63,553 nt of DNA from Nitrospirota bacterium (GTDB lineage: Bacteria; Nitrospirota; Thermodesulfovibrionia; Thermodesulfovibrionales; UBA6898), in contig JAJXTV010000021.1 in NCBI GenBank assembly GCA_021783515.1, positions 1-63,553 on the forward strand, in the 5' to 3' direction. The position numbers were made by a program, and so were the translations under genes. Under the pieces are notes generated by a model. It made no database searches. It was not told the DNA's origin and saw only the letters and a list, made by a program, of their open reading frames with translations. Of this stretch, positions 1 to 63,553 are shown one piece after another (within the stretch, counting starts at the first letter, position 1; each line of letters opens with the position of its first letter).

Positions 1-108
1 TTTATTAATCTTTATATATGCCGTTTCTTCCATATCAATATATTCTTCATCCCACTCATCCATGTGGTATATACGCCATTTGCCGGTAAATTTATCTGTT
101 ATTTTCAT
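1..108 (-). CDS. Integron cassette protein, hypothetical (partial, cut by window edge)
   Basis: The first 36 codons of a minus-strand gene run off the left edge of the window. The ATG is at 106-108 and the product begins MKITDKFTGKWRIYHMDEWD. The KFTGKWRI..M..WD pattern is, as I recall it, common among hypothetical proteins carried on integron cassettes; no function is known to me. It directly follows an attC-like site (119-211), so it is the third cassette from the integrase. The reading is short but open throughout, and codon use is AT-rich like the neighbouring cassettes and unlike the chromosome to the right. Confidence 0.6.
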   Translation of the reverse strand, partial: MKITDKFTGKWRIYHMDEWDEEYIDMEETAYIKINK

Positions 109-118
109 ATTCTATTTT

Positions 119-211
119 GCCCCAACGATCATGCTAACCAGCGAGCGTACAGGCCAAAAATGAAAAGCAAACCGCGTTCATTGCGAGTCTGGGTTGAAGG
201 CTGTGTTATAT
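119..211 (-). other. attC-like recombination site A
   Basis: Read on the minus strand this starts with ATAACAC just after the stop of the 218-571 gene and ends with CGTTGGGGC just before the next cassette start. The two arms can fold on each other: CAACCCAGACTCG near one end pairs imperfectly with the complement of the CGCTCGCTGGTTAG region near the other. Position, length (~93 bp) and the TAAC...GTTGGGG ends fit an attC site. The call is by pattern only; no covariance model was run. Confidence 0.5.
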
Positions 212-217
212 GTTTCT

Positions 218-571
218 TCACATCTTTTTTTCAATTGCCTTGTCGTTTCCGGTGATGACGCGCCGCTTGGCGTCAATTTTGAAGGTGACAACCAATAGTA
301 TCGGGATAAAAACGATGATAAAACCATAAAATAGTCTTGCTGCAAGAAGATCGAACTGAAAGAACCCCTTGAGATCCGGTCGATAGCTATGAATAGTTTC
401 CATTTCGAATGCAAATAGTGCAATGCCGAATAGAATATATTTTATTTTCCGTTCGGCTGTACCGAGGATGATCGCCCCGGAAGCCGCCACTAAATTTACG
501 GCTATTCTGACCGGTGCCATCCAGAACTGCTTTCCATAAAAAAACCATGATAGCCATTCAGCATTAGTCAT
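218..571 (-). CDS. Integron cassette membrane protein, hypothetical
   Basis: The product is 117 residues from the ATG at 571 (MTNAEWLSWFF). An upstream in-frame extension to 634 would run through the attC site and is rejected. About three hydrophobic segments are visible (roughly residues 18-37, 43-58 and 76-97), followed by a basic tail ending in AIEKKM, so it is probably a small inner-membrane protein. It sits between attC-like sites B and A, making it the second cassette of the array. I do not recognise the family. AT-rich composition matches the other cassettes. Confidence 0.6.
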   Translation of the reverse strand: MTNAEWLSWFFYGKQFWMAPVRIAVNLVAASGAIILGTAERKIKYILFGIALFAFEMETIHSYRPDLKGFFQFDLLAARLFYGFIIVFIPILLVVTFKIDAKRRVITGNDKAIEKKM

Positions 572-603
572 ATTCTTTATGCCTTTAATTATAAATTTCT
601 TGC

Positions 604-693
604 ATATAACGAAATGGCTGAGCCGCCGGGGCAACTAGCCTTTACAAAAACCGACCGGGCTTACTCCCGGTCGGATCGAGCCGCGTGTTAGCA
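604..693 (-). other. attC-like recombination site B
   Basis: The plus strand runs from ATATAACGAAATGGCTGAGCC to GAGCCGCGTGTTAGCA. The outer arms TAAC/GTTA and the inner arms TGAGCCGC / GCGGCTCGA are inverted repeats, and a central CCGACCGGG...CCCGGTCGG hairpin fills the middle. Length (~90 bp), the inverted core ends and the placement between two minus-strand cassettes fit an attC site. It shares the TAACGAAA, TGAGCCGCCG and GGCAAC blocks with the site at 62737-62825. Confidence 0.7.
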
Positions 694-723
694 ATTTTTT
701 TGTAGTCATAGTTTTGACGTAAA

Positions 724-1068
724 TTAAGTATGAACTTGGCCCATGAAAAGTAACACTATGAAAGATAGAAGACAGGTCAGTGTTGCGACAACAAGAGTCC
801 CTGGTATTCGTCCCCAGCGTTCTTCACCCCAGCCATTTGTTATTGTTGTTGCACCTAACCTGCACGCGACATAAGTGGTTGCCCACGTAATCATGAAAAT
901 AATGGTCATGAGTTTTATGCTGTGTGAAGTCAGTGAAAAATGCTGACCGCGCACGATCCAACGGTATGCTGCGACTACAACCAACATGAGCGAATAACAG
1001 CATATATCGCGAAAAGACACCAAAATCAGCGAGGGGCTAATCCTATTTGTTTTTTTTATTTTATTCAT
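724..1068 (-). CDS. Integron cassette membrane protein, hypothetical (first cassette)
   Basis: A 114-residue protein beginning MNKIKKTNRISPSL. A basic N-terminus is followed by three hydrophobic stretches (about residues 22-38, 50-68 and 90-109) separated by a loop containing NGWGEERWGR, so it is a small membrane protein. I do not recognise the family. It lies between the putative attI region and attC site B, so it is the integrase-proximal cassette. No clear ribosome binding site precedes the ATG, and any expression would probably depend on a cassette promoter. Confidence 0.6.
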   Translation of the reverse strand: MNKIKKTNRISPSLILVSFRDICCYSLMLVVVAAYRWIVRGQHFSLTSHSIKLMTIIFMITWATTYVACRLGATTITNGWGEERWGRIPGTLVVATLTCLLSFIVLLFMGQVHT

Positions 1069-1070
1069 TT

Positions 1071-1247
1071 GCGTGCTAACTAATTACTGTACGCATAGCC
1101 TAAGGATGCCCTAAATTTAGCAAAAGGCCCAAATCCTGTCAATGGTAAACTGCTCGACGGAAAAGAAAAAACGCTTGCTTTCAATTCGCAAAATATCGGT
1201 AATAGTGGCAATTGCGACTTGCGCATTTTGAGGGTAAAGGGGATAAG
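1071..1247. other. Putative attI / integron promoter region
   Basis: This intergenic stretch separates the divergent integrase pseudogene from the first cassette. On the minus strand it ends in GTTAGCACGC (plus 1071-1080), a GTTA-type core where cassettes would join. The classic integron layout (integrase divergent from cassettes with attI between) is the main support. I cannot identify the integrase binding sites or the cassette promoter individually. Confidence 0.4.
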
Positions 1248-1756
1248 ATGGGGATCAAAGACACGCTGCCGGATTTTCAATCCTTTCTCAGGTCGGGTAA
1301 GCTTGCGCCCGAGAAGAACATTCCGTTCCTTGCGCTCTGGGCGAGCAGATTCCTTTTCTTCATCGCCGGGAAAAGCCACGCGGATAGCGGGGCTCTTATA
1401 ATTGAGTTCCTCGATTCTCTCAAGGCCCAGGAGAATATCGCCGAGTGGCAGATCAGGCAGGCAGAAGAAGCGCTTCTCCTTTATCTCAACCACTTCAAGG
1501 GCGGCGAATCCCTCAATGCTGTCAGGACCGGCACTGCTGCAGAGGCAAGCCTTTCGGCCCAGGCCCGCATACTTGCCGAGATGAAAAGGCTGCTTCGGCT
1601 CAAACACTCCTCATGAAGGGAGTCAATATCCGGGAGGTCCAGGAGCTTCTTGGACATAAAAGCGTTGAGACGACGATGATCTATACCCATGTCATGCGCG
1701 AGATGCAGAACGTCCCGATGAGTCCGCTTGACGCCATGCTGAAAGACAGTTCATAA
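1248..1756 (+). pseudogene. intI: Integron integrase (IntI) pseudogene, catalytic core deleted
   Basis: The first part (ATG at 1248, preceded by AAGGGG) encodes a SAM-like N-terminal domain of a tyrosine recombinase, with the [18 protein letters not shown] pattern and RLLRLKH, after which intact relatives continue into the core-binding domain. The frame stops at 1616. In another frame, from about 1613, comes [20 protein letters not shown] followed by IYTHVMRE and SPLDAML, which is the extreme C-terminus with the LLGHK histidine box, catalytic tyrosine and the SPLD ending typical of IntI. Everything between, including the catalytic arginine and HxxR, is missing. The junction lies in a CTCCTC stretch, consistent with a deletion plus frameshift. 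The protein would be inactive. Confidence 0.8.
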
Positions 1757-2115
1757 AGGCTTCCTTCCCCAATTCCCCACAAGATTTTACTGCCGCGAGG
1801 CGGGCTACCGCCGTATACGCGCAGCGCGAAGGCTGCTGTACCCGGGTGAAAACATCCTTGATCGACGCTTCATGCAAAACCGGAAAGAGTGAAGTCTGGA
1901 TGGGTTGAAGATGATCCCCGCGGCCCGATCCTATAGGACGATTTTATACAAAGAAGGGGGCGGATGTAAAGGGGGAAAGGCGGTGAATGGAGAAGCGCTG
2001 AAAGGAAAAGCCGCGAATCTTCCCCGGCCTATCCTTCGCCCTGAATTAGTGGTAACATTGAATATCCCCCCGGAAAGGGGATAATGCGTTTACGATAATA
2101 ACGGAGGTGTGTGTG
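1757..2115. other. Intergenic region without recognised features
   Basis: About 360 bases between the integrase pseudogene and the CpxP-like gene. I see no convincing gene, tRNA or repeat. Only the ribosome binding site AACGGAGG just upstream of 2116 is clear. Confidence 0.5.
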
Positions 2116-2859
2116 ATGAAGAAGACGGTGTGGTTTTTGTTATTGGCAAGTGTTCTGATCGTGGCAGGCGCGGGCATCGCGGCTGCGCAGACGCCCCGGT
2201 GCATGGGAGGCACCGGGATGGGCATGATGTCGGGGGGCATGGGGATGGGCGCGGATATGCCGGGCATGATGGGGAAGTGCGGAAAGACGATGGACTGCGG
2301 AATGGGGGCGGGGTGCGGCTGTCTTAAAGGAAAGCATATGGCGGGGCACCATATGGATATGGGCATGATGTCCGGCGGAATGAAGATGGGGATGCATCAC
2401 CGCTTCTGGCACGCCCTCCAGGGCCTCTCGCTTGATGCGAACCAGAAGGCCGCGATCGGAAAGGTCATGACGGAGGCGAAGAAGGAGATGATACGGAAAA
2501 AGGCCGACCTCGCGATCGCGATGATCGAACTCGGGGACATCGTCCGTGCCGACACGGTCGACATGAAGGCGGTCGACGCGAAGGTGAAACAGGTCGAGGG
2601 GCTGAAGGCCTCGATGCTTATTGCCGGAATAGCCTCGATGGAGGAGATGAAGTCGAAGCTGACCCCGGAGCAGAGGAAGAAGCTGAGCGGGATGATGGAG
2701 AACCCGATGGCCTGCGCAATGATGAGCGGCGGCATGTCTGATGAAGAGATGATGGGCGGCGGGATGATGGATGAGGACATGACGGAGGAAGAGCCGGCCG
2801 CGGATTCCGAGGGGGATATGGAAGAGGCCCCGGCGGGACACGAGCAGATGCAGCATTGA
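2116..2859 (+). CDS. Met/His-rich periplasmic protein, CpxP/Spy-like (heavy-metal sensor type)
   Basis: A 247-residue exported protein. The ATG at 2116 is chosen because GGAGG lies at 2103-2107; an in-frame GTG at 2107 falls inside that ribosome binding site. Residues 1-25 form a signal peptide ending AAAQ. Residues ~28-95 are extremely rich in Met, Gly, His and Cys (GMGMMSGGMGMG, KCGKTMDCG, HMAGHHMDMGMM), suggesting copper or silver ligands. The central part is helical and contains LTPEQRKKL, the LTxxQ-type motif of the CpxP/Spy chaperone family. The acidic, Met-rich tail (MGGGMMDEDMTEEEP) may add metal sites. It stands alone and ends in a terminator. A metal-binding periplasmic role is inferred. 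Confidence 0.75.
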   Translation: MKKTVWFLLLASVLIVAGAGIAAAQTPRCMGGTGMGMMSGGMGMGADMPGMMGKCGKTMDCGMGAGCGCLKGKHMAGHHMDMGMMSGGMKMGMHHRFWHALQGLSLDANQKAAIGKVMTEAKKEMIRKKADLAIAMIELGDIVRADTVDMKAVDAKVKQVEGLKASMLIAGIASMEEMKSKLTPEQRKKLSGMMENPMACAMMSGGMSDEEMMGGGMMDEDMTEEEPAADSEGDMEEAPAGHEQMQH

Positions 2860-2870
2860 AAGATGGCGAT

Positions 2871-2912
2871 GAAGAAGGCGCATCGTACGTTGTCCGGTGC
2901 GCCTTCTTTCTC
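2871..2912 (+). terminator. Rho-independent terminator after the CpxP-like gene
   Basis: GAAGAAGGCGCA (2871-2882) pairs with TGCGCCTTCTT (2898-2908), leaving a 15-base loop, and a T-rich tail follows. It lies 12 bases past the stop codon. Confidence 0.7.
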
Positions 2913-3132
2913 ATGGTCTGCATGGATTGGCGCCACTGAGGCGTGAAGAGTGGCCCGAAAGGCCTTTTGTAGCGATTCCGCAGAGCATCGGAAGCCGCGC
3001 GGAGAGTTTCCAATCGGGTCTCAGCCTTCGGCGAGCCTTGCATTCCTGACGCCATGCTGCACTAAATTCTGTCGCAGCAAGAAGGTTTGAGGGACACGCT
3101 TCACGCCGGGGTATGAACCGGCAGGCCAGCGC

Positions 3133-4167
3133 TCAGAGTCTGACGCCCGGCCAGGTATGGATCGGCTCGGCCGAGCGGACCACGTGCATCCCCGCCTCGG
3201 CGAACCTTCTGAATGCGGCGTCGGCAAGGTCGGTATAGTCCATCACTCCCGTCACGACAACCGGCGAGGTGCAGTCTTCGAGGAGGTAGACCTTCTCGAC
3301 CAGCTTCCGGTCCCTCGTCAGGATGTCTTCCAGGAGGTCGGCGATCGTCCAGGCGACGCAGTGGCTCTTGGCCTGGCCGGCGATCACGACCGCGTCGAAA
3401 TCCAGCAGTTGCCCGAAGAACTTCTCGCTCTTGAGGCCGAGTTGCTCCCCCTTGGGCCCCTCGCGCACCTCCGGCCCGAGCACCGAGTAATGCTCGGTGA
3501 ACGGCCTGTCGCCCTTGACGTGGAAGTCCGGCTGGCTGTACCGGGCCACGCAGTGGAAGAAGATCGCCTCCTCGAACGAGGCGACGAGTGCGTGGCCGAT
3601 GCCCCCGAGCATGCCGTGGTACGGCCATACGGTCAGGTTGTATTTGCCGCCCTTCTTTAACTCCTGTGTGTAATGGAGGAGGATCTCCTGCGCCTCTTCC
3701 TCGCCGATGCGGAAGTTGAAGCAGAGGTCAGGGTTGAACCTCCAGACGCCCTTTTCGACGTCTTCCTCCGAGACGAGGGTGAACGGAGGCGGGTGCTCGC
3801 CACTTTCGTTGACGAGGAAGAGCGGGTGAAAGATCTGCATCGCGTTGTGGGAGTTCATCGTCGGGCATATCTGGGTGATCGACCCCAGGTTCCGGTAGAT
3901 GAACTCGCAGAGCCTGCGGCTGTCGTCGACAGCCCCCGTCCCTGAGCGTCCCGCAACGTAAAGGTCGTAGCCCGGGATGCAGAAGGTGTTCTGGACGTCC
4001 ACCGCGACGAGACAAATCCTGAAGGAGTCGTCGCAGGCCGGCCGCACCCCGTGGCGGGCCGCCCATGCCCTCGCCTCATGGTCCCTGTGGAGGTACGGGA
4101 CCTTCCATACCTCGGCTACGCGGGCCAGCTCGTAGTGGGGCGGAAGAGGGAGTTCGGGATGGGCCAT
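3133..4167 (-). CDS. Cysteine hydrolase, isochorismatase/nicotinamidase superfamily
   Basis: A 344-residue protein, longer than typical family members (~180-220). The core shows VAVDVQNTF (the DxQ-type aspartate of the Asp-Lys-Cys triad) and [11 protein letters not shown] with the nucleophilic cysteine, both hallmarks of isochorismatase-like cysteine hydrolases. Extra N-terminal (~50 residues) and internal segments make it resemble the long nicotinamidase-related bacterial subfamily. The substrate cannot be deduced, though a nicotinamide or amide hydrolase is likely. It starts 17 bases after coaD ends and is probably cotranscribed with rsmD-coaD; GAGGC precedes the ATG at 4167. Confidence 0.75.
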
Positions 4168-4184
4168 TTCAGAGCCTCATCCCG

Positions 4185-4676
4185 CTATTTGCAGCAGCCG
4201 GTGAATTTCTTCTTCAGCTCTCTTTCGACCGGCTGCGGCACGAGGTCCTTTACCGGGCCGCCGAGCGACGCGATCTCCTTGACGATCGTCGCGGTGAGAT
4301 AGGAGTACTCTTCGCTCGGCATCATGAAGACCGTTTCGATCTGCGGGTTGAGCCTCCGGTTCATGAGCGCCATCTGGAGCTCGTATTCGAAATCGGACAC
4401 CGCGCGGAGCCCTCTGATTATCGCGATCCCTTTTTTCCTCTTCACGTACTCGACCAGCAGCCCCTCGAAGGACTCCAGCCTGACCCGCCGGTAATTCTTG
4501 AGAGAACTCCTGATCATCGCGAAGCGCTCCTCGATCGTAAAGAGCGGTTCTTTCTTGAGGCTCGGCGCGACTGCGACGATCACTTCGTCGAAGGTCCTCA
4601 GGCTCCTTCTGACGAGGTCCAGGTGGCCGTTGGTGAAGGGATCGAACGTCCCGGGATAAATCGCTGTCTTTTTCAT
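4185..4676 (-). CDS. coaD: Phosphopantetheine adenylyltransferase (CoaD)
   Basis: A 163-residue enzyme that transfers AMP from ATP to 4'-phosphopantetheine to give dephospho-CoA, the penultimate step of CoA synthesis. GTFDPFTNGHLDLVRR near the N-terminus is the TxGH nucleotidyltransferase motif, and ISI-like IIRGLRAVSDFEYE and MPSEEYSYLTATIVKEIA are family blocks. Length is normal. The ATG overlaps the rsmD stop by four bases (ATGA), indicating translational coupling in an rsmD-coaD-hydrolase operon; the rsmD-coaD pairing is very common in bacteria. Confidence 0.95.
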   Translation of the reverse strand: MKKTAIYPGTFDPFTNGHLDLVRRSLRTFDEVIVAVAPSLKKEPLFTIEERFAMIRSSLKNYRRVRLESFEGLLVEYVKRKKGIAIIRGLRAVSDFEYELQMALMNRRLNPQIETVFMMPSEEYSYLTATIVKEIASLGGPVKDLVPQPVERELKKKFTGCCK

Positions 4677-5245
4677 CGTTCCTTTCCGTATAAGAAGAGT
4701 GAGGTGTCGCCGTAGCGGTATTTCTTGATCAGTCTGAGCGAGCGGAGCCCCTCCCGGGGGTTATTCCTCGAAGGCGCCTCGACGACGAGACAGCCCCCGT
4801 CTTTCAGGACGCCCCCGGCATCCAGCAGTTCGAGGATAACGTCCGCCTCTTTCGAGGCATAAGGAGGGTCGGCAAATATGATGTCGAAGCCCGTATCGGT
4901 GTTTCCGGCCCGGCGCAGAAAGCGCTCCGCCTCTTCGGCATATACCGCGGCCTTCCCGGCGAGCTCCATCTGCCCGATATGAGACTGTATCTGTTCGGCA
5001 ACGGTCCGGACCGACTCGACAAAACAGACGCGCGACGCCCCGCGGGACAAGGCCTCGAAGCCTACCGCGCCGGTCCCGGCGTAGAGGTCGAGAAAAGAAG
5101 ATCCGGAGATGTCGTTTCGGAGTATGTCGAAGAGCGCCTCCCTCACCTTTGTCGAGGTCGGCCTGATCTCGCCCCTGTCGACGCGCTTGAGGACCTTGCC
5201 GGCGCCTACCTTCCTGCCTTTCAGTGTCCCTGCCGAAATCCTCAC
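4673..5245 (-). CDS. rsmD: 16S rRNA (guanine966-N2)-methyltransferase (RsmD)
   Basis: A 190-residue SAM-dependent methyltransferase. RISAGTLKGRKV at the N-terminus, RPTSTKVREALFDIL, FLDLYAGTGAVGFEALSRGA (SAM loop) and FADPPYA (the catalytic (N/D)PP(Y/F) motif) identify RsmD, which modifies G966 of 16S rRNA. The open frame extends to 5338, but the GTG at 5245 is chosen: it gives the normal family N-terminus (VRISAGTLKG) and has GGGGGG just upstream. It overlaps coaD by four bases. Confidence 0.93.
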   Translation of the reverse strand: MRISAGTLKGRKVGAGKVLKRVDRGEIRPTSTKVREALFDILRNDISGSSFLDLYAGTGAVGFEALSRGASRVCFVESVRTVAEQIQSHIGQMELAGKAAVYAEEAERFLRRAGNTDTGFDIIFADPPYASKEADVILELLDAGGVLKDGGCLVVEAPSRNNPREGLRSLRLIKKYRYGDTSLFLYGKER

Positions 5246-5378
5246 CGGCCATCCCCCCGGCAGCGGCCAAATGCGAAACAAAAACTGGTTGCGATCATCG
5301 TGATTTATATTACTACAGCAGAAATGAGGCTGCAACACGGGAGGGCGGCCGTGTGCCCTTCGGGAGCTGCGTGAGGGG

Positions 5379-5696
5379 CTACTTCTGCGGCTTCAGGGAG
5401 ACGCTGCCGGTCGCGGGGTCGTAATCGAACTTGCTGAAGTCGACATGCTCGCCCATGAGGTCCCCCACGTCTTTCAACTCTGCGGGGTACGAGCTGTTGG
5501 AGGCGCGGTATGCCTCGACCGCCTTCTTCAGCCCGTCCAGCGTCGCCAGATCGGCCGCGTTCTGCGCGCCCTTGTATGCGTTGATCATCGTGTCACCGTA
5601 TTCGGCGACCGGGTTCTTCGGTTTTTCCTTGCAGGCAGGCAGAAGAAGGAGGACAAAAAGACCGGCGACAGTGACCGATGTCTTCATTGCGTTCAT
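5379..5696 (-). CDS. Small lipoprotein, hypothetical
   Basis: A 105-residue protein with a lipoprotein signal: a short basic start (MNAMKTS), a hydrophobic stretch, then the lipobox LLPAC at about residues 18-22. The mature part is small and mostly helical with AYRASNSSYPAELKDVGDL, a pattern resembling the loop regions of pseudopilin-like or GspG-like small proteins, but homology is uncertain. A strong promoter (TTGACA-N18-TAGAAT) ends only 6 bases before the ATG at 5696, so the mRNA is probably leaderless. It is divergent from the receiver-domain Lon gene. Confidence 0.7.
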   Translation of the reverse strand: MNAMKTSVTVAGLFVLLLLPACKEKPKNPVAEYGDTMINAYKGAQNAADLATLDGLKKAVEAYRASNSSYPAELKDVGDLMGEHVDFSKFDYDPATGSVSLKPQK

Positions 5697-5702
5697 AGCG
5701 CT

Positions 5703-5732
5703 ATTCTATGACGGGACCGGCCTGCCTGTCAA
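5703..5732 (-). promoter_or_regulatory. Sigma70-type promoter of the lipoprotein gene (leaderless)
   Basis: On the minus strand TTGACA (5732-5727), an 18-base spacer and TAGAAT (5708-5703) are followed after six bases by the start codon at 5696. No Shine-Dalgarno sequence fits in between, so transcription should start at or next to the ATG. Confidence 0.6.
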
Positions 5733-5765
5733 ATCCGCCGCTGCTTTCTTTTCCTGCATTTCGGG

Positions 5766-5771
5766 TAAAAT
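5766..5771 (+). promoter_or_regulatory. -10 element of the receiver-Lon gene (leaderless)
   Basis: GGGTAAAAT ends seven bases before the ATG at 5779. The -35 region is weak (GCTTTC at a 17-base spacing). No ribosome binding site is present, which suggests a leaderless transcript and possibly activator-dependent expression. Confidence 0.45.
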
Positions 5772-5778
5772 ATATTCC

Positions 5779-7776
5779 ATGAAACTCTTCCGCAAGGCAG
5801 AAGACGCCCCGCCTGACCCCCTTCTGGAGGACCTGGCTGCCAGGGTCGCCGGCGCGGTGATGCCGAAGCAGGCCGAAGAGACGGCGACGAAGGAGCTGGA
5901 GATGCTCCGGAAGATCAGCCCGTCGACTTCGGAATACACGATAGGGCTTTCCTATATAGAATATCTCGTCTCGCTGCCCTGGAGCGGGAGGACCGACGAC
6001 AACCTCGACTTGAAGAGGGCGGAGAATATCCTGGAAGAGGACCACTACGGACTTCATCCGATTAAGGAGCGGATCCTCGAGCACCTCGCGGTCAAGAAGC
6101 TGAGGATGAACCGGGCGCCGCAGATACTCGTCGTCGACGACGAGGAGGTGGCCCGCCGGAACCTCGAGCATATCCTTTCGAAGGAGAATTACTCGGTCGC
6201 CACGGCTGCCAACGGGGTGGAGGCGCTTGAACTGATCAGGAGCTCCGTCTTCGACGTGATCCTCACCGATTTCAAGATGGAGAAGATCGACGGGATGGAG
6301 ATCCTCGAAAAGACGAAGACGGCGTCTCCACAGACCGAGGTGATTATGATCACCGGTTATGCGACGGTCGACACCGCGGTCGAGGCGATGAAGAAGGGCG
6401 CATTCCATTACATCGCAAAGCCTTTCAAGCTCGACGAGGTGAGGGCGATGGTCAAAGAGGCGCTCGAGAAGAAGAACCTCCAGGCGGAGATGAAGGGCTC
6501 CGTTTTGTGCTTCGCCGGTCCTCCCGGCACCGGGAAGACCTCCCTCGGGCGCTCGATCGCCCGGGCGCTCGGCAGAAGATTCGGGAGGATTTCCCTCGGC
6601 GGGATCAAGGACGAGGCCGAGATCCGGGGCCACCGGCGGACATATGCCGGCGCGATGCCGGGCAGGATCATCGAAGAGATCAGGCGGTCCGGCTCATCCA
6701 ATCCCGTCCTGATCCTCGACGAGCTCGACAAGATCGGCCGCGACTTCAAGGGCGATCCGGCCTCGGCGCTGCTCGAAGTGCTCGACCCCGAGCAGAATGC
6801 GCACTTTATCGACCATTACCTCGATCTGCCGTTCGACCTCTCGAGCGTGATGTTCATCATTACCGCGAACGTCGCCGACAACATCATGGACCCTCTCCGG
6901 GACCGCATGGAGGTTATACAGTTTTCGGGCTATACCGAGGAGGAGAAGGTGATGATCGCGTCGCAGTTCCTCGTGCCGAGGCAGATCCGGGAGACCGGCA
7001 TATCCATCTACCCGCCCCGGTTCCAGGCCGATGCGGTCAGGAAGGTGGTTCAGGAATATACGCACGAGGCCGGCATCCGCGACCTCGACAGGCAGATCGC
7101 CGCGATCTGCAGGAAGATCGCCCGGGAGTTCGTGCAGCATGGCGTCGGCGCGGAGAACATGACGATTGACGGGGAGGCGGTAGGGCGTCTTCTCGGCCCC
7201 CGCAAGTATTACTTCGAGCAGATGGAGCAGCAGGACCGGGTCGGCGTGACGACCGGGCTGGTCTGGACCGAGGTGGGCGGGGACATCATCTTCGTCGAGG
7301 CGCTCAGGATGAAGGGGAAACAGGAGCTGATCCTCACCGGCTCTCTCGGAGACGTGATGCGCGAGTCGGCGCAGGCGGCGCTCAGCTATGTCCGAAGCAA
7401 CGCGGCCCGGCTCGGCATCGTCGACGATTTTTTCCGGGACCACGATATTCATGTCCATGTCCCTGCGGGGGCGATCCCGAAGGACGGGCCGTCGGCGGGG
7501 GTGACGATCGCGCTGGCGCTCATTTCGGTCCTGACCGGCAGGCCGGCAAGGAGGGCGGCGGCGATCACCGGAGAGATCACCCTGAGCGGCCGGCTTCTTC
7601 CCGTCGGCGGGGTGAAGGAAAAGGTGCTGGCGGCGAGGAGGGCGCGGCTGAAGACGGTCGTCCTGCCGTCGAAGAACAGGGCGGAGGCGGACAGCCTTCC
7701 CGACGAGGTGCGACGGGACATAGAGATCGTCCTTGCGGATAGCGTCGACGAGGCGGTCCCGCACATCCTGGTCTGA
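5779..7776 (+). CDS. lon: Lon-family ATP-dependent protease with inserted response-regulator receiver domain
   Basis: A 665-residue protein. Residues ~1-112 are a truncated Lon N-terminal helical part (YIEYLVSLPWSGRTDDNLDL, HYGLHPIKERILEHLAVKKL); the usual ~200-residue substrate-binding LAN domain is absent. Residues ~113-235 are a complete receiver domain: VVDDEE acidic pocket, phospho-acceptor Asp164 in ILTDFKM, Thr in ITGYATV, Lys in AKPFKLDEVR. The AAA+ module then resumes with Walker A GPPGTGKT (247-254), Walker B LILDELDK (Asp314/Glu315) and a sensor region. The Lon protease domain has catalytic Ser572 (KDGPSAGV) and Lys613 (GGVKEKVLAARRA), so both activities look intact. The ATG at 5779 follows TAAAAT closely; the open frame upstream is antisense to the lipoprotein gene. 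Phosphorylation-gated proteolysis is inferred. Confidence 0.93.
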   Translation: MKLFRKAEDAPPDPLLEDLAARVAGAVMPKQAEETATKELEMLRKISPSTSEYTIGLSYIEYLVSLPWSGRTDDNLDLKRAENILEEDHYGLHPIKERILEHLAVKKLRMNRAPQILVVDDEEVARRNLEHILSKENYSVATAANGVEALELIRSSVFDVILTDFKMEKIDGMEILEKTKTASPQTEVIMITGYATVDTAVEAMKKGAFHYIAKPFKLDEVRAMVKEALEKKNLQAEMKGSVLCFAGPPGTGKTSLGRSIARALGRRFGRISLGGIKDEAEIRGHRRTYAGAMPGRIIEEIRRSGSSNPVLILDELDKIGRDFKGDPASALLEVLDPEQNAHFIDHYLDLPFDLSSVMFIITANVADNIMDPLRDRMEVIQFSGYTEEEKVMIASQFLVPRQIRETGISIYPPRFQADAVRKVVQEYTHEAGIRDLDRQIAAICRKIAREFVQHGVGAENMTIDGEAVGRLLGPRKYYFEQMEQQDRVGVTTGLVWTEVGGDIIFVEALRMKGKQELILTGSLGDVMRESAQAALSYVRSNAARLGIVDDFFRDHDIHVHVPAGAIPKDGPSAGVTIALALISVLTGRPARRAAAITGEITLSGRLLPVGGVKEKVLAARRARLKTVVLPSKNRAEADSLPDEVRRDIEIVLADSVDEAVPHILV

Positions 7777-7805
7777 AAAAGAAGAGCCGGGATCGCTCCC
7801 GGCTC
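7776..7805 (-). terminator. Bidirectional terminator between lon and the stress operon
   Basis: GAGCCGGGA (7784-7792) and TCCCGGCTC (7797-7805) form a 9-bp stem with a 4-base loop. On the minus strand it is followed by TTCTTTTTC, so it should end the minus-strand operon; it also lies directly after the lon stop. Confidence 0.7.
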
Positions 7806-7830
7806 ATGAACTAACCGATGCGACGGGCCG

Positions 7831-8001
7831 CTATCGCCCGGGCGACGCGGCGCGGAGGGTCTTGTCCTGACGGTTCGCCGGCCTCGGCCTGTCAGGCCTT
7901 TCGTCTTCCCGCATGATCTCCCTGGCGGTCTCGTGCTCGCCCGCTTCGGCGAAGGTCACTGCCATCATCAGTCTCTCGATCTTGTCCCAGAGCGTCTTCA
8001 T
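7831..8001 (-). CDS. Small FAEAGEH-motif protein, hypothetical
   Basis: A 56-residue protein starting MKTLWDKIERLMMAVTFAEA. The ATG at 8001 has AGGAG seven bases upstream; longer readings into the preceding gene are rejected. Residues ~5-28 form an amphipathic helix containing AVTFAEAGEHETAREI, and the rest is basic and proline-rich (DRPRPANRQDKTLR). The same FA(E/D)AGEHxxA signature occurs in two other products of this operon (10993-11472 and 11469-11618). It is the last gene of the TauE/Usp operon, 50 bases after the tandem UspA gene. Function unknown; a short interaction module is a guess. Confidence 0.7.
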   Translation of the reverse strand: MKTLWDKIERLMMAVTFAEAGEHETAREIMREDERPDRPRPANRQDKTLRAASPGR

Positions 8002-8051
8002 CTCATTCTCCTTTCGGTCAGTGCTGCCGTTCATGATTGCTGCCGTCGGGG

Positions 8052-8909
8052 CTACCCTCTTACCACGAGCACGGGGCAGGGCGCGTAGCCGATCACCTTT
8101 TCGGTGACGCTTCCCATGAGAAGCCTCCTTACGCCTGTCCTGCCATGGCTTCCCATGACGATCACTTCGGAGCGGCACGTCCGCGAAAGGTCCGTGATCG
8201 CCCTGTAGGATTCGCCTTCCCTTACGAAGGGCATTATCTTCACCCCTTCGGCCTCCGCCCTCCGGGTCACCTCGCCCACGAACCCCTTCGCCTTCTCGAC
8301 GAGTTTCTCGACCGCCTCCGGGGCCTGTGACTGAAACTCCTCCGTTACGTCGACGACCGATATCGCGCTGAGCAGGCCTCCTTCTGCCTTTGCGATGCGG
8401 ATCGCCTTTTCCGTGGCGGCCCTGCCGTACCGGGAGCCGTCCGTCGCAACGAGGATGCTGCCCCAGCCGATCGCGGTCCCGAGCGGGAAGACGAGGATGT
8501 CCCTCCGGGTGCTGCCTATGACGCGGGCCGTAACGCTGCCGACGAGCGCCCGCTCGATAGGCTTCGCACCGTGTCTTCCCATAACGATGAGGTCGTAGCT
8601 GCCTTCTTCCGCGGCATCGACGATAGCGTGAAAAGGCGCGTCCTCCTCGATCAGCGTCTTGACGGACACGCCTTCATCTCTCGCGATTTCCCGTACTGCC
8701 GTTAGGACCTTTTCGCCCTCCTGACGGAGCGCCCTGCTCACCTTTTCCCGCACGGCGGGTATCTGGAACAGGTCTTCATACGGAGGGACCGTGGTGATCG
8801 CCGTCAGCCAGCTCCCCTGTGCGACCGCCATCCTGCATGCCTGCCTGAAGGCGTTCCGGCCTGATTCAGAGCCGTCGACCGCCGCGAGTATCCTTCGGTA
8901 TCTTCCCAT
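8052..8909 (-). CDS. Universal stress protein, tandem UspA domains
   Basis: A 285-residue cytoplasmic protein with two UspA domains. Each begins with an (I/V)LVA(V/T)DGS-type strand (ILAAVDGSESG near residue 8; ILVATDGSRYG near 150) and ends with the ATP-binding G-x2-G-x9-GS motif (GRHGAKPIERALVGS and GSHGRTGVRRLLMGS), so it is of the nucleotide-binding type. The ATG at 8909 is chosen for the GGAGG upstream and the MGRYRRILAAVDGS start. It sits 29 bases after the membrane-protein gene in the TauE operon, probably acting in the stress response governed by the adjacent two-component system. Confidence 0.9.
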   Translation of the reverse strand: MGRYRRILAAVDGSESGRNAFRQACRMAVAQGSWLTAITTVPPYEDLFQIPAVREKVSRALRQEGEKVLTAVREIARDEGVSVKTLIEEDAPFHAIVDAAEEGSYDLIVMGRHGAKPIERALVGSVTARVIGSTRRDILVFPLGTAIGWGSILVATDGSRYGRAATEKAIRIAKAEGGLLSAISVVDVTEEFQSQAPEAVEKLVEKAKGFVGEVTRRAEAEGVKIMPFVREGESYRAITDLSRTCRSEVIVMGSHGRTGVRRLLMGSVTEKVIGYAPCPVLVVRG

Positions 8910-8938
8910 GACCGTTGTCCTCCGGGAGAAAGGAGGCA

Positions 8939-9676
8939 TCACGCCTCCTTTTTCACCTTCGCCTTCTTCATGCTCAGCCCGAGACCGTCGAACATGTAGA
9001 ATATCGCGTAGCCCCACCACATCGTGTAGGCGACATAAAACACGAGAAGTCCCGACATCATGCCTGCGTGGTCGACGACCTTCTCGCCTTCAATGGTGTA
9101 GAAGTTGTAGGCCGGCTCGAGCGCCTTTTTGAGCACGTCTGATACGATCTTGGACTCGGTGATCATCTTCTGCTTCTGGAGCTGCTTGTGTACCTTGGTC
9201 AGGGAGGTGTGCCACTGTCTGAGAGACTTTTTTTCGTCGTCCATTCCGTATTTTGACCTGATCGCGGCGCCGTCGTTCTTGAACATCGCATCGGCGTCCT
9301 GAAGGGCGGACGCGAGTACCTTCCCGAGGTCACCCTCGAGCTTCACCGAGGAGCCCGACACCGAGGCCGCCGCGCCGGCGGTAGTGAACACATTGGCAAT
9401 GCTCTGGGCCCTCTTTTGGGCTTCCCCCGGCTTGTCTTCTAGGTTGCCCGCTTTGATCGTGACCGAGAACGCCTTGCCGATGAACTGCTCGTTGCTCTTT
9501 GACACCTTCGGTATGAAGTAGGAAGAGCCCTTCGAAAGCCTGTTGAAACTGTCGTCGGCGAAGCGGAGACCGTTCTTGCCGCCGAAGACCGGGGAGAATA
9601 TAAGCAGCAGCACCGTAATGAAGGAGACGGCGAATACCGCCCCCATCCCGAATGTCTTTCTATTTCTTATCAGCAT
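8939..9676 (-). CDS. Membrane protein of the TauE/Usp operon, hypothetical
   Basis: A 245-residue protein with a transmembrane segment near each end (about residues 11-31 and 205-230). Between them lies an extracytoplasmic, largely helical domain (KRAQSIANVF, RSKYGMDDEKKSLRQW, KVHKQLQKQKM). The C-terminal segment ends in a lysine-rich tail (KKAKVKKEA), placing both ends in the cytoplasm. AGGAGG precedes the ATG, one base after the TauE stop, so the two genes are tightly coupled and the protein may be a TauE partner. I do not recognise the family. Confidence 0.75.
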   Translation of the reverse strand: MLIRNRKTFGMGAVFAVSFITVLLLIFSPVFGGKNGLRFADDSFNRLSKGSSYFIPKVSKSNEQFIGKAFSVTIKAGNLEDKPGEAQKRAQSIANVFTTAGAAASVSGSSVKLEGDLGKVLASALQDADAMFKNDGAAIRSKYGMDDEKKSLRQWHTSLTKVHKQLQKQKMITESKIVSDVLKKALEPAYNFYTIEGEKVVDHAGMMSGLLVFYVAYTMWWGYAIFYMFDGLGLSMKKAKVKKEA

Positions 9677-9677
9677 G

Positions 9678-10958
9678 TTATGCCTCCTCCTTCACGAACA
9701 CGGGGGCGACCTCGTCTTCCCCTCTCAGCTTGTTGATGTTTACGACGAACTTGCCGATCACCCAGGCGGCGAAGAGCCCGACGACGACCCAGAATATGAT
9801 GTTGCCTGCCGACTCGATCGCCTTCACCACGTCCTTCGACAAATTGATCATTTCGAGCTCGACGAGCTTCTTGGGGAGGGTAGCCGCCCTGTTAATGAAT
9901 CCGGCCAGGATCGATACCGCATAAAAGCCCCTGATATGGATCCCCTTGACCACCTTCGTCGTGAGCGCGCCGATCTGGATGCCGATCAGCGACCCCAGGA
10001 GCATCCCCATGGCGAGCGTATAAAAGACGTAGCCGTAGATCGCATACTGGGAGATCGCGGCGAGCCCCGCCGTGAAGATAATCTGCAGGATGTCGGTGCC
10101 GACGGTCGTCATCGAGGAGACGCCGAAGACGTAGACGAACATAGGGAACGTCACGAAGCCGCCGCCGACGCCCATGATCGCCGCGAGGAGCCCTACGACG
10201 ACGCCGCCGAGCGCCACGATGACGCCCGAGACCTTTCTGCCGCCCGGGACGTAGTCTTCGTCGAACCTGATGGCAGGCGGGATATTGACGTTCTGGACTT
10301 TCAGCGCCAGGCCGGTCATGCCGGAAGGCCCGCCGTGGGCGTCTCCGGCCTCATTGGCGTTTCTCGACTTCAGAAAGTCGATCAGGGCGTAGATGCCGAG
10401 AAAGCCGAGCAGGACCGCGTAGACGAGACTGATGAAGGCCTCGCTCAGCAGGGGGTCCCTGTCGTAGAGCGATTTGTTGATGTAGCCTCCGATAAAGGTG
10501 CCGCCGGCCGAGCCGACGAGAAAGGCGACGGCGAGCTTGACCGAGACATTGCCGAGTTTCTTGTGCACGGCCGTCCCCATGATCGCCTTGGCGAATATGT
10601 GGAAGAGGTCGGTGCCGACCGCCAGGATGCCCTTCACCCCTGCGGCCATCAGCGCCGGGGTGATGATGAAGCCGCCGCCCGCGCCGATGCAGCCGGTGAT
10701 GAGGCCGGCGCAAAGGCCGATCGCGATCGAGACGAGAAAGATGTTGGTGGAATAGAACGCGGGTGCGTAGGCCGTCTTGCCGCCGATCATGTCGCCCGCC
10801 TCCAGAAGCGATACGGCGAGAATCGGCAGGACCGCCGCCAGCAGGATCAGCATCTTTTTGCGGTTCTTCACGATCGACATCGATACCTCATAGTCCCATT
10901 TCGCATGCTGGACCGATGCCGCCTTCAGGAATTCGAATACCATTCTTCCGATACTCAT
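9678..10958 (-). CDS. TauE/SafE-family anion (sulfite/sulfonate) exporter
   Basis: A 426-residue polytopic membrane protein with the internal repeat of the TauE/SafE family: GLCAGLITGCIGAGGGFIITPALMA in the first half and VVGLLAAIMGVGGGFVTFPMFV in the second, each with the GxGGGF(I/V)xxP signature. The family exports sulfite, sulfoacetate or related organosulfur anions. The protein is longer than the minimal ~260-residue members, with an N-terminal cytoplasmic stretch of about 35 residues and a hydrophilic central loop (SRNANEAGDAHGG). AGGAGG precedes the ATG at 10958. It is flanked by stress-protein genes and a sigma54-type regulatory system, suggesting stress-induced efflux. Substrate not determinable. 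Confidence 0.85.
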   Translation of the reverse strand: MSIGRMVFEFLKAASVQHAKWDYEVSMSIVKNRKKMLILLAAVLPILAVSLLEAGDMIGGKTAYAPAFYSTNIFLVSIAIGLCAGLITGCIGAGGGFIITPALMAAGVKGILAVGTDLFHIFAKAIMGTAVHKKLGNVSVKLAVAFLVGSAGGTFIGGYINKSLYDRDPLLSEAFISLVYAVLLGFLGIYALIDFLKSRNANEAGDAHGGPSGMTGLALKVQNVNIPPAIRFDEDYVPGGRKVSGVIVALGGVVVGLLAAIMGVGGGFVTFPMFVYVFGVSSMTTVGTDILQIIFTAGLAAISQYAIYGYVFYTLAMGMLLGSLIGIQIGALTTKVVKGIHIRGFYAVSILAGFINRAATLPKKLVELEMINLSKDVVKAIESAGNIIFWVVVGLFAAWVIGKFVVNINKLRGEDEVAPVFVKEEA

Positions 10959-10992
10959 TGAAATAAGTCCTCCTTTAAATAAAATGTATTGG

Positions 10993-11472
10993 TTACGCCG
11001 CCGAGGGAGTGTTGCCCTTCGATACCACTACCAACGGACACTCCAGCTTCTTCCAGGCCTCCGAGAGCGCCTTTTCTCCGGCCCGGCACTCGATATCGAG
11101 CTCCGGCGCCGAGCCTATGACGACGAACAGTATCTCCCGCTTCTTTTCGGTGTACTGGAGGATCGCTTTTTTCATGCAGCCTTCTGTCCTGACAAGCCTG
11201 CATGCAACGCGCGCCTTCGCCGCCTCCGCCATGAACTGGTCGAGCAGCGCATGGCGGCCGCCTGACCTGGCAAGATACAGGACATCCACTGCCACTCCGA
11301 TCCGTCTGCTCAGGTTCAGCGCGTAAGTGAAGACGTTTCTGTCCATTAAACGGTCCGAAGTCGCAAGAAGCACCGTGTCCCTTCCCCTGAGGAAATCCCT
11401 TGCCGTGTCGTGCTCTCCCGCCTCGGCAAAAGAGATCGCCGACATCAGGTCGTCGAAGCGGCCGATGCTCAT
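10993..11472 (-). CDS. FAEAGEH-motif / UspA-like fusion protein
   Basis: A 159-residue protein. The first ~30 residues carry the helical signature SAISFAEAGEHDTARDFLRG seen in the two small proteins of this operon. The remainder is a UspA-like alpha/beta fold: DTVLLATSDRLMDRNVFTYA, VAVDVLYLAR, then ILFVVIGSAPELDI and CPLVVVSKGNTPS. The canonical G-x2-G-x9-G(S/T) nucleotide loop is not visible, so ATP binding is doubtful. The ATG at 11472 overlaps the stop of the upstream small gene by four bases (ATGA), coupling their translation. It precedes tauE by 34 bases. The fusion suggests the small proteins act with Usp-type partners. Confidence 0.8.
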   Translation of the reverse strand: MSIGRFDDLMSAISFAEAGEHDTARDFLRGRDTVLLATSDRLMDRNVFTYALNLSRRIGVAVDVLYLARSGGRHALLDQFMAEAAKARVACRLVRTEGCMKKAILQYTEKKREILFVVIGSAPELDIECRAGEKALSEAWKKLECPLVVVSKGNTPSAA

Positions 11473-11618
11473 GAAGCGCCCTCCTGCGCCGGCGGGGCCG
11501 CCGCAGGGGACCGGAACACCAGCCCCGCACTGAACTGCGCCGCCTGCTCGTGCTCGCCTGCGTCGGCAAATGCGACGGCGGCGAAGATTTCTTCCAGCCT
11601 CCTGAGGAACTGTCTCAT
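11469..11618 (-). CDS. Small FADAGEH-motif protein, first gene of the TauE/Usp operon
   Basis: A 49-residue protein starting MRQFLRRLEEIFAAVAFADA and continuing with GEHEQAAQF and an Ala/Pro-rich tail. The ATG at 11616-11618 is preceded by AAAGGAGGTC at good spacing, and the stop overlaps the start of the next gene by four bases. It shares the FA(E/D)AGEHxxA signature with the next gene and with 7831-8001. A putative sigma54-like promoter lies about 55 bases upstream. The strong ribosome binding site, coupling and conserved motif make this a real small gene. Function unknown. Confidence 0.7.
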   Translation of the reverse strand: MRQFLRRLEEIFAAVAFADAGEHEQAAQFSAGLVFRSPAAAPPAQEGAS

Positions 11619-11674
11619 CGTTTCTGACCTCCTTTTGTTTTTTGGGACCCTCGGTCCTTCCGTATATCTGCTAT

Positions 11675-11690
11675 CTCAAGCGGCATGCCA
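11675..11690 (-). promoter_or_regulatory. Putative sigma54 (-24/-12) promoter of the TauE/Usp operon
   Basis: Minus strand TGGCATG-CCGC-TTGAG, close to the consensus TGGCACG-N4-TTGCW. The GG of -24 is intact; the -12 has GA in place of GC. It lies 57 bases before the first gene, with two palindromic candidate enhancer sites 77 and 163 bases further upstream and an NtrC-type activator encoded next door. Confidence 0.5.
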
Positions 11691-11766
11691 CATCCTAAAA
11701 TATGGTAAGTCATTGGTTATAAAGGAAAATATCGGGCGGCACTCATCTCCTGTCTAAAGCATGGCG

Positions 11767-11779
11767 TTGCATAATGCAA
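11767..11779. promoter_or_regulatory. Palindromic operator / enhancer site 1 (TTGCATAATGCAA)
   Basis: A perfect TTGCA-N3-TGCAA inverted repeat in the divergent intergenic region. Its twin is at 11853-11865. Its distance from the sigma54-like promoter is typical of an enhancer for an NtrC-family activator. Confidence 0.55.
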
Positions 11780-11852
11780 TATTGATATGGGCTTTGCTGT
11801 CCTGACGGCCTGCAGCAGCGATTTCAGTGGTGTTGCAGGGCGTAATTAACTA

Positions 11853-11865
11853 TTGCAAAATGCAA
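11853..11865. promoter_or_regulatory. Palindromic operator / enhancer site 2 (TTGCAAAATGCAA)
   Basis: A second TTGCA-N3-TGCAA palindrome, 86 bases from the first. It covers the -35 hexamer of the histidine-kinase promoter, so a bound regulator could both activate the divergent operon and repress its own. Confidence 0.55.
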
Positions 11866-11882
11866 TGAAGGGGTGCTAGAAT
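11853..11882 (+). promoter_or_regulatory. Promoter of the histidine kinase/regulator pair (leaderless)
   Basis: TTGCAA (11853-11858), an 18-base spacer ending in an extended -10 TGC, and TAGAAT (11877-11882). The start codon at 11889 is only six bases beyond the -10 element, so the message is probably leaderless; no ribosome binding site is visible. Confidence 0.5.
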
Positions 11883-11888
11883 CGAACC

Positions 11889-13334
11889 ATGTTCGGTTTC
11901 ATGTCGAGCATTCAAAACAAGGTGAGGTTCGGATATTATTTCTGCCTCATCCTGATCGTCTTCGTCTCGATACTCAACTACGTCAATCTCACGAGGATCG
12001 ACAGAAAGGTATCTTTCAGCTTGGTCGTCTCGGAATTCTTCGACACGACACTCGAGATGAGGAGGTTCGAAAAGAACTATTTTCTCTACCGCGACAACGA
12101 AGACTTTGCCGAGAACCTCCGCTTTACGAAGAAGGCCGGAGAGGTCCTCGCCCACAACAGGGACGGCATCGGCAGGCTCCGGATAAGGACCGACGTCGAC
12201 GTGCTGGAGAGGGACATCGGGGAATACAAGTCCCTCATGCAGAGATACTACAGCCTGGACAAGGCCCGCCGGCCCGCCGAGGCCGAAGCGCTGGAAGGCA
12301 GGATCAGGGGGAAGGGGAAAAAGATCGTGGAGGCGACCGAGGCGATCTCGATCGCCGAGAAGATGTATATCCTCTCGCTCGTCTCTTCCTCCGAACGCGT
12401 CCTTATGCTGTCGATTATCTTTCTCCTCGTCGTCGGCCTGATCGTGGGACAGTACCTGTCGCGCATGGTCGTCAGCCCCCTCAAGCAGCTCGAAGACGGC
12501 ATCCAGAAGATCATAGAGGGCAGGTTCGATTCGCTTTCGATCCAATCCTCCGACAGGGAGATCGTCTCGCTGAGCAACGCAATGAGCAGGATGCTGAAGG
12601 AAATCGAGCTCAGGCAGATGCGCTTCATCATGCAGTCCGAAAAACTCGCCTGTCTCGGCACGATGGTCTCGGGGGTCGCCCACCAGCTCAACAACCCGCT
12701 TTCGAACATATTCAGCTCCTGCCAGATCCTCCACGAAGAAATAGAATATCCCGACATCATGTACAAAAAAGAGCTGATGCAGCAGATCGAAAAAGAGGTG
12801 GAGAGGGCCAAGGCGATGGTCCATTCCCTCCTGGAGTTTTCGCGGAAAAAGGAGTTCAAGAGCAAGCCGATCCCGGTCAGAGGGCTGGTGGAGGACACGA
12901 TCAGGCTGGTGCAGGGCGACATCCCGTCGAAGGTCGAGCTGCAGGTGGAGGTCCCGGAGGGCTGCTGGATTACTGCGGACAAGCAGAGGATCGAACAGGC
13001 GGTCCTCAACCTCGTCAAAAACGCGATCGATGCGATGCCCGACGGCGGCACGATCTCGATCACCGCCGACGAGGACGACGAGAGCAAGCTGGTGAGGATC
13101 AGGGTGCGGGACAGCGGCATCGGGATGGACGCCGATACCGCAAAACGGATCTTTGATCCCTTCTTCACGACGAAGGAGGACGGGAAAGGCTCGGGGCTCG
13201 GCCTCTACGTCGCCCGGGAGATCATCGAGGAGCACGAAGGTTCGATAAAGGCGGTCAGCGTGGAAGGGGAGGGCACCACATTCCTTATTACGCTGCCGAT
13301 GAAGGAGGCGCTGTGTGACGGCATGGGTGAATGA
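11889..13334 (+). CDS. Membrane sensor histidine kinase
   Basis: A 481-residue kinase. Transmembrane segments lie at about residues 15-31 and 172-192, with a ~140-residue periplasmic helical sensor between them (RRFEKNYFLYRDNEDF, LERDIGEYKSLMQRYY), then HAMP, a HisKA domain with phospho-acceptor His265 in VAHQLNNPLSNI, and HATPase_c boxes (NLVKNAIDAMPDGG; RDSGIGM; FFTTKEDGKGSGLGL). The HQLNNPLS H-box is the NtrB/ZraS-like type. It overlaps the NtrC-type regulator gene by 20 bases and is its cognate kinase by position. It is divergent from the TauE/Usp operon, its likely target. Its possible second partner is the receiver domain of Lon (inference). Confidence 0.92.
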   Translation: MFGFMSSIQNKVRFGYYFCLILIVFVSILNYVNLTRIDRKVSFSLVVSEFFDTTLEMRRFEKNYFLYRDNEDFAENLRFTKKAGEVLAHNRDGIGRLRIRTDVDVLERDIGEYKSLMQRYYSLDKARRPAEAEALEGRIRGKGKKIVEATEAISIAEKMYILSLVSSSERVLMLSIIFLLVVGLIVGQYLSRMVVSPLKQLEDGIQKIIEGRFDSLSIQSSDREIVSLSNAMSRMLKEIELRQMRFIMQSEKLACLGTMVSGVAHQLNNPLSNIFSSCQILHEEIEYPDIMYKKELMQQIEKEVERAKAMVHSLLEFSRKKEFKSKPIPVRGLVEDTIRLVQGDIPSKVELQVEVPEGCWITADKQRIEQAVLNLVKNAIDAMPDGGTISITADEDDESKLVRIRVRDSGIGMDADTAKRIFDPFFTTKEDGKGSGLGLYVAREIIEEHEGSIKAVSVEGEGTTFLITLPMKEALCDGMGE

Positions 13335-14727
13335 CGGCCTGCCCGGGGAGGCTGGAAAAGGGACTGCGGAATACAGGGCGAGGCTTCTGATCGTCGACGA
13401 CGAGCAGATTGCGCTCAGAAACATCGAACATGTGATGGCGCGCGAGGGCTACGAGGTCCAGGCGACGCAGAGCGGACCCGCCGCCCTGAAGATGCTCGAA
13501 GCGAGACGCTACGATATCGTCCTTACCGACCTGAAGATGGAGAAGGTCGACGGGCTGCAGATCCTGAAGAAATGCAGGTCTCTCTATCCCGACGCCGAGG
13601 TGGTCGTGATCACGGGATATGCGACCGTCCAGTCGGCCATTCAGGCGATAAAGAAGGGGGCATATGATTACATCACGAAGCCTTTCAAGCTGGACGAGGT
13701 GAGAAGGGTCGTCCGGGAGGCGGCCGTGAAAGTGGGGCTCAAGCAGGAGAACGCGCGGCTCAGGGAGCAGATCGAGAACTACCAGGGCAAGGTGAAGATC
13801 ATCACCCAGGACGCGGAGATGCAGAGGCTCCTGGAAACGGCGCGCCAGATCGCCCCGACCGACTGCAACGTGCTCGTGACCGGAGAGAGCGGCACAGGCA
13901 AGGAGCTCTTCGCGAGGTACATCCACCTTTACAGCAAACGCGCCTCAGGGCCCTTTTTTGCCGTTAACTGCGGGGCCTTCAACGAGGAACTGCTCGGCAA
14001 CGAGCTCTTCGGCCACGAGAAGGGCGCCTTTACCGGGGCCTCGGCGCTGAAAAAGGGGCTGATCGAGATGGCTTCCGGCGGCACACTCTTTCTTGACGAG
14101 ATCACCGAGATGCCCCTTTCGATGCAGGTGAAACTCCTGAGGGTTATCCAGGAGAAGGAGGTCCTGAGGCTCGGCGCGACCGCTCCGACCGGAGTGGACG
14201 TGAGGTTTCTGGCGGCGACGAACAGGGACCTGCAGGAGATGATAAGGAAGGGCGAGTTCCGGCAGGACCTCTACTTCAGGATGAACGTTGTGACGCTGCG
14301 GGTCCCGCCCCTGTCAGAGAGGAAGGAAGACATATCGCTTCTCAGTTATTACTTTCTCAAAAAATACGCCATGATGATGCAGAAGGACGTGAGGGAGATC
14401 TCCCCGGATGTGACCGCGATTCTCATGGGCTACGACTTCCCCGGAAACGTGCGGGAGCTCGAAAACATCATCGAAAGGGGCGTTGCGCTGTCAAATGGGG
14501 CGGCGGTCGAGACGGCGCATCTTTCTGAAGACCTGCGGGAGCTGAGCATCAGGACGTTCAGGAAGAAGGAGGGCCGTATCCCTTCGCTCGAGGAGCAGGA
14601 GATGGCCTACATCGACTGGGTGCTGGGCGAAGTCGGCCATAACAAGACGGCCGCCGCCCAGATACTCGGCATCGACCGGGTCTCGCTCTGGCGGAAGCTG
14701 AAGAAGTACGGGATGGACGGGGAGTGA
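13315..14727 (+). CDS. Sigma54-dependent NtrC-family response regulator
   Basis: A 470-residue regulator: receiver domain (~25-140; VDDEQ pocket, Asp72 in LTDLKM, ITGYATV, KPFKLDEVR), AAA+ domain with Walker A GESGTGKEL, the sigma54-contact motif GAFTGA (237-242), Walker B-type GTLFLDEI, and a C-terminal Fis-type helix-turn-helix (NKTAAAQILGIDRVSLWRKLKKYG). It overlaps the kinase gene by 20 bases. Likely binding sites are the two TTGCA-N3-TGCAA palindromes at 11767 and 11853. Its receiver is strikingly similar to the one inserted in Lon at 5779-7776, sharing for example EKxDG, ITGYATV and KPFKLDEVR. Confidence 0.93.
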   Translation: MTAWVNDGLPGEAGKGTAEYRARLLIVDDEQIALRNIEHVMAREGYEVQATQSGPAALKMLEARRYDIVLTDLKMEKVDGLQILKKCRSLYPDAEVVVITGYATVQSAIQAIKKGAYDYITKPFKLDEVRRVVREAAVKVGLKQENARLREQIENYQGKVKIITQDAEMQRLLETARQIAPTDCNVLVTGESGTGKELFARYIHLYSKRASGPFFAVNCGAFNEELLGNELFGHEKGAFTGASALKKGLIEMASGGTLFLDEITEMPLSMQVKLLRVIQEKEVLRLGATAPTGVDVRFLAATNRDLQEMIRKGEFRQDLYFRMNVVTLRVPPLSERKEDISLLSYYFLKKYAMMMQKDVREISPDVTAILMGYDFPGNVRELENIIERGVALSNGAAVETAHLSEDLRELSIRTFRKKEGRIPSLEEQEMAYIDWVLGEVGHNKTAAAQILGIDRVSLWRKLKKYGMDGE

Positions 14728-15148
14728 ACCCTAAAGCAGCATACCGGCGGGCAGAGTGTCCTCCAATCTTCTTGATGCGATAGGATGTTTCGGAGCATGG
14801 CGTCGAGAATAAAGGACTCTCTGAGAGGTATGTCCCGGTCAGGAGCTGCCGGCTCGGGCAGGCGGCGGTACGCGTGCCTGAACGTGCTGGCTCGCGCGAA
14901 GCTCATTTGGCCTCTTGACATTTGCAGAGGCACCCCGGAGGGTGGATATCCCGTTATTTCAAGGGGTTGAAGTGCCTAATTATTAGGCATAGCGCTGAAA
15001 CCCTTGCCGCTCTAAGGCATCCGGCATTTTACCTGCTTATTGTTCACAACCGGTGTTAGTATCTTTCGGAAATGCGATGTCAGGGCTGCCGGATGACAGT
15101 GCGGTTGCGGAAAACCGCACGGGGGGCAGCCGCCCCGGGGCCGTAGAG
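14728..15148. other. Intergenic region with one palindrome
   Basis: About 420 bases without a credible gene. It contains the palindrome at 14973-14989. No terminator with a T-run is apparent after the regulator gene, and I see no tRNA. Confidence 0.5.
14973..14989. promoter_or_regulatory. Perfect 17-bp palindrome TGCCTAATTATTAGGCA
   Basis: Inverted 8-base arms around a central T, in a long intergenic space downstream of the NtrC-type gene. It could be an operator or, less likely, part of a decayed element. No adjacent gene start suggests its target. Confidence 0.35.
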
Positions 15149-15835
15149 CTACGGCTGGTAGGCCGACTTGTCCCCGATGTCGTATTGAAGCGGCTGGAAG
15201 ACTTTCCTGAACATGAAAAACAGGAGCATTGCCGCTATCAGGCCGAGCCCGTATGAGGCATTTTTCAGGCCGAGCAACCCGACGGAATAAAGGAAGATGA
15301 AGGCCGGCATCAGAAAAGCGAGCAGGTATCCCTCGATCAGCTGAAAGCAGAAGGCCTCTTTCGCGGTGATAAAGCCGAGGCAGAGGGATAGCGGCATTAC
15401 AAGAAGGGCGGCGAGGGGACGGGCACCCAAAAGCGCCGCCGCCGGGCTTCCCTTGCCGAGGATAAAAAGCGCGGCGAAGCAGACGGCCGCAAGATAGTAG
15501 GTCTTTTTAAGGGCTCTGTGGAACTTCCCGACATAGAGATGGATGAAAAAGACGCTCAGCCCGACGCTGAAATACAGGGCGAGGATAAGCAGGTCGGCGG
15601 CGAACCCCGAGTAGACCATGCGCATATCGGGCATCTCCGGTCTTTCGACGGTCAGGACCGCCAGGACCGCGGAGATCGAGAGGATGGCGGTCGAAAGGAA
15701 TATCCCGCTTCTGTAGAGAAGCACGGTGATCCTGTCTTCTTTCGTAAGCGGCTGGTAAAACGCTCGTTCGCCCATAGAGAAGTATAGCATAACCGGGGCG
15801 ATCGCCTTGCCAAAGGAGACCGAAATCCCTATCAT
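15149..15835 (-). CDS. Polytopic membrane protein, hypothetical (DUF2301-like)
   Basis: A protein of up to 228 residues with about six to seven hydrophobic segments. The block [22 protein letters not shown] resembles the conserved KEAFCF..EG region of the DUF2301 family of uncharacterised integral membrane proteins; this assignment is from memory. A start at the internal ATG 15775 ([15 protein letters not shown]) is also plausible, because the longer form would leave only 42 bases to the divergent panB and overlaps its promoter; neither has a strong ribosome binding site. Function unknown. Confidence 0.7.
15807..15835 (+). promoter_or_regulatory. Sigma70-type promoter of panB
   Basis: TTGCCA (15807-15812), a 17-base spacer and TATCAT (15830-15835), about 40 bases before the panB start, which has AAGGAG. 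Confidence 0.5.
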
Positions 15836-15877
15836 GTAAAGGATTACGTTAACTTATATAAGCAAGGAGAATTCGTC

Positions 15878-16678
15878 ATGCCGAAGATAACGATCCAGGA
15901 TTTTCTGAAGAAGAAGGCCGAGGGGAAGAAGATCACGATGCTCACCGCCTACGACTATCCGTTTGCGCAGATAGTCGACGAGGCCGGGATCGACGCGATC
16001 CTCGTGGGCGATTCGCTCGGCATGGTGGTGCAGGGCCTCGAAAATACCCTCCCGGTCACGATGGACGAGATGATCTATCATACGAAGCTCGTCTCGCGCG
16101 GGGTGAAAAATGCGATGGTGATCGGCGATATGCCTTTCATGTCGTATCAGACAGGCGTGGCCGACGCGGTGCGCAATGCCGGACGGTTCCTGAAGGAGGC
16201 GGGCGCCTCGGCGGTGAAGCTCGAGGGCGGGGCCGAGGTGGCGGACCAGATCAGGGCGATGAGGCGGTCCGACATCCCGGTGATGGCGCATATCGGGCTG
16301 ACGCCGCAGTCGGTCCACCGAATGGGCGGCTACAAGGTCCAGGGCAAGACGGATGAGGCGGCCGGCAGACTGATCGAAGAGGCCCGCATCGCCGAAGAGG
16401 CGGGGGCCTTTTCGCTCCTGCTGGAGGCGATCCCTCTGGGGCTCGCGAAGAAGATCACCGAAGAGGTTTCGATCCCGACGATCGGCATCGGCGCGGGGCC
16501 GCACTGCGACGGCCAGGTGCTGGTGCTTCACGACGTGATCGGCATGTTCGAGCGGTTTGTGCCGAAGTTCGTCAAGAGATATGCGAACCTGAAGGAGACG
16601 GCGCTCAAGGCGGTCAGGGACTACCGGGAAGAGGTCGAAAAAGGCGTCTTCCCCTCGGAAGAGACGAGTTTCAAGTAG
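15878..16678 (+). CDS. panB: 3-methyl-2-oxobutanoate hydroxymethyltransferase (PanB)
   Basis: A 266-residue enzyme that adds a hydroxymethyl group from methylene-THF to alpha-ketoisovalerate to make ketopantoate, the first committed step of pantothenate (and so CoA) synthesis. [57 protein letters not shown] and [17 protein letters not shown] are diagnostic blocks with the metal-binding Asp residues. Length is normal. AAGGAG precedes the ATG. It stands alone with its own promoter. Confidence 0.96.
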
Positions 16679-16699
16679 CGCCGGCAGCGGCCGCTGCGA

Positions 16700-18004
16700 T
16701 TATCCGCCGACCGCTTCCTTCTTGGACGGCTCGACGCGTATCTTCAGGATGCGGCGGCCTTTCATGCTGACGATCGTGTAGCTGCGGGAGTCGGAATGCA
16801 GGACGTCGCCGGTCGAAGGGAGCCTCTGGAAGCTCGAAAGCAGAAAACCCCCGAGCGTGTCGTAGTCGTTGGATTCGGGGATGTCGAGCCGGTAATCTTC
16901 GTTGAGGTCCCTTATCGCCATCGATGCGTCGATGAGCATCGTGCCGTCCTTCAGCGTCTGCACCGGGATTTCCGTATCGTATTCGTCCCGTATCTCACCG
17001 ACGATCTCCTCGAGCAGGTCTTCGATCGTCACGAGGCCGGCTACCGCCCCGTATTCGTCCACCACGACCGCCATATGAAGACGCTTCTTCTGCATCTCCC
17101 GCATGAGCGTGCTGATCTTCATGCTCTCCGGAGCGAACAGCGCATAGTGGAGCAGGTTCGATATCACGACGTCCCGCTTGTAGGCAAGCTCATTGAAGAC
17201 GTCCTTGCTGTACAGGATCCCCTTGATGTCGGAGCGGTCCTTGTCGAAGATGGGATAGCGCGAAAAATTCTCCTCTGCGATCCTCCTGATTATCGTTTCG
17301 GCCGGCTCGTTCACGTTGAACGCGACCATCTGCGTCGAGGGGACCATCACTCCCTTGACCGAGATGTCGGTGAACCGGAAGACGCTGTGGATGAGTTCCT
17401 GTTCGGTCCGCTCGAAGATCCCCTTGTCCCTGCCTTCCTCTATCAGGAGCTTGATCTCTTCCTCGCTGATAAACGAGCGCTCGGAATAGGCCTTCACTCC
17501 GAAGGGGCTGAGAATCAGGTTGCTGCTTTTGGTAAGTACCGTCACGAAGAAGGACGAGATCCTCGCGATGGCGGCTATCGGGCGGGCCACGAAGAGGCCG
17601 ACCTTTTCAGGATTGCGCAGCGCAATGGATTTGGGGACAAGCTCGCCGATAATCAGGGTAAAGTAGGAGATCACGATGACGGTGAGGCCGATAGAGAGCA
17701 CTTCAGCGGCGGAGGAGATGAAAGGGATCGGAAGACCGGCCAACAGGGGTTTCAGGAGCTTCACCGCGGCTGCGCCGCCCAGGGCGGAGGTGATCGAGCC
17801 CATGACGGTCACCCCGATCTGGACGGTGGCCAGCAGCCTGTCCGGCTCGGCCTGGAGCCTCAATAGCGCGGCTGCCCTGTGGCTCCCTTCTTCGGAAAGC
17901 TGTTTGACGAAGGATTTTCTCGCCGTGACTACGGCGATTTCCGAGGCGGCGAAGAAGCCATTCAGGACCAGGAAGACCAGAATGAATAGTATCTCAAGAT
18001 TCAT
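16700..18004 (-). CDS. CorC/HlyC-type membrane protein (DUF21-CBS-CorC_HlyC)
   Basis: A 434-residue inner-membrane protein: a DUF21/CNNM transmembrane domain (~1-190; FFAASEIAVVTARKSFVKQL), two CBS domains (~205-330; VPSTQMVAFNVNEPAETIIR, HMAVVVDEYGAVAGLVTIEDLLEEIVGE) and a C-terminal CorC_HlyC FAD-like domain (~345-425; DYDTLGGFLLSSFQRLPSTGD). The family is linked to magnesium/cobalt efflux; the name hemolysin is historical. A near-consensus promoter (18019-18045) lies directly upstream and AGAGAG serves as a weak ribosome binding site. Its stop is 22 bases from the convergent panB. Confidence 0.9.
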   Translation of the reverse strand: MNLEILFILVFLVLNGFFAASEIAVVTARKSFVKQLSEEGSHRAAALLRLQAEPDRLLATVQIGVTVMGSITSALGGAAAVKLLKPLLAGLPIPFISSAAEVLSIGLTVIVISYFTLIIGELVPKSIALRNPEKVGLFVARPIAAIARISSFFVTVLTKSSNLILSPFGVKAYSERSFISEEEIKLLIEEGRDKGIFERTEQELIHSVFRFTDISVKGVMVPSTQMVAFNVNEPAETIIRRIAEENFSRYPIFDKDRSDIKGILYSKDVFNELAYKRDVVISNLLHYALFAPESMKISTLMREMQKKRLHMAVVVDEYGAVAGLVTIEDLLEEIVGEIRDEYDTEIPVQTLKDGTMLIDASMAIRDLNEDYRLDIPESNDYDTLGGFLLSSFQRLPSTGDVLHSDSRSYTIVSMKGRRILKIRVEPSKKEAVGG

Positions 18005-18018
18005 CTCTCTGTGATTGT

Positions 18019-18045
18019 ATTATACATGATAATCGGAATTGTCAA
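18019..18045 (-). promoter_or_regulatory. Promoter of the CorC/HlyC-type gene
   Basis: Minus strand TTGACA (18045-18040), a short 15-base spacer and TATAAT (18024-18019). It overlaps the end of rsmE, so the gene can be transcribed apart from the heat-shock operon. Confidence 0.5.
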
Positions 18046-18767
18046 AGCGCGCGCCCCAGATCTCCTAGCGAGAACTGGGCGATCGCGATCGCGGCAACCG
18101 CGGCTGTTTCGGCCCTGAGTATCCTCCTGCCGAGCGTCGCCGTGAGGAAACCCATTTCGGCCGCAGAGGCGACTTCCTTTTCCGAGAACCCTCCCTCGGG
18201 GCCGGTGAAGAGCGAGATATCGCCTCCGCCCTGGAATGTTCCTAGGGCCGCGGCGAGGTCGTCTCCTCCCTTTTCCCAAAAAAGGATCCCCTTTGGGGAT
18301 GCCGACGGCGGCAGCGCATCGAACCGGACAATTTCGTGAACCCGGGGGACCGCATTGCGGCCGGACTGGCGGGCCGCCTCCCCGGCGATCTTTGTCCACC
18401 GGGGCAGTTTCCTTGTCTCCCGCACCTGGCTTCTCTCGGTGACCACCGGCACGATATTGTCCACTCCGAGTTCGGTCGCCTTCTGAATGACGAAGTCCAT
18501 CTTTTCTCCCTTGAGGATGCCCTGATAGAGGGTGATTTGGAGCGCCGATTCCGTATTCCAGTCGATCTTTCCCGTCAGTTCGGCGGTCACCTCCCTCGGG
18601 GTGACTGCGGTGAGAGTCGCCGTGTAGGAATTCCCCCGGTCGTCGTGGACCACCAGAGAGTCGCCGCCCCTGCTTCTGGGCACCGTCGCGAGATACTTCG
18701 CCTTTTCGCCGCGGATCGTCAGCGGCTGGGAGAGCAGGTCGGCTGCAGGAAGGAAGATCCTCGGCAT
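18042..18767 (-). CDS. rsmE: 16S rRNA (uracil1498-N3)-methyltransferase (RsmE)
   Basis: A 241-residue SPOUT-class methyltransferase. MPRIFLPAADL at the start, a PUA-like N-terminal part, and the SPOUT knot region with QKATELGVDNIVPVVTERS, WTKIAGEAARQSGRNAVPRV, LFTGPEGGFSEKEV and TLGRRILRAETAAVAAIA identify RsmE, which methylates U1498 of 16S rRNA. It starts six bases after dnaJ and is the last gene of the hrcA-grpE-dnaK-dnaJ operon, a common arrangement. Confidence 0.94.
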   Translation of the reverse strand: MPRIFLPAADLLSQPLTIRGEKAKYLATVPRSRGGDSLVVHDDRGNSYTATLTAVTPREVTAELTGKIDWNTESALQITLYQGILKGEKMDFVIQKATELGVDNIVPVVTERSQVRETRKLPRWTKIAGEAARQSGRNAVPRVHEIVRFDALPPSASPKGILFWEKGGDDLAAALGTFQGGGDISLFTGPEGGFSEKEVASAAEMGFLTATLGRRILRAETAAVAAIAIAQFSLGDLGRAL

Positions 18768-18773
18768 GGAGAA

Positions 18774-19886
18774 TCAGTGTTCGGCGTGGGTGAAGAGGTC
18801 CTTGAGTTTTTCCTTGAAGGTCTTGGCGACCTCGTCGCCGTTGATCGAGGCGAATTCCTCGAGGAGCTCTCTCTGACGCGGGGTGAGCTTCTTCGGCACG
18901 TCGATATATATCCTGACGATCTGGTTTCCCCTCTGGTGGCCGCCGACCCTCGGCGCGCCCTTGCCCTTCAGGTAGAAGAGCTGCCCGGAGGGGGTCCCTG
19001 CCGAGACCTTCAGTTTTGCGGTGCCGTCGAGGGTAGGGACTTCGATCTCCGCCCCCAGTGTGGCCTGCGGAAAAGAGAGCGGCACTTCGCAGTATAACTC
19101 CGTCCCCTCTCTTTTGAAAAACGGGTGCTCGTCGACGCCGAGGACGATATACAGATCGCCCATCGGACCGCCGTAGACTCCCGGTTCTCCTTCGCCGTAA
19201 ATCTTCAGGCGCGAGCCGTTGTCGACGCCGGGCGGGACCTTGACGCTGATCGTCTTATTCTTCTGGACCTTTCCGTGGCCCTTGCAGCCTTTGCAGGGGT
19301 CGGTAATGATCGTGCCCTTTCCGTAGCACTTGCCGCAGGTCTTCGAGACGCTGAAGAATCCCTGCTGAAAACGAACCTGGCCTGTGCCCTTGCAGTTGGG
19401 GCAGACGGCAGGCTGCTTACCCGGCTCCGACCCCGAACCCTTGCATTTTTCGCACTCCTCCCATTTCGGGAATTCTATGATCTTTTCGCTGCCGAAGACC
19501 GCCTCGGAAAGGCTGATGTTCAGATCGTAACGGAGGTCGTCGCCCTTAGCCGGCCGCTGTCTTCTCTGTCCGCCGAAGGCGCCGAAGAAGTCCCCGAAGA
19601 TGTCTTCGAAGACGTCGCCGAACCCCGCGCCCCCGGTAAAAGGTCCGTAACCCGCGCCGCCCATTCCGGGCCCCTCGGCCGAGCCGTAGCGGTCGTAGTT
19701 GGCCCGCTTCGCCGGGTCGCTCAGGCACGAGTAGGCCGCGTTGATCTCCTTGAACTTCTCTTCCGAAGCCTTATCGTCGGGGTTACGGTCCGGGTGGTAT
19801 TTCATCGCGAGCTGCCGGAAGGCCTTCTTGAGGTCGGCCTCCGTCGCGTCCCGCGATACCCCGAGTATTTCGTAATAGTCTTTCAT
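18774..19886 (-). CDS. dnaJ: Chaperone DnaJ
   Basis: A 370-residue type I Hsp40. J-domain (1-70) with the HPD motif (KYHPDRNPDD), a Gly/Phe-rich linker (GYGPFTGGAGFGDVFEDIFGDFFG), four zinc-binding CxxCxGxG repeats (CEKCKGSGSEPG, CPNCKGTGQ, CGKCYGKGT, CKGCKGHGK) and the C-terminal substrate-binding domain. It stimulates DnaK ATPase and delivers unfolded clients. It follows dnaK by ~95 bases containing a terminator-like hairpin, so dnaJ-rsmE may be expressed at a lower level than dnaK. Confidence 0.97.
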   Translation of the reverse strand: MKDYYEILGVSRDATEADLKKAFRQLAMKYHPDRNPDDKASEEKFKEINAAYSCLSDPAKRANYDRYGSAEGPGMGGAGYGPFTGGAGFGDVFEDIFGDFFGAFGGQRRQRPAKGDDLRYDLNISLSEAVFGSEKIIEFPKWEECEKCKGSGSEPGKQPAVCPNCKGTGQVRFQQGFFSVSKTCGKCYGKGTIITDPCKGCKGHGKVQKNKTISVKVPPGVDNGSRLKIYGEGEPGVYGGPMGDLYIVLGVDEHPFFKREGTELYCEVPLSFPQATLGAEIEVPTLDGTAKLKVSAGTPSGQLFYLKGKGAPRVGGHQRGNQIVRIYIDVPKKLTPRQRELLEEFASINGDEVAKTFKEKLKDLFTHAEH

Positions 19887-19927
19887 GATATTTCAGATAA
19901 CGTGCGAAGATACCTGCATGCCCTGCA

Positions 19928-19950
19928 AGAAAAAGGGCCCGTTGCCCTTC
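19928..19950 (-). terminator. Attenuator-like hairpin between dnaK and dnaJ
   Basis: On the minus strand AAGGGC-AACGG-GCCCTT followed by a T-rich run lies 31 bases past the dnaK stop. It may terminate part of the transcripts. A TATAAT sequence just before it could serve a dnaJ promoter. Confidence 0.45.
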
Positions 19951-19980
19951 GACACCGGACCCGTTATTATACCCTTTTCC

Positions 19981-21894
19981 TTATTTCTTGTCTTTGTCGA
20001 CGTCTTCGAACTCGGCCTCGACAACCTCTTCCTCGCCCTCTTTCTTCGCCTGGCCCGCGGCGCCTCCGTCTCCCTGGGGCTGAGCGCCGGCGGATTTGTA
20101 GATATGCTCGGCCAGCTTGTGGGAGACCGTGGTAAGACGGTCCGTCGCCGACTTGATCTCATCGGGGTTGCTGCTGGAGTCCTTCACCTTGCGGCAGCTC
20201 TCCAGCGCCTCCTCGATATCTCTCTTTTCGTCGGCGGAGATCTTGTCGCCGTAGTCCTTAAGTGACTTCTCCACGGTATAGACGAGCGTGTCGGCGGTGT
20301 TGCGCGCCTCGGCGAGCTGCTTCTTCTTCCGGTCCTCGTCCGCGTGAGAGTCGGCGTCCCGCACCATGTTCTTGATCTCTTCCTCGTTCAGGCCGCTCGA
20401 GGCGGTGATCCGTATCGACTGCTCCTTGTTCGTCCCGAGGTCTTTCGCCGAGACGTGCAGGATGCCGTTGGCGTCGATGTCGAACGTCACCTCCACCTGG
20501 GGGATGCCCCTCGGCGCCGGCGGGATGCCGATCAGCTCGAAGTTGCCGAGCAGCTTGTTGTCGCCGGCCATCTCCCTTTCGCCCTGGCAGATCTTGATCG
20601 TCACCGCAGGCTGGTTGTCCGTCGCGGTCGAGAATACCTGGCTCTTTTTCGTCGGGATCGTCGTGTTCCGGTCGATGATCTTCGTAAAGATCCCGCCGAG
20701 CGTCTCGATGCCGAGCGACAGCGGCGTGACGTCGAGAAGCAGCACTTCCTTGACGTCTCCCTTGAGGACCGCCGCCTGGATCGCCGCGCCGACCGCCACC
20801 ACCTCGTCGGGGTTCACGGTCTTGTTCGGCTCCTTGCCGAAGAAGCTCTGGACCGTCTGCTGGACCTTCGGCGCTCTCGTCTGGCCTCCCACGAGGAGCA
20901 CCTCGTCGATGCTTCCGGCCGAAAGGTTCGAATCCGACAGCGCGTTTTTGCAGGGGCCGGTCGTCCTTTCGACGAGATCGCCGACGAGCTGTTCGAGTTT
21001 CGACCTCGAGATCTTCATCAGCAGGTGCTTCGGCCCGGTCGCGTCCGCCGTGACGAACGGAAGGTTGATCTCGGTCTCCATGGCGGTCGAAAGCTCGATC
21101 TTCGCCTTCTCGGCCGCCTCTTTCAGCCTCTGAAGGGCCATCTTGTCGTTTCTGAGGTCTATCCCCTGGTCTTTTTTGAACTCATCGACCAGCCAGTCGA
21201 GTATCCTGAGGTCGAAGTCGTCGCCGCCCAGGTAGGTGTCGCCGTTTGTCGATTTGACCTCGATGACGCCTTCGCCGATCTCGAGGATCGAGATGTCGAA
21301 GGTCCCGCCGCCCAGGTCGTAGACCGCGACCTTTTCCTCTTTCTTCTTGTCCATGCCGTAGGCGAGCGCAGCCGCGGTCGGCTCGTTGATGATCCTCAGG
21401 ACATTCAGCCCCGCGATCCTCCCCGCGTCCTTCGTCGCCTGCCTCTGGCTGTCGTCGAAGTAGGCCGGCACGGTGATGACCGCCTCGGTCACCTTTTCGC
21501 CCAGATAGTCCTCCGCCGCCTGTTTCAGCTTCTGAAGGATCATCGCAGAGACTTCGGGCGGGGAATAGGTCTTGCCCGATATCTCGACATGGGCGTCTCC
21601 GTTTGAGGCCTGGACGATCTTGTACGGGAGCCTCTTCTTGGCATGGTCCACTTCGGGCGATACGAATTTGCGGCCCATCAGTCTCTTGATCGAAAAGATG
21701 GTATTCTCCGGGTTGGTGATCGACTGTCTCTTGGCGATTTGGCCTACCAGCCTCTCTCCTTTATCCGTGATCGCCACCACGGAGGGTGTCGTCCGGCTTC
21801 CCTCCTGGTTCGGGATCACCACCGGCTCTCCTCCCTGCACCACGGCCACGACGGAATTGGTCGTTCCGAGGTCTATTCCTATTGCCTTTCCCAT
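19981..21894 (-). CDS. dnaK: Chaperone DnaK (Hsp70)
   Basis: A 637-residue Hsp70 of normal length. [20 protein letters not shown] starts the nucleotide-binding domain; [34 protein letters not shown] and [14 protein letters not shown] are phosphate- and adenosine-binding motifs. The linker/substrate-binding part has [19 protein letters not shown], and the C-terminus is acidic ([17 protein letters not shown]). The ATG shares one base with the grpE stop. It is regulated with hrcA through the upstream CIRCE. Confidence 0.98.
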
Positions 21895-22523
21895 TATCTT
21901 TCCTCCTCTGTCTGCGTATTGGTATTATCGAACGTCTCTTCCGTTTCGTCATCGGCGTCCGCGTCTTTCTTCGGCCTGGCCGACACCGCCACCAGCGAGG
22001 GCCTCAGCACCTTGTCGTGAAACCGGTAGCCCGCCCTCAGCTCCTCGGCGACCATGTTGTCCGCCATATCTTCGCGCTCGACCTGCATCATCGCATGGTG
22101 CACGGCGGGGTCGAACCGCTCGCCGGCCGCCGGTATGCGCGTGAGGCCGAACTTTTCCAGCGTCCTCTGCAGCTCTTTCATGGTGAGCTCGACTCCCTGC
22201 ACGATGCCGTCCTTCGGATCGCAGGCCCCGTGCTTGAGCGCCAGCTCCAGACTGTCTATGACCGGCAGGAGCGCATACAACAGCGACTCGTTTCCGTACC
22301 GCGCGAGCTCTTCCTTGTCCTTGTTCACCCTCTTGCGGTAATTGTCGAATTCCGCATATAACCTGAGGTACTTGTTGTTCAGCTCTTCGACGGCCTCGGT
22401 GTCTCCGCTGCCGCGGCCCTCCGGCGCCTCATCACCCGTTTCCTCCGCCTGGGTGTCCGCGGCCGCAAGCTCCTCTTCCCTCTCCTGTTCGGCCGGACCG
22501 TCTGCGGGTCTGTGTTTTTTCAC
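21894..22523 (-). CDS. grpE: Nucleotide exchange factor GrpE
   Basis: A 209-residue protein with a long acidic, low-complexity N-terminus (~1-55; [20 protein letters not shown]) followed by a coiled coil and the GrpE fold ([75 protein letters not shown]). It releases ADP from DnaK. It starts 11 bases after hrcA and its stop overlaps the dnaK start by one base, showing tight coupling. Confidence 0.96.
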
Positions 22524-22534
22524 GATTATCTCCC

Positions 22535-23560
22535 TTATTTGTCCGACAACATCTCGGTAATATAGTTCGCCATGAGATCGACGATAGAGATCGCCTCAAG
22601 ATAGTTCATCCTGGTCGGGCCGATGATGCCGACCGCCCCCATCGGTCTGCTGCCTTCCCGGTAGGTTGAAGCGACGATGCTGAACGGCTTCATCTCGTCG
22701 AGCGTGTTTTCCGACCCGATGATCACCTGGGGCCCTTCGGCGTTCGCGATCTTGTCGAGGAGCCTGACGATGACGTGCTTGTCCTCGATCGTCTTAAGGA
22801 GCTCCTTTATCCTGTCGATATCGCAGAAGTCGGGAAGGGCGAGGACTTCCGACAGCCCCGAAATATAGAGGTTTCCGGGAGAGGCCGAAAAGACCGCGCC
22901 GCATATCGTCATCGCCTGCTCGACAAGGCTGTCGCAGAGCACCTTCTCCCTGGCCAGCTCCTTTGCCACAACTTTTCTGATCTCTTCGACCGTCCGGCCG
23001 GAGAAATGCGAATTGATGTACGAGGCTATCCTGTTGAGGTCCCGCTGTGAGAGGGACGCGTCGACCGAGATGATCCGGTTCTTGATTACCCCCTCATCGG
23101 TGAAGAGGATCACCGCGACCTGATTGTCGCGGTATTTGATCAGCTCTATTCTGGCCAGGGTCGTATTGCTCGTGTTCGGGGACATCGTGACGCCTATATA
23201 ATGAGACAGGTTCGACAGCATCTTCGACGCCTCGTCGAGAAAGGCGTTGATGTCTTTCCTCAGCGACTCCAGCTTCCGGTTGAGCTCGAGCAGAAAATCC
23301 TTGTTGATCAGTCGCTGTTCGGCGCGCATGGAATCCACATAGTACCGGTATCCCACGTCGGTCGGGACCCTCCCGGCGGACGTATGGGGCTGCTGCAGAT
23401 ATCCCATCTCCTCGAGGTCAGACATGATATTGCGTATGGTAGCGGGCGAGAGGCCGAAGGAGTATTTTTTTGTCACTACCCTCGATCCGACAGGCCCGGG
23501 GGCGTTTATATAACACTGTATTACCGCGAATAAAACCTGTTTTGTTCTTTCATCCAACAT
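22535..23560 (-). CDS. hrcA: Heat-inducible transcription repressor HrcA
   Basis: A 341-residue repressor with an N-terminal winged helix (VLFAVIQCYINAPGPVGSRV, FGLSPATIRNIMSDLEEMGYLQQPHTSAGRVPTD), the standard HrcA signature, then the dimerisation and inserted domains ending in GAVGIIGPTRMNYLEAISIV. It represses its own operon through the CIRCE element at 23564-23590, which ends only three bases before the start codon, so repressor binding covers the translation initiation region as well. First gene of hrcA-grpE-dnaK-dnaJ-rsmE. Confidence 0.97.
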   Translation of the reverse strand: MLDERTKQVLFAVIQCYINAPGPVGSRVVTKKYSFGLSPATIRNIMSDLEEMGYLQQPHTSAGRVPTDVGYRYYVDSMRAEQRLINKDFLLELNRKLESLRKDINAFLDEASKMLSNLSHYIGVTMSPNTSNTTLARIELIKYRDNQVAVILFTDEGVIKNRIISVDASLSQRDLNRIASYINSHFSGRTVEEIRKVVAKELAREKVLCDSLVEQAMTICGAVFSASPGNLYISGLSEVLALPDFCDIDRIKELLKTIEDKHVIVRLLDKIANAEGPQVIIGSENTLDEMKPFSIVASTYREGSRPMGAVGIIGPTRMNYLEAISIVDLMANYITEMLSDK

Positions 23561-23563
23561 GGT

Positions 23564-23590
23564 TTAGCACTCTCGACCGTTGAGTGCTAA
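23564..23590. promoter_or_regulatory. CIRCE operator (HrcA binding site)
   Basis: Perfect TTAGCACTC-N9-GAGTGCTAA, the canonical controlling inverted repeat of chaperone expression, placed between the hrcA promoter and start codon. Confidence 0.97.
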
Positions 23591-23591
23591 T

Positions 23592-23621
23592 AATCTAACA
23601 GTTCTTCGCTGCAGGTGTCAA
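23592..23621 (-). promoter_or_regulatory. Promoter of the hrcA heat-shock operon
   Basis: Minus strand TTGACA (23621-23616), an 18-base spacer and TAGATT (23597-23592); transcription would begin inside CIRCE, giving a leader of roughly 25 bases made almost wholly of the operator. Confidence 0.6.
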
Positions 23622-23655
23622 GAGTGGGGCCGGGCATTCGGGGAAAAATATGAAT

Positions 23656-23683
23656 TTTGAGCACGATGGCGAAAACGGTATAA
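23656..23683 (+). promoter_or_regulatory. Promoter of the NicO-like transporter gene
   Basis: TTGAGC (23656-23661), 16-base spacer, TATAAT (23678-23683), 27 bases before the start codon. Confidence 0.55.
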
Positions 23684-23710
23684 TAGCCCCATCTAAAGAG
23701 AGGACTTGAA

Positions 23711-24568
23711 ATGACCCCGCTGATCGCTTTGCTATATTCGTTTCTCTTCGGGCTGCTGCACGGAATACTGCCTGACGAGCACACGTGGCCCATCACGTTC
23801 AGTTACGCGATAGGAGGCGCAAGCGGCAGGGAGGGGATGAAAGCGGGGCTGTACTTCGCCGCTGCGTTCACGCTCCAGCGTACGCTCGTTTCAGAACTGG
23901 CCTATCTGGCTTTGGCCCCCTTTCTGTTTGATCCCGGAGTCAACGGCGTTGTGTACCTTGCCGTGGGCATCGTAATGTCCGTCGCAGGCGCGATAGTCCT
24001 TCGCAGGAACCGTTATGTTCATATCCACCTCTTCGGTCACTGCCACGGTGAGGCCTGTGAAATGGAGCGGACGGGGGGGATCTTCACGAAACAGCATGAG
24101 GCGTTGTCGGGACAGGCGAGCATCCCCCCCGTGCGGTGGACGGTCATACACGGGTTTATTGCCGGCTTCGGCTTCGGGGGATTTTCCCTTTTTGTGAATA
24201 CCATTGCCGCCCCGGCAATGAAAAGCCCATGGATGGGGTTTCTTCCCGGACTGGTTTTCGGATTGGGGACAATGATCATGCTCGTGGTTGTAGGCGGATT
24301 ATTTGGCGCCTCTCTTCGATGGGCGCATGCGCTGAGCGAACCGGAAATCAAGCTGATCGGCTCACAGACCGGCGGACGGACACTCTTCTTCGGAGGAATC
24401 CTGTTCGTGGCCGCCGGAGTTGCTGCCTTATCGGGTCTTGACCGCTGCCTGCCGCTCGCCTCCGACTACGCGTTCATTGCCCTTTTCATGACCGCGGTTG
24501 CGATCCCGGCCCTTGTTTATTCAGTAAAAGAAGTCCTGGCGGCACGAAAATTGTCGGCCCCCAAATAG
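23711..24568 (+). CDS. NicO/RcnA-like metal transporter (nickel/cobalt type)
   Basis: A 285-residue protein with about six transmembrane segments. FGLLHGILPDEHTWPIT resembles the His/Asp motif of nickel/cobalt permeases and exporters, and a short histidine-rich loop (HIHLFGHCHGEACE, near residues 103-116) is typical of RcnA/NicO proteins. A second conserved block is VIHGFIAGFGFGGFSLFVNT. Metal transport is likely, with direction and metal unknown. AGAGAGG precedes the ATG. Its stop overlaps the start of the MFS gene by one base, so the two are cotranscribed. Confidence 0.65.
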   Translation: MTPLIALLYSFLFGLLHGILPDEHTWPITFSYAIGGASGREGMKAGLYFAAAFTLQRTLVSELAYLALAPFLFDPGVNGVVYLAVGIVMSVAGAIVLRRNRYVHIHLFGHCHGEACEMERTGGIFTKQHEALSGQASIPPVRWTVIHGFIAGFGFGGFSLFVNTIAAPAMKSPWMGFLPGLVFGLGTMIMLVVVGGLFGASLRWAHALSEPEIKLIGSQTGGRTLFFGGILFVAAGVAALSGLDRCLPLASDYAFIALFMTAVAIPALVYSVKEVLAARKLSAPK

Positions 24569-25851
24569 TGAGAATAGCCATGAGTATTCCGGGCTTCGGA
24601 GGCCTGCATCCAACAACCCGGCGGCTTTTGCTGTCGCGCACACTGCGGAGTATCGGCCAGGGCGCGCTGGTCGTGGATTTTTCGCTATATTTGCACGCGC
24701 TGCACTGGAGCGGCTTCGCGATAGGGCTGGTGCTGACGGGCAGCGGCTTATTCGGCGCGGGGCTCAGTCTGCTGGTCGGCGCGAGCAGCGACCGGCTGGG
24801 GCGCAAGCCGTTTTTACTGGTCTACGAGGGTATTGTGCTTTTTAGCAGCATCGCTGCGCTGCTCAGCGCGCAGCCGCTGCTCCTGTCGATTGCTACGATC
24901 GCCGCAGGATTCGGCCGCGGAGCAAACGGGGCTGCCGGCCCATTCGCTCCGGTTGAGCAGGCATGGCTTGCCGAGGCTATTGCCCCGGCGCGGCGCGGGC
25001 AGATATACAGCCTCAACGCTGCGCTCGGTTTTTTCGGCATGGGGTTCGGCGCTCTCCTTGCGATCTTCCCTGCGTACTTGAACGCCCGGCCGGGCTTTGC
25101 CCTTGCAATGGGACCGGAGCAGGCCCTGGCGTATCGCCCGCTGTTCGCTGTGGTGGGGCTGCTGACAGTCATCAATCTGGTATTACTGGGAGGAGCCCCC
25201 GGGGCCAGGGAGGAGCGCAGCACGACGGGCGAGACCGGGCCGCAGACGTTTCAGCGTGATGCGCGGGCCCGTCGCGGTGAAAACAGGATTTTGTGCAGGC
25301 TTGTCCTGCTCAACACCATGAACGGATTGGCAGTCGGCTTGACCAGCACCCTTATATCGTACTGGTTTATGCGGCGTTTCCATGTGGGGCCTGTTGCGAT
25401 TGCGCCTATGATGGCGGCAACCTTTGCAATTACCGGCGCGGCGTCCCTGCTCTCGGGAAGATTGACCGGACGCATCGGCATTGTTCGATTGGTGGTCCGC
25501 GCCCGGCTTGTAGGTCTGGCGCTGACGGTGTTGCTTCCGCTTATGCCGGCCTACTGGCTTGCATCGGCGGTTTTCCTGCTCCGCTCTGTCTTTAACCGGG
25601 GATCAGTCGGGGCGCGCCAGGCGCTTGTCGTCGGGCTGGTGCGAAATGAACGGCGCGGCTTGGGGGGCAGTTTGAATGCGGTATCGATGCAGATACCTCA
25701 ATCTGCGGGGCCCGGCATTGCAGGATTTCTTTTGGACGCCGGTCAATTTGCGCTGCCTTTTTACGTAGCGGGGCTGCTCCAGGGCATCTATTTGGTTGGA
25801 TATGGGCGAACCTTCAAAAATTACAATCTTCCTCAGGATGAAGGACCGTGA
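24568..25851 (+). CDS. Major facilitator superfamily transporter
   Basis: A 427-residue protein with about 12 hydrophobic segments. GASSDRLGRKPFLLVYE between segments 2 and 3 is the MFS motif A (GxxxDRxGRK), and the second half has a weaker equivalent (GRLTGRIGIVRLVV). Substrate unknown; a drug or metal-complex exporter is possible. The GTG at 24568 overlaps the stop of the upstream transporter gene; an ATG at 24580 is an alternative. The last codons lie in a 23-bp tandem duplication. Confidence 0.85.
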   Translation: MRIAMSIPGFGGLHPTTRRLLLSRTLRSIGQGALVVDFSLYLHALHWSGFAIGLVLTGSGLFGAGLSLLVGASSDRLGRKPFLLVYEGIVLFSSIAALLSAQPLLLSIATIAAGFGRGANGAAGPFAPVEQAWLAEAIAPARRGQIYSLNAALGFFGMGFGALLAIFPAYLNARPGFALAMGPEQALAYRPLFAVVGLLTVINLVLLGGAPGAREERSTTGETGPQTFQRDARARRGENRILCRLVLLNTMNGLAVGLTSTLISYWFMRRFHVGPVAIAPMMAATFAITGAASLLSGRLTGRIGIVRLVVRARLVGLALTVLLPLMPAYWLASAVFLLRSVFNRGSVGARQALVVGLVRNERRGLGGSLNAVSMQIPQSAGPGIAGFLLDAGQFALPFYVAGLLQGIYLVGYGRTFKNYNLPQDEGP

Positions 25852-25882
25852 TAGCCTATGATGAAGGACCGTGATAGCCTAT
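25837..25882 (+). repeat. 23-bp tandem duplication at the end of the MFS gene
   Basis: Two exact head-to-tail copies (25837-25859 and 25860-25882) of a unit beginning GATGAAGGACCGTGATAG. The first copy carries the MFS stop codon; the second is untranslated. It looks like a recent slippage event without evident function. Confidence 0.85.
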
Positions 25883-25957
25883 AGAGATAAAGCGGCTTGT
25901 GATATGGTGGCTTACTTTTAAGGGCGAAACGCATAATATCGATAGGGAGGTCCCTTT

Positions 25958-28384
25958 ATGGATTCAAAGGTGAGGAGTACAGCGGAGTACAAGAAAATCT
26001 CTGTGGAAGAGACGCTTGAGTCCCTAGGGACAACTGCCAACGGCCTTTCACTGTCAGAAGCATCGGAACGCCTTGAGGCCTTCGGGTATAACGAAATAGT
26101 CGAGAAGAAAAAGAACGCCCTGCTTGCGTTCCTGCTGCGCTACTGGGGCCCCATGCCGTGGCTTCTGGAACTGGCGATGGGACTCTCGTTCATGTTGCAT
26201 CATACACTTGAAGGAATTATCATCTTCGTATTGCTCACGGTAAACGCCGTCATCGGCCACCTCCACTCGCGCGGCTCGCAAAGGGCGGTCGCGCTTCTCA
26301 AAAAGAAACTGGCAATTAAAGCGAAGGTATTGCGCGATGGGGAATGGGTCATGCAGGAGTCGAGAACCCTTGTGCCGGGAGACATCATCGCCGCGGGGCT
26401 CGGGGACATCGTGCCGGCCGATGCGAAAGTCCTGAGCGGCCGGCTTTCCGTTGATGCATCGGCCCTGACCGGCGAGTCCCTCCCTGTGGAGGTGCAGCAA
26501 TCGGACATCATTTATTCAAGCGCGGTAGTGCGGAGGGGGGAGGCGAGGTGTGTCGTGGTCAATACGGGCGCCAATACCTACTTCGGGAAGACTGCGGAGC
26601 TGGTCAGGATAGCCAGGCCGAAGTCCCACCAGGAGGCGGTGATGATGGCGATGGTCAAATACATGATGTACTTTGGGATAAGCGCGCTGGTCCTGGTTTT
26701 GGCGTACGGTCTGCTCGCTAATTTGCACGAACACATTGTCACCGTGCTGACCCTGGCGGTGATCTTCCTCATGGGCGCGGTCCCCGTTGCCCTTCCGGCG
26801 GTGCTCACCATCGTCCAGGCCGTGGGGGCGATGGAGCTTGCGGGGAAGGGCGTGCTGGTGACAAGGCTTGATTCGATCGAGGATGCGGCTTCCATCGATG
26901 TCTTATGCTTCGATAAGACAGGGACCATAACACAGAACAGGCTGTCGGTGAGCGATGCCGTTCCTTTTTCCGGAGCGCGCAAGGAAGATGTCGTCGTCGC
27001 GGCCGCATTGGCCTCCCAAAAAGAAGGCATGGACCTCATAGACAGCGCGGTCCTTGAATATGCCAAAACCACCGGCGTTGATCTCAAACCCTACCGGCAG
27101 CTCTCGTTTAAGCCTTTCGACCCTTCGATCAAGAGAACGGAGGCGGTCGTAGAAGTTGAAGGAAGGCGCTTCAAGGCAGTGAAGGGCGCGGCCCAGATAG
27201 TCATGTCGCTCTGCCGGGAGCTGGACCGCGAGACGAAGACGAAGGCAGACGCAATAATCGAGGACTTCTCCAGAAGCGGGTTCAGGACAATAGCTGTCGC
27301 GCGCTCGGAAGGCGATGGTCCGGATAATTTCAAATTCATCGGACTGCTGCCGATGGCAGACCCGCCCAGGCCGGAATCAAAAGACATGATAGCGCAGGCG
27401 CGAAGACTGGGAATCAAGCCGATCATGCTTACCGGGGACAATATGGCCATCGCAAAGGAAATAGCCGGACAGGTGGGGATCGGCAGCAACATTATCCGCA
27501 TGGCCGATATCCAGGGCCTGAGCGAAGAGGAACAGGTCAGGATTGTGGAAGAATGCAGCGGCCTCGCCGAGATCTATCCCGAGGACAAGTATAAAGTCGT
27601 GAAACTCCTTCAGTCGCGGGGCCATATGGTGGGGATGACCGGAGACGGGGTGAACGACGCGCCGGCGCTCAAGCAGGCCGAGATGGGCATAGCGGTGAGC
27701 AACTCCACCGACGTGGCAAAGGCTTCCGCAAGCGTGGTCCTGACCGAGCCTGGGGTGGGCGTGATAATCAATGCGGTTACCATAAGCAGGCAGACCTACC
27801 AGCGGATGCTCACCTGGGTCCTCAACAAAGTCACGAAGGTCATAGAATTCGTCGGGTTGATCACACTCAGTTTTTTCTGGCTCCACGGTATCGTGCTCTC
27901 CCTTTTGGGCATGTCGCTGCTGGTCTTCGCGAACGATTTCGTGACCATGTCCCTTGCAACCGACAGGGTGACCTACACGCCCAATCCGAATATCTGGAAC
28001 GTCAGGAACATCACGCTCGCTTCGCTTGTCCCCGGCATGCTCCTCATTGTGGAAGGTATGCTCGTGATCATCATCGGCAGGAACTATTTTCACCTTGAAT
28101 GGGAGCATCTGCGCACCATGGTCATGCTTAACCTTATATTCAACAGCCAGTTCAGGGTATTGATCGTACGGGAAAGGAGGCACTTCTGGTCGTCATTGCC
28201 CGGCAGGGAGCTGCTGCTTCTGAGCATAGCTACCATCGTCGGATTTGCGCTCCTGGGCGTCTACGGCATCTTTGTTCCGCCCCTAAGCCCCTCTCAGGTC
28301 TTCACGGTGCTGGGATTTTCCGTATTCTTTACGCTCGGCATAGACCTTCCCAAATACTATATATTCAGGAGGTTTGGATTATAG
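25958..28384 (+). CDS. Plasma-membrane H+-type P-type ATPase (PMA1-like)
   Basis: An 808-residue type IIIA P-type ATPase that uses ATP to pump protons. Features in order: N-terminal cation-ATPase domain, actuator with VDASALTGESLPVE, phosphorylation site CFDKTGTITQN (Asp319), nucleotide-binding domain, MLTGDN, and hinge MTGDGVNDAPALKQAEMGIA, with ten predicted membrane segments (AVPVALPAVLTIVQAVGAMEL in M4). The short C-terminus lacks the autoinhibitory domain of fungal/plant pumps. GGGAGG precedes the ATG. Such pumps support pH homeostasis in some bacteria and archaea. It may be coregulated with the preceding transporters. Confidence 0.9.
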   Translation: MDSKVRSTAEYKKISVEETLESLGTTANGLSLSEASERLEAFGYNEIVEKKKNALLAFLLRYWGPMPWLLELAMGLSFMLHHTLEGIIIFVLLTVNAVIGHLHSRGSQRAVALLKKKLAIKAKVLRDGEWVMQESRTLVPGDIIAAGLGDIVPADAKVLSGRLSVDASALTGESLPVEVQQSDIIYSSAVVRRGEARCVVVNTGANTYFGKTAELVRIARPKSHQEAVMMAMVKYMMYFGISALVLVLAYGLLANLHEHIVTVLTLAVIFLMGAVPVALPAVLTIVQAVGAMELAGKGVLVTRLDSIEDAASIDVLCFDKTGTITQNRLSVSDAVPFSGARKEDVVVAAALASQKEGMDLIDSAVLEYAKTTGVDLKPYRQLSFKPFDPSIKRTEAVVEVEGRRFKAVKGAAQIVMSLCRELDRETKTKADAIIEDFSRSGFRTIAVARSEGDGPDNFKFIGLLPMADPPRPESKDMIAQARRLGIKPIMLTGDNMAIAKEIAGQVGIGSNIIRMADIQGLSEEEQVRIVEECSGLAEIYPEDKYKVVKLLQSRGHMVGMTGDGVNDAPALKQAEMGIAVSNSTDVAKASASVVLTEPGVGVIINAVTISRQTYQRMLTWVLNKVTKVIEFVGLITLSFFWLHGIVLSLLGMSLLVFANDFVTMSLATDRVTYTPNPNIWNVRNITLASLVPGMLLIVEGMLVIIIGRNYFHLEWEHLRTMVMLNLIFNSQFRVLIVRERRHFWSSLPGRELLLLSIATIVGFALLGVYGIFVPPLSPSQVFTVLGFSVFFTLGIDLPKYYIFRRFGL

Positions 28385-28418
28385 GCGGACCGGGCAAGGC
28401 GCTGAGTCTACGAGCACC

Positions 28419-29204
28419 TTATGGCGGGGATTGCCTGTTTTTTCTGAGGGCAAAGATGAGCAGCCCCCCCGCGATCATGGCTGAGCTCAGCAGCTGCCCC
28501 ATGGTGAACGGCCCCAGGACAAAACCGAGCTGAGCGTCTGGCTGCCGGAAGAATTCGAGGAAAGACCTGAATATCCCGTAGAGGACCAGGAAGATCGAAG
28601 TGACTACCCCTGTCTTATAGCCGCGGTCCTTCAGTATCCAGAGCACAGAGAAAAGGACTACGCCCTCGAGGAAGAACTCGTAAAGCTGGGAGGGGTGGCG
28701 GGGCAGGGGACCGCCACCGGGAAAGACCATGGCCCATGGAACGTTCGTCACCCTTCCGTAGAGCTCGCCGTTTATGAAGTTGCCGAGTCTGCCGAGGCCG
28801 AGGCCTATCGGCGCGGTGACGATCACGAGGTCCGCGACCTGCCAGAAATCCACCTTGTATTTTCTGCAGAAAAGTATGCCCGCCAGTATGGTCCCGATGA
28901 GACCGCCGTGAAATGACATCCCGCCGTGCCAGAGCTTGAATATTTCGAGCGGGTTATGAAGATAGACCGGGAGGTCGTAAAAGAGGACGTATCCGAGCCT
29001 CGCGCCGAGCAGAAGCCCCAGGATGAGATAAGAATACAGCGTATCGACGAAGTCTGCCGCGAATGCGAGGCCCTTCTTCTTTATCTGATGCCGCACCAGG
29101 AGAAAGGAAGCCGTAAAGCCCAGGAGATACATCATGCCGTACCACCGGATGGCAAACGGGCCGATGCGGATGATGACCGGGTCTATGTTCGGATAGGGGA
29201 TCAC
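28419..29204 (-). CDS. lgt: Prolipoprotein diacylglyceryl transferase (Lgt)
   Basis: A 261-residue polytopic membrane enzyme that transfers diacylglyceryl from phosphatidylglycerol to the lipobox cysteine of prolipoproteins. RIGPFAIRWYGMMYLLGF at the N-terminus, FHGGLIGTILAG and the Lgt signature GRLGNFINGELYGR are clear. The open frame extends to 29372 inside speE; the GTG at 29204 is chosen because it gives the family N-terminus (VIPYPNIDPVIIRIG) and lies 12 bases after the speE stop. The window holds at least one lipoprotein substrate (5379-5696). Confidence 0.93.
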   Translation of the reverse strand: MIPYPNIDPVIIRIGPFAIRWYGMMYLLGFTASFLLVRHQIKKKGLAFAADFVDTLYSYLILGLLLGARLGYVLFYDLPVYLHNPLEIFKLWHGGMSFHGGLIGTILAGILFCRKYKVDFWQVADLVIVTAPIGLGLGRLGNFINGELYGRVTNVPWAMVFPGGGPLPRHPSQLYEFFLEGVVLFSVLWILKDRGYKTGVVTSIFLVLYGIFRSFLEFFRQPDAQLGFVLGPFTMGQLLSSAMIAGGLLIFALRKNRQSPP

Positions 29205-29215
29205 GGGCCCGACGG

Positions 29216-30052
29216 CTACCAGCCGAGCCTTCCGGACATCAGTTTTGCGTACATGTCCCTGGGCAGGAATGCCGAGCGGTGGATCTCGGGGCTGTAATAT
29301 TTCGTCCTGATCCTGTCTTTGCGCCTGATCTCCCGCGGGTCGTGTTTCTTCGAGCCGACCGAAAAAGACCACCAGTTGCCGGCGTATGTCGCCAGCGGGG
29401 CGGTGTAGAGGTCGACCACCGGGAACGCCGCCTCCATCGTCTTTTGGACGTCGACCACCATGTCCTTGTGGAAGTGGAGCGATTCCGAGAGCGTGACGAA
29501 CAGCCCGTCTTCGGTCAGGCAGTTATTGATCGAGCGGAAGAAAGTTCTGGTAAAAAGGCTCTTGGCGAAGCCGACGATGTCGGTGGAATCGACAATCACC
29601 GCGTCGATGTCCGATCGTCTGCTCTTGACGAACTCGGCGCCGTCCATGCACTTGAGCTCAACCCGCTTGTCTTTCATGCCGGAGGCGACGGACGGGAAGA
29701 ACTTCTTCGACACGTCGATGACGTCCCTGTCGAGCTCGATGAAGTAGACCTTCTCGACCGATTTATGCTTCAGCACCTCGCGAACCGTGCCGCCGTCGCC
29801 GCCGCCGATGACGATCACCTTCTTCGGGGCCGGATGGGCGCTCAAGACGATGTGGGCGAGCATCTCGTGATAGAAGAATTCGTCCCTTTCGGTGATCTGC
29901 ACGACGCCGTCGAGCACGAGCACCTTCCCGAAGAAAGGGTTTTCGAAGACCATGATGTCCTGGAATTTGCTCTTCTTTCGGTGCAATACCTTCGAGACCT
30001 CGTAGGAATACTGTACCGGTGCGTAAGGGTCTTTCTCAAAAAACCTTATCAT
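29216..30052 (-). CDS. speE: Spermidine synthase (polyamine aminopropyltransferase, SpeE)
   Basis: A 278-residue enzyme that transfers an aminopropyl group from decarboxylated SAM to putrescine. QDIMVFENPFFGKVLVLDGV, EFFYHEMLAH, VIVIGGGDGGTVREVLKH, VYFIELDRDVIDVSKKFFP and AVIVDSTDIVG (usually DSTDP) are the family motifs. The ATG at 30052 has GGAGG upstream; a longer frame into the decarboxylase gene is rejected. It starts 8 bases after the ornithine decarboxylase gene, so the two make a polyamine operon. No SAM decarboxylase (speD) is in the window. Confidence 0.93.
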   Translation of the reverse strand: MIRFFEKDPYAPVQYSYEVSKVLHRKKSKFQDIMVFENPFFGKVLVLDGVVQITERDEFFYHEMLAHIVLSAHPAPKKVIVIGGGDGGTVREVLKHKSVEKVYFIELDRDVIDVSKKFFPSVASGMKDKRVELKCMDGAEFVKSRRSDIDAVIVDSTDIVGFAKSLFTRTFFRSINNCLTEDGLFVTLSESLHFHKDMVVDVQKTMEAAFPVVDLYTAPLATYAGNWWSFSVGSKKHDPREIRRKDRIRTKYYSPEIHRSAFLPRDMYAKLMSGRLGW

Positions 30053-30060
30053 GGCGCCTC

Positions 30061-31230
30061 CTAAATAAGAACTGTCTTCGGGATAGAAAAGCCGTTGAAT
30101 TCCGAGGCGTAGGAGATGGTATACGCCCCGCTCGAAAGGATCAGCACCCTCCCGCCTATCGGCGGCTCCGGCAGGAGCACGTCCTTGTCGATCACGTCGA
30201 AGCTGTCGCAGCTCGGCCCGGCGAGGGTCCATTTCTTTACGGTGCTCGAACCCTCGACTATGTACCGGTACTTTATTCCTCCGACACTCTCCATCAGGCC
30301 GTTGAACACACCCACGTCGATGTAAAGCCAGTCCTCGTCGCCCCGGCGGGCCTTCCCCGCGGCCCTCGATACGAAGATCCCGGCGTCACCGACGACTGCC
30401 CTGCCGGGCTCGATGAAGACCTTGACGTTCTTGGGGAACTTTTCCCGGATGAGGCTGTCCACATTCTTGTCTATCGAGGGGATGTCGACGACGTTTTTCG
30501 TGTACTTGATCGGATACCCGCCGCCTATATTCAGGACCGTCAGCGCAATTCCCCTCTCCGCCATCCTGTCCCACAGCAGCTTCACCTTGTCGAGGGCGGA
30601 GTTCCAGTTGTAGATGTTCGTGCATTGAGAGCCGACATGGAAGGTCACGCCGACGGGGTCCAGTCCCTTCTTTTTTGCGTAGAGAAGCAGTTCCTCCGCC
30701 TCATCGAGTTCCACCGCGAACTTCTTGCTCAGAGGCCATTCCGCCCCTTCGTTGGGGACCGAGAGCCTCACATATACATTGCAGCCGGGAACGTAGTCGC
30801 GGAGCTTCCTGACCTCGTCTTTTGAATCGAATGCGTAATAGGGCAGGTTGAATTCCCTCAGCATCCGCAGGAACCTGAAGGACTTGATCGGGTTGCTCGT
30901 GATGATGCGCGACGGTTTTACCCCGATAGAGAGGAGAATGGCGAGTTCGCCTTCGGAGGCGATCTCGAAGCCCAGGCCGAGGCTGCTTATCAACTTAAGG
31001 ACTTCGATGTCCGGGTTCGCCTTGACCGCGTAAAAGACGTTCGCGTTCCGGATGTTCCTGCCGATGGAGCGCACCTTCTTTTTCACGACGGCGGTGTCGA
31101 TCAGAAGGTAGGGCGGCTCGAGTTCGGTCGTCTTCAGAAACGCCAGGGCCTTCCTGATCGTGGACTTCGGCACAATATCGGTATGAGACTTGTCGATCCT
31201 GAATCTGTTTTCCACTTTTTTTTCCCTCAT
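30061..31230 (-). CDS. PLP-dependent ornithine decarboxylase (fold type III)
   Basis: A ~389-residue alanine-racemase-fold decarboxylase. VFYAVKANPDIEVLKLI holds the Schiff-base lysine, VTFHVGSQC the His stacking on PLP, LNIGGGYPI and EPGRAVVGDA the phosphate-binding loops, and GPSCDSFDVI the catalytic cysteine and Asp, as in eukaryotic-type ornithine decarboxylases. Being upstream of speE makes ornithine the likely substrate, giving putrescine; a lysine/ornithine dual enzyme is possible. Start uncertain: ATG 31230, or GTG 31215, which has GAGGG at proper spacing. Confidence 0.87.
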   Translation of the reverse strand: MREKKVENRFRIDKSHTDIVPKSTIRKALAFLKTTELEPPYLLIDTAVVKKKVRSIGRNIRNANVFYAVKANPDIEVLKLISSLGLGFEIASEGELAILLSIGVKPSRIITSNPIKSFRFLRMLREFNLPYYAFDSKDEVRKLRDYVPGCNVYVRLSVPNEGAEWPLSKKFAVELDEAEELLLYAKKKGLDPVGVTFHVGSQCTNIYNWNSALDKVKLLWDRMAERGIALTVLNIGGGYPIKYTKNVVDIPSIDKNVDSLIREKFPKNVKVFIEPGRAVVGDAGIFVSRAAGKARRGDEDWLYIDVGVFNGLMESVGGIKYRYIVEGSSTVKKWTLAGPSCDSFDVIDKDVLLPEPPIGGRVLILSSGAYTISYASEFNGFSIPKTVLI

Positions 31231-31295
31231 TTTTTGTCCGAACAATTATTTAAAGACATTTGGATGAAAAATGCAACACATCGCTTTTTTTCTGG

Positions 31296-31301
31296 TAAAC
31301 T
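31296..31301 (+). promoter_or_regulatory. -10 element of the ABC transporter operon (leaderless)
   Basis: CTGGTAAACT ends five bases before the ATG at 31307, with no ribosome binding site and only a weak -35. It suggests a leaderless mRNA. Confidence 0.4.
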
Positions 31302-31306
31302 CTTCT

Positions 31307-32293
31307 ATGCAGATTATCGCCGTACGCAACCTCGTCAAGAAGTTCGGGCAGATCGCCGCCGTCGACGGCATATCCTTCGGCGTCGAGGAAAATACGATCT
31401 TCGGATTTCTCGGGCCGAACGGCGCGGGGAAGACGACGACGATCAGCATCCTCTGCACCCTCCTCGCCCCGACGTCCGGGACCGCGTCGCTGAACGGCCA
31501 CGATTGCCACGCCGAGTCCGCCCTGGTGAGGCGGTCTATCGGGATCGTCTTTCAGGACAGCTCGCTCGACAAGGACCTGACCGCCCGGGAAAACCTCCTC
31601 TTCCACGCCTATCTCTACGACGTCGGCAAGTCCGAAAGGAAGAAGAGGGTAGAGGACGCGCTTGCGTTCGCCGAGCTTACCGACAGGGCCGACAACCTCG
31701 TCAAGACCTTTTCGGGCGGCATGAAGAGGAGGCTCGAGGTCGCCAGGGGCCTTATCCACCGGCCTAAGGTGCTCTTCCTCGACGAGCCGACCCTCGGCCT
31801 CGACCCTCAGAGCAGGGCGAACCTCTGGGAGTTCATTACCGATCTCCCGAAGAAGCACAACGTGACGATCTTCATGACTACCCACTATATGGAGGAGGCC
31901 GAGGTCTGCGACCGGATTGCGGTCATCGACAAGGGCAAGATCATCGCCTCGGGCACACCGGCGGAGCTCAAGAAGATCGTGGGGGGAGACGTGATCTACC
32001 TGAAGACGACGGACAACAGGAAGGCGGTGGAGGAGATCCGGGAGCTCTTCGGCGCCGAGGCGTCCGAGAAAGACGGCGAGATATTCATCTCCACCCTCCG
32101 GGGCGAGGCCTGCATCCCGGCTATTATCCGTGAGATCGGGGAGCGCGTGCTTTCGGTAAGGATGCAGAGGCCGACGCTGAACGACGTCTTTCTGAAGCTG
32201 ACCGGCAAGGAGATACGGGAAGAGAACGCCTCTGCCGGCGACGACATCAAGGAAGCGGTGCGTTCCTACAGGAGGCGGCATGATAGAGGCTAA
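31307..32293 (+). CDS. ABC transporter ATP-binding protein (ABC-2/DrrA type)
   Basis: A 328-residue ATPase. Walker A GPNGAGKTTT (residues ~39-48), Q-loop VFQDSSLD, signature FSGGMKRRLEVARG, Walker B VLFLDEPTLGLD and switch TTHYMEEAE are complete. The ~90-residue C-terminal extension (VIYLKTTDNRKAVEEIREL) is typical of the DrrA/NatA subfamily of exporters. It overlaps the permease gene by 14 bases. The start at 31307 (MQIIAVRNLVKKFG) is chosen over an upstream in-frame ATG because of family alignment. Confidence 0.92.
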   Translation: MQIIAVRNLVKKFGQIAAVDGISFGVEENTIFGFLGPNGAGKTTTISILCTLLAPTSGTASLNGHDCHAESALVRRSIGIVFQDSSLDKDLTARENLLFHAYLYDVGKSERKKRVEDALAFAELTDRADNLVKTFSGGMKRRLEVARGLIHRPKVLFLDEPTLGLDPQSRANLWEFITDLPKKHNVTIFMTTHYMEEAEVCDRIAVIDKGKIIASGTPAELKKIVGGDVIYLKTTDNRKAVEEIRELFGAEASEKDGEIFISTLRGEACIPAIIREIGERVLSVRMQRPTLNDVFLKLTGKEIREENASAGDDIKEAVRSYRRRHDRG

Positions 32294-33047
32294 CGCCGTC
32301 TACGTCATCGTCATGCGGGAGCTCAAGAAGTTCGTCCGGGAGCGGAGCAGGCTCGTCTCGACGATCGCGAGACCGCTCGTTTGGCTCTTCCTCGTCGGAG
32401 GAGGCATGTCGAGGCTCGTGCCGACCGGCAGGGGGGTCTCGTACATGCAGTTCATTTTCCCGGGCATACTCGGGATGACGATCCTCTTCAGCTCGATCTT
32501 CTCGTCGATATCGATCATCTGGGACAAGGAGTTCGGCTTCATGAAGGAGATACTCGTGGCTCCGATATCGAGGTTTTCGGTCGTGGTCGGCAAGGCCACG
32601 AGCGGGATGCTCCTGTCGACGATCCAGTCGGTGATCATCCTCGCCTTTTTCCCTGTGCTTGGTCTGAGCATCGGCCCGTTGCAGATCGTCGGGATCGTCT
32701 TCGTCTGCGCTGTGCTCGCCTTTGCGCTTTCGTCGTTCGGGATCGTGCTCGCCTCATTTTATGACAGCTATGAGAGCTTCAGCGTCATCATGAACTTCAT
32801 CGTGATGCCGATGTTCTTCCTCTCCGGCGCCATGTACCCGGTGAAGCTGATGCCCCCGGTGCTCCGTTATTTCACGAAGGTGAATCCCCTGACCTTCGGC
32901 GTCGACGCGCTCAAACACCTTATCTATCCTCTTGAAAAAGGGCCGATGAGCGCTGATTTCCCGTTCGTCATAGACGTGCTGATCATCCTTGCCGCCTCCC
33001 TCTTTTTCGTGACGCTCGGAGGGAAGGCCTTCGAGCGGAAGGGATAG
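32280..33047 (+). CDS. ABC-2 type transporter permease
   Basis: A 255-residue membrane protein with about six hydrophobic segments and the ABC-2 signature region (FFLSGAMYPVKLMPPVLRYFTKVNPLTFGVDALKHLIY). It partners the preceding ATPase; the genes overlap by 14 bases. Such pairs export drugs, lipids or polysaccharide precursors, and the substrate here is unknown. A_GAGGCGG just before the ATG serves as the ribosome binding site. Confidence 0.9.
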   Translation: MIEANAVYVIVMRELKKFVRERSRLVSTIARPLVWLFLVGGGMSRLVPTGRGVSYMQFIFPGILGMTILFSSIFSSISIIWDKEFGFMKEILVAPISRFSVVVGKATSGMLLSTIQSVIILAFFPVLGLSIGPLQIVGIVFVCAVLAFALSSFGIVLASFYDSYESFSVIMNFIVMPMFFLSGAMYPVKLMPPVLRYFTKVNPLTFGVDALKHLIYPLEKGPMSADFPFVIDVLIILAASLFFVTLGGKAFERKG

Positions 33048-33056
33048 TAAAGACGA

Positions 33057-33845
33057 ATGGATATCGCATTCGGGGTCGTTGTCCACGGAGGGGCGGGAAC
33101 ACCTGAGACCCTCTCGGACGGGTGCAAAGAGGCCTGCCGGGTTGCCTTCGATATTCTCGGGGCGGGCGGGCAGGCGCTCGAAGCCGTAGTCGAGGCATGC
33201 CGCATCATGGAAGACGACGGAAGGTTCAACGCCGGAAGCGGCTCGGTCTTGAGGCTCGACGGCAAGACCGTGGAGATGGATGCAGGGGTGATGGACTCGG
33301 CCGGGAAGCTGGGGATGGTGATGAACATGAGAGGCTTCAGAAACCCTGTGAAGGCGGCCCGCGCGGCGGCGGTCGAAAGGCATGAAAAGATATGCGCGTT
33401 GCTGAAAGAAGGACGCCTGGGCGAGCTGAATCCGCTGTGGGGCGATATCGATTCCTCCTTCTTCGAAGGTCTTTCGTGCGATACGGTCGGCGCGGTGGCG
33501 GTCGATCAAAGAGGTGTCTTCGCTGCTGCGGCTTCCACCGGCGGAGCGACGCCGATGCTGGTCGGCAGGGTCGGCGATACCCCCATGATCGGCTGCGGCT
33601 TCTACGCCGGTCCGGCGGGGGCATTTGCTGCGACGGGTATAGGGGAGGAGATCATCAGGCGGATGCTCGCAAAAGAAGTATATGATAGACTCGCCCGGGG
33701 GGACGATCTCCTTTCCGCATGCAGGGGTGGGACAGGACTCTTTCCGGAGAATATTCCCGTAGGCCTGATAGGGATTTCGCCGGGAGGGTACGCAGCGTCC
33801 GCGAACAGGCCGATGGCGCACCACGCGATGGTGCGGGAACACTGA
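33057..33845 (+). CDS. Isoaspartyl peptidase / L-asparaginase (Ntn-hydrolase)
   Basis: A 262-residue member of the plant-type asparaginase family, slightly shorter than usual (~300). VVHGGAGTPE at the N-terminus, ALEAVVEACRIMEDDGRFNAGSGS, and CDTVGAVAVDQRGVFAAAASTGG, in which Thr of DTVGAVA is the autoprocessing nucleophile, followed by RVGDTPMIGCGFYA. It should self-cleave into two subunits and hydrolyse beta-aspartyl dipeptides, aiding turnover of damaged proteins. It follows the ABC permease by nine bases, perhaps in the same transcript. Confidence 0.88.
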   Translation: MDIAFGVVVHGGAGTPETLSDGCKEACRVAFDILGAGGQALEAVVEACRIMEDDGRFNAGSGSVLRLDGKTVEMDAGVMDSAGKLGMVMNMRGFRNPVKAARAAAVERHEKICALLKEGRLGELNPLWGDIDSSFFEGLSCDTVGAVAVDQRGVFAAAASTGGATPMLVGRVGDTPMIGCGFYAGPAGAFAATGIGEEIIRRMLAKEVYDRLARGDDLLSACRGGTGLFPENIPVGLIGISPGGYAASANRPMAHHAMVREH

Positions 33846-33863
33846 GGGCAGCGGAGGGGCTTA

Positions 33864-34334
33864 GTGGTTCTAAGGAGGAAGATTGAACTGTCCTGTCCGC
33901 CCGGGGCGGTCTGGCCCTTTATCTCCGATCCGCGGCGCATCGTGCTCTGGAACGAAAGGATGAAGACGATCGTTCCGGTGTCGCCCGGGCCGTGGGCCGC
34001 AAACTCCCGCTTCAGGATGCGGTACGGGATCGGGGAGGCGTCGAGTAACTTCCTTTGCGAGATCCTGGAGTATGAAGAGCCTGTCAGGATGGTGATCCAT
34101 CTGAAGGGAGGGGACCTGCCGGCGCACGGATATCTTCAGGAGATCTTCGAACTCGGAGAAGCGCAGGGAAGGACGCTGCTGAAACACGAGGTGGGGATAT
34201 ACGGGGGCGGCCGGAACCTCCTCTCTGCTGCGCTCCTTTTCCTATCGCATCACCTGCCCCGCTCCCGGGGGAAAAAGTGCCTGCGGAGGCTGAAGGAACT
34301 GGCGGAAGGCGGGGGGCGGCCGGATTCGCAATAG
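33864..34334 (+). CDS. SRPBCC (START/polyketide cyclase-like) protein
   Basis: A 156-residue protein starting with LRRKIELSCPPGAVWPFISD and RIVLWNERMK, the usual opening of SRPBCC-fold proteins (a strand, then the helices before the hydrophobic cavity). The fold binds hydrophobic ligands; the ligand is unknown. The C-terminus is basic (PRSRGKKCLRRLKE). The GTG at 33864 has GGAGGGG upstream. It is probably the last gene of the ABC transporter-asparaginase run and converges on argS. Confidence 0.65.
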   Translation: MVLRRKIELSCPPGAVWPFISDPRRIVLWNERMKTIVPVSPGPWAANSRFRMRYGIGEASSNFLCEILEYEEPVRMVIHLKGGDLPAHGYLQEIFELGEAQGRTLLKHEVGIYGGGRNLLSAALLFLSHHLPRSRGKKCLRRLKELAEGGGRPDSQ

Positions 34335-34358
34335 CGGCTGCCGGAACGCCGCCGGCCC

Positions 34359-36131
34359 CTACATCCTCTCGGGAATCTCCATGCCCAGCAGGGAGAGTAC
34401 AAGCTCCAGTTCACGGAGACAGAGCTGCAACAGCGCGAGCCAGGAGGACTGGACTGCGGGGTCCTCCTCTCTCAGAATGTGGCACTGCTGGTAGAACCGG
34501 CTGAATACCTGCGCGAGGGTGTAGATAAAGTCGCAGAGATAATTCGGGGCCCGTTCGGCGGTGGCGTTCCTGATCTTTTCCGGGAGCCAGCAGAGATTGA
34601 GCATCAATTCCCGTTCTGCAGGGACCGTCGGGGCCAGAATCGGCCCGGGGACAAGGCCTTCATCGCTCGCCCTGCGAAGGATTGATTTGATCCGGACTGC
34701 GGTATAAAGGAGATACGGTCCGGTCCGGCCTTCGAACCGTGAAAAGTTCGCAACGTCGAAGACGTAATCAGACGTCCGGTGATTGCCGAGGTCGGCAAAC
34801 TTCAGCGTAGCGATTCCGACCTGGCGGGCGATGCTCTGGCGCTCTGACTCGTCGAAGTCTTCGGCGATGCGGTTCTCCCGCATCCGCTCGAGCGCATTTT
34901 CGGTCACCATGGCTATCAGGTCTTTCAATTTCATTACTCCGCCCGCCCTCGTCTTGAACGGTTTGCCGTCCGTGCCGTTCATCGTGCCGAATGCGATATG
35001 TTCAAGTTCGGCGTTTCGCGCGAACGAAACGATCTTCGCGGCGCGGAAGACCTGTTCGAAATGGAGGTGCTGGCGCTTATCCACCACATAGAGGACCAGA
35101 TCTGCATGAAACTCCCCGGTCCGCTCCTCGATCGTCGCCAGGTCGGTCGTACCGTACAGGTAGCCGCCTTCGGATTTTTCGAGGATAAGGGGAGGTATCT
35201 CTTTTTTATCGGAAGGGGAAGAGACCGGGACCACGATCGCCCCTTCGCTCACCTGGGCGTGTCCTCCGGCCTTCAGCCCTTCGATCATTCCGGCAAGGCG
35301 GTCATTATAATAGCTTTCGCCCCTCCAGAGGTCAAAAGAGACACCGAGCCTTCCGAAATCGCTTTTCAGTGCGCTGACCGATACCGCGACGAAATGGCCC
35401 CAGAGCGCCCGGTAGCCGGGACGTCCCTGCTGAAGCTCGGCGGTCGCCGCCCGCGCCGCCTCCATCTCGTTTTCGTCGCCCTTACAGCGAGCCGACGCCA
35501 CAGGATACATCTCTTCGAGGTCGTCTATGGTTACCGGCGACTCGCCGGGATAGGGACCGGCATGGGAGGCGTCGAAGTAAGGAAGCTCAGGCTGCCTCCG
35601 TTTGAGTTCACAGATGAGCATCCCCATCTGCAGGCCCCAGTCGCCCAGGTGGATGTCGCTCGTCACGTTGTCCCCCATGAAGCGGAAGAGCCTCTGCAGA
35701 CAATCGCCTATTATCGTCGACCGGAGATGCCCGACATGCATCGGCTTGGCCACGTTGGGGCCGCCGAAATCGACGATCACGTTTTTGGGCTGAGAGCTCT
35801 TCAGACAACCCAGACGGCCGTCGCCGGTCATTTCTCTCATATGGGAAGCCAGAAATTCGTCGGTAATCGTGAGGTTGATGAAGCCGGCCCCTGCGATCGA
35901 TATATCCGAAAATATTTCCCTGTCCGGAAGCGCCGCGATGACCGCCTCGGCGATCGCCCTGGGGTTCTTCTTCAGGGCCTTTGCGGCAGCCAGCGCGCCG
36001 TTGCACTGAAACTGACCAAGGTCAGGCCTGTCGGAAATGATGACCCTGCTGTGGCGGGGATCAAGCCCGCAGGACACAAAGGCCTGTGAGAGCAGCGCCG
36101 TCAGTTTGCCGATCATGGATATCGAAGCCAC
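34359..36131 (-). CDS. argS: Arginyl-tRNA synthetase
   Basis: A 590-residue class I synthetase. PMHVGHLRSTIIGD carries the HIGH motif and FKTRAGGVMKLKDLI the KMSKS-equivalent region. The N-terminal Add1 domain (SRVIISDRPDLGQFQCNGAL) and the C-terminal DALR anticodon domain (PYLLYTAVRIKSILR, ARG-type) are present. It charges tRNA-Arg. The GTG at 36131 is preceded by AGGGAC; an internal ATG at 36116 is an alternative. Length is normal. Confidence 0.96.
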   Translation of the reverse strand: MASISMIGKLTALLSQAFVSCGLDPRHSRVIISDRPDLGQFQCNGALAAAKALKKNPRAIAEAVIAALPDREIFSDISIAGAGFINLTITDEFLASHMREMTGDGRLGCLKSSQPKNVIVDFGGPNVAKPMHVGHLRSTIIGDCLQRLFRFMGDNVTSDIHLGDWGLQMGMLICELKRRQPELPYFDASHAGPYPGESPVTIDDLEEMYPVASARCKGDENEMEAARAATAELQQGRPGYRALWGHFVAVSVSALKSDFGRLGVSFDLWRGESYYNDRLAGMIEGLKAGGHAQVSEGAIVVPVSSPSDKKEIPPLILEKSEGGYLYGTTDLATIEERTGEFHADLVLYVVDKRQHLHFEQVFRAAKIVSFARNAELEHIAFGTMNGTDGKPFKTRAGGVMKLKDLIAMVTENALERMRENRIAEDFDESERQSIARQVGIATLKFADLGNHRTSDYVFDVANFSRFEGRTGPYLLYTAVRIKSILRRASDEGLVPGPILAPTVPAERELMLNLCWLPEKIRNATAERAPNYLCDFIYTLAQVFSRFYQQCHILREEDPAVQSSWLALLQLCLRELELVLSLLGMEIPERM

Positions 36132-36270
36132 CGTATGTCCCTGCCCGCCTTTGCGTCTTTATTTCGCTGCCCCGCCCTCCGGGTATTGCAGCCCGCTTCG
36201 GAAGGGCGCATTCGGCAGCTATTGATTGTACCAGAGCCGGAATAAAGTTGCACGGCACCGCGGTCGAAAT

Positions 36271-36289
36271 CAGCGGTGAAGAGTAGCCC
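36271..36289 (+). repeat. 19-bp flanking direct repeat, left copy
   Basis: CAGCGGTGAAGAGTAGCCC, identical to 38349-38367. The two copies bracket the AT-rich cassette array. The sequence resembles what I recall of end repeats in some IS21-family elements, but this is unverified. Confidence 0.7.
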
Positions 36290-36595
36290 CGCAAGAAAAA
36301 GGAAAGCGAGGCGGCTTAAAGGAGTTCCCCTAAATCGCCGAATTCAAGGAAGAACAAAAACCACCTCCCGTTGTATAAATATTGTGCGAAAAGAATTTTC
36401 GCCTTCCTTTATGGGGGCCGTTTTCGTCAAACCAGGGAACGAAATCGAATAATCGGGCGTCCGATGAGCAGTGAAGAAGCATCCCACAATACAATTCTGA
36501 ACGATTTTCGAAAAAGCCGAAAAAAAGACGAGAAGGCGTACAATAATTTCTTCTGCTTTTCAAGAGTTATCGCGCCATCGAAGGCGAGGGGTGGC

Positions 36596-36625
36596 GGGAT
36601 GTCGAAAATACTTTTTCGACATCCC
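36596..36625. other. Strong inverted repeat (hairpin)
   Basis: GGGATGTCGAAAA and TTTTCGACATCCC form a 13-bp perfect stem with a 4-base loop. No T-run follows, so it is not a standard terminator. It could be a remnant of an element end or an RNA structure. Confidence 0.6.
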
Positions 36626-36703
36626 GGAACTGAAGTGCAACGGACTGTCTCTATTGAGTAATTGCTATATGTGCAAAGTCACGTTTCCGAAATAATGCTT
36701 TCT

Positions 36704-36739
36704 ATTTCCCAGAATATTCATTCTGTGCTATTCCGTTTC
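36704..36739 (-). repeat. Cassette-punctuating repeat, copy 1
   Basis: On the minus strand it reads GAAACGGAATAG, CA, then GAATGAATATTCTGGGAAAT-type sequence; the inner CAGAAT-GAAT-ATTCTG is a small inverted repeat. It supplies the last codons and the TAG stop of the gene at 36728-37195. Four near-identical copies occur at 36704, 37244, 37636 and 38139. Confidence 0.9.
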
Positions 36740-37195
36740 TGAGACATCCATTATCTTGTCGCTTATTATCAGTATCTCGAATCTCAAACCGATGTTGAAT
36801 ATTTTTACAATCTTTTCCCGGTTGTTTTTTTCCAGTCCATCGAAGTGGATAAAAACCTTTTCTTTGGGAAAAATCAAAATCCGCAAATACTCATCGATTT
36901 CAACCTCTGTTGATTCCTCGAGTGAAGCGATAAAATCCTTTTCCGAAACCGGAAGAGAGGCGAATGCGTTCTTTTTTTGAAAAACAATCTTTTCCTCTCC
37001 TTTTTTAGTTTTTAATCGCAACAAAACATTCCGTTCTGATTTTTTTACCTCGATTATTTCAGAGTACAAACGACCGCATCGCAGCTGTTCCAGGCTTGAG
37101 AAAAGAAAGCAAACCGGATCTTTTTGGCTTAACATATCATAGGCCGATTCGGCCAAGTCCGCATTTTCTTCAATTATCTTGAGTATTTTCTCCAT
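36728..37195 (-). CDS. Cassette gene 1, hypothetical protein
   Basis: A 155-residue protein starting MEKILKIIEENADLAESAYD. The ATG at 37195 has GAGGAG upstream; a longer frame begins inside repeat copy 2 (MNILGN) and is rejected. Charged, with a probable alpha/beta character (RNVLLRLKTKKGEEKIVFQK, EYLRILIFPKEKVFIHFDGL). The final residues SETE and the stop are encoded by repeat copy 1, so the repeat is part of the gene. I do not recognise the family. The AT-rich, lysine-rich composition differs sharply from the chromosomal neighbours and points to transfer. Confidence 0.7.
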   Translation of the reverse strand: MEKILKIIEENADLAESAYDMLSQKDPVCFLFSSLEQLRCGRLYSEIIEVKKSERNVLLRLKTKKGEEKIVFQKKNAFASLPVSEKDFIASLEESTEVEIDEYLRILIFPKEKVFIHFDGLEKNNREKIVKIFNIGLRFEILIISDKIMDVSETE

Positions 37196-37243
37196 ATATT
37201 CTCCTCGGAAGGTAAATTTAAAAGAACCGTAAGCTATCAAAGC

Positions 37244-37279
37244 ATTTCCCAGAATATTCATTCTGTGCTATTCAGTTTC
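37244..37279 (-). repeat. Cassette-punctuating repeat, copy 2
   Basis: Same 36-bp unit with one change (GAAACTGAATAG instead of GAAACGGAATAG on the minus strand). It follows the terminator of cassette gene 2 by a single base. Confidence 0.9.
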
Positions 37280-37280
37280 A

Positions 37281-37307
37281 AAAAAAGACTGGTTATCCAG
37301 TCTTTTT
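37281..37307 (-). terminator. Rho-independent terminator of cassette gene 2
   Basis: AAAAAGACTGG-TTAT-CCAGTCTTTTT: an 11-bp stem with A and T flanks, so it can act in both directions. It sits between the gene stop at 37312 and repeat copy 2. Confidence 0.85.
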
Positions 37308-37311
37308 AACT

Positions 37312-37620
37312 TTACGAAATCAAAGCTTCGATCCTGCTGATCGTCCTGTAGATATCTGGCCATTTTTCTTTAGTGAAATAATTTGCCACGTGCAGAACTT
37401 CAGCAAGCTTATTTTCAATCAAAATCGGATTTATTGTTTGCTTGTCTAATTGTTTTTTAAAATATACGATCCAGATTTCGATGTTCGTTAGATAAAGATC
37501 TTTGAGTTTTTTGCTACCTTCTAATTTTTCTACAAAATCTTTTGCATTTATTGGTTTATTATTATTGTCCAAAATTATATCGAATTTTTGGATAGACAAT
37601 AGTCTTTGAGCCTTATCCAT
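37312..37620 (-). CDS. Cassette gene 2, hypothetical protein
   Basis: A 102-residue protein starting MDKAQRLLSIQKFDIILDNN. The ATG at 37620 has AAAGGAGGG upstream; the longer frame starting MNILGN lies in repeat copy 3. Mostly helical and charged (KDFVEKLEGSKKLKDLYL, YRTISRIEALIS), with no signal peptide, membrane segment or recognisable motif. It is AT-rich. The unit repeat-gene-terminator-repeat suggests a mobile cassette. Function unknown. Confidence 0.7.
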   Translation of the reverse strand: MDKAQRLLSIQKFDIILDNNNKPINAKDFVEKLEGSKKLKDLYLTNIEIWIVYFKKQLDKQTINPILIENKLAEVLHVANYFTKEKWPDIYRTISRIEALIS

Positions 37621-37635
37621 AAGCCCTCCTTTAGA

Positions 37636-37671
37636 ATTTCCCAGAATATTCATTCTGTGCTATTCCGTTTC
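37636..37671 (-). repeat. Cassette-punctuating repeat, copy 3
   Basis: Same 36-bp unit as copy 1. It follows the terminator of cassette gene 3 by three bases and precedes the ribosome binding site of cassette gene 2. Confidence 0.9.
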
Positions 37672-37674
37672 ATG

Positions 37675-37700
37675 AAAAAGGCTTCCTATGGAAGCCTTTT
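37675..37700 (-). terminator. Rho-independent terminator of cassette gene 3
   Basis: AAAAGGCTTCC-TAT-GGAAGCCTTTT: an 11-bp stem and 3-base loop with A/T flanks. It overlaps the stop codon at 37699-37701 and abuts repeat copy 3. Confidence 0.85.
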
Positions 37701-38004
37701 ATAGAATCTCTTCAAGCTTTGGTGTTTCGAAATCGTCAGCACAGAGGATGCAACGATCGACGACAAAATATTTTCCGGAAAATGATTTAGGCATGAGTTC
37801 GCCTATTTTTCTCATCAATTTTTTCGCAAGATTATCATTTATCTCAGCGACATTGCAGCAGCCCGCACAGAAACATCTGGCTACCGCCTCTTCCCATTCA
37901 AAAGGTGCTTTTAAATCTTCAGGCATAGGCAAAGGGCATTTGCCCTTTATAGGCAGCTTCTTCACCTCGCCGAACATTTGTTTTTTTATATCTTTGATAT
38001 TCAT
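37699..38004 (-). CDS. Cassette gene 3, cysteine-rich hypothetical protein
   Basis: A 101-residue protein starting MNIKDIKKQMFGEVKKLPIK, with AAGGAGG upstream of the ATG. Cysteines come in clusters (KGKCPLP, RCFCAGCCNV, RCILCADD), suggesting a metal or redox site such as a zinc knuckle, but no known motif fits exactly. Soluble, no signal peptide. It is the right-most gene of the repeat-bounded array, with repeat copy 4 about 135 bases upstream, leaving room for its own promoter. I do not recognise the family. Confidence 0.7.
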   Translation of the reverse strand: MNIKDIKKQMFGEVKKLPIKGKCPLPMPEDLKAPFEWEEAVARCFCAGCCNVAEINDNLAKKLMRKIGELMPKSFSGKYFVVDRCILCADDFETPKLEEIL

Positions 38005-38138
38005 ATGCCTCCTTGTTTAATTCTGCGTTCTAGCTATCTGACGTAGAATCGCCTCAGAAAAATCTTGTAGAACTGTTTGGTATTGGTTCGGATCTACGTT
38101 CTTGTCGACGCCGTCTGAGGGGGCGGTCAAGATTATGT

Positions 38139-38173
38139 ATTTCCCAGAATATTCATTCTGTGCTATTCCGTTC
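38139..38173 (-). repeat. Cassette-punctuating repeat, copy 4
   Basis: The outer copy, diverging in the last bases (GTTCC in place of GTTTC on the plus strand), as expected at an array boundary. Confidence 0.9.
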
Positions 38174-38348
38174 CCATATATGCCATCGTACATGCTTGGA
38201 GCATGAAGAAAGATCGCCCCGGTGCACCTTGTGAGAGCAAGGGAAGAAGTTGCCGAATATATTGATAAGTGGCGGTGTATCGCACTTCTCAGTGCCTTTC
38301 ATATCCGATACATTATTTATAAAATAAACAATGCTGTCAATCTAATAA

Positions 38349-38367
38349 CAGCGGTGAAGAGTAGCCC
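38349..38367 (+). repeat. 19-bp flanking direct repeat, right copy
   Basis: CAGCGGTGAAGAGTAGCCC, identical and in the same orientation to 36271-36289. Confidence 0.7.
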
Positions 38368-38455
38368 TTAAAACAGAAAGGCTTGATAAAATCGTTAAAT
38401 TACGCCGGGCTGTACCTGCAATCTAATTCGCTCTTCAGAGCTGGGTCGAAATTCA

Positions 38456-38485
38456 TTGACAGGGGACTGACGCTATTGCTTTAAT
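38456..38485 (+). promoter_or_regulatory. Promoter of ilvE (leaderless)
   Basis: TTGACA (38456-38461), an 18-base spacer and TTTAAT (38480-38485). The ATG at 38494 is eight bases past the -10 and no ribosome binding site is present. Confidence 0.55.
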
Positions 38486-38493
38486 ATAACGCC

Positions 38494-39408
38494 ATGATCG
38501 AAAAAACGAAAAAAATCTGGATGGACAGCCGCTTTGTCGACTGGGACGACGCCAACGTCCATGTGCTTACCCATACGCTTCATTACGGGCTCGGGGTCTT
38601 CGAAGGGATTCGCTGCTACCGGACGGAGAAAGGCTCGGCCATCTTCCGGCTGGACGAGCATGTCGAGCGGCTTTTTGACTCGGCCCATATCTTCATGATG
38701 GAAATGCCCTTTTCCCGGAAGCAGATCGCCTCGGCCATCGTTGAGACCGTCAAGGTAAACAAGATCAGGGAATGCTACATACGGCCGCTCGTCTATATCG
38801 GGTATGGCGCGATGGGGCTTTATCCGAAAGACAATCCCGTCAGGGTCTCGATCGCGGTATGGCCGTGGGGCGCGTATCTCGGAGATGAGGGTATAAAGAA
38901 CGGCATCAGGATAAAGGTCTCTTCCTTTACGAGACATCACGTGAACGTGGATATGACGAGGGGGAAGGTCTGCGGCTATTACGTCAATTCCCAGATCGCC
39001 AAGAAAGAGGCGATTGCCTGCGGATATGACGAGGCGCTTATGCTCGACACCGAAGGGTATGTGTCGGAAGGGAGCGGCGAGAACGTCTTCATCGTCAGGG
39101 ACGGAAAGATCAAGACGACGCCGCTGACCTCGATCCTCGAAGGGATCACGAGGGAGAGCATCATTCGGATCGCCCGGGACATGAAGATACCGGTGCTCGA
39201 GGAGCGTTTCACGAGGGACGAGCTCTACATCGCCGACGAGGCGTTTTTTACCGGGACCGCCGCCGAGGTGACGCCGATCAGGGAGGTCGACGGCAGGAAG
39301 ATCGGCGAGGGAAAACGGGGGAAGATCACCGCGAAACTGCAGAAGGTCTTCTTTGACACTGTACAAGGGAAGAATAAGAAATACGCCTCGTGGCTGACGA
39401 AGGTCTGA
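38494..39408 (+). CDS. ilvE: Branched-chain amino acid aminotransferase (IlvE)
   Basis: A 304-residue fold-type IV PLP enzyme that interconverts leucine, isoleucine and valine with their 2-oxo acids. [54 protein letters not shown] (PLP lysine region), [29 protein letters not shown] and [20 protein letters not shown] are diagnostic. Length normal. It is monocistronic with a strong terminator, and a leaderless mRNA is likely. Confidence 0.95.
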
Positions 39409-39430
39409 AGAAAGACCCGGGAATGGACGA

Positions 39431-39467
39431 AAAAGGAAGGCCGGATCATCTCCGGCCTTCCTTTTTT
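39431..39467 (+). terminator. Terminator between ilvE and cytochrome c7 (bidirectional)
   Basis: AAGGAAGGCCGG-ATCATCT-CCGGCCTTCC followed by TTTTTT; a 10-bp GC-rich stem preceded by A residues, so it can serve the convergent cytochrome gene as well. Confidence 0.9.
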
Positions 39468-39487
39468 GCGGCAACAAAATAAGCCTG

Positions 39488-39802
39488 TTATTTCTTATGA
39501 CACTTCATGCAATCGCCCTTGACGCTGAATGCCTTCTCGCCGTTATGGCAGGTACCGCATTCCTTGCCTTCCTTCATGGCAGCCATGGTGAGCTTCGTCT
39601 GCTTCATCGGGAAGATCTTCGTATGGCAGTCGTTGCACTTGAAACCCTTGTCGGCGTGGATCTTGCCGTCAAACGTCACGTCGCCCATCGCGGACTTGAA
39701 TACCACGGTCTTTCCCGGAGGGACCGCAAACGCGCTCCCCGCGATGAACACCACGGCGATTATGAGGGTCGTAAGTATTGCCGTTATCTTCAATCTCTTC
39801 AC
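39488..39802 (-). CDS. Periplasmic triheme c7-type cytochrome
   Basis: A 104-residue protein with a signal peptide cleaved after about residue 26 (SAFA/VPPG). Three CxxCH heme sites (CNDCH 56-60, CGTCH 82-86, CMKCH 98-102) plus extra histidines match the c7 triheme family (VVFKSAMGDVTFDGKIHADKG is a typical opening). Such small periplasmic cytochromes shuttle electrons in metal- or sulfur-respiring bacteria. A GGAGG-type site precedes the ATG at 39802. Convergent with ilvE. Confidence 0.92.
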   Translation of the reverse strand: MKRLKITAILTTLIIAVVFIAGSAFAVPPGKTVVFKSAMGDVTFDGKIHADKGFKCNDCHTKIFPMKQTKLTMAAMKEGKECGTCHNGEKAFSVKGDCMKCHKK

Positions 39803-39976
39803 CTCCTTTCATAATGAAATAGTCAGTCCTGAAAAACAGGAATCGCTGTTAGGATACGGTCGATATTGTAACAGGAAACTGCCGCTAAGTGAAAGCAGGA
39901 CCGCATCGTTACTGTGAGCACACTATAAAAGAAAAAAAAAGCGCTGTCAAGCAGAAAAAAAGGGGGACCGGGCGAA

Positions 39977-40006
39977 TTGCTTTCTTGAACTGCAACGTGT
40001 TAAAAT
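39977..40006 (+). promoter_or_regulatory. Promoter of the guaB operon
   Basis: TTGCTT (39977-39982), 18-base spacer, extended -10 GTGTTAAAAT (hexamer 40001-40006); the start follows with AGGAG. Confidence 0.5.
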
Positions 40007-40012
40007 TCTTAG

Positions 40013-41488
<1,476 letters not shown>

Positions 41489-41563
41489 AGCGTGACTTTC
41501 TTACGGTAGGGGAACTCTCCCTGCCCGCCTTCCGGGCCGGCGCGAAAGGACAGGATTGCGGCC

Positions 41564-43102
41564 ATGCATGAAGACAGGATTCTGGTTCTCGACTTCGGCT
41601 CGCAGTATACCCAGCTCATCGCCCGCAGGGTGAGGGAGCAGAAGGTATACTCCGAGATATTTCCCTTTAACGCGCCGATCGAAAAGATGCGGGAGTTCCG
41701 GCCGAAGGGCGTCATTCTCTCGGGAGGCCCTTCGAGCGTCTACGACAAGGGTGCGCCGCTTCCGGATGCGGAGGTCTTCAGGCTCGGGGTGCCGGTGCTC
41801 GGGATCTGCTACGGCATGCAGCTGATGGCCCATATGCTCGGCGGCAAGGTCGCAAAGGCGGCCAAGAGGGAATACGGCCGGGCCGGGCTGAACGTCGACG
41901 ACGACGCGGACCTGCTCTGGGGGATCATGGCGGAGACGAATGTCTGGATGAGCCACGGCGACCGTATCGAGGCGCTCCCTGCAGGGTTTTCGGCGATAGG
42001 CCACACCGGCAACTCGCCGGTGGCGGTGATGGCCGAAAGAGGGAAACGGTTCTACGCCCTTCAGTTCCACCCCGAAGTGGTCCATACCGACGAGGGCAGC
42101 CGTATCCTGCATAATTTCGTCTTCGGCATCTGCGGGTGCGAGCCGACGTGGGAGATGTCGTCGTTCATCGACTGGTCAGTGGCGGACATCAGGGAGAAGG
42201 TCGGGGCGAAGAAGGTGATCTGCGCGCTGAGCGGCGGGGTCGACTCTTCCGTCGTCGCCCTGCTCGTGCACCGCGCGCTCGGCGACAAGCTGACCTGCAT
42301 CTTCGTCGACAACGGCCTTCTGCGGAAAGGCGAGGCGGAGAAGGTCAAAAAGACGTTCGAAGACCATTTCCATATCAGGCTGATATACGTCGACGCGAGA
42401 AAGAGGTTTCTCGACAAGCTCAGGGGGGTGACCGAGCCGGAGCGGAAGCGGAAGATAATAGGCAACGAGTTCATCTCGGTCTTCGAGGACGAGGCGAAGC
42501 GGATCGAGGATGCGGAATTTCTCGCCCAGGGGACGCTCTATCCCGATGTGATCGAGAGCGTTTCTTTCAAGGGCCCTTCGGCGGTGATCAAGAGCCATCA
42601 CAACGTGGGCGGTCTGCCCGACGTGATGAAGCTGAAACTGATCGAGCCGCTCCGCGAGCTCTTCAAGGACGAGGTGCGGGTGCTCGGCGAGGAACTCGGG
42701 CTTCCGGAGGAGATCTGCTGGAGGCACCCCTTCCCGGGGCCTGGCCTCGCGATACGCTGCATCGGGGAGATCACCGAGGAAAGGCTCGTTATAGTGAAGG
42801 AGTCGGACTCGATCGTGCTTGAGGAGATCAAGGCCGCCGGCCTCTACCGGGATATCTGGCAGGCCTTCGCCGTCATCCTGCCGATCAAGAGCGTCGGGGT
42901 GATGGGCGACGAGCGGACTTATGAGAGCGTGGTGGCGGTGCGGGCCGTGACCAGCCTTGACGGGATGACCGCCGACTGGGCGAAGATCCCCGGCGACGTA
43001 CTCGGGAAGATCTCCAACCGGATCATCAACGAGGTGAAGGGCGTCAACAGGGTGGTCTACGACATCACCTCCAAGCCCCCCGGCACGATCGAATGGGAAT
43101 AA
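41564..43102 (+). CDS. guaA: GMP synthase, glutamine-hydrolysing (GuaA)
   Basis: A 512-residue enzyme converting XMP to GMP. The class I glutamine amidotransferase domain has Cys82 in GICYGMQL and the FHPEV histidine, and the ATP pyrophosphatase domain has [14 protein letters not shown]; the dimerisation domain ends in KPPGTIEWE. The ATG at 41564 ([20 protein letters not shown]) lies 76 bases after guaB, forming a de novo GMP operon. Confidence 0.97.
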
Positions 43103-43123
43103 ACCCCGCGGCCGGGTGTATCG

Positions 43124-44011
43124 ATGGACATAAAGACATATCTCAGGACCGGTAAGGAAGCGGTCGATTCCTTCTTCCAGGCATATTTCGGGGAACAGAA
43201 GCGGCCGGCGGTGCTCCAGGAGGCGATGCTCTACTCGCTGTTTGCGGGGGGCAAGAGGATCAGGCCGGTCCTGGCGATGGCGTCCTATGAGGCCTGCGGC
43301 GGCGCTTCGGCGGAGATCGTGCCGTATGCGGCGACCCTCGAGCTGATCCATACCTATTCGCTGATCCACGACGACCTTCCGGCGATGGACGACGACGACC
43401 TGCGGCGGGGAAAACCGACGAACCACAAGGTATACGGGGAGGCGGTGGCGATACTCGCCGGCGACGCGCTCCTGACCGAGGCGTTCTGCATCCTTTCCGA
43501 TCCTTCCTTCTGCCCCTCTGTCGGAGGGGACGCCCTCATGAGGGCATCGCGCGAGATCGCGCTCGCTTCGGGCAGGGAGGGGATGGTCGGCGGCCAGGTG
43601 CAGGACATCCTTTCCGAGGACGCCGATCCTGACGGCGAGACGCTGCAGTTCATCCACCGCCACAAGACCGCCGCGCTCATACGGGCCTCGATCAGGGTCG
43701 GCGGTATTCTTGCGGCGGCCGGCGAGGAGAAGATCGACGCGCTCACCCGATACGGAGAAAATATCGGACACGCATTTCAGATAATTGATGATATACTTGA
43801 TGTAGTGGGCGAGACCCAGGAGCTGGGAAAGACCGTGGGGTCCGACGAGAAGATCAACAAGATGACCTATCCCCGCCTCTACGGGCTTGAGCGGTCCCGC
43901 GAGATCGCCGGCCGGCTCGTCGACGAGGCCCTGTCTTCGCTTGGGACGTTTCCCGCCGCGGCCGATCCGCTTAGGGAGATCGCCCGTTATCTTCTGTCAA
44001 GGAGAAGCTGA
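43124..44011 (+). CDS. ispA: Polyprenyl (farnesyl/geranylgeranyl) diphosphate synthase
   Basis: A 295-residue trans-prenyltransferase. First Asp-rich motif DDLPAMDDDDLRRG and second DDILD (QIIDDILDVVG), with GGKRIRP and HKTAALI substrate sites. The short-chain IspA-type sequence suggests farnesyl diphosphate as product, though geranylgeranyl cannot be excluded. Its stop overlaps the dxs start (TGATG), the common ispA-dxs isoprenoid pairing. Confidence 0.93.
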   Translation: MDIKTYLRTGKEAVDSFFQAYFGEQKRPAVLQEAMLYSLFAGGKRIRPVLAMASYEACGGASAEIVPYAATLELIHTYSLIHDDLPAMDDDDLRRGKPTNHKVYGEAVAILAGDALLTEAFCILSDPSFCPSVGGDALMRASREIALASGREGMVGGQVQDILSEDADPDGETLQFIHRHKTAALIRASIRVGGILAAAGEEKIDALTRYGENIGHAFQIIDDILDVVGETQELGKTVGSDEKINKMTYPRLYGLERSREIAGRLVDEALSSLGTFPAAADPLREIARYLLSRRS

Positions 44012-45888
44012 TGCTCATGGAGACGATCAACTCGCCGTCGGACCTGAAGAAGCTCAGGCCCGAAGAGCTGCGAACGCTGGCGGCTGAGCTGAGGACAGAG
44101 ATCATCCGCACCGTCTCTGCCAACGGCGGTCATCTCGCCTCGAACCTCGGAGTGATCGAGCTGACGATTGCGCTGCATTATGTCTTCAATTCCCCGGAGG
44201 ACAAGATCGTCTGGGACGTGGGGCATCAGGCCTACGTGCATAAGCTGCTGACCGGCAGACGCGAGGCCTTCCACACGATCAGGAGGGAGGGCGGGCTGTC
44301 GGGATTCCCGAAGCGGGAGGAGAGCGTCCACGACGCCTTCAACACCGGCCACAGCTCCACCTCGATATCCGCCTCGCTCGGTATCATCGAAGGCCGTGAC
44401 AGAAACGGCGAACAGTTCAAGGTCGTGGCAGTGATAGGAGACGGGGCGCTGACAGGCGGACTTGCGCTGGAGGGCCTGAACCACGCCGGGCACCTCAAGA
44501 AGGACCTGATCGTCATCCTCAACGACAACGAGATGTCGATCTCGCCGAACGTCGGGGCATTGTCCGCATATATGAACCGGATCCTCACCGGCGAATTCTA
44601 CCGGCGGTTCAAGAAGGAGACGAAGTCGTTCCTCGAGGGCATCCCGAAGCTCGGCGCGCCGATGGCCAAGATGGCCCAGAAATTCGAAGATACGGTCAAG
44701 GGGCTCGTCCTTCCCGGTATATTGTTCGAGGAGCTCGGGTTTGATTACGTCGGCCCGATCGACGGTCATAACGTCGATCTCCTGATTGATACGATGAAGC
44801 GGATCAGGCCTTCTTCCTCGCCGACGCTCGTCCATGTTATCACGAAGAAGGGGAAGGGGTATGAATTTTCGGAGAAGGACCCCTGCGTCTTCCACGGGGT
44901 CGGCCCGTTCGAGCTCGAGACCGGCTCTCAGATAGGCGGGAAGGGCGCGGTGAGCTACAGCGCGGCGTTCGGGCGCATCCTCTCGGAACTGGCGGAGGAG
45001 GACAGGCGCATCATCGCAGTCTCGGCCGCTATGAAAGAGGGGACGGGGCTCGAATGTTTCGCCGAAAGATTTCCCGACAGATTTTACGACGTCGGCATCG
45101 CGGAGCCCCACGCGGTGACCTTCTCCGCCGGACTCGCGACCAGGGGCCTGCGACCGGTAGTGGCCATATACTCGACGTTCCTGCAGCGCGGATACGATGA
45201 GATCATCCATGACGTCTGCCTGCAGAAGCTTCCGGTGATCTTCGCGGTCGACAGGGCGGGGATCGTCGGGGAGGACGGGCCTACCCATAACGGCCTCTTC
45301 GATATCTCCTATCTCAGGCATATTCCCGAGCTGGTAGTGATGGCGCCGAAAGACGCCGCCGAGATGAAGAAGATGTTCGGGTTCGCGGTGCAGCACGGCG
45401 GTCCTGTCGCCATCCGCTATCCCAGAGGGAAAGTCCCCGAATCGACGCTGGTCTGCGAGGAGGTTTCGCTTGGTCGGTCGGAGACCCTGCGGGAGGGGGA
45501 AGACATAGCGCTAATCGCGGTAGGGAGCTGCGTGCTCCCCGCGTTGACCGCGGCGGAGCGGCTGGAAAAGGCCGGCGTGCATGCCTCGGTGATCAACGCC
45601 AGGTTCGTCAAGCCCCTCGACGCGGAGATGATCCGGTCGGTGGCGTCCCGCGTCCCGCGTATCATCACGGTCGAGGAGAATGTGCTTCAGGGAGGGTTCG
45701 GCTCGGCGGTGATCGAGTATCTCTCGGACTCAGAGATCGGCGGCGTGAAGGTGAAAAGACTCGGGATCGGCGATAAGTTCATCGAGCAGGGAAAGCCGGA
45801 GAGCCTGAGGGCGAGATACGGCATCGACGGCGAGGGCATCTTCCTTGCCGCGCTCTCTTTCGTGAGAGAGCATACCTTTAGCGCCTAG
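44011..45888 (+). CDS. dxs: 1-deoxy-D-xylulose-5-phosphate synthase (Dxs)
   Basis: A 625-residue thiamine-diphosphate enzyme that condenses pyruvate and glyceraldehyde-3-phosphate, the entry to the MEP isoprenoid pathway. GHLASNLGVIELTIALHYVF, VWDVGHQAYVHKLLTGR, GDGALTGGLALEGLNHAG plus NDNEMSIS (ThDP-binding motif), and the transketolase-type second half AEPHAVTFSAGLA, DRAGIVGEDGPTHNG are complete. It starts within the ispA stop codon. Length normal. Confidence 0.96.
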   Translation: MLMETINSPSDLKKLRPEELRTLAAELRTEIIRTVSANGGHLASNLGVIELTIALHYVFNSPEDKIVWDVGHQAYVHKLLTGRREAFHTIRREGGLSGFPKREESVHDAFNTGHSSTSISASLGIIEGRDRNGEQFKVVAVIGDGALTGGLALEGLNHAGHLKKDLIVILNDNEMSISPNVGALSAYMNRILTGEFYRRFKKETKSFLEGIPKLGAPMAKMAQKFEDTVKGLVLPGILFEELGFDYVGPIDGHNVDLLIDTMKRIRPSSSPTLVHVITKKGKGYEFSEKDPCVFHGVGPFELETGSQIGGKGAVSYSAAFGRILSELAEEDRRIIAVSAAMKEGTGLECFAERFPDRFYDVGIAEPHAVTFSAGLATRGLRPVVAIYSTFLQRGYDEIIHDVCLQKLPVIFAVDRAGIVGEDGPTHNGLFDISYLRHIPELVVMAPKDAAEMKKMFGFAVQHGGPVAIRYPRGKVPESTLVCEEVSLGRSETLREGEDIALIAVGSCVLPALTAAERLEKAGVHASVINARFVKPLDAEMIRSVASRVPRIITVEENVLQGGFGSAVIEYLSDSEIGGVKVKRLGIGDKFIEQGKPESLRARYGIDGEGIFLAALSFVREHTFSA

Positions 45889-45955
45889 AGGGTTTCTGGT
45901 CGGACCGCAGCCTTTATTCTTTGCCTCCGTTCGTTGCCTCCCAGTGCTCCTCCTT

Positions 45956-46117
45956 CTATGGCGGCCCTGGCTTCAGCTCATGCCGGAATTCGGCGATAAA
46001 CCCCTCCGGATCCGCATGAAAAAGCTGTCTGCCGGCTTTCGGCCTGCCTTCCCCGCAGCCCCATTCATATACGGTTGACGTCGACTGCGCTGAAACTATG
46101 GACAACGTCTCCCGCAT
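45956..46117 (-). CDS. Possible small protein or gene remnant
   Basis: A 53-codon frame from ATG 46117 to TAG 45956. The latter half reads GRQLFHADPEGFIAEFRHEL before ending KPGPP, which looks like real protein sequence, perhaps the tail of a degraded gene. The ribosome binding site is poor and no family is recognised. It lies in an otherwise empty region convergent with dxs. Confidence 0.25.
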   Translation of the reverse strand: MRETLSIVSAQSTSTVYEWGCGEGRPKAGRQLFHADPEGFIAEFRHELKPGPP

Positions 46118-46179
46118 CTTCCGCCAGCTGACAACTTAGGGGACGGCCTTGGACGGCCGGGTTTCAAAGAAGAAATCTG

Positions 46180-46208
46180 TTGTGACCGGCAAAAAACTCT
46201 GCTAAAAT
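46180..46208 (+). promoter_or_regulatory. Promoter of the phasin-like/ubiB operon
   Basis: TTGTGA (46180-46185), a 17-base spacer ending in TGC, and TAAAAT (46203-46208). Confidence 0.5.
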
Positions 46209-46278
46209 CGATATATAAGATGATAATATGCGCAGTGAGGCACTGCGAGCGTAAATACCGGTTGAGGAGGAGGGTGCG

Positions 46279-46590
46279 ATGTCGTTATTCGATGTGATCA
46301 GAAACGCGATGCTTGCGGGATTCGGGATGCAGGAGAAGGTGAAGGACTTTATCGACGACCTTGTGAAGAAGGGCGAACTGAGCGAGTCCCAGGGCGCGAA
46401 GCTGGTGAAGGAGTGGTCGGATAAGTTCGAGAAGAACACGGAAGAGGTAAGCAAAAACATCAGCGAGTCGGTTGCGAAGGCCCTCGAAAAGATGAAGCTC
46501 GCTACGAAGGAAGATATCGGCAAGATCAACGAAAAGATCGATATGCTCGGCGCGAGGATCGGCAAGCTCGAAGAATCGAAAAAAGAGTAG
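46279..46590 (+). CDS. Phasin-like / PhaF-type coiled-coil protein
   Basis: A 103-residue, strongly helical protein: MSLFDVIRNAMLAGFGMQEK, then FIDDLVKKGELSESQGAKLV and a C-terminal heptad-like coiled coil (IGKINEKIDMLGARIGKLEE). The pattern matches the short PhaF/PhaI-like proteins linked to polyhydroxyalkanoate granules, though many carriers make no granules. GAGGAGGAGGG precedes the ATG. It lies 15 bases upstream of the UbiB-like kinase gene, a recurrent pairing in bacteria (as I recall), so a joint role in lipid or quinone metabolism is possible. Confidence 0.7.
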   Translation: MSLFDVIRNAMLAGFGMQEKVKDFIDDLVKKGELSESQGAKLVKEWSDKFEKNTEEVSKNISESVAKALEKMKLATKEDIGKINEKIDMLGARIGKLEESKKE

Positions 46591-46605
46591 GGGGAAGGCA
46601 GCCGG

Positions 46606-48309
46606 ATGCCTTTTACCCTCCTGACCCTCAGAAGGACGTACAAGAACGTCAACAGGGTGAGGCAGATCGTCAATGTCCTTCTCAAGTACGGCTTCGGAAA
46701 ATTAGTCGACCAGCTCCACCTGGGCAGGTTCGTGCCGTTCAGGAAGAGGCTGAAGACGTTCGGACAATGGCCGCCCCTGAAAAGCCCCACCGTGCCGGAA
46801 AGGCTGAGGATGACCTTTGCCGAACTCGGGCCGAGCTTCATCAAGCTGGCCCAGATACTCTCCACAAGGCCTGACCTTATCACCAAGCCCTTCTCCGACG
46901 AATTCAAGAAACTCCAGGACAGGGTCCCTCCCTTTCCGACGGCAGAGGCGATCAGGATTGTCGAAGAGGAGACCGGCAGGCCGCTTCGTGAGGTGTTCAC
47001 GCGGTTCGGCAGCGACCCGATTGCGGCGGCCTCGATCGCGCAGGTGCATCACGGCACGCTGTTCGACGGGAGCGAGGTGGTCGTCAAGGTCCAGAGGCCG
47101 GGCATACGGGAACAGATCGAGACGGACATCAGCATTCTTACCGGAGTTGCTCACCTCATGGAGCGCTATGTCCCGGAGAGTGTCTTCTACAACCCCACCG
47201 GCATCGTCGAGGAATTTGCGAGAACGGTCAGAAAAGAGCTCGACTTTACCGAAGAGGCGAGGAACTGCGGCCGCTTCAGGAGGAACTTCGAAAAGGTCTC
47301 AGACGTGGTGATCCCGAAGGTCTTCGGCGAGTTCACGACCGAAAACATGATCGTGATGGAAAGGATCGAAGGCGTCAGGATAGATGACCTGGAGGGGATC
47401 GCCCGGCTCGGCCTCGACAGAAAGAGACTCGCCAGGATAGGCGTCGACGCGTATTTCAAGCAGGTGCTCGAAGACGGGTTTTTTCATGCCGACCCGCACG
47501 CCGGCAACATCTTCGCCCTCCGCGACGGCAGGGTGGGTTTTATGGATTTCGGGATCGTCGGCAGGGTGTCGCCCGAGCTGAGAGAGACGATGGCGAACAC
47601 CTTCCTCGCGCTGATCCACAAGGATTTCGATAAGCTGATCGATCAGTACCTCGAGCTCGGCCTCGTGCCCGAAGACGTCGATCTCGATGTATTCCGGCGG
47701 GAATTCAAATACGACCTTGCGGACTTTCTCGAACCGCTCTACGGGCTCACCCTGAGCGAGCTGAACTTCGCCGAATACATGGACACGATCACGCGTCTTG
47801 CGATCAAACACAAGCTGAAGATACCGGCCGACCTTATCCTCGTCAACAAGGCGATGCTGATCCTCGAAAGCCTCGGCCGCGAGCTCGACCCGATGTTCGA
47901 TTTCGTCGCGGCCGCCGAGCCTTACGCATCGAGGCTGGTTCGGGAGCGGTTGAGTCCGTCGAGGCTTTACGAGAAGACGAGGAAGAACCTTATGGATGTG
48001 AGCGACTTCTTCGTCCTCTTTCCCAAGCAGATGAAGCAGATCGTGAGGAAGGTGCTGAAGGACGACATCCACCTGAAGATGACCCATATCGGCCTCGACA
48101 GGTTCATCAGGGACATGGACCGGTCGAGCAATCGCATCTCCTTCAGCATGATCATCGGCGCGATGCTGCTGAGTTCGGCCATCATGCATGCCACGGGCGT
48201 CGGCCCGACCTTCCACGGGATCTCGCTTCTCGGTCTCACTGCCTTCGGGTTTGCGTTTCTTCTGGGGATCTGGCTGATCGTCTCGATAATCAGGTCCGGG
48301 AGGCTGTGA
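46606..48309 (+). CDS. ubiB: UbiB/ABC1/AarF-family atypical protein kinase
   Basis: A 567-residue protein. GPSFIKLAQILSTRPDLI is the KxGQ-type N-terminal motif (here KLAQ), ASIAQVHHGTLFDGSEVVVKVQRPG carries the Ala-rich loop and the nucleotide lysine, FFHADPHAGNIF is the catalytic loop and MDFGIVG the metal-binding DFG-like motif. Two C-terminal transmembrane helices (residues ~515-565) anchor it to the membrane. UbiB proteins support ubiquinone or menaquinone synthesis. Downstream partner of the phasin-like gene. Confidence 0.9.
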   Translation: MPFTLLTLRRTYKNVNRVRQIVNVLLKYGFGKLVDQLHLGRFVPFRKRLKTFGQWPPLKSPTVPERLRMTFAELGPSFIKLAQILSTRPDLITKPFSDEFKKLQDRVPPFPTAEAIRIVEEETGRPLREVFTRFGSDPIAAASIAQVHHGTLFDGSEVVVKVQRPGIREQIETDISILTGVAHLMERYVPESVFYNPTGIVEEFARTVRKELDFTEEARNCGRFRRNFEKVSDVVIPKVFGEFTTENMIVMERIEGVRIDDLEGIARLGLDRKRLARIGVDAYFKQVLEDGFFHADPHAGNIFALRDGRVGFMDFGIVGRVSPELRETMANTFLALIHKDFDKLIDQYLELGLVPEDVDLDVFRREFKYDLADFLEPLYGLTLSELNFAEYMDTITRLAIKHKLKIPADLILVNKAMLILESLGRELDPMFDFVAAAEPYASRLVRERLSPSRLYEKTRKNLMDVSDFFVLFPKQMKQIVRKVLKDDIHLKMTHIGLDRFIRDMDRSSNRISFSMIIGAMLLSSAIMHATGVGPTFHGISLLGLTAFGFAFLLGIWLIVSIIRSGRL

Positions 48310-48374
48310 AAGGTTGCATTATTGCGGGCCTCCTTTTATAATTCCTGAAATGAGATCCATGAGGGGCAAGGGAC

Positions 48375-48947
48375 ATGGCTGATACCAGATATTGTCTGTG
48401 CTGCGACGAGGAGGTGCCTTTCGGCGTCGTCGACCGGAACGAGCGGAGGGAAATCACCTGCAACTATTGCGGGTTCACGCTCGATGTGATGGGGGCGCCG
48501 GAGCCGCAGAAGGCGGAAGCGCGCGGGGTCTCCCTCGTGGCGGACGATTCGCGCTTTACGAGAAAGATAATCGAGGAGCTCATCTCGGAGAAGAAGTTTT
48601 CCTCCGGCGTGATGTCCTTCGAAAACGGCCTCGAACTGATCACCGCATATTCGAAACTCCTCGGGGAAAAGAAGCTGGTCGACGTGGCGATCATCGACCT
48701 GAACATGCCGGTGATGGACGGACTGACCGCGGCACGCACGGTCCGCACGATAGAGGCCCAGAACAGGACGTCCGGTGTTCCGATAGTCTTCTTTTCTGCC
48801 GAGAAAGCCGATGAAGACCTGAAGGTCCAGATGGAGCGGCTCGAACCTGCCTATTATGTCAATAAGGGCTCCGACCCCGACCCGGACAAGCTTGCCTCCA
48901 GGGTCGAATATCTCCTGGGGTATCTGCGAGAGAAGTTCGGTCCCTAG
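48375..48947 (+). CDS. Zinc-ribbon receiver-domain protein (single-domain response regulator)
   Basis: A 190-residue protein. The N-terminus carries a CxxC...CxxC zinc ribbon (C7-LC-C10 and C29-NY-C32), and residues ~50-185 are a receiver domain with ADDSRF pocket, phospho-acceptor Asp108 in IIDLNMPVMDG, and FFSAEK and YVNKGSDPDPDKL (signalling Ser and conserved Lys). There is no output domain, so the ribbon may be the interaction surface. No kinase gene is adjacent. It precedes the phosphoketolase operon, which has its own promoter. Function unknown. Confidence 0.8.
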   Translation: MADTRYCLCCDEEVPFGVVDRNERREITCNYCGFTLDVMGAPEPQKAEARGVSLVADDSRFTRKIIEELISEKKFSSGVMSFENGLELITAYSKLLGEKKLVDVAIIDLNMPVMDGLTAARTVRTIEAQNRTSGVPIVFFSAEKADEDLKVQMERLEPAYYVNKGSDPDPDKLASRVEYLLGYLREKFGP

Positions 48948-49002
48948 CGCGGAAGCCGGCCCTCGTCCCGTAGAATCTCCTTCCGTAGCCTGCAGCCTGC
49001 CT

Positions 49003-49030
49003 TTGACATCGCTTGCCCCTGTGGTAGACT
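49003..49030 (+). promoter_or_regulatory. Promoter of the phosphoketolase operon
   Basis: TTGACA (49003-49008), 16-base spacer, TAGACT (49025-49030). Confidence 0.5.
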
Positions 49031-49096
49031 GGAACAAGGAACCATCAGTTCGTTCATATTCGGCGATTACCCACTTTCTTCTGACGGGAGGCAACC

Positions 49097-51463
49097 ATGG
49101 CGACGACACTATCGAAAAAAGAGATCAAGGCGATCGATGCATACTGGCGCGCGGCTAACTATTTATCGGTCGGGCAGATCTATCTGCTCGACAACCCCCT
49201 TCTGAAAAAGCCGCTGAAGCTGGCGCATATCAAGCCCAGACTGCTCGGACATTGGGGGACGACGCCGGGCGTCAACTTTGTCTATGTCCATCTCAACCGC
49301 CTGATCAGGGAACACTCCCTTAACGTACTCTTTATGCTCGGTCCCGGGCACGGCGCACCCGGCCTCATCGCCCAAACCTATCTGGAAGGAACCTACAGCG
49401 AGGTCTACCCGAACATATCCCGGGATGAGGAAGGGATGAAGAAACTCTTCAAACAGTTTTCGTTTCCTGGCGGCATCCCGAGCCATGCGGCCCCGGAGAC
49501 GCCCGGATCGATCCACGAAGGGGGAGAGCTCGGCTATTCGATTGCTCACGCCTACGGCGCAGCATTCGACAATCCCGATCTCATTGTCGCCTGCGTGGTC
49601 GGCGACGGGGAGGCCGAAACGGGCCCGCTCGCCGCGGCCTGGCACTCGAACAAGTTCCTGAACCCGGCGAGCGACGGGGCGGTGCTGCCCATCCTCCATC
49701 TCAACGGATACAAGATCGCAAATCCGACGGTGCTCGCACGGATAGGGCGCGAGGAGCTGGAGGACCTCTTCAGCGGCTACGGATATAAACCTTTTGTTGT
49801 CGAGGGCAGAGACCCTGAAAAAATGCACCCTCTGATGGCCGAGACGCTCGAAAAGGTCCTTTCCGAGATCAGGACGATACAGGAAAAGGCCCGCGCCGGG
49901 GGCGATTCGTCCCGTCCCCGATGGCCGATGATTATCCTTCGGACGCCCAAAGGCTGGACGTGCCCGAAGGAGGTCGACGGCCTGAAACTCGAAGACTCAT
50001 GGCGGGCGCATCAGGTGCCTCTCGCGAACCTGGACACGAAGCCGGACCATATCAGGGTCCTCGAAAAGTGGATGAAGAGCTACGCCCCGGAGGAGCTTTT
50101 CGACAGACAGGGGAGGTTTGTCGCCCAGCTTGCCGAATTGGCGCCTGAGGGCCACCTTCGCATGGGAATGAACCGCCATGCCAACGGCGGCCTGCTTCTG
50201 AAGGAGCTCAGGCTGCCCGATTTTCGCGATTACGCCATCAAGGTGCCCCGTCCCGGCCGGGTCCGGGAGGAGGCGACGCGGGTGATGGGCGTCTTCCTTC
50301 GGGATGTGATGAAGATGAACGCAGAGACGAGGAACTTCCGGGTGATGGGGCCGGATGAGACCGCTTCGAACAGGCTTAATGCCCTCTTTGAAGTGACAAA
50401 CAGAACGTGGGTGAACAAGACGCTGCCGGACGACGATCATCTCGCCGAGGACGGCCGCGTGATGGAGATCCTGAGCGAGCATACCTGCCAGGGCTGGCTC
50501 GAAGGCTATATCCTGACAGGGCGCCACGGTTTTTTCTCCTGCTACGAGGCGTTCGTGCATATCGTCGACTCTATGTTCAACCAGCATGCGAAATGGCTTA
50601 AGACAACGGGCAAGGGGATACCCTGGCGCCGGTCGATCGCTTCCCTCAACTATCTGCTCACGTCCCATGTCTGGCGGCAGGACCATAACGGGTTCAGCCA
50701 CCAGGACCCCGGGTTTATCGATCACGTCGTAAACAAGAAGGCGGATGTCGTCCGCGTATACTTCCCCCCCGATGCCAACACCCTGCTCTCCGTAACGGAC
50801 CATTGCCTGCGCAGCCGCAACTACGTGAACGTCATCGTTGCCGGCAAGCAGCTTCAGCCGCAGTGGCTCGATATGGATGCCGCGGTCAAACACTGCACCT
50901 CCGGCATCGGGATCTGGGAATGGGCGAGCAGCGACAGGGGGGCCGAGCCCGACGTGGTGATGGCCTGCGCGGGGGACGTGCCGACCATCGAGACTCTCGC
51001 CGCGGTCGAGATCCTGCGGGAGCGCGCCCCGGACCTGAAGGTACGGGTGATCAATGTCGTCGACCTGATGACGCTTCAGCCGAAGGAGGAGCATCCGCAC
51101 GGGCTTTCGGGCAGGGATTTCGATATTCTGTTCACCACCGATAAGCCGATCATCTTCGCCTATCACGGGTACCCGTGGCTCATCCACCGGCTTACGTACC
51201 GGAGGACGAACCACAAGAACCTGCATGTGAGGGGATACAAGGAAGAGGGCACGACGACGACGCCGTTCGATATGGCGGTGCGCAACGATCTCGACCGGTT
51301 CCATCTCGTCGAGGACGTGATCGACCGCGTCCCGAAGCTGGGGTATATCGCCGCGTATGCCAAGCAGGCGGTCCGGGACAAACTTATCGAGCATAAGCAG
51401 TACATCTCGGAATACGGCCAGGACATGCCGGAGATACGGGAATGGACGTGGAAGAGGAAATAG
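49097..51463 (+). CDS. xfp: D-xylulose-5-phosphate/D-fructose-6-phosphate phosphoketolase
   Basis: A 788-residue thiamine-diphosphate enzyme that cleaves xylulose-5-P or fructose-6-P with phosphate to acetyl-phosphate. [65 protein letters not shown] with [25 protein letters not shown] (the phosphoketolase signature) and [15 protein letters not shown] are diagnostic. Length normal. GACGGGAGG precedes the ATG. Followed by a phosphatase-like gene and ackA, so acetyl-phosphate can be turned to acetate and ATP. Confidence 0.96.
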
Positions 51464-52053
51464 GACGCGGGGAGATCTGGCTTGTCCGGCATGGCGAGAC
51501 CGAATGGAGCGCGTCGGGGAGACATACCGGCAGGACCGATCTGCCACTGAACGCGGAGGGCCGAAGGCAGGCTGAAGGCCTTCGCGGGAGACTTGGAGGG
51601 AAGTCGTTTGCCCTTGTGCTGTCGAGCCCGCTTTTGCGCGCCGCCGAGACCTGCAGGCTGGCGGGGTTTGGCGATGCGGCGAAGTGTGACGAAGGTCTGC
51701 GCGAATGGGATTATGGAGACTACGAAGGGCTTACGACAGAGCAGATTCGGGGGAGGGCGCCCGGCTGGACGCTCTGGACCGGGGACCCTCCGCACGGCGA
51801 AAGGATCGGAGATGTCGCCGGAAGGGCGCAGAGGGTGATCGGCAGGGCAAGGGGCGTAAAAGGCGACACCGTCCTTTTTTCGCACGGCCATTTTCTCCGG
51901 GTGCTTGCCGCCTGCTGGCTGGGACTGCCGCCGGATGACGGAAGATTCTTTGCGCTCGGCACCGCCTCTGTCGGCATCCTCGGATATGAGCGCGAAGCGC
52001 CGGTTATCTCCCTCTGGAACGAAGCGTGCGGGGCGGGGAGGGAGAAGTCGTGA
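51442..52053 (+). CDS. Histidine phosphatase family protein (phosphoglycerate mutase-like)
   Basis: A 203-residue protein with the catalytic RHG motif ([24 protein letters not shown], nucleophile His near residue 17), the second conserved Arg/Glu ([17 protein letters not shown]) and the late histidine ([20 protein letters not shown]). It is in the cofactor-dependent phosphoglycerate mutase or sugar-phosphatase group; the substrate is unknown. It overlaps phosphoketolase by 22 bases and ackA by four, so it belongs to the pathway, perhaps dephosphorylating a sugar phosphate. Confidence 0.88.
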
Positions 52054-53243
52054 TACATTCGCCCGGTCACCCGGAAGCGGGCTTCCCCGTCCTGTCGTTG
52101 AATATGGGATCTTCCTCCCTGAAGTTCTCGTTCTATCTGCTGCGGCCGCAACAAGAGACGCTGCGCGCTGACGGCGAGGTGGAGCGCATCGGTCTTTCGG
52201 ACGGCCGCGTCCGGGCACGACGCGGGGGCACGGTTGTCGAAGACAGGGAAGGCGACTTCTCGGACCATCGTGACGCCATAAAGACGATCTTCGATATTCT
52301 CGAGCGTCTGGAGCTCCCGAAACCCGCTGCGGCGGGCCACCGGATCGTCCACGGAGGGCCCGGCCATGCCGCCCCTGCAAGGATCGACGCAAATCTGCTC
52401 GGGACGCTGCGCAGACTGGTGCCGTTTGCGCCGTTGCACCTGCCCGCCGGGATCCAGGTGATCGAGGCGGTTGCGCATCACTTCCCCGAGCTGCCGCAGG
52501 TCGGCTGCTTCGATACGGCGTTTCACCGCGGGATGCCTGAGACGGCCCAGCGTCTGCCGCTCGGCCGCGGGCTATGGGACGAGGGGGTGAGGCGCTACGG
52601 ATTTCACGGCCTCTCGTATGAATATATTATTTCCGAGCTCGGCGAATCCTCGCGGGGACGGGTCATCATCGCGCATCTCGGCAACGGCGCCAGCATGGCG
52701 GCGGTGCGAAACAGGGAGCCGATGGATACCTCGATGGGGTTCACCCCGGCAGGGGGGTTCATGATGGGGACGCGGAGCGGCGATCTCGACCCCGGCGTAA
52801 TAACGTTTCTGATGACCGAGAAGGGGTATGATGCCGCCGCGCTCGACAGCCTCCTAAACCGGGAGTCGGGCCTGCTGGGCGTCTCAGGCATCAGTCCGGA
52901 CATGAAGACGCTTATGGAGAAGAGGTCCGTCGATCCGCACGCCGACCTGGCCGTAAGGATGTTCTGTTATCAGGTGCGAAAGCAGATCGGGGCATACGCC
53001 GCTGCGCTGGGCGGACTCGACACGCTCGTCTTTACAGGAGGCATCGGAGAACATGCAGCCGCTGTCCGGAGCGAGATATGCGAGGGGCTGGATTTCCTGG
53101 GGATCGGGATCGACCGGGAGCGAAATGGGAGGCACGAAGAGACGATCTCTGGATCGCAGAGCCGCTGCCGCGTCCGGGTGATACCGGCGAAGGAGGACCT
53201 GATGATCGCGCGCCACACGCGGAGCGTAGTGGCGAACGGATGA
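52050..53243 (+). CDS. ackA: Acetate kinase (AckA)
   Basis: A 397-residue enzyme that makes ATP and acetate from acetyl-phosphate and ADP. FPVLSLNMGSSSLKFSFYLL, GHRIVHGG, CFDTAFHRGMP, YGFHGLSYEYI, HLGNGASMAAV and MGFTPAGGFMMGTRSGDLDPG are family motifs. The GTG at 52050 is chosen: GGGAGGG lies 8-12 bases upstream and it overlaps the preceding stop by four bases. With xfp it forms a phosphoketolase-acetate kinase shunt. Confidence 0.94.
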   Translation: MIHSPGHPEAGFPVLSLNMGSSSLKFSFYLLRPQQETLRADGEVERIGLSDGRVRARRGGTVVEDREGDFSDHRDAIKTIFDILERLELPKPAAAGHRIVHGGPGHAAPARIDANLLGTLRRLVPFAPLHLPAGIQVIEAVAHHFPELPQVGCFDTAFHRGMPETAQRLPLGRGLWDEGVRRYGFHGLSYEYIISELGESSRGRVIIAHLGNGASMAAVRNREPMDTSMGFTPAGGFMMGTRSGDLDPGVITFLMTEKGYDAAALDSLLNRESGLLGVSGISPDMKTLMEKRSVDPHADLAVRMFCYQVRKQIGAYAAALGGLDTLVFTGGIGEHAAAVRSEICEGLDFLGIGIDRERNGRHEETISGSQSRCRVRVIPAKEDLMIARHTRSVVANG

Positions 53244-53313
53244 GCTCCCGATTCGAGAAAGGCGGATATGCCGGCCGGGAAAGAGCAACCGTTGAATGCC
53301 GGCGGAAGTTGTT

Positions 53314-53799
53314 TTAGAAGTGACTCGAAAGATAAGAGACAACCGCCAGCGCGGCGGCCAGAAGAAGCCCCGAAGGGGAAAATATGCCCCTGGCGGCGTG
53401 CTTCATGTCCGGGAGAGAAGGCCTGCCGGCCCAGAGGAGCTGCAAGAAGAGCCAGAGGAACAAGGCATCGGAAAGCCCGAAGGATCGAAGTTTCTCCCTG
53501 ATCACGCCGGGATGAATTCGGGGAACGCCGCCGTCTGTCCCGATGATGTGGATATGCCTGAAGAGCAGAAACAGGACGAGCCACCATATAAGAGGGGCGA
53601 GTGCGATGAAGGATGAAAGCACCCTGTACCTCGTCGTCGATCTGACGCTGCCCAGGACATAGGTGTTGCCTTCCCTTTTGGGGCTGACCGAGAAGCCTTC
53701 CGCCCTGCCCAGCAGCAATGCAGTGACGTAGTGCGCCAACTCGTGAAGGACCGTTCCCGGGAAAAAGAAGACCAGCTTTGACAGGGAGGTGCAATTCAT
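53314..53799 (-). CDS. Membrane metalloprotease-like protein (HExxH, M50-type)
   Basis: A 161-residue membrane protein with HELAH at residues 19-23 inside the first hydrophobic segment, followed by the LLLGRAEGF turn typical of site-2 (M50-like) peptidases, and about three further hydrophobic stretches. No DG/NPDG-type second metal ligand is evident, so activity is uncertain. Substrate unknown. It is convergent with ackA and divergent from lysS. Confidence 0.6.
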   Translation of the reverse strand: MNCTSLSKLVFFFPGTVLHELAHYVTALLLGRAEGFSVSPKREGNTYVLGSVRSTTRYRVLSSFIALAPLIWWLVLFLLFRHIHIIGTDGGVPRIHPGVIREKLRSFGLSDALFLWLFLQLLWAGRPSLPDMKHAARGIFSPSGLLLAAALAVVSYLSSHF

Positions 53800-53915
53800 C
53801 GTCCGAAACGGGCGGCATAAGAGCTGAATAAATCTTTACCTGGCGGCCCCGTCTGCATCGGCTATTCTAGCATGGAAGCCCTCCGCACTGCGGCGTAGGA
53901 TGAGCGGCATAGGTA

Positions 53916-53924
53916 TGCTATAAT
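53916..53924 (+). promoter_or_regulatory. Extended -10 promoter of lysS
   Basis: TGCTATAAT (extended -10, hexamer 53919-53924); the -35 is weak. The lysS start follows 60 bases later. Confidence 0.5.
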
Positions 53925-53983
53925 AAACACCGTCAGTTTGCAAAATCGGCACGTTACGCCTTTACGCCGGCATTTTATTCGAG

Positions 53984-55489
53984 GTGAATGTGGAAGAGAC
54001 CAACGAACTCATCAAGCAGCGAATCAGGAAGGTCGAAGAACTGAAGGAGATGGGGGTGAAGCCCTACGGGGACCCGTTTTGCGCGACCGACCACGCCGCC
54101 GATCTGCTCGAAAAGTATCAGGATACCGCGAAGGAGGAGCTCGAGGCCGGGACGGTAGAATGCTCTCTGGCGGGAAGGATAGTCGCCATGAGGGACTTCG
54201 GCAAGGCCGCCTTCGCGCACGTCCAAGACGGCACCGGGAGGATGCAGATCTACCTCAAGAAAGATGTGCTCGGCGAAGGCTATAAGCTTCTGAAGAAGCT
54301 CGATATCGGCGACATCGTGGGACTGAAGGGCAGACTCTTCAGGACAAAGACAAACGAGCTTACCGTCGAGGTCACGGCCCTCCGGCTGATGACGAAGTCG
54401 ATCCGCCCTCTTCCCGAGAAATGGCATGGCCTCAAGGACGTCGAGACGCGGTACCGCCAGCGCTACGTCGACCTGATCGTGAATCCCGAGGTGAGAGAGA
54501 ACTTTGCGCGCAGGAGCGTGATCATCAAGGGAGTGAGGGATTTCCTCGAGACAAAGGGTTTCATCGAGGTCGAAACGCCGATGATGCACCAGATACCGGG
54601 CGGTGCGACGGCGAGGCCGTTCAAAACGCACCATAACGCGCTCGGCATAGACCTGTATCTCCGGATCGCGCCGGAGTTGTACCTCAAGAGGCTCCTCGTC
54701 GGCGGCTACGAGCGCGTCTACGAGCTGAACAAGAACTTCAGAAATGAAGGCATATCTACACGGCATAACCCCGAGTTTTCGATGCTCGAATTCTATATCG
54801 CCTACAAGGACTATCATTTTCTCATGTCCCTTACCGAGGAGCTGATCACCGGCGTCGCGATGAAGGCGGTGGGCTCCCTCACGATCCCCTACGGCGACGA
54901 TACGATCGACCTCACCCCTCCGTGGCCGAGGGTCCCGATGCTAGAGGCGCTCGCCAAAAACGGTGTGCCGGAGGAGATACTCGGCGACGCGGAGAAGGCG
55001 AAGGCCTGGGGAAGGGCGAACGGGATAGACATCCCCGACGGCTCGTCCCTCGGCAAGATACTCGACGAGATCTTCAAGGAGAAGGTCGAGCCGGGGCTGA
55101 TCCAGCCGACGTTCATCATCGACCATCCGGTCGAGCTGTCTCCGCTTGCGAAGCGCAAAGCGGACAACCCGGCGCTGGTCGAGCGGTTCGAGCTCTTCAT
55201 CTGCGCGCGGGAGCTTGCGAACGCCTTTTCGGAGCTGAACGACCCCTTCGACCAGAAGGGGAGGTTCCTCGAGCAGGTGAAGGCGAAGCAGGCCGGAGAC
55301 GAGGAGGCGCACTGGATGGACGAGGACTTTATCCGGGCGCTTGAATACGGCATGCCGCCCGCGGCGGGCGAGGGGATCGGGATGGACCGTCTCGTCATGC
55401 TCCTGACGAACTCGCAGTCTATCAGGGACGTGGTGCTCTTTCCGCAGCTGAAGCCGGAGCAGGCGGACAAGCCGGCTGACGGGCAATGA
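53984..55489 (+). CDS. lysS: Lysyl-tRNA synthetase (class II)
   Basis: A ~501-residue class II synthetase with an N-terminal OB anticodon-binding domain (SLAGRIVAMRDFGKAAFAHV) and class II motifs: motif 1 FIEVETPMMHQIPGGA, motif 2 NKNFRNEGISTRHNPEF and motif 3 GEGIGMDRLVMLLT. Start is GTG 53984; GTG 53990 with GAGG upstream is as likely. It leads an operon with the lolC and lolD genes. Confidence 0.96.
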   Translation: MNVEETNELIKQRIRKVEELKEMGVKPYGDPFCATDHAADLLEKYQDTAKEELEAGTVECSLAGRIVAMRDFGKAAFAHVQDGTGRMQIYLKKDVLGEGYKLLKKLDIGDIVGLKGRLFRTKTNELTVEVTALRLMTKSIRPLPEKWHGLKDVETRYRQRYVDLIVNPEVRENFARRSVIIKGVRDFLETKGFIEVETPMMHQIPGGATARPFKTHHNALGIDLYLRIAPELYLKRLLVGGYERVYELNKNFRNEGISTRHNPEFSMLEFYIAYKDYHFLMSLTEELITGVAMKAVGSLTIPYGDDTIDLTPPWPRVPMLEALAKNGVPEEILGDAEKAKAWGRANGIDIPDGSSLGKILDEIFKEKVEPGLIQPTFIIDHPVELSPLAKRKADNPALVERFELFICARELANAFSELNDPFDQKGRFLEQVKAKQAGDEEAHWMDEDFIRALEYGMPPAAGEGIGMDRLVMLLTNSQSIRDVVLFPQLKPEQADKPADGQ

Positions 55490-55508
55490 GGCCTTCCGGC
55501 GTTCCGCT

Positions 55509-56738
55509 ATGAACCTGCCCTATCAGTTTTTTATCGCGATCCGCTACCTGAAGTCGAAGAAAAAATTTAAGGGCCTCTCGGTCACTACCGCGATTTCGAT
55601 CGGCGGCGTTGCGGTGGGTGTGATGGCACTGCTGGTGGTCCTGTCGGTGATGACCGGGTTTCAGCAGGATATTCAGAAGAAGATACTCGGCGCCAACGCC
55701 CATATCATCGTCAGGGACTACAAAGGCCCGATGTCGGACTATCGGGACGTGGAGCGGGGGATCAAAGGGGAAGAAGGCGTGGTGTCGTCCGCGCCCTTCG
55801 TGCTCGGGCAGGTGATGGTCTCGCACGAAAAGAGGGCACACGGGATCTTCCTTCGCGGCATCGACCCGGCGAGCGAGGCGAAGACGACGGACATCCTCTC
55901 TCATATCAAAGACGGCGGCGTCAAGGGCCTTGCCGACGCGGAGGGGACACCCGGCATCGTACTTGGCAGCGAGCTGGCGGGGAGCCTCGGCGTGATTGTC
56001 GGCGACGACGTCAACATCATCTCGCCCGTCGGTGAGATAGGCCCGATGGGCATGCTCCCGAAGGTGAAGCGGTTCAGGGTGGTCGGGATCTTCGAGGTAG
56101 GGATGTTCGAATACGACTCGAACCTCGCGCTCACCGGAATGAAGGCGGCCCAGGATTTCCTCGGGATGAAAGACGAGGCCACCGGCATCCAGCTTAAGCT
56201 GCGGGATATCTATCAGGCGCCGGAGATCAGGAAAAAGCTCCAGGAAAAGCTCGGCTTCCCGTATGAGGTGATGGACTGGATGCAGATGAACAAGAACCTC
56301 TTCTCGGCGCTCAAGCTCGAAAAATTCGCGATGTTCGTGATCCTTGTTCTGATCGTGCTCGTGGCGTCGTTCAATATCATCAGCAACCTCATCATGAACG
56401 TCATCGAAAAAAGCCGGGAGATCGCGATACTCAAGGCGATCGGCGCGACGAACGGCGGCATCATGACCGTCTTCATGCTGCAGGGGCTTTTCATCGGCCT
56501 CATCGGGACCGGCATCGGCATCACCGGCGGCTTTCTGACCGGATATGTGCTGAACAAGTATGAATTGATAAAGCTCCCCGCGGACGTTTATTATCTCAGC
56601 CATCTGCCGGTGAAGATGCAGCTGTCGGATTTTCTTACCGTTTCGATATCGGCGATCCTCATCAGCTTTCTAGCCACGCTATACCCGGCCTGGCAGGCCG
56701 CAAAGCTCGATCCGGTGGAGCCGTTGAGATATGAGTAA
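55509..56738 (+). CDS. lolC: Lipoprotein-releasing ABC permease (LolC/LolE)
   Basis: A 409-residue inner-membrane protein. FIAIRYLKSKKKFKGLSVTT at the start, one N-terminal transmembrane helix, a ~230-residue periplasmic MacB-like domain (~50-280), then three C-terminal helices with the FtsX fold (SREIAILKAIGATNGGIMTVFMLQGLFIG). It releases outer-membrane lipoproteins to the carrier LolA. It starts 19 bases after lysS and overlaps lolD by eight bases; a single permease gene suggests a LolF/homodimer-type complex. Confidence 0.93.
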   Translation: MNLPYQFFIAIRYLKSKKKFKGLSVTTAISIGGVAVGVMALLVVLSVMTGFQQDIQKKILGANAHIIVRDYKGPMSDYRDVERGIKGEEGVVSSAPFVLGQVMVSHEKRAHGIFLRGIDPASEAKTTDILSHIKDGGVKGLADAEGTPGIVLGSELAGSLGVIVGDDVNIISPVGEIGPMGMLPKVKRFRVVGIFEVGMFEYDSNLALTGMKAAQDFLGMKDEATGIQLKLRDIYQAPEIRKKLQEKLGFPYEVMDWMQMNKNLFSALKLEKFAMFVILVLIVLVASFNIISNLIMNVIEKSREIAILKAIGATNGGIMTVFMLQGLFIGLIGTGIGITGGFLTGYVLNKYELIKLPADVYYLSHLPVKMQLSDFLTVSISAILISFLATLYPAWQAAKLDPVEPLRYE

Positions 56739-57411
56739 GCAGGTTCCGCTCATCGAGGCGTCGGGGGTGTCCCGGAGCTTCAGGACCGAGGCGGGGAAGC
56801 TGACGGTGCTGAAGGGCGTGGATATCGCGGTTGCAGAGGGCGAAATGCTCGGGATTATCGGCGCTTCCGGGGCGGGAAAGAGCACGCTCCTGCATATCTT
56901 GGGCGCCCTTGACAGGCCGACGGCCGGCAGGGTGCGCTTCAGGGGCAGAGAAATCGCCTCTATGGATGATAACTCGCTCGCGCGGCTCAGAAACGCCCAT
57001 ATCGGGTTTGTCTTTCAGTTCCACCATCTGCTCCCGGAGTTCAACTCCCTCGAAAATGCGATGCTTCCGGGGCTGATAAGCGGGATGTCTTTTGACGAGG
57101 CGGAGAAGAAGGCGTCGGAGCTTCTTTCCGAGCTGGGCCTGTCGGCGAGGGTCAAACACAGGCCGGGCGAGCTGTCGGGCGGCGAGCAGCAGCGCGTCGC
57201 GGTCGCGAGGGCGCTCCTTCAGGACCCGGCGGTAGTGCTTGCCGACGAACCGACCGGCAATCTCGACACGGCCACGGGCAACGACCTCTTCCAGCTGTTT
57301 CTCGATCTGAACAAAAAAAGGGGGATTGCGTTCGTTATCGTCACCCATAACAAGTCGCTTTCGGACCGCTGCCACAGAGTGCGGGAGATGGCTGACGGAG
57401 CGTTTCTGTAA
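56731..57411 (+). CDS. lolD: Lipoprotein-releasing ABC ATPase (LolD)
   Basis: A 226-residue ATPase. Walker A IIGASGAGKSTLLH (residues ~46-59), Q-loop VFQFHHLLPEF with the conserved LolD HHLLPEF, signature LSGGEQQRVAVARAL, Walker B VVLADEPTGNLD and switch VIVTHNKSL. It drives lipoprotein release with the preceding permease and overlaps it by eight bases. Confidence 0.95.
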   Translation: MSKQVPLIEASGVSRSFRTEAGKLTVLKGVDIAVAEGEMLGIIGASGAGKSTLLHILGALDRPTAGRVRFRGREIASMDDNSLARLRNAHIGFVFQFHHLLPEFNSLENAMLPGLISGMSFDEAEKKASELLSELGLSARVKHRPGELSGGEQQRVAVARALLQDPAVVLADEPTGNLDTATGNDLFQLFLDLNKKRGIAFVIVTHNKSLSDRCHRVREMADGAFL

Positions 57412-57575
57412 CGTTCTTCGCGCCGGAGGGTTGACCGCCGTCGAAGTTGCCAATTGAAAAAGCTTCGTCTACAATTTTTATAAGGCCTGCGGTGATGTCC
57501 TTTCCGGCAGAAGGGGAGATGAAGAGAGACCATTCTCTTGCCTGGGGCTATTTCATGAGTGAGGGAGGGAAGTGA

Positions 57576-57833
57576 ATGGATGCGAAACCCAAAGCGGTAG
57601 AACATTTCGAAAAGGAAGCGCTTTACGCCGACGAGACTTCGTCGGTATTCATGGAGCATCCCGTCGAAAGACTGAAGTTTCACATTATGAATAGCTGCGG
57701 AAAAATCCTGAAGTCAGAATATTCGATCGACGGGACGGCCGAGGTGCTGTGGGAAGCGGACGGGAGAAAGTTCAGGGCATGGGGCACGTGGCCCGGCGAG
57801 GAATACCGGATCAGCTGGAAAGCGGTGCCCTGA
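57576..57833 (+). CDS. Small hypothetical protein
   Basis: An 85-residue soluble protein starting MDAKPKAVEHFEKEALYADE, with GGGAGGGAAG upstream of the ATG. Charged and Trp-rich at its end (VLWEADGRKFRAWGTWPGEE, then SWKAVP), with one lone cysteine. No motif recognised. It stands alone, 160 bases after lolD and convergent with the kinase-TPR gene. The good ribosome binding site and chromosome-like codon use favour a real gene. Confidence 0.5.
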   Translation: MDAKPKAVEHFEKEALYADETSSVFMEHPVERLKFHIMNSCGKILKSEYSIDGTAEVLWEADGRKFRAWGTWPGEEYRISWKAVP

Positions 57834-57854
57834 GCGTCCGGCCGTGAAAGTTTC

Positions 57855-59633
57855 TCAGGAAGACGCGGCCTTTTTCATGAGCGCTCCGACGTGCTCCATC
57901 GCCTTTTCGATCCTCCCGTCCTTCCGGTCTGCGCATTTGATGAACTCTTTGAAGGCGCGGACCGCCTCGGTGGGGAGGTCTTTCTTCGCAAACGCTATGC
58001 CGATATTGTAGTAGGCGTCGGCGAAGTTGGGCCGGCTCATGATCGCCTTTCCGTAAAAGCCGACCGCCTCGTCGTTGAGCCCTTTTCTGAAGAGGGCCGC
58101 ACCCAGGTTGTTGAGCGCCTCGGCGTGCTGCGGATTGATGCGAACCGCTTCGCGGAAGGCGCCTATCGCCTCGTCAAGGCGGTCCGCCATAAAGAGCGCC
58201 ACGCCGAGCCTGTGATGGGCTTCGGCATCCCCGGGGTTGACGCGCACCGCTTGCGAATAGGCCTTCAGCGCCCGGGCGGTCTCCCCTTTTTTGTGATAGG
58301 CGACGCCGAGGTTCGCGTATGCCGCCGCGAATGACGGTTTAATCCTGATCGCCTCGCAATATCCGGAAATGGCCGCGTCGCTCTCCCCCGCTGCGTAGAG
58401 GGCCCTTGCGAGATTGAAGTGGGCTTCCGCGAAGTCCGGCGTCAGGGCGATCGCCTTCCGGTATTCGTCGGCCGCCTCCCGCAGGCGGCCCTTTTGTGCC
58501 AGGGCGTTTCCCAGATTGTAGTGGGCTGCGGGGTTCCGGGGGTTCATTCTCAGTCCCTCCCTGTATTTCCTGATCCCTTCTTCGATGAGTCCGAGGTTAG
58601 CGAGAGACATGCCCTTGTTGATGAGTTCGCCCTCCCTCATCTCCTCGGCGAGCGGAGGGGAGGGCGGTTCCTGTCCGGTCTTTTTCGTGATCTCTTTCCT
58701 GAAAACCTTTTCGAGTTCGACGCGCAGCTCTGCGAAACTGCCGAACCTCCTGTCCCTCCTTTTTTCGAGGCAACGGTGAAGCAGATCGGCCAGCGGTCCG
58801 CCCTCCGGCGGAACCGGAGGGAGCGGGTAGTTCTTGTGGGCCTTAGCCCAGTTGTCGCCGCCGGCGGGGCGGAAGGGAAGTTCTCCGCCGTTGACGAGCT
58901 GAAAGAGCACGATGCCGAACCCGTATATGTCGCTCCTCATTTCGGAGATACCGTAAAACTGCTCCGGGGCCATCCAGGGCGGCGACCCGGCCACAATTCT
59001 GTTATTATGCGTCGACAGGAAGGTGAGCTCCCGCCGGTTCTTCTGCAGGAGAGCGCCGATCTCTTCCGGTCCGTCCGTCTTGTCCCAGAGTCCGACGAGG
59101 CCGAAGTCGGCTATCTTCACGCAGCCGTCGGTTGTGATCATGATGTTATCGGGCTTGACGTCACGGTGGGGAGAGATGCCCCTCGATGCGGCGTATTCCA
59201 TCCCGTGACAGAACTGGACCGCCCACGACAGGACCCGGCTCAGGGAAAAAGGGCTTTTGAGATATGCCGTCAACGTGTTTTTGCCCGCCCAGTCGGGCTC
59301 GATGAACTCGCATGCGATGAACATCAGGTCGTCGACCTCGCGCACCCAGTAGGCCCGCACGATGTTGGGATGCTTTTCGAGATGGATCCAGGCGAGGGCC
59401 TCTTTCTTGAAGCTGTCGACGATCCGTTTCGACAGAAGAAATCTCCTCTGGAGCGTCTTGAGCGCCAGCACGAGGTCGTGCTGGTTGTCATGGCAGATAT
59501 AGACAACGCCCATCGAGCTCTTGCCTTCGCCCCCGAGGATATCCAGGATCAGATATCTTCCTCCGATGAGCTCTCCGATCCGGTATGGATGGTCCGCGGA
59601 GCTAGGTATATCCCCAAGTCCCGTAGAAATCAT
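57855..59633 (-). CDS. Ser/Thr protein kinase with TPR repeats
   Basis: A 592-residue cytoplasmic protein. Kinase domain (~15-300): LGGEGKSSMGVVYICHDNQ glycine-rich loop with an unusual insertion, catalytic Lys in LALKTL, catalytic loop PHRDVKPDNIMI, DFGLVG and MAPEQFY. Residues ~340-580 are at least seven tetratricopeptide repeats with the W/YxxLGxxA..A...A...Y..A pattern (HYNLGNALAQKGRLREAADE). No transmembrane segment. A soluble, TPR-scaffolded kinase; targets unknown. Confidence 0.93.
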   Translation of the reverse strand: MISTGLGDIPSSADHPYRIGELIGGRYLILDILGGEGKSSMGVVYICHDNQHDLVLALKTLQRRFLLSKRIVDSFKKEALAWIHLEKHPNIVRAYWVREVDDLMFIACEFIEPDWAGKNTLTAYLKSPFSLSRVLSWAVQFCHGMEYAASRGISPHRDVKPDNIMITTDGCVKIADFGLVGLWDKTDGPEEIGALLQKNRRELTFLSTHNNRIVAGSPPWMAPEQFYGISEMRSDIYGFGIVLFQLVNGGELPFRPAGGDNWAKAHKNYPLPPVPPEGGPLADLLHRCLEKRRDRRFGSFAELRVELEKVFRKEITKKTGQEPPSPPLAEEMREGELINKGMSLANLGLIEEGIRKYREGLRMNPRNPAAHYNLGNALAQKGRLREAADEYRKAIALTPDFAEAHFNLARALYAAGESDAAISGYCEAIRIKPSFAAAYANLGVAYHKKGETARALKAYSQAVRVNPGDAEAHHRLGVALFMADRLDEAIGAFREAVRINPQHAEALNNLGAALFRKGLNDEAVGFYGKAIMSRPNFADAYYNIGIAFAKKDLPTEAVRAFKEFIKCADRKDGRIEKAMEHVGALMKKAASS

Positions 59634-59701
59634 GGTATTTATCTTATAATGAATCGGCGGCTTAGTAAAGGCGGGTGGAAAGGGTGATGCCGGGGAGCGG
59701 G

Positions 59702-60475
59702 CTAGCCGCGGGATGCCGAAGAGCGTTTCATGCGCTTGTCTTCGTACATCAGGGTGTCCACCTGCGAGAGGAGCTCATCGATCGAGCAGGGTGAAAGAGG
59801 GTTGTAGCGGGCTATGCCGAAACTGAGGGAGATGACATGTCTGCGCTCTCTCTCGCAGTTATGCAGCTCGATGTTCTTCCTGAGGCGGTCCGAGATGATC
59901 TCGATAGTCTCTTCCGAGGTCCCGACCGGAATCGCAATGAATTCGTCGCCGCCGATGCGGGCGATGATGTCGGACTCGCGGAAGGTCTCCCGCAGGATGT
60001 CGGCCGCCTCGGTCAGAGCCGCATCGCCGGCCTGATGGCCGTAGTGGTCGTTGATCTTCTTCAGGCCGTCGAGGTCCGCATAGAGGATGAAAATCATGCG
60101 CTTCATCCTCCGGGCCAATCTCAGATGCTGCTCCGCAAGCGTGAAAAACCCCCTGCGGTTATAAAGGCCGGTAAGCTCATCCTTCACCGACACCGCGTAC
60201 AGCCGCTCCTCCGCCTGCTTGCGTTCGGCTATCTCGGAAAGCAACGCGCGCTCGGTCCGTTTTTGTCTGGCGAAACTCCGCGACAGGACGAGGCCGAAGG
60301 AGAGGAAGCAGGAAGAAAAGAGAAGCCGGAACGCGACTTCTTTCTTGTTCAGGAAGAGAAGACTGAGGAAGGAGTCATCATAATGGAAAACATAGGCGGC
60401 CGCCGCATCGATCACCCAATAAAGGGCCGCCGCGATTATGCAGAGATAAATAACGTAATGATCTCTCTTGGCCAT
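59702..60475 (-). CDS. Diguanylate cyclase (GGDEF)
   Basis: A 257-residue protein with two N-terminal transmembrane helices (~9-30 and ~48-66), a short coiled linker and a GGDEF domain (~95-250). The active-site ARIGGDEFIAIPVG motif is intact, and RESD five residues upstream matches the inhibitory I-site RxxD, so c-di-GMP synthesis with product inhibition is expected. No EAL domain. It lies next to the mobile remnants at the right end but has chromosome-like codon use. Confidence 0.92.
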   Translation of the reverse strand: MAKRDHYVIYLCIIAAALYWVIDAAAAYVFHYDDSFLSLLFLNKKEVAFRLLFSSCFLSFGLVLSRSFARQKRTERALLSEIAERKQAEERLYAVSVKDELTGLYNRRGFFTLAEQHLRLARRMKRMIFILYADLDGLKKINDHYGHQAGDAALTEAADILRETFRESDIIARIGGDEFIAIPVGTSEETIEIISDRLRKNIELHNCERERRHVISLSFGIARYNPLSPCSIDELLSQVDTLMYEDKRMKRSSASRG

Positions 60476-60806
60476 GATGCATGCAGCCGGGAGCCGTGAA
60501 ACGCTGCCGCTCTTCGGCTGCGCTATTTAACCATAGGGAGAAAAAGAATTTCAAGGGGAATGTGCGGGAATGTGCGGGACGGTCGGGGTCATGCGAAGAA
60601 GTACCCGCAATGAAGAGGATCAGAGCTATACAGGCAAGCGTCGGCGCAGCGCCGGCGAAGGCATCAATGGCCATCGGCATTATTCGAAAGAATATAGGCC
60701 AAGAAGCGCTCTTCGTTATCAAGAAATTGCTTTTTGCAATTTGCTGCTCATCAATGCGGATCGCGCAATTGCTGGTCGGATGGAAATGTTTGAGTACGCC
60801 CGGCAC
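60476..60806. other. Intergenic region without a recognised gene
   Basis: About 330 bases upstream of the diguanylate cyclase. Short frames on both strands have no family resemblance. The region borders group II intron copy 1. Confidence 0.4.
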
Positions 60807-61041
60807 GGGCGTGAACTTATGGGGTGAAGTCCCCTGTACGAGAACCCGGAGTGTTCATAGTAATGGATACTGCCAAAAGTACTAGCCGAAGGCAAGGGCG
60901 TCTCCGCGGGGAGAGGTTGCGAACACTGTGGATCAGGATTCACCATCCGGCTGCGGCCCGATGATTCTGCGAAACGCCCCGTGCGGACCCGCATGCGGGG
61001 TATTGTGGGGGCTGGGGGTTAACTACCCCCGGCTACCCGAT
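60807..61041 (+). mobile_element. Group II intron remnant, copy 1 (internally deleted)
   Basis: A 5' part (60807-60917) has the conserved domain I sequence GTGAACTTATGGGG, AGAACCCGG and GAAGGCAAGGGCGTC. It then passes without any reverse-transcriptase ORF into GTGCGGACCCGCATGCGGGG and the CCCCCGGCTACCCGAT 3' end typical of domains V/VI in related introns (from memory). Length ~235 bp instead of ~2 kb. The 5' part is nearly identical to copy 2 (two differences over ~111 bp). Confidence 0.65.
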
Positions 61042-61054
61042 CGGCCTTTGCGCA

Positions 61055-61336
61055 TTATTTTGATTTTGCTTTTTGCTTCTGCGGGCGAGGTGTCGGCATG
61101 CCATATATCATACCTTCCGCGCTGATGTCTTCATCAATGTCCGGCCAATGTACGCCATCCCCATCGCCGATAATTTCAAAATTTAACCGCTGCTTCAGAG
61201 TGGCTTCCGATAGGCGCCATGACCAAGCAAGCGGCACGCTGACTACACGTCCATCAACAAATTGAGCCGTAATTGCATCAGTAGTAACTTTTATATCCTT
61301 AATTCTTACTTCCTGCAGTTTCACCGCAGTGCGCAT
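61055..61336 (-). CDS. DUF2442 domain protein (antitoxin-like)
   Basis: A 93-residue protein: VRIKDIKVTTDAITAQFVDG, RVVSVPLAWSWRLSEATL and HWPDIDEDISAEGMIYG are the DUF2442 pattern (a small beta-rich domain). It starts seven bases after the DUF4160 gene. DUF4160/DUF2442 pairs are widespread in mobile regions and behave like toxin-antitoxin loci by context; this is inference. The basic Pro/Lys-rich tail is unusual. Placed between two group II intron remnants. Confidence 0.75.
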   Translation of the reverse strand: MRTAVKLQEVRIKDIKVTTDAITAQFVDGRVVSVPLAWSWRLSEATLKQRLNFEIIGDGDGVHWPDIDEDISAEGMIYGMPTPRPQKQKAKSK

Positions 61337-61343
61337 GCCATGC

Positions 61344-61556
61344 CTACTTTATCCTATCTTTATTGTTCATGATTAGTGCCCTTATGATATTAAGCTCTTT
61401 AGAAACAAACCCTTTATTCTTAGCCAATACGATTGGCGACAGCCAGAATTTACAAAGCATATTCTCCCGCTGGATATGCACATGCATTTGCTCGTTGCAA
61501 TCAAAGCTATAAAAGAAAAATCGATATGGGCCTGAGATTTCTTTGATTGTCAGCAT
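61344..61556 (-). CDS. DUF4160 domain protein (toxin-like partner)
   Basis: A 70-residue protein starting MLTIKEISGPYRFFFYSFDC, continuing NEQMHVHIQRENMLCKFWLSP and ending in a helix (ELNIIRALIMNN). The PYRF..YS.D..E..H(V/I)H pattern is typical of DUF4160 proteins found beside DUF2442 genes. It is short but not obviously truncated. Promoter not evident. It is the upstream gene of the pair. Confidence 0.75.
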   Translation of the reverse strand: MLTIKEISGPYRFFFYSFDCNEQMHVHIQRENMLCKFWLSPIVLAKNKGFVSKELNIIRALIMNNKDRIK

Positions 61557-61604
61557 ATCTCATTATATATAACCAAACAGAAAAATGCCCTCTCCTTCTG
61601 AGGT

Positions 61605-61838
61605 TCACTCTTCTGTAAAGTAATCCGTATCAATTCTTTTGATTTCGTATTTTGCCGTTGTGGCGGTGCCGAGATTACAGTCGATCATTAATTCACAAAG
61701 GGTACGCCCATCGCGAGTATGACTTTAGGATCGATACTCTCGACGTACCTGATAGAGTCCTCAGAGAAACGACCGGTTGTTATGAAAACACCTTTCTTTG
61801 CTCTTTTGCCGTGAAGGGCTCCGACAAATTTCTGGCAA
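61605..61838 (-). pseudogene. mrr: mrr-type restriction endonuclease pseudogene (C-terminal remnant)
   Basis: On the minus strand the reading QKFVGALHGKRAKKGVFITT continues with GRFSEDSIRYVESIDPKVIL, matching Mrr endonucleases. After a frameshift near 61720 it resumes as DGRTLCELMIDCNLGT and YEIKRIDTDYFTEE to a stop at 61605. The N-terminal two thirds are missing: group II intron copy 2 begins exactly where homology is lost (61839). It is therefore non-functional, once part of a type IV restriction system. Confidence 0.75.
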
Positions 61839-62066
61839 GGGCGTGAACTTATGGGGTGCAAGTCCCCTGTACGAGAACCCGGAGTGTTCATAGTAATGGA
61901 TACTACCAAAAGTACTAGCCGAAGGCAAGGGCGTCTCCGCGGGGAGAGGTCTGAAGGAAGCCCCATGGCAAATGTGCGAGACGACGAACAGAAACCGCAT
62001 AGAAGGCTTAGCCCTTGGGCGAGTTGGCCAATCACAACGAAGCCCGCAGGTGCAAGAAACAAGATC
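61839..62066 (+). mobile_element. Group II intron remnant, copy 2 (domain I fragment)
   Basis: It begins GGGCGTGAACTTATGGGGTG and continues through GAAGGCAAGGGCGTC, GGTCTGAAGGAAGCC and ACGAACAGAAACCGCATA, the conserved succession of group II intron domain I. It ends abruptly near CAAGAAACAAG with no domain IV ORF or 3' end. Its first 112 bases are nearly identical to copy 1. Confidence 0.7.
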
Positions 62067-62147
62067 TGACCCCAGTTCTCATTTCTCTGACTTGAGACTG
62101 AAAACGAAAAGCGGTTATTCCCGGTCGACTGGAAAGAATTGTTCTGC

Positions 62148-62387
62148 TCAGATATCTTCTATTTTTGTTCCCAATCCCGATTTGATACTGTAGCGCGCCT
62201 GTTCTATTCTTTTAAGAAATCGCGGGTCATTCTCCAGACGATAATCAAACCAGTCGTCTTCGTCCTCGAAGCCGATGAGAACCCCTGCGGGCTTGCCATG
62301 GCGCGTTATTATGACTTCTTCCTTTTCCGCCATTCTTAGAAACTTTGAAAGATCGTCTTTGACTTCCGATAGAGCTGCTTTTTTCAT
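62148..62387 (-). CDS. Antitoxin, Phd/YefM-like
   Basis: A 79-residue protein starting MKKAALSEVKDDLSKFLRMA, followed by EEVIITRHGKPAGVLIGFED, the Phd/YefM-type N-terminal DNA-binding fold with its RHGKPxxVL strand. The C-terminus (RLENDPRFLKRIEQARYS) should wrap the toxin. The ATG at 62387 has AGGAGAA upstream. It follows the toxin gene by two bases; the toxin-first order is less common for this family. Confidence 0.85.
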   Translation of the reverse strand: MKKAALSEVKDDLSKFLRMAEKEEVIITRHGKPAGVLIGFEDEDDWFDYRLENDPRFLKRIEQARYSIKSGLGTKIEDI

Positions 62388-62389
62388 AT

Positions 62390-62677
62390 TTATTCTCCTG
62401 CGTGTTCCAGCCACCGTGCTGCTTTCGGCTTCGGGATTATTGCCAAAATTTGGACCGTCTCGTTCTCCACGTCGTAAAATACCCTGATATCACCCATCCT
62501 TAGTCTGTACTGTGGATGACTGAGTCCCCTGAGCTTCTTTATTCTGCTTTTGCTGACTTTCATGGGAGTGTGTCTTAAATGTATTTCAATTAATTCTTTT
62601 ACCTTCGTCTTGTAGCAGGTATCCAAGGATTTCAAATCCTGAACGGCCTGAGGCGATAAAGTGATCTCGTATTCCAT
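62390..62677 (-). CDS. RelE/ParE-family toxin
   Basis: A 95-residue protein: MEYEITLSPQAVQDLKSLDT, KVSKSRIKKLRGLSHPQYRL and RMGDIRVFYDVENETVQILA are the RelE fold with conserved Arg residues of the active face; the C-terminus has KAARWLEHAGE. It is likely a ribosome-dependent mRNA interferase. First gene of the toxin-antitoxin pair, and probably carried on an integron-type cassette, since an attC-like site lies 60 bases upstream. Confidence 0.88.
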   Translation of the reverse strand: MEYEITLSPQAVQDLKSLDTCYKTKVKELIEIHLRHTPMKVSKSRIKKLRGLSHPQYRLRMGDIRVFYDVENETVQILAIIPKPKAARWLEHAGE

Positions 62678-62736
62678 TCTGGCTATATTATAGCTATTTT
62701 ATTGGATAGAATCAATTATGCAGTTAATTTACTGGA

Positions 62737-62825
62737 GCATAACGAAAATTATGAGCCGCCGTGGCAACCGAGCTGTGCAAAAAAACAGAGAGGCTATTCA
62801 CTGTCGGCTCGATAAAGTTGTTATC
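62737..62825 (-). other. attC-like recombination site C
   Basis: Plus strand TAACGAAAATTATGAGCCGCC ... GTCGGCTCGATAAAGTTGTTATC. The arms TAAC/GTTA and GAGCC/GGCTC pair, and the TAACGAAA, TGAGCCGCCG and GGCAAC blocks match site B at 604-693. It lies between two minus-strand genes, as in a cassette array. Confidence 0.6.
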
Positions 62826-62838
62826 TGTCCATAGGTTC

Positions 62839-63402
62839 TTAATTGATTTTTAAATCCGTAATCTCACAGCTTGAAGAATTAGCCTGTGTGTGAATGAAAC
62901 CCATATTGAACTTATTAAATTTCTTTTTGCTTTTAGCTTTGACTACGTCGTAAATTGTCCTTCTGTTACTGTCGATAGCGGTACCGCTTTTACCAAAATA
63001 TGTGCATTTGATTTCTATGTCTTTAATATTGTATTGGCTTTGGTTTTCGACCGTGAAATTAGCTTCCATTACATTATCAAAGCCGCCTTTGTACCAGTTG
63101 TATTTGAGTTTAACCAGGGGAATGACTTCAGTTGAAGTTACTGAATCAGAGCGTGACTTTGCAGATTGAGCAGCTGCAAATTGTTTTCTGGCTTCCTGTG
63201 AGTATTCTTTTGGTAATTCTACTTTACGATTAGGCGTTGATTGAGTCCCTGAGTTTATTGCGGCCACAATTACTATTAACAGAATTATAATGCCCACGAT
63301 TTTTTCTGCTGATGTCCAGCCCTGCTTCTTGTTGCAGAGCGGACATGTTGACGCATGCTTAGGTATCATTCTTCGGCAGTATCTACATTTCTTTTCTGGC
63401 AT
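62839..63402 (-). CDS. Zinc-ribbon membrane-anchored protein, hypothetical
   Basis: A 187-residue protein. An N-terminal zinc ribbon (C6-RY-C9 ... C20-PL-C23), one transmembrane helix (~31-46, IVGIIILLIVIVAAI) and an extracytoplasmic domain (residues ~85-187) with a FxVxNQSxYxIKDIxIxC pattern like FxLYD-type beta-sandwich domains. The ATG at 63402 has GGAGG upstream. It ends 14 bases before attC-like site C, so it is likely another integron cassette. Function unknown; AT-rich. Confidence 0.75.
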   Translation of the reverse strand: MPEKKCRYCRRMIPKHASTCPLCNKKQGWTSAEKIVGIIILLIVIVAAINSGTQSTPNRKVELPKEYSQEARKQFAAAQSAKSRSDSVTSTEVIPLVKLKYNWYKGGFDNVMEANFTVENQSQYNIKDIEIKCTYFGKSGTAIDSNRRTIYDVVKAKSKKKFNKFNMGFIHTQANSSSCEITDLKIN

Positions 63403-63431
63403 GGCTACAACCTCCGTGATTGAAGAAGAGG

Positions 63432-63553
63432 TGGACCCCGGAAATCGGACAGTCGTATAAGGTGTAAAATACGACAGATGACAAGGAGGTCGCACCGAAA
63501 TGAGCAAGACAAAGAGGAACAGGTACTCGGCGGAGTTTAAGGCAAAAGTCGCG
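63432..63553 (+). mobile_element. IS3-family element, left end (partial)
   Basis: TGGACCCCGGAAATCGGACAG at 63432 resembles an IS3-family inverted repeat, followed 68 bases later by a transposase start. The rest lies beyond the window. Confidence 0.6.
63500..63553 (+). CDS. IS3-family transposase OrfA, N-terminus (partial)
   Basis: The ATG at 63500 with AAGGAGGT upstream starts MSKTKRNRYSAEFKAKVA, the typical opening (RRYSxEFKxKVALEA) of the IS3-family OrfA helix-turn-helix protein. Only 18 codons are in the window. Confidence 0.8.
   Translation, partial: MSKTKRNRYSAEFKAKVA

Follow-up and report, generated by a model that had tools for sequence, protein, structure and literature searches.

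Several systems move small genes between short recombination sites. In the dif (pdif) modules of Acinetobacter plasmids and chromosomes (PMC13141974, PMC12907356, PMC6449649), small modules, often carrying toxin-antitoxin or unknown genes, are bounded by 28-bp Xer-type sites made of two 11-bp arms and a 6-bp spacer; neighboring sites alternate in orientation (C/D and D/C modules), arrays ("module islands") are formed, and the host XerC and XerD recombinases act on the sites, which are other than the main chromosomal dif. Integrons are the standard example of gene-cassette capture: single, mostly unknown genes lie between direct, folded single-stranded attC sites, with a divergent tyrosine recombinase and a primary site at one end, and arrays without a recombinase (CALIN) also exist. 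In turn, single-protein Xer systems such as XerH and XerA resolve chromosome dimers at one site.

We examined a locus that resembles each of these systems in part. It lies in a stretch of 63,553 nucleotides of a Nitrospirota chromosome (contig JAJXTV010000021.1, assembly GCA_021783515.1), hereafter the window. A preliminary description of the sequence had pointed out four near-identical 36-bp repeats, each said to follow a small minus-strand gene or its terminator, and had proposed modular capture of AT-rich unknown genes by an unidentified recombinase, distinct from integrons and with sites far shorter than attC.

Four direct dif-like repeats bound three small genes

The observation held when it was re-examined. 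Four copies of ATTTCCCAGAATATTCATTCTGTGCTATTCCGTTTC are found in one orientation, spaced 540, 392 and 503 bp. The inner 26 bp are identical in all four, while none is expected by chance (0 in 100 shuffles). A pattern search of the whole 3.16-Mb assembly with the 34-bp pattern and up to three mismatches returned these four copies only, and a dispersed REP-type element is therefore ruled out. The inverted motif CAGAAT-GAAT-ATTCTG is present on the minus strand, and the first repeat does supply the stop codon of a gene (TAG, 36728-36730). One minor correction is needed: the fourth copy closes the array and is followed on its right by DNA without a clear gene. The features of the locus are as follows:

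36262-36270: left copy of a 9-bp target-site duplication, GGTCGAAAT
36271-36283, plus strand: left terminal inverted repeat CAGCGGTGAAGAG of a transposon-like islet (an identical 19-bp copy lies at 38349-38367)
36340-36703: accessory region homologous to the DNA between recombinase gene and site in three relatives; the recombinase gene itself is missing
36600-36621: palindrome TGTCGAAAA-TACT-TTTTCGACA, 82-83 bp from site 1
36704-36739, plus strand: dif-like site 1 (28-bp core 36704-36731 plus extension), which supplies the stop codon of gene 1
36728-37195, minus strand: cassette gene 1, 155 aa, no known family, ribosome-binding site GGAG
37244-37279, plus strand: dif-like site 2
37280-37308, minus strand: terminator hairpin of gene 2 (predicted fold -14.5 kcal/mol, with T-run)
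37312-37620, minus strand: cassette gene 2, 102 aa, no known family, ribosome-binding site GGAGG
37636-37671, plus strand: dif-like site 3
37675-37699, minus strand: terminator hairpin of gene 3 (predicted fold -16.2 kcal/mol, with T-run)
37699-38004, minus strand: cassette gene 3, 101 aa, cysteine-rich, no known family, ribosome-binding site GGAGG
38139-38174, plus strand: dif-like site 4, distal end of the array
38312-38340, minus strand: promoter-like sequence TTGACA-17-AATAAT pointing into the array
38431-38443, minus strand: right terminal inverted repeat CAGCTCTGAAGAG
38444-38452: right copy of the target-site duplication, GGTCGAAAT

The 3' end of each gene faces the site on its left, and its start codon lies 48, 15 and 134 bp, respectively, from the next site on its right. 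The terminator hairpins of genes 2 and 3 lie between the gene and the site on its left. The GC content of the cassettes is 31-41%, compared with 57% for the window. A 58-codon minus-strand ORF (38017-38193) reads through site 4 in frame and ends just before the ribosome-binding site of gene 3; it may be the tail of a gene cut by the site or a small gene starting at it. The promoter-like sequence at the distal end of the array matches 11 of 12 consensus bases and a weak one overlaps site 2; however, the number of such sequences in the region is not above that in shuffles.

The weak match at site 2 would fit the possibility that the repeats are shared promoter or operator elements of a small regulon, duplicated with the genes; likewise, on the minus strand, each repeat closely precedes a gene, after a terminator. 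This explanation seems, however, very unlikely, as the gene sequences are unrelated, the site has dif-type symmetry and sits by a recombinase in relatives, and in three other genomes (G166, G039 and G026, see below) the site lies at gene 3' ends, in some cases with no gene of the same polarity directly downstream.

Read as 11-6-11, the core is ATTTCCCAGAA TATTCA TTCTGTGCTAT, with partly inverted arms (8 of 11) around a 6-bp spacer. This is the layout of Xer/dif sites, although such similarity is not proof of Xer binding. In one relative, G019, the site is ATTTCCTATAA TACGCA TTATGGGCAAT, close to Acinetobacter pdif sites such as ATTTCGTATAA CGTGTA TTATGTTAATT (PMC13141974). When a provisional B. 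subtilis dif sequence was used as reference, the four sites were four of the five best places in the window by arm identity; the comparison with E. coli dif, also provisional, was weaker, and the arms match dif only partly (14-16 of 22). About eight more bases on the right side are shared by the four copies and by the site of G166, and the right half is also the better kept one in G022 and G026. A search with a dif-derived pattern in ten genomes recovered the array-type sites where they exist and, in eight of the ten (the two others are the least complete), a quite different site of the form GATAA GATATA TTATGT.AA.T with small variants, which we take as the host's own dif. The array site differs much from it (11-13 of 22 arm bases), and the reading of the repeat as the host dif was rejected.

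Other identities were also discarded. No attC box, either R' (RYYYAAC) or R'' (GTTRRRY), was found on either strand within the array region or at any of the four sites. A CRISPR repeat was suggested by the length, the GTTTC end and the presence of an RT-Cas1 protein in relatives, but was rejected for the window because the units are genes of 392-540 bp.

Relatives with a linked recombinase and arrays with other genes

A search of 230 genomes of the class found one further copy of the core (2 of 26 mismatches), in the same-genus genome G166 (contig JAJZPM010000007.1, Nitrospirae bacterium isolate SKS1.bin124). A tyrosine recombinase gene of 293 codons starts about 370 bp from it and reads away from the site. 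The protein has a phage-integrase catalytic domain (PF00589, 3.8e-25), and its best NCBIfam matches are XerC, XerA and XerD, all far below their cut-offs (130 and 123 bits against 335 and 330 for XerC and XerD); as an integron integrase it scores only 65 bits (cut-off 265, TIGR02249). Its best solved-structure relatives are XerH and XerA. Within the class, orthologues exist in G019 (58%) and G039 (52%) only, two genomes of another family, with a fragment (56%) in G258 of the wider phylum sample. All catalytic residues of tyrosine recombinases (R-K-H-R-H-Y; R145, K169, H241, R244, H267 and Y276 of the G166 protein) appear conserved in the alignment of the three proteins. In a tree, the three recombinases form one clade apart from the host Xer proteins (100/98), though with long branches, and the enzyme does not qualify as an orthologue of housekeeping XerC or XerD. 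Searches for the 26-bp core or parts of it in collections of genome contigs and viral contigs, and for the recombinase in plasmids and viral contigs, gave no close relative; the phage hits are distant integrases of 26-29% identity.

G019 and G039 show the same order as G166: recombinase, region with palindromes, site, and in all three genomes the site lies about 370 bp from the recombinase. Alignment of the DNA between gene and site revealed that the window has the same region but not the gene. The palindrome TGTCGAAAA-N4-TTTTCGACA is present in five of the 230 genomes only: four at this kind of locus, where it lies about 83, 91, 90 and 91 bp from the site in the window's genome, G166, G039 and G019, respectively, and a relic in G134 (L137:5535-6400), where the palindromic region survives next to relE-like genes without a recombinase or a recognizable site.

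Arrays around other genes were detected with the consensus TTTCCYAKAAT-N4-ATTMTGKGCWAT. With two mismatches allowed, eight of 230 genomes were hit, while the reversed control gave one hit. G022 has two sites 544 bp apart around a 154-aa gene, followed by a DUF3303 gene and transposase remnants. G026 has sites at positions 9028, 10313 and 11415 of its locus (L097); the third was just below and the middle one, a weak site, well below the first threshold, and both were found by relaxed scans of the locus. Each lies 13-52 bp after the stop codon of a gene, and lipoprotein-like genes and a DUF2442/DUF4160 pair lie between them. In both genomes the sites are direct and the polarity of site and gene end is the same as in the window. 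Matches in G038 and G217 were judged to be chance, as they lie within or at the start of ordinary genes with no array.

These loci led us to consider whether the cassettes are moved by the host's own XerC/XerD, as in Acinetobacter, the recombinase next to the site in relatives being incidental. In support, the sites look like pdif sites, no recombinase lies beside the array in the window, host Xer proteins are present, and no dedicated recombinase was found in G022 or G026. However, the site that differs much from the host dif is shared with genomes that have the dedicated recombinase, site, palindrome and recombinase stay together in two families, and all sites point the same way, whereas dif modules alternate (PMC13141974). 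We consider this alternative unlikely.

In G166 (L010:6840-11731) and G039 (L051:4082-8978), which makes two of the three complete loci, a protein of 1,170-1,183 aa with RT and Cas1 domains (RVT_1 and Cas_Cas1, identified in the G166 copy) and an unassigned N-terminal part of about 400 aa, a 289-309-aa protein and a 130-177-aa protein, the latter two conserved but unknown, lie in the same order on the array side of the site. Of the 230 genomes, only these two have the N-terminal part of that RT-Cas1. No CRISPR-type array or Cas2 was recognized near the G166 copy, and predicted models of the N-terminal part and of the 309-aa neighbor were too poor for a fold search (AlphaFold, mean pLDDT 34 and 48). 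In G019, hicAB-like genes take the place of RT-Cas1, which may be either cargo or partner. Repeats of other kinds are also found nearby: in G166 (L010:4661-5360), two 47-nt direct repeats (81%) 653 bp apart bracket a hicAB-like gene pair just past the 3' end of the recombinase gene, and differ from the dif-like site; in G039 (L051:2805-3804), two 60-nt direct repeats (90%) 940 bp apart bracket an AbrB/PIN-type toxin-antitoxin pair near the RT-Cas1 gene, and no dif-like core was recognized in them.

The array lies in a transposon-like insertion

In the same-genus genomes G165, G166 and G167, argS and ilvE are adjacent. The window has 2,173 extra bases between them (36271-38443), flanked by two copies of GGTCGAAAT that occur nowhere else in the window and with imperfect inverted ends, CAGC..TGAAGAG (11 of 13 matches). 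This is the mark of a transposition-like event that carried array and accessory region but not (or no longer) the recombinase. No transposase was found in the islet, and it could not be assigned to a family. An exact 19-bp direct repeat, CAGCGGTGAAGAGTAGCCC, forms the left end of the islet (36271-36289) and recurs near its right end (38349-38367) but nowhere else in the genome; it may mark a nested or failed transposition.

The cassette genes have no convincing homologue in the other 229 genomes of the class (one marginal match, E 8e-4) nor in PLSDB plasmids, and their products gave no Pfam, PHROG or PADLOC family above chance. Neither of two outcomes that had been named beforehand as contrary to capture, the same genes and repeats fixed in order across relatives or a dispersed repeat, was found.

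A decayed integrative element (prophage, plasmid or island) with a dif-like attachment site might also be envisaged, the multiple sites reflecting repeated insertions at one att site. A tyrosine recombinase next to one site is what such an element shows, tandem insertions leave direct repeats, and the islet is small and decayed. However, the units, mostly one gene with its own ribosome-binding site and terminator, are too small for autonomous elements, the same unit structure recurs with other genes in G022 and G026, and no phage, plasmid or transposase families were found in the window's units. This explanation thus appears improbable.

A probable orphan cassette array and its comparison with known systems

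Our preferred interpretation, to which we give a probability of about 0.7, is that the locus is an orphan array of small gene cassettes bounded by directly repeated Xer/dif-type sites, belonging to a cassette system that in its fuller form (G166, G019, G039) has one site at a near-fixed distance from a palindrome-rich accessory region and a divergent gene for a dedicated Xer-like recombinase. In this view, recombinase protomers would bind the two 11-bp arms of double-stranded sites and exchange strands at the 6-bp spacer, so that two neighboring direct sites would release one cassette as a circle, and a circle could be inserted at another site with a matching spacer, perhaps preferentially the recombinase-proximal one. 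The identical spacers in the window (TATTCA, four times) would permit this. The accessory palindromes may give direction or regulate the recombinase; that they persist where the gene is absent (the window and G134) fits a role at the site, albeit weakly. What the sequences themselves show is the sites and their restriction to this locus, their conservation beside the recombinase, the arrays with other genes elsewhere, and the islet with its target duplication; in contrast, binding, strand exchange, excision, capture and expression are inferred. We cannot ignore that only three recombinase-bearing loci were detected, that no locus was seen with both recombinase and more than one site, and that neither excision nor variation within a population is in evidence. 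The interpretation made in the preliminary description is supported only in part: comparison now supports well a modular capture by a recombinase other than an integron integrase, but no recombinase lies beside the array in this genome and the site is not of an unknown type but dif-like.

A bolder possibility, which we regard as slightly less likely than not, is an integron analogue of separate origin: a chromosomal cassette-capture platform with its own Xer-like recombinase, a primary site with accessory palindromes, and double-stranded dif-type cassette sites. That such a platform might work with RT-Cas1, so that cassettes could arise from RNA, is a remote speculation. A second cassette system built on ordinary dif-like sites with a dedicated Xer-like enzyme would show that the cassette way of life arose more than once from Xer recombinases, and would give a testable intermediate between chromosome-dimer resolution, Acinetobacter dif modules and integrons. 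It would also offer a way to find arrays of unknown small genes that integron finders miss. A search of the open literature found no paper on such a system, which does not prove that none exists.

The locus is analogous to integrons and CALIN arrays in having single, mostly unknown genes between direct sites and, in relatives, a divergent tyrosine recombinase at one end. However, attC boxes are absent, the sites are of 28-36 bp, the relatives' enzyme is not IntI by the curated cut-off, and the genes read towards, not away from, the recombinase end. The locus fits the definition of neither integrons nor dif modules. Compared with single-protein Xer systems, one protein could likewise serve both arms, but here extra sites bound genes, besides a normal host dif. 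The closest known systems are the dif modules of Acinetobacter, with which the locus shares arrays of small modules, the 28-bp, 11-6-11 layout of the sites and the use of sites other than the main chromosomal dif, and from which it differs in that all sites are direct, so that single cassettes could leave, in that a dedicated recombinase with an accessory region is linked to the site in relatives, and in its occurrence in chromosomes of Nitrospirota.
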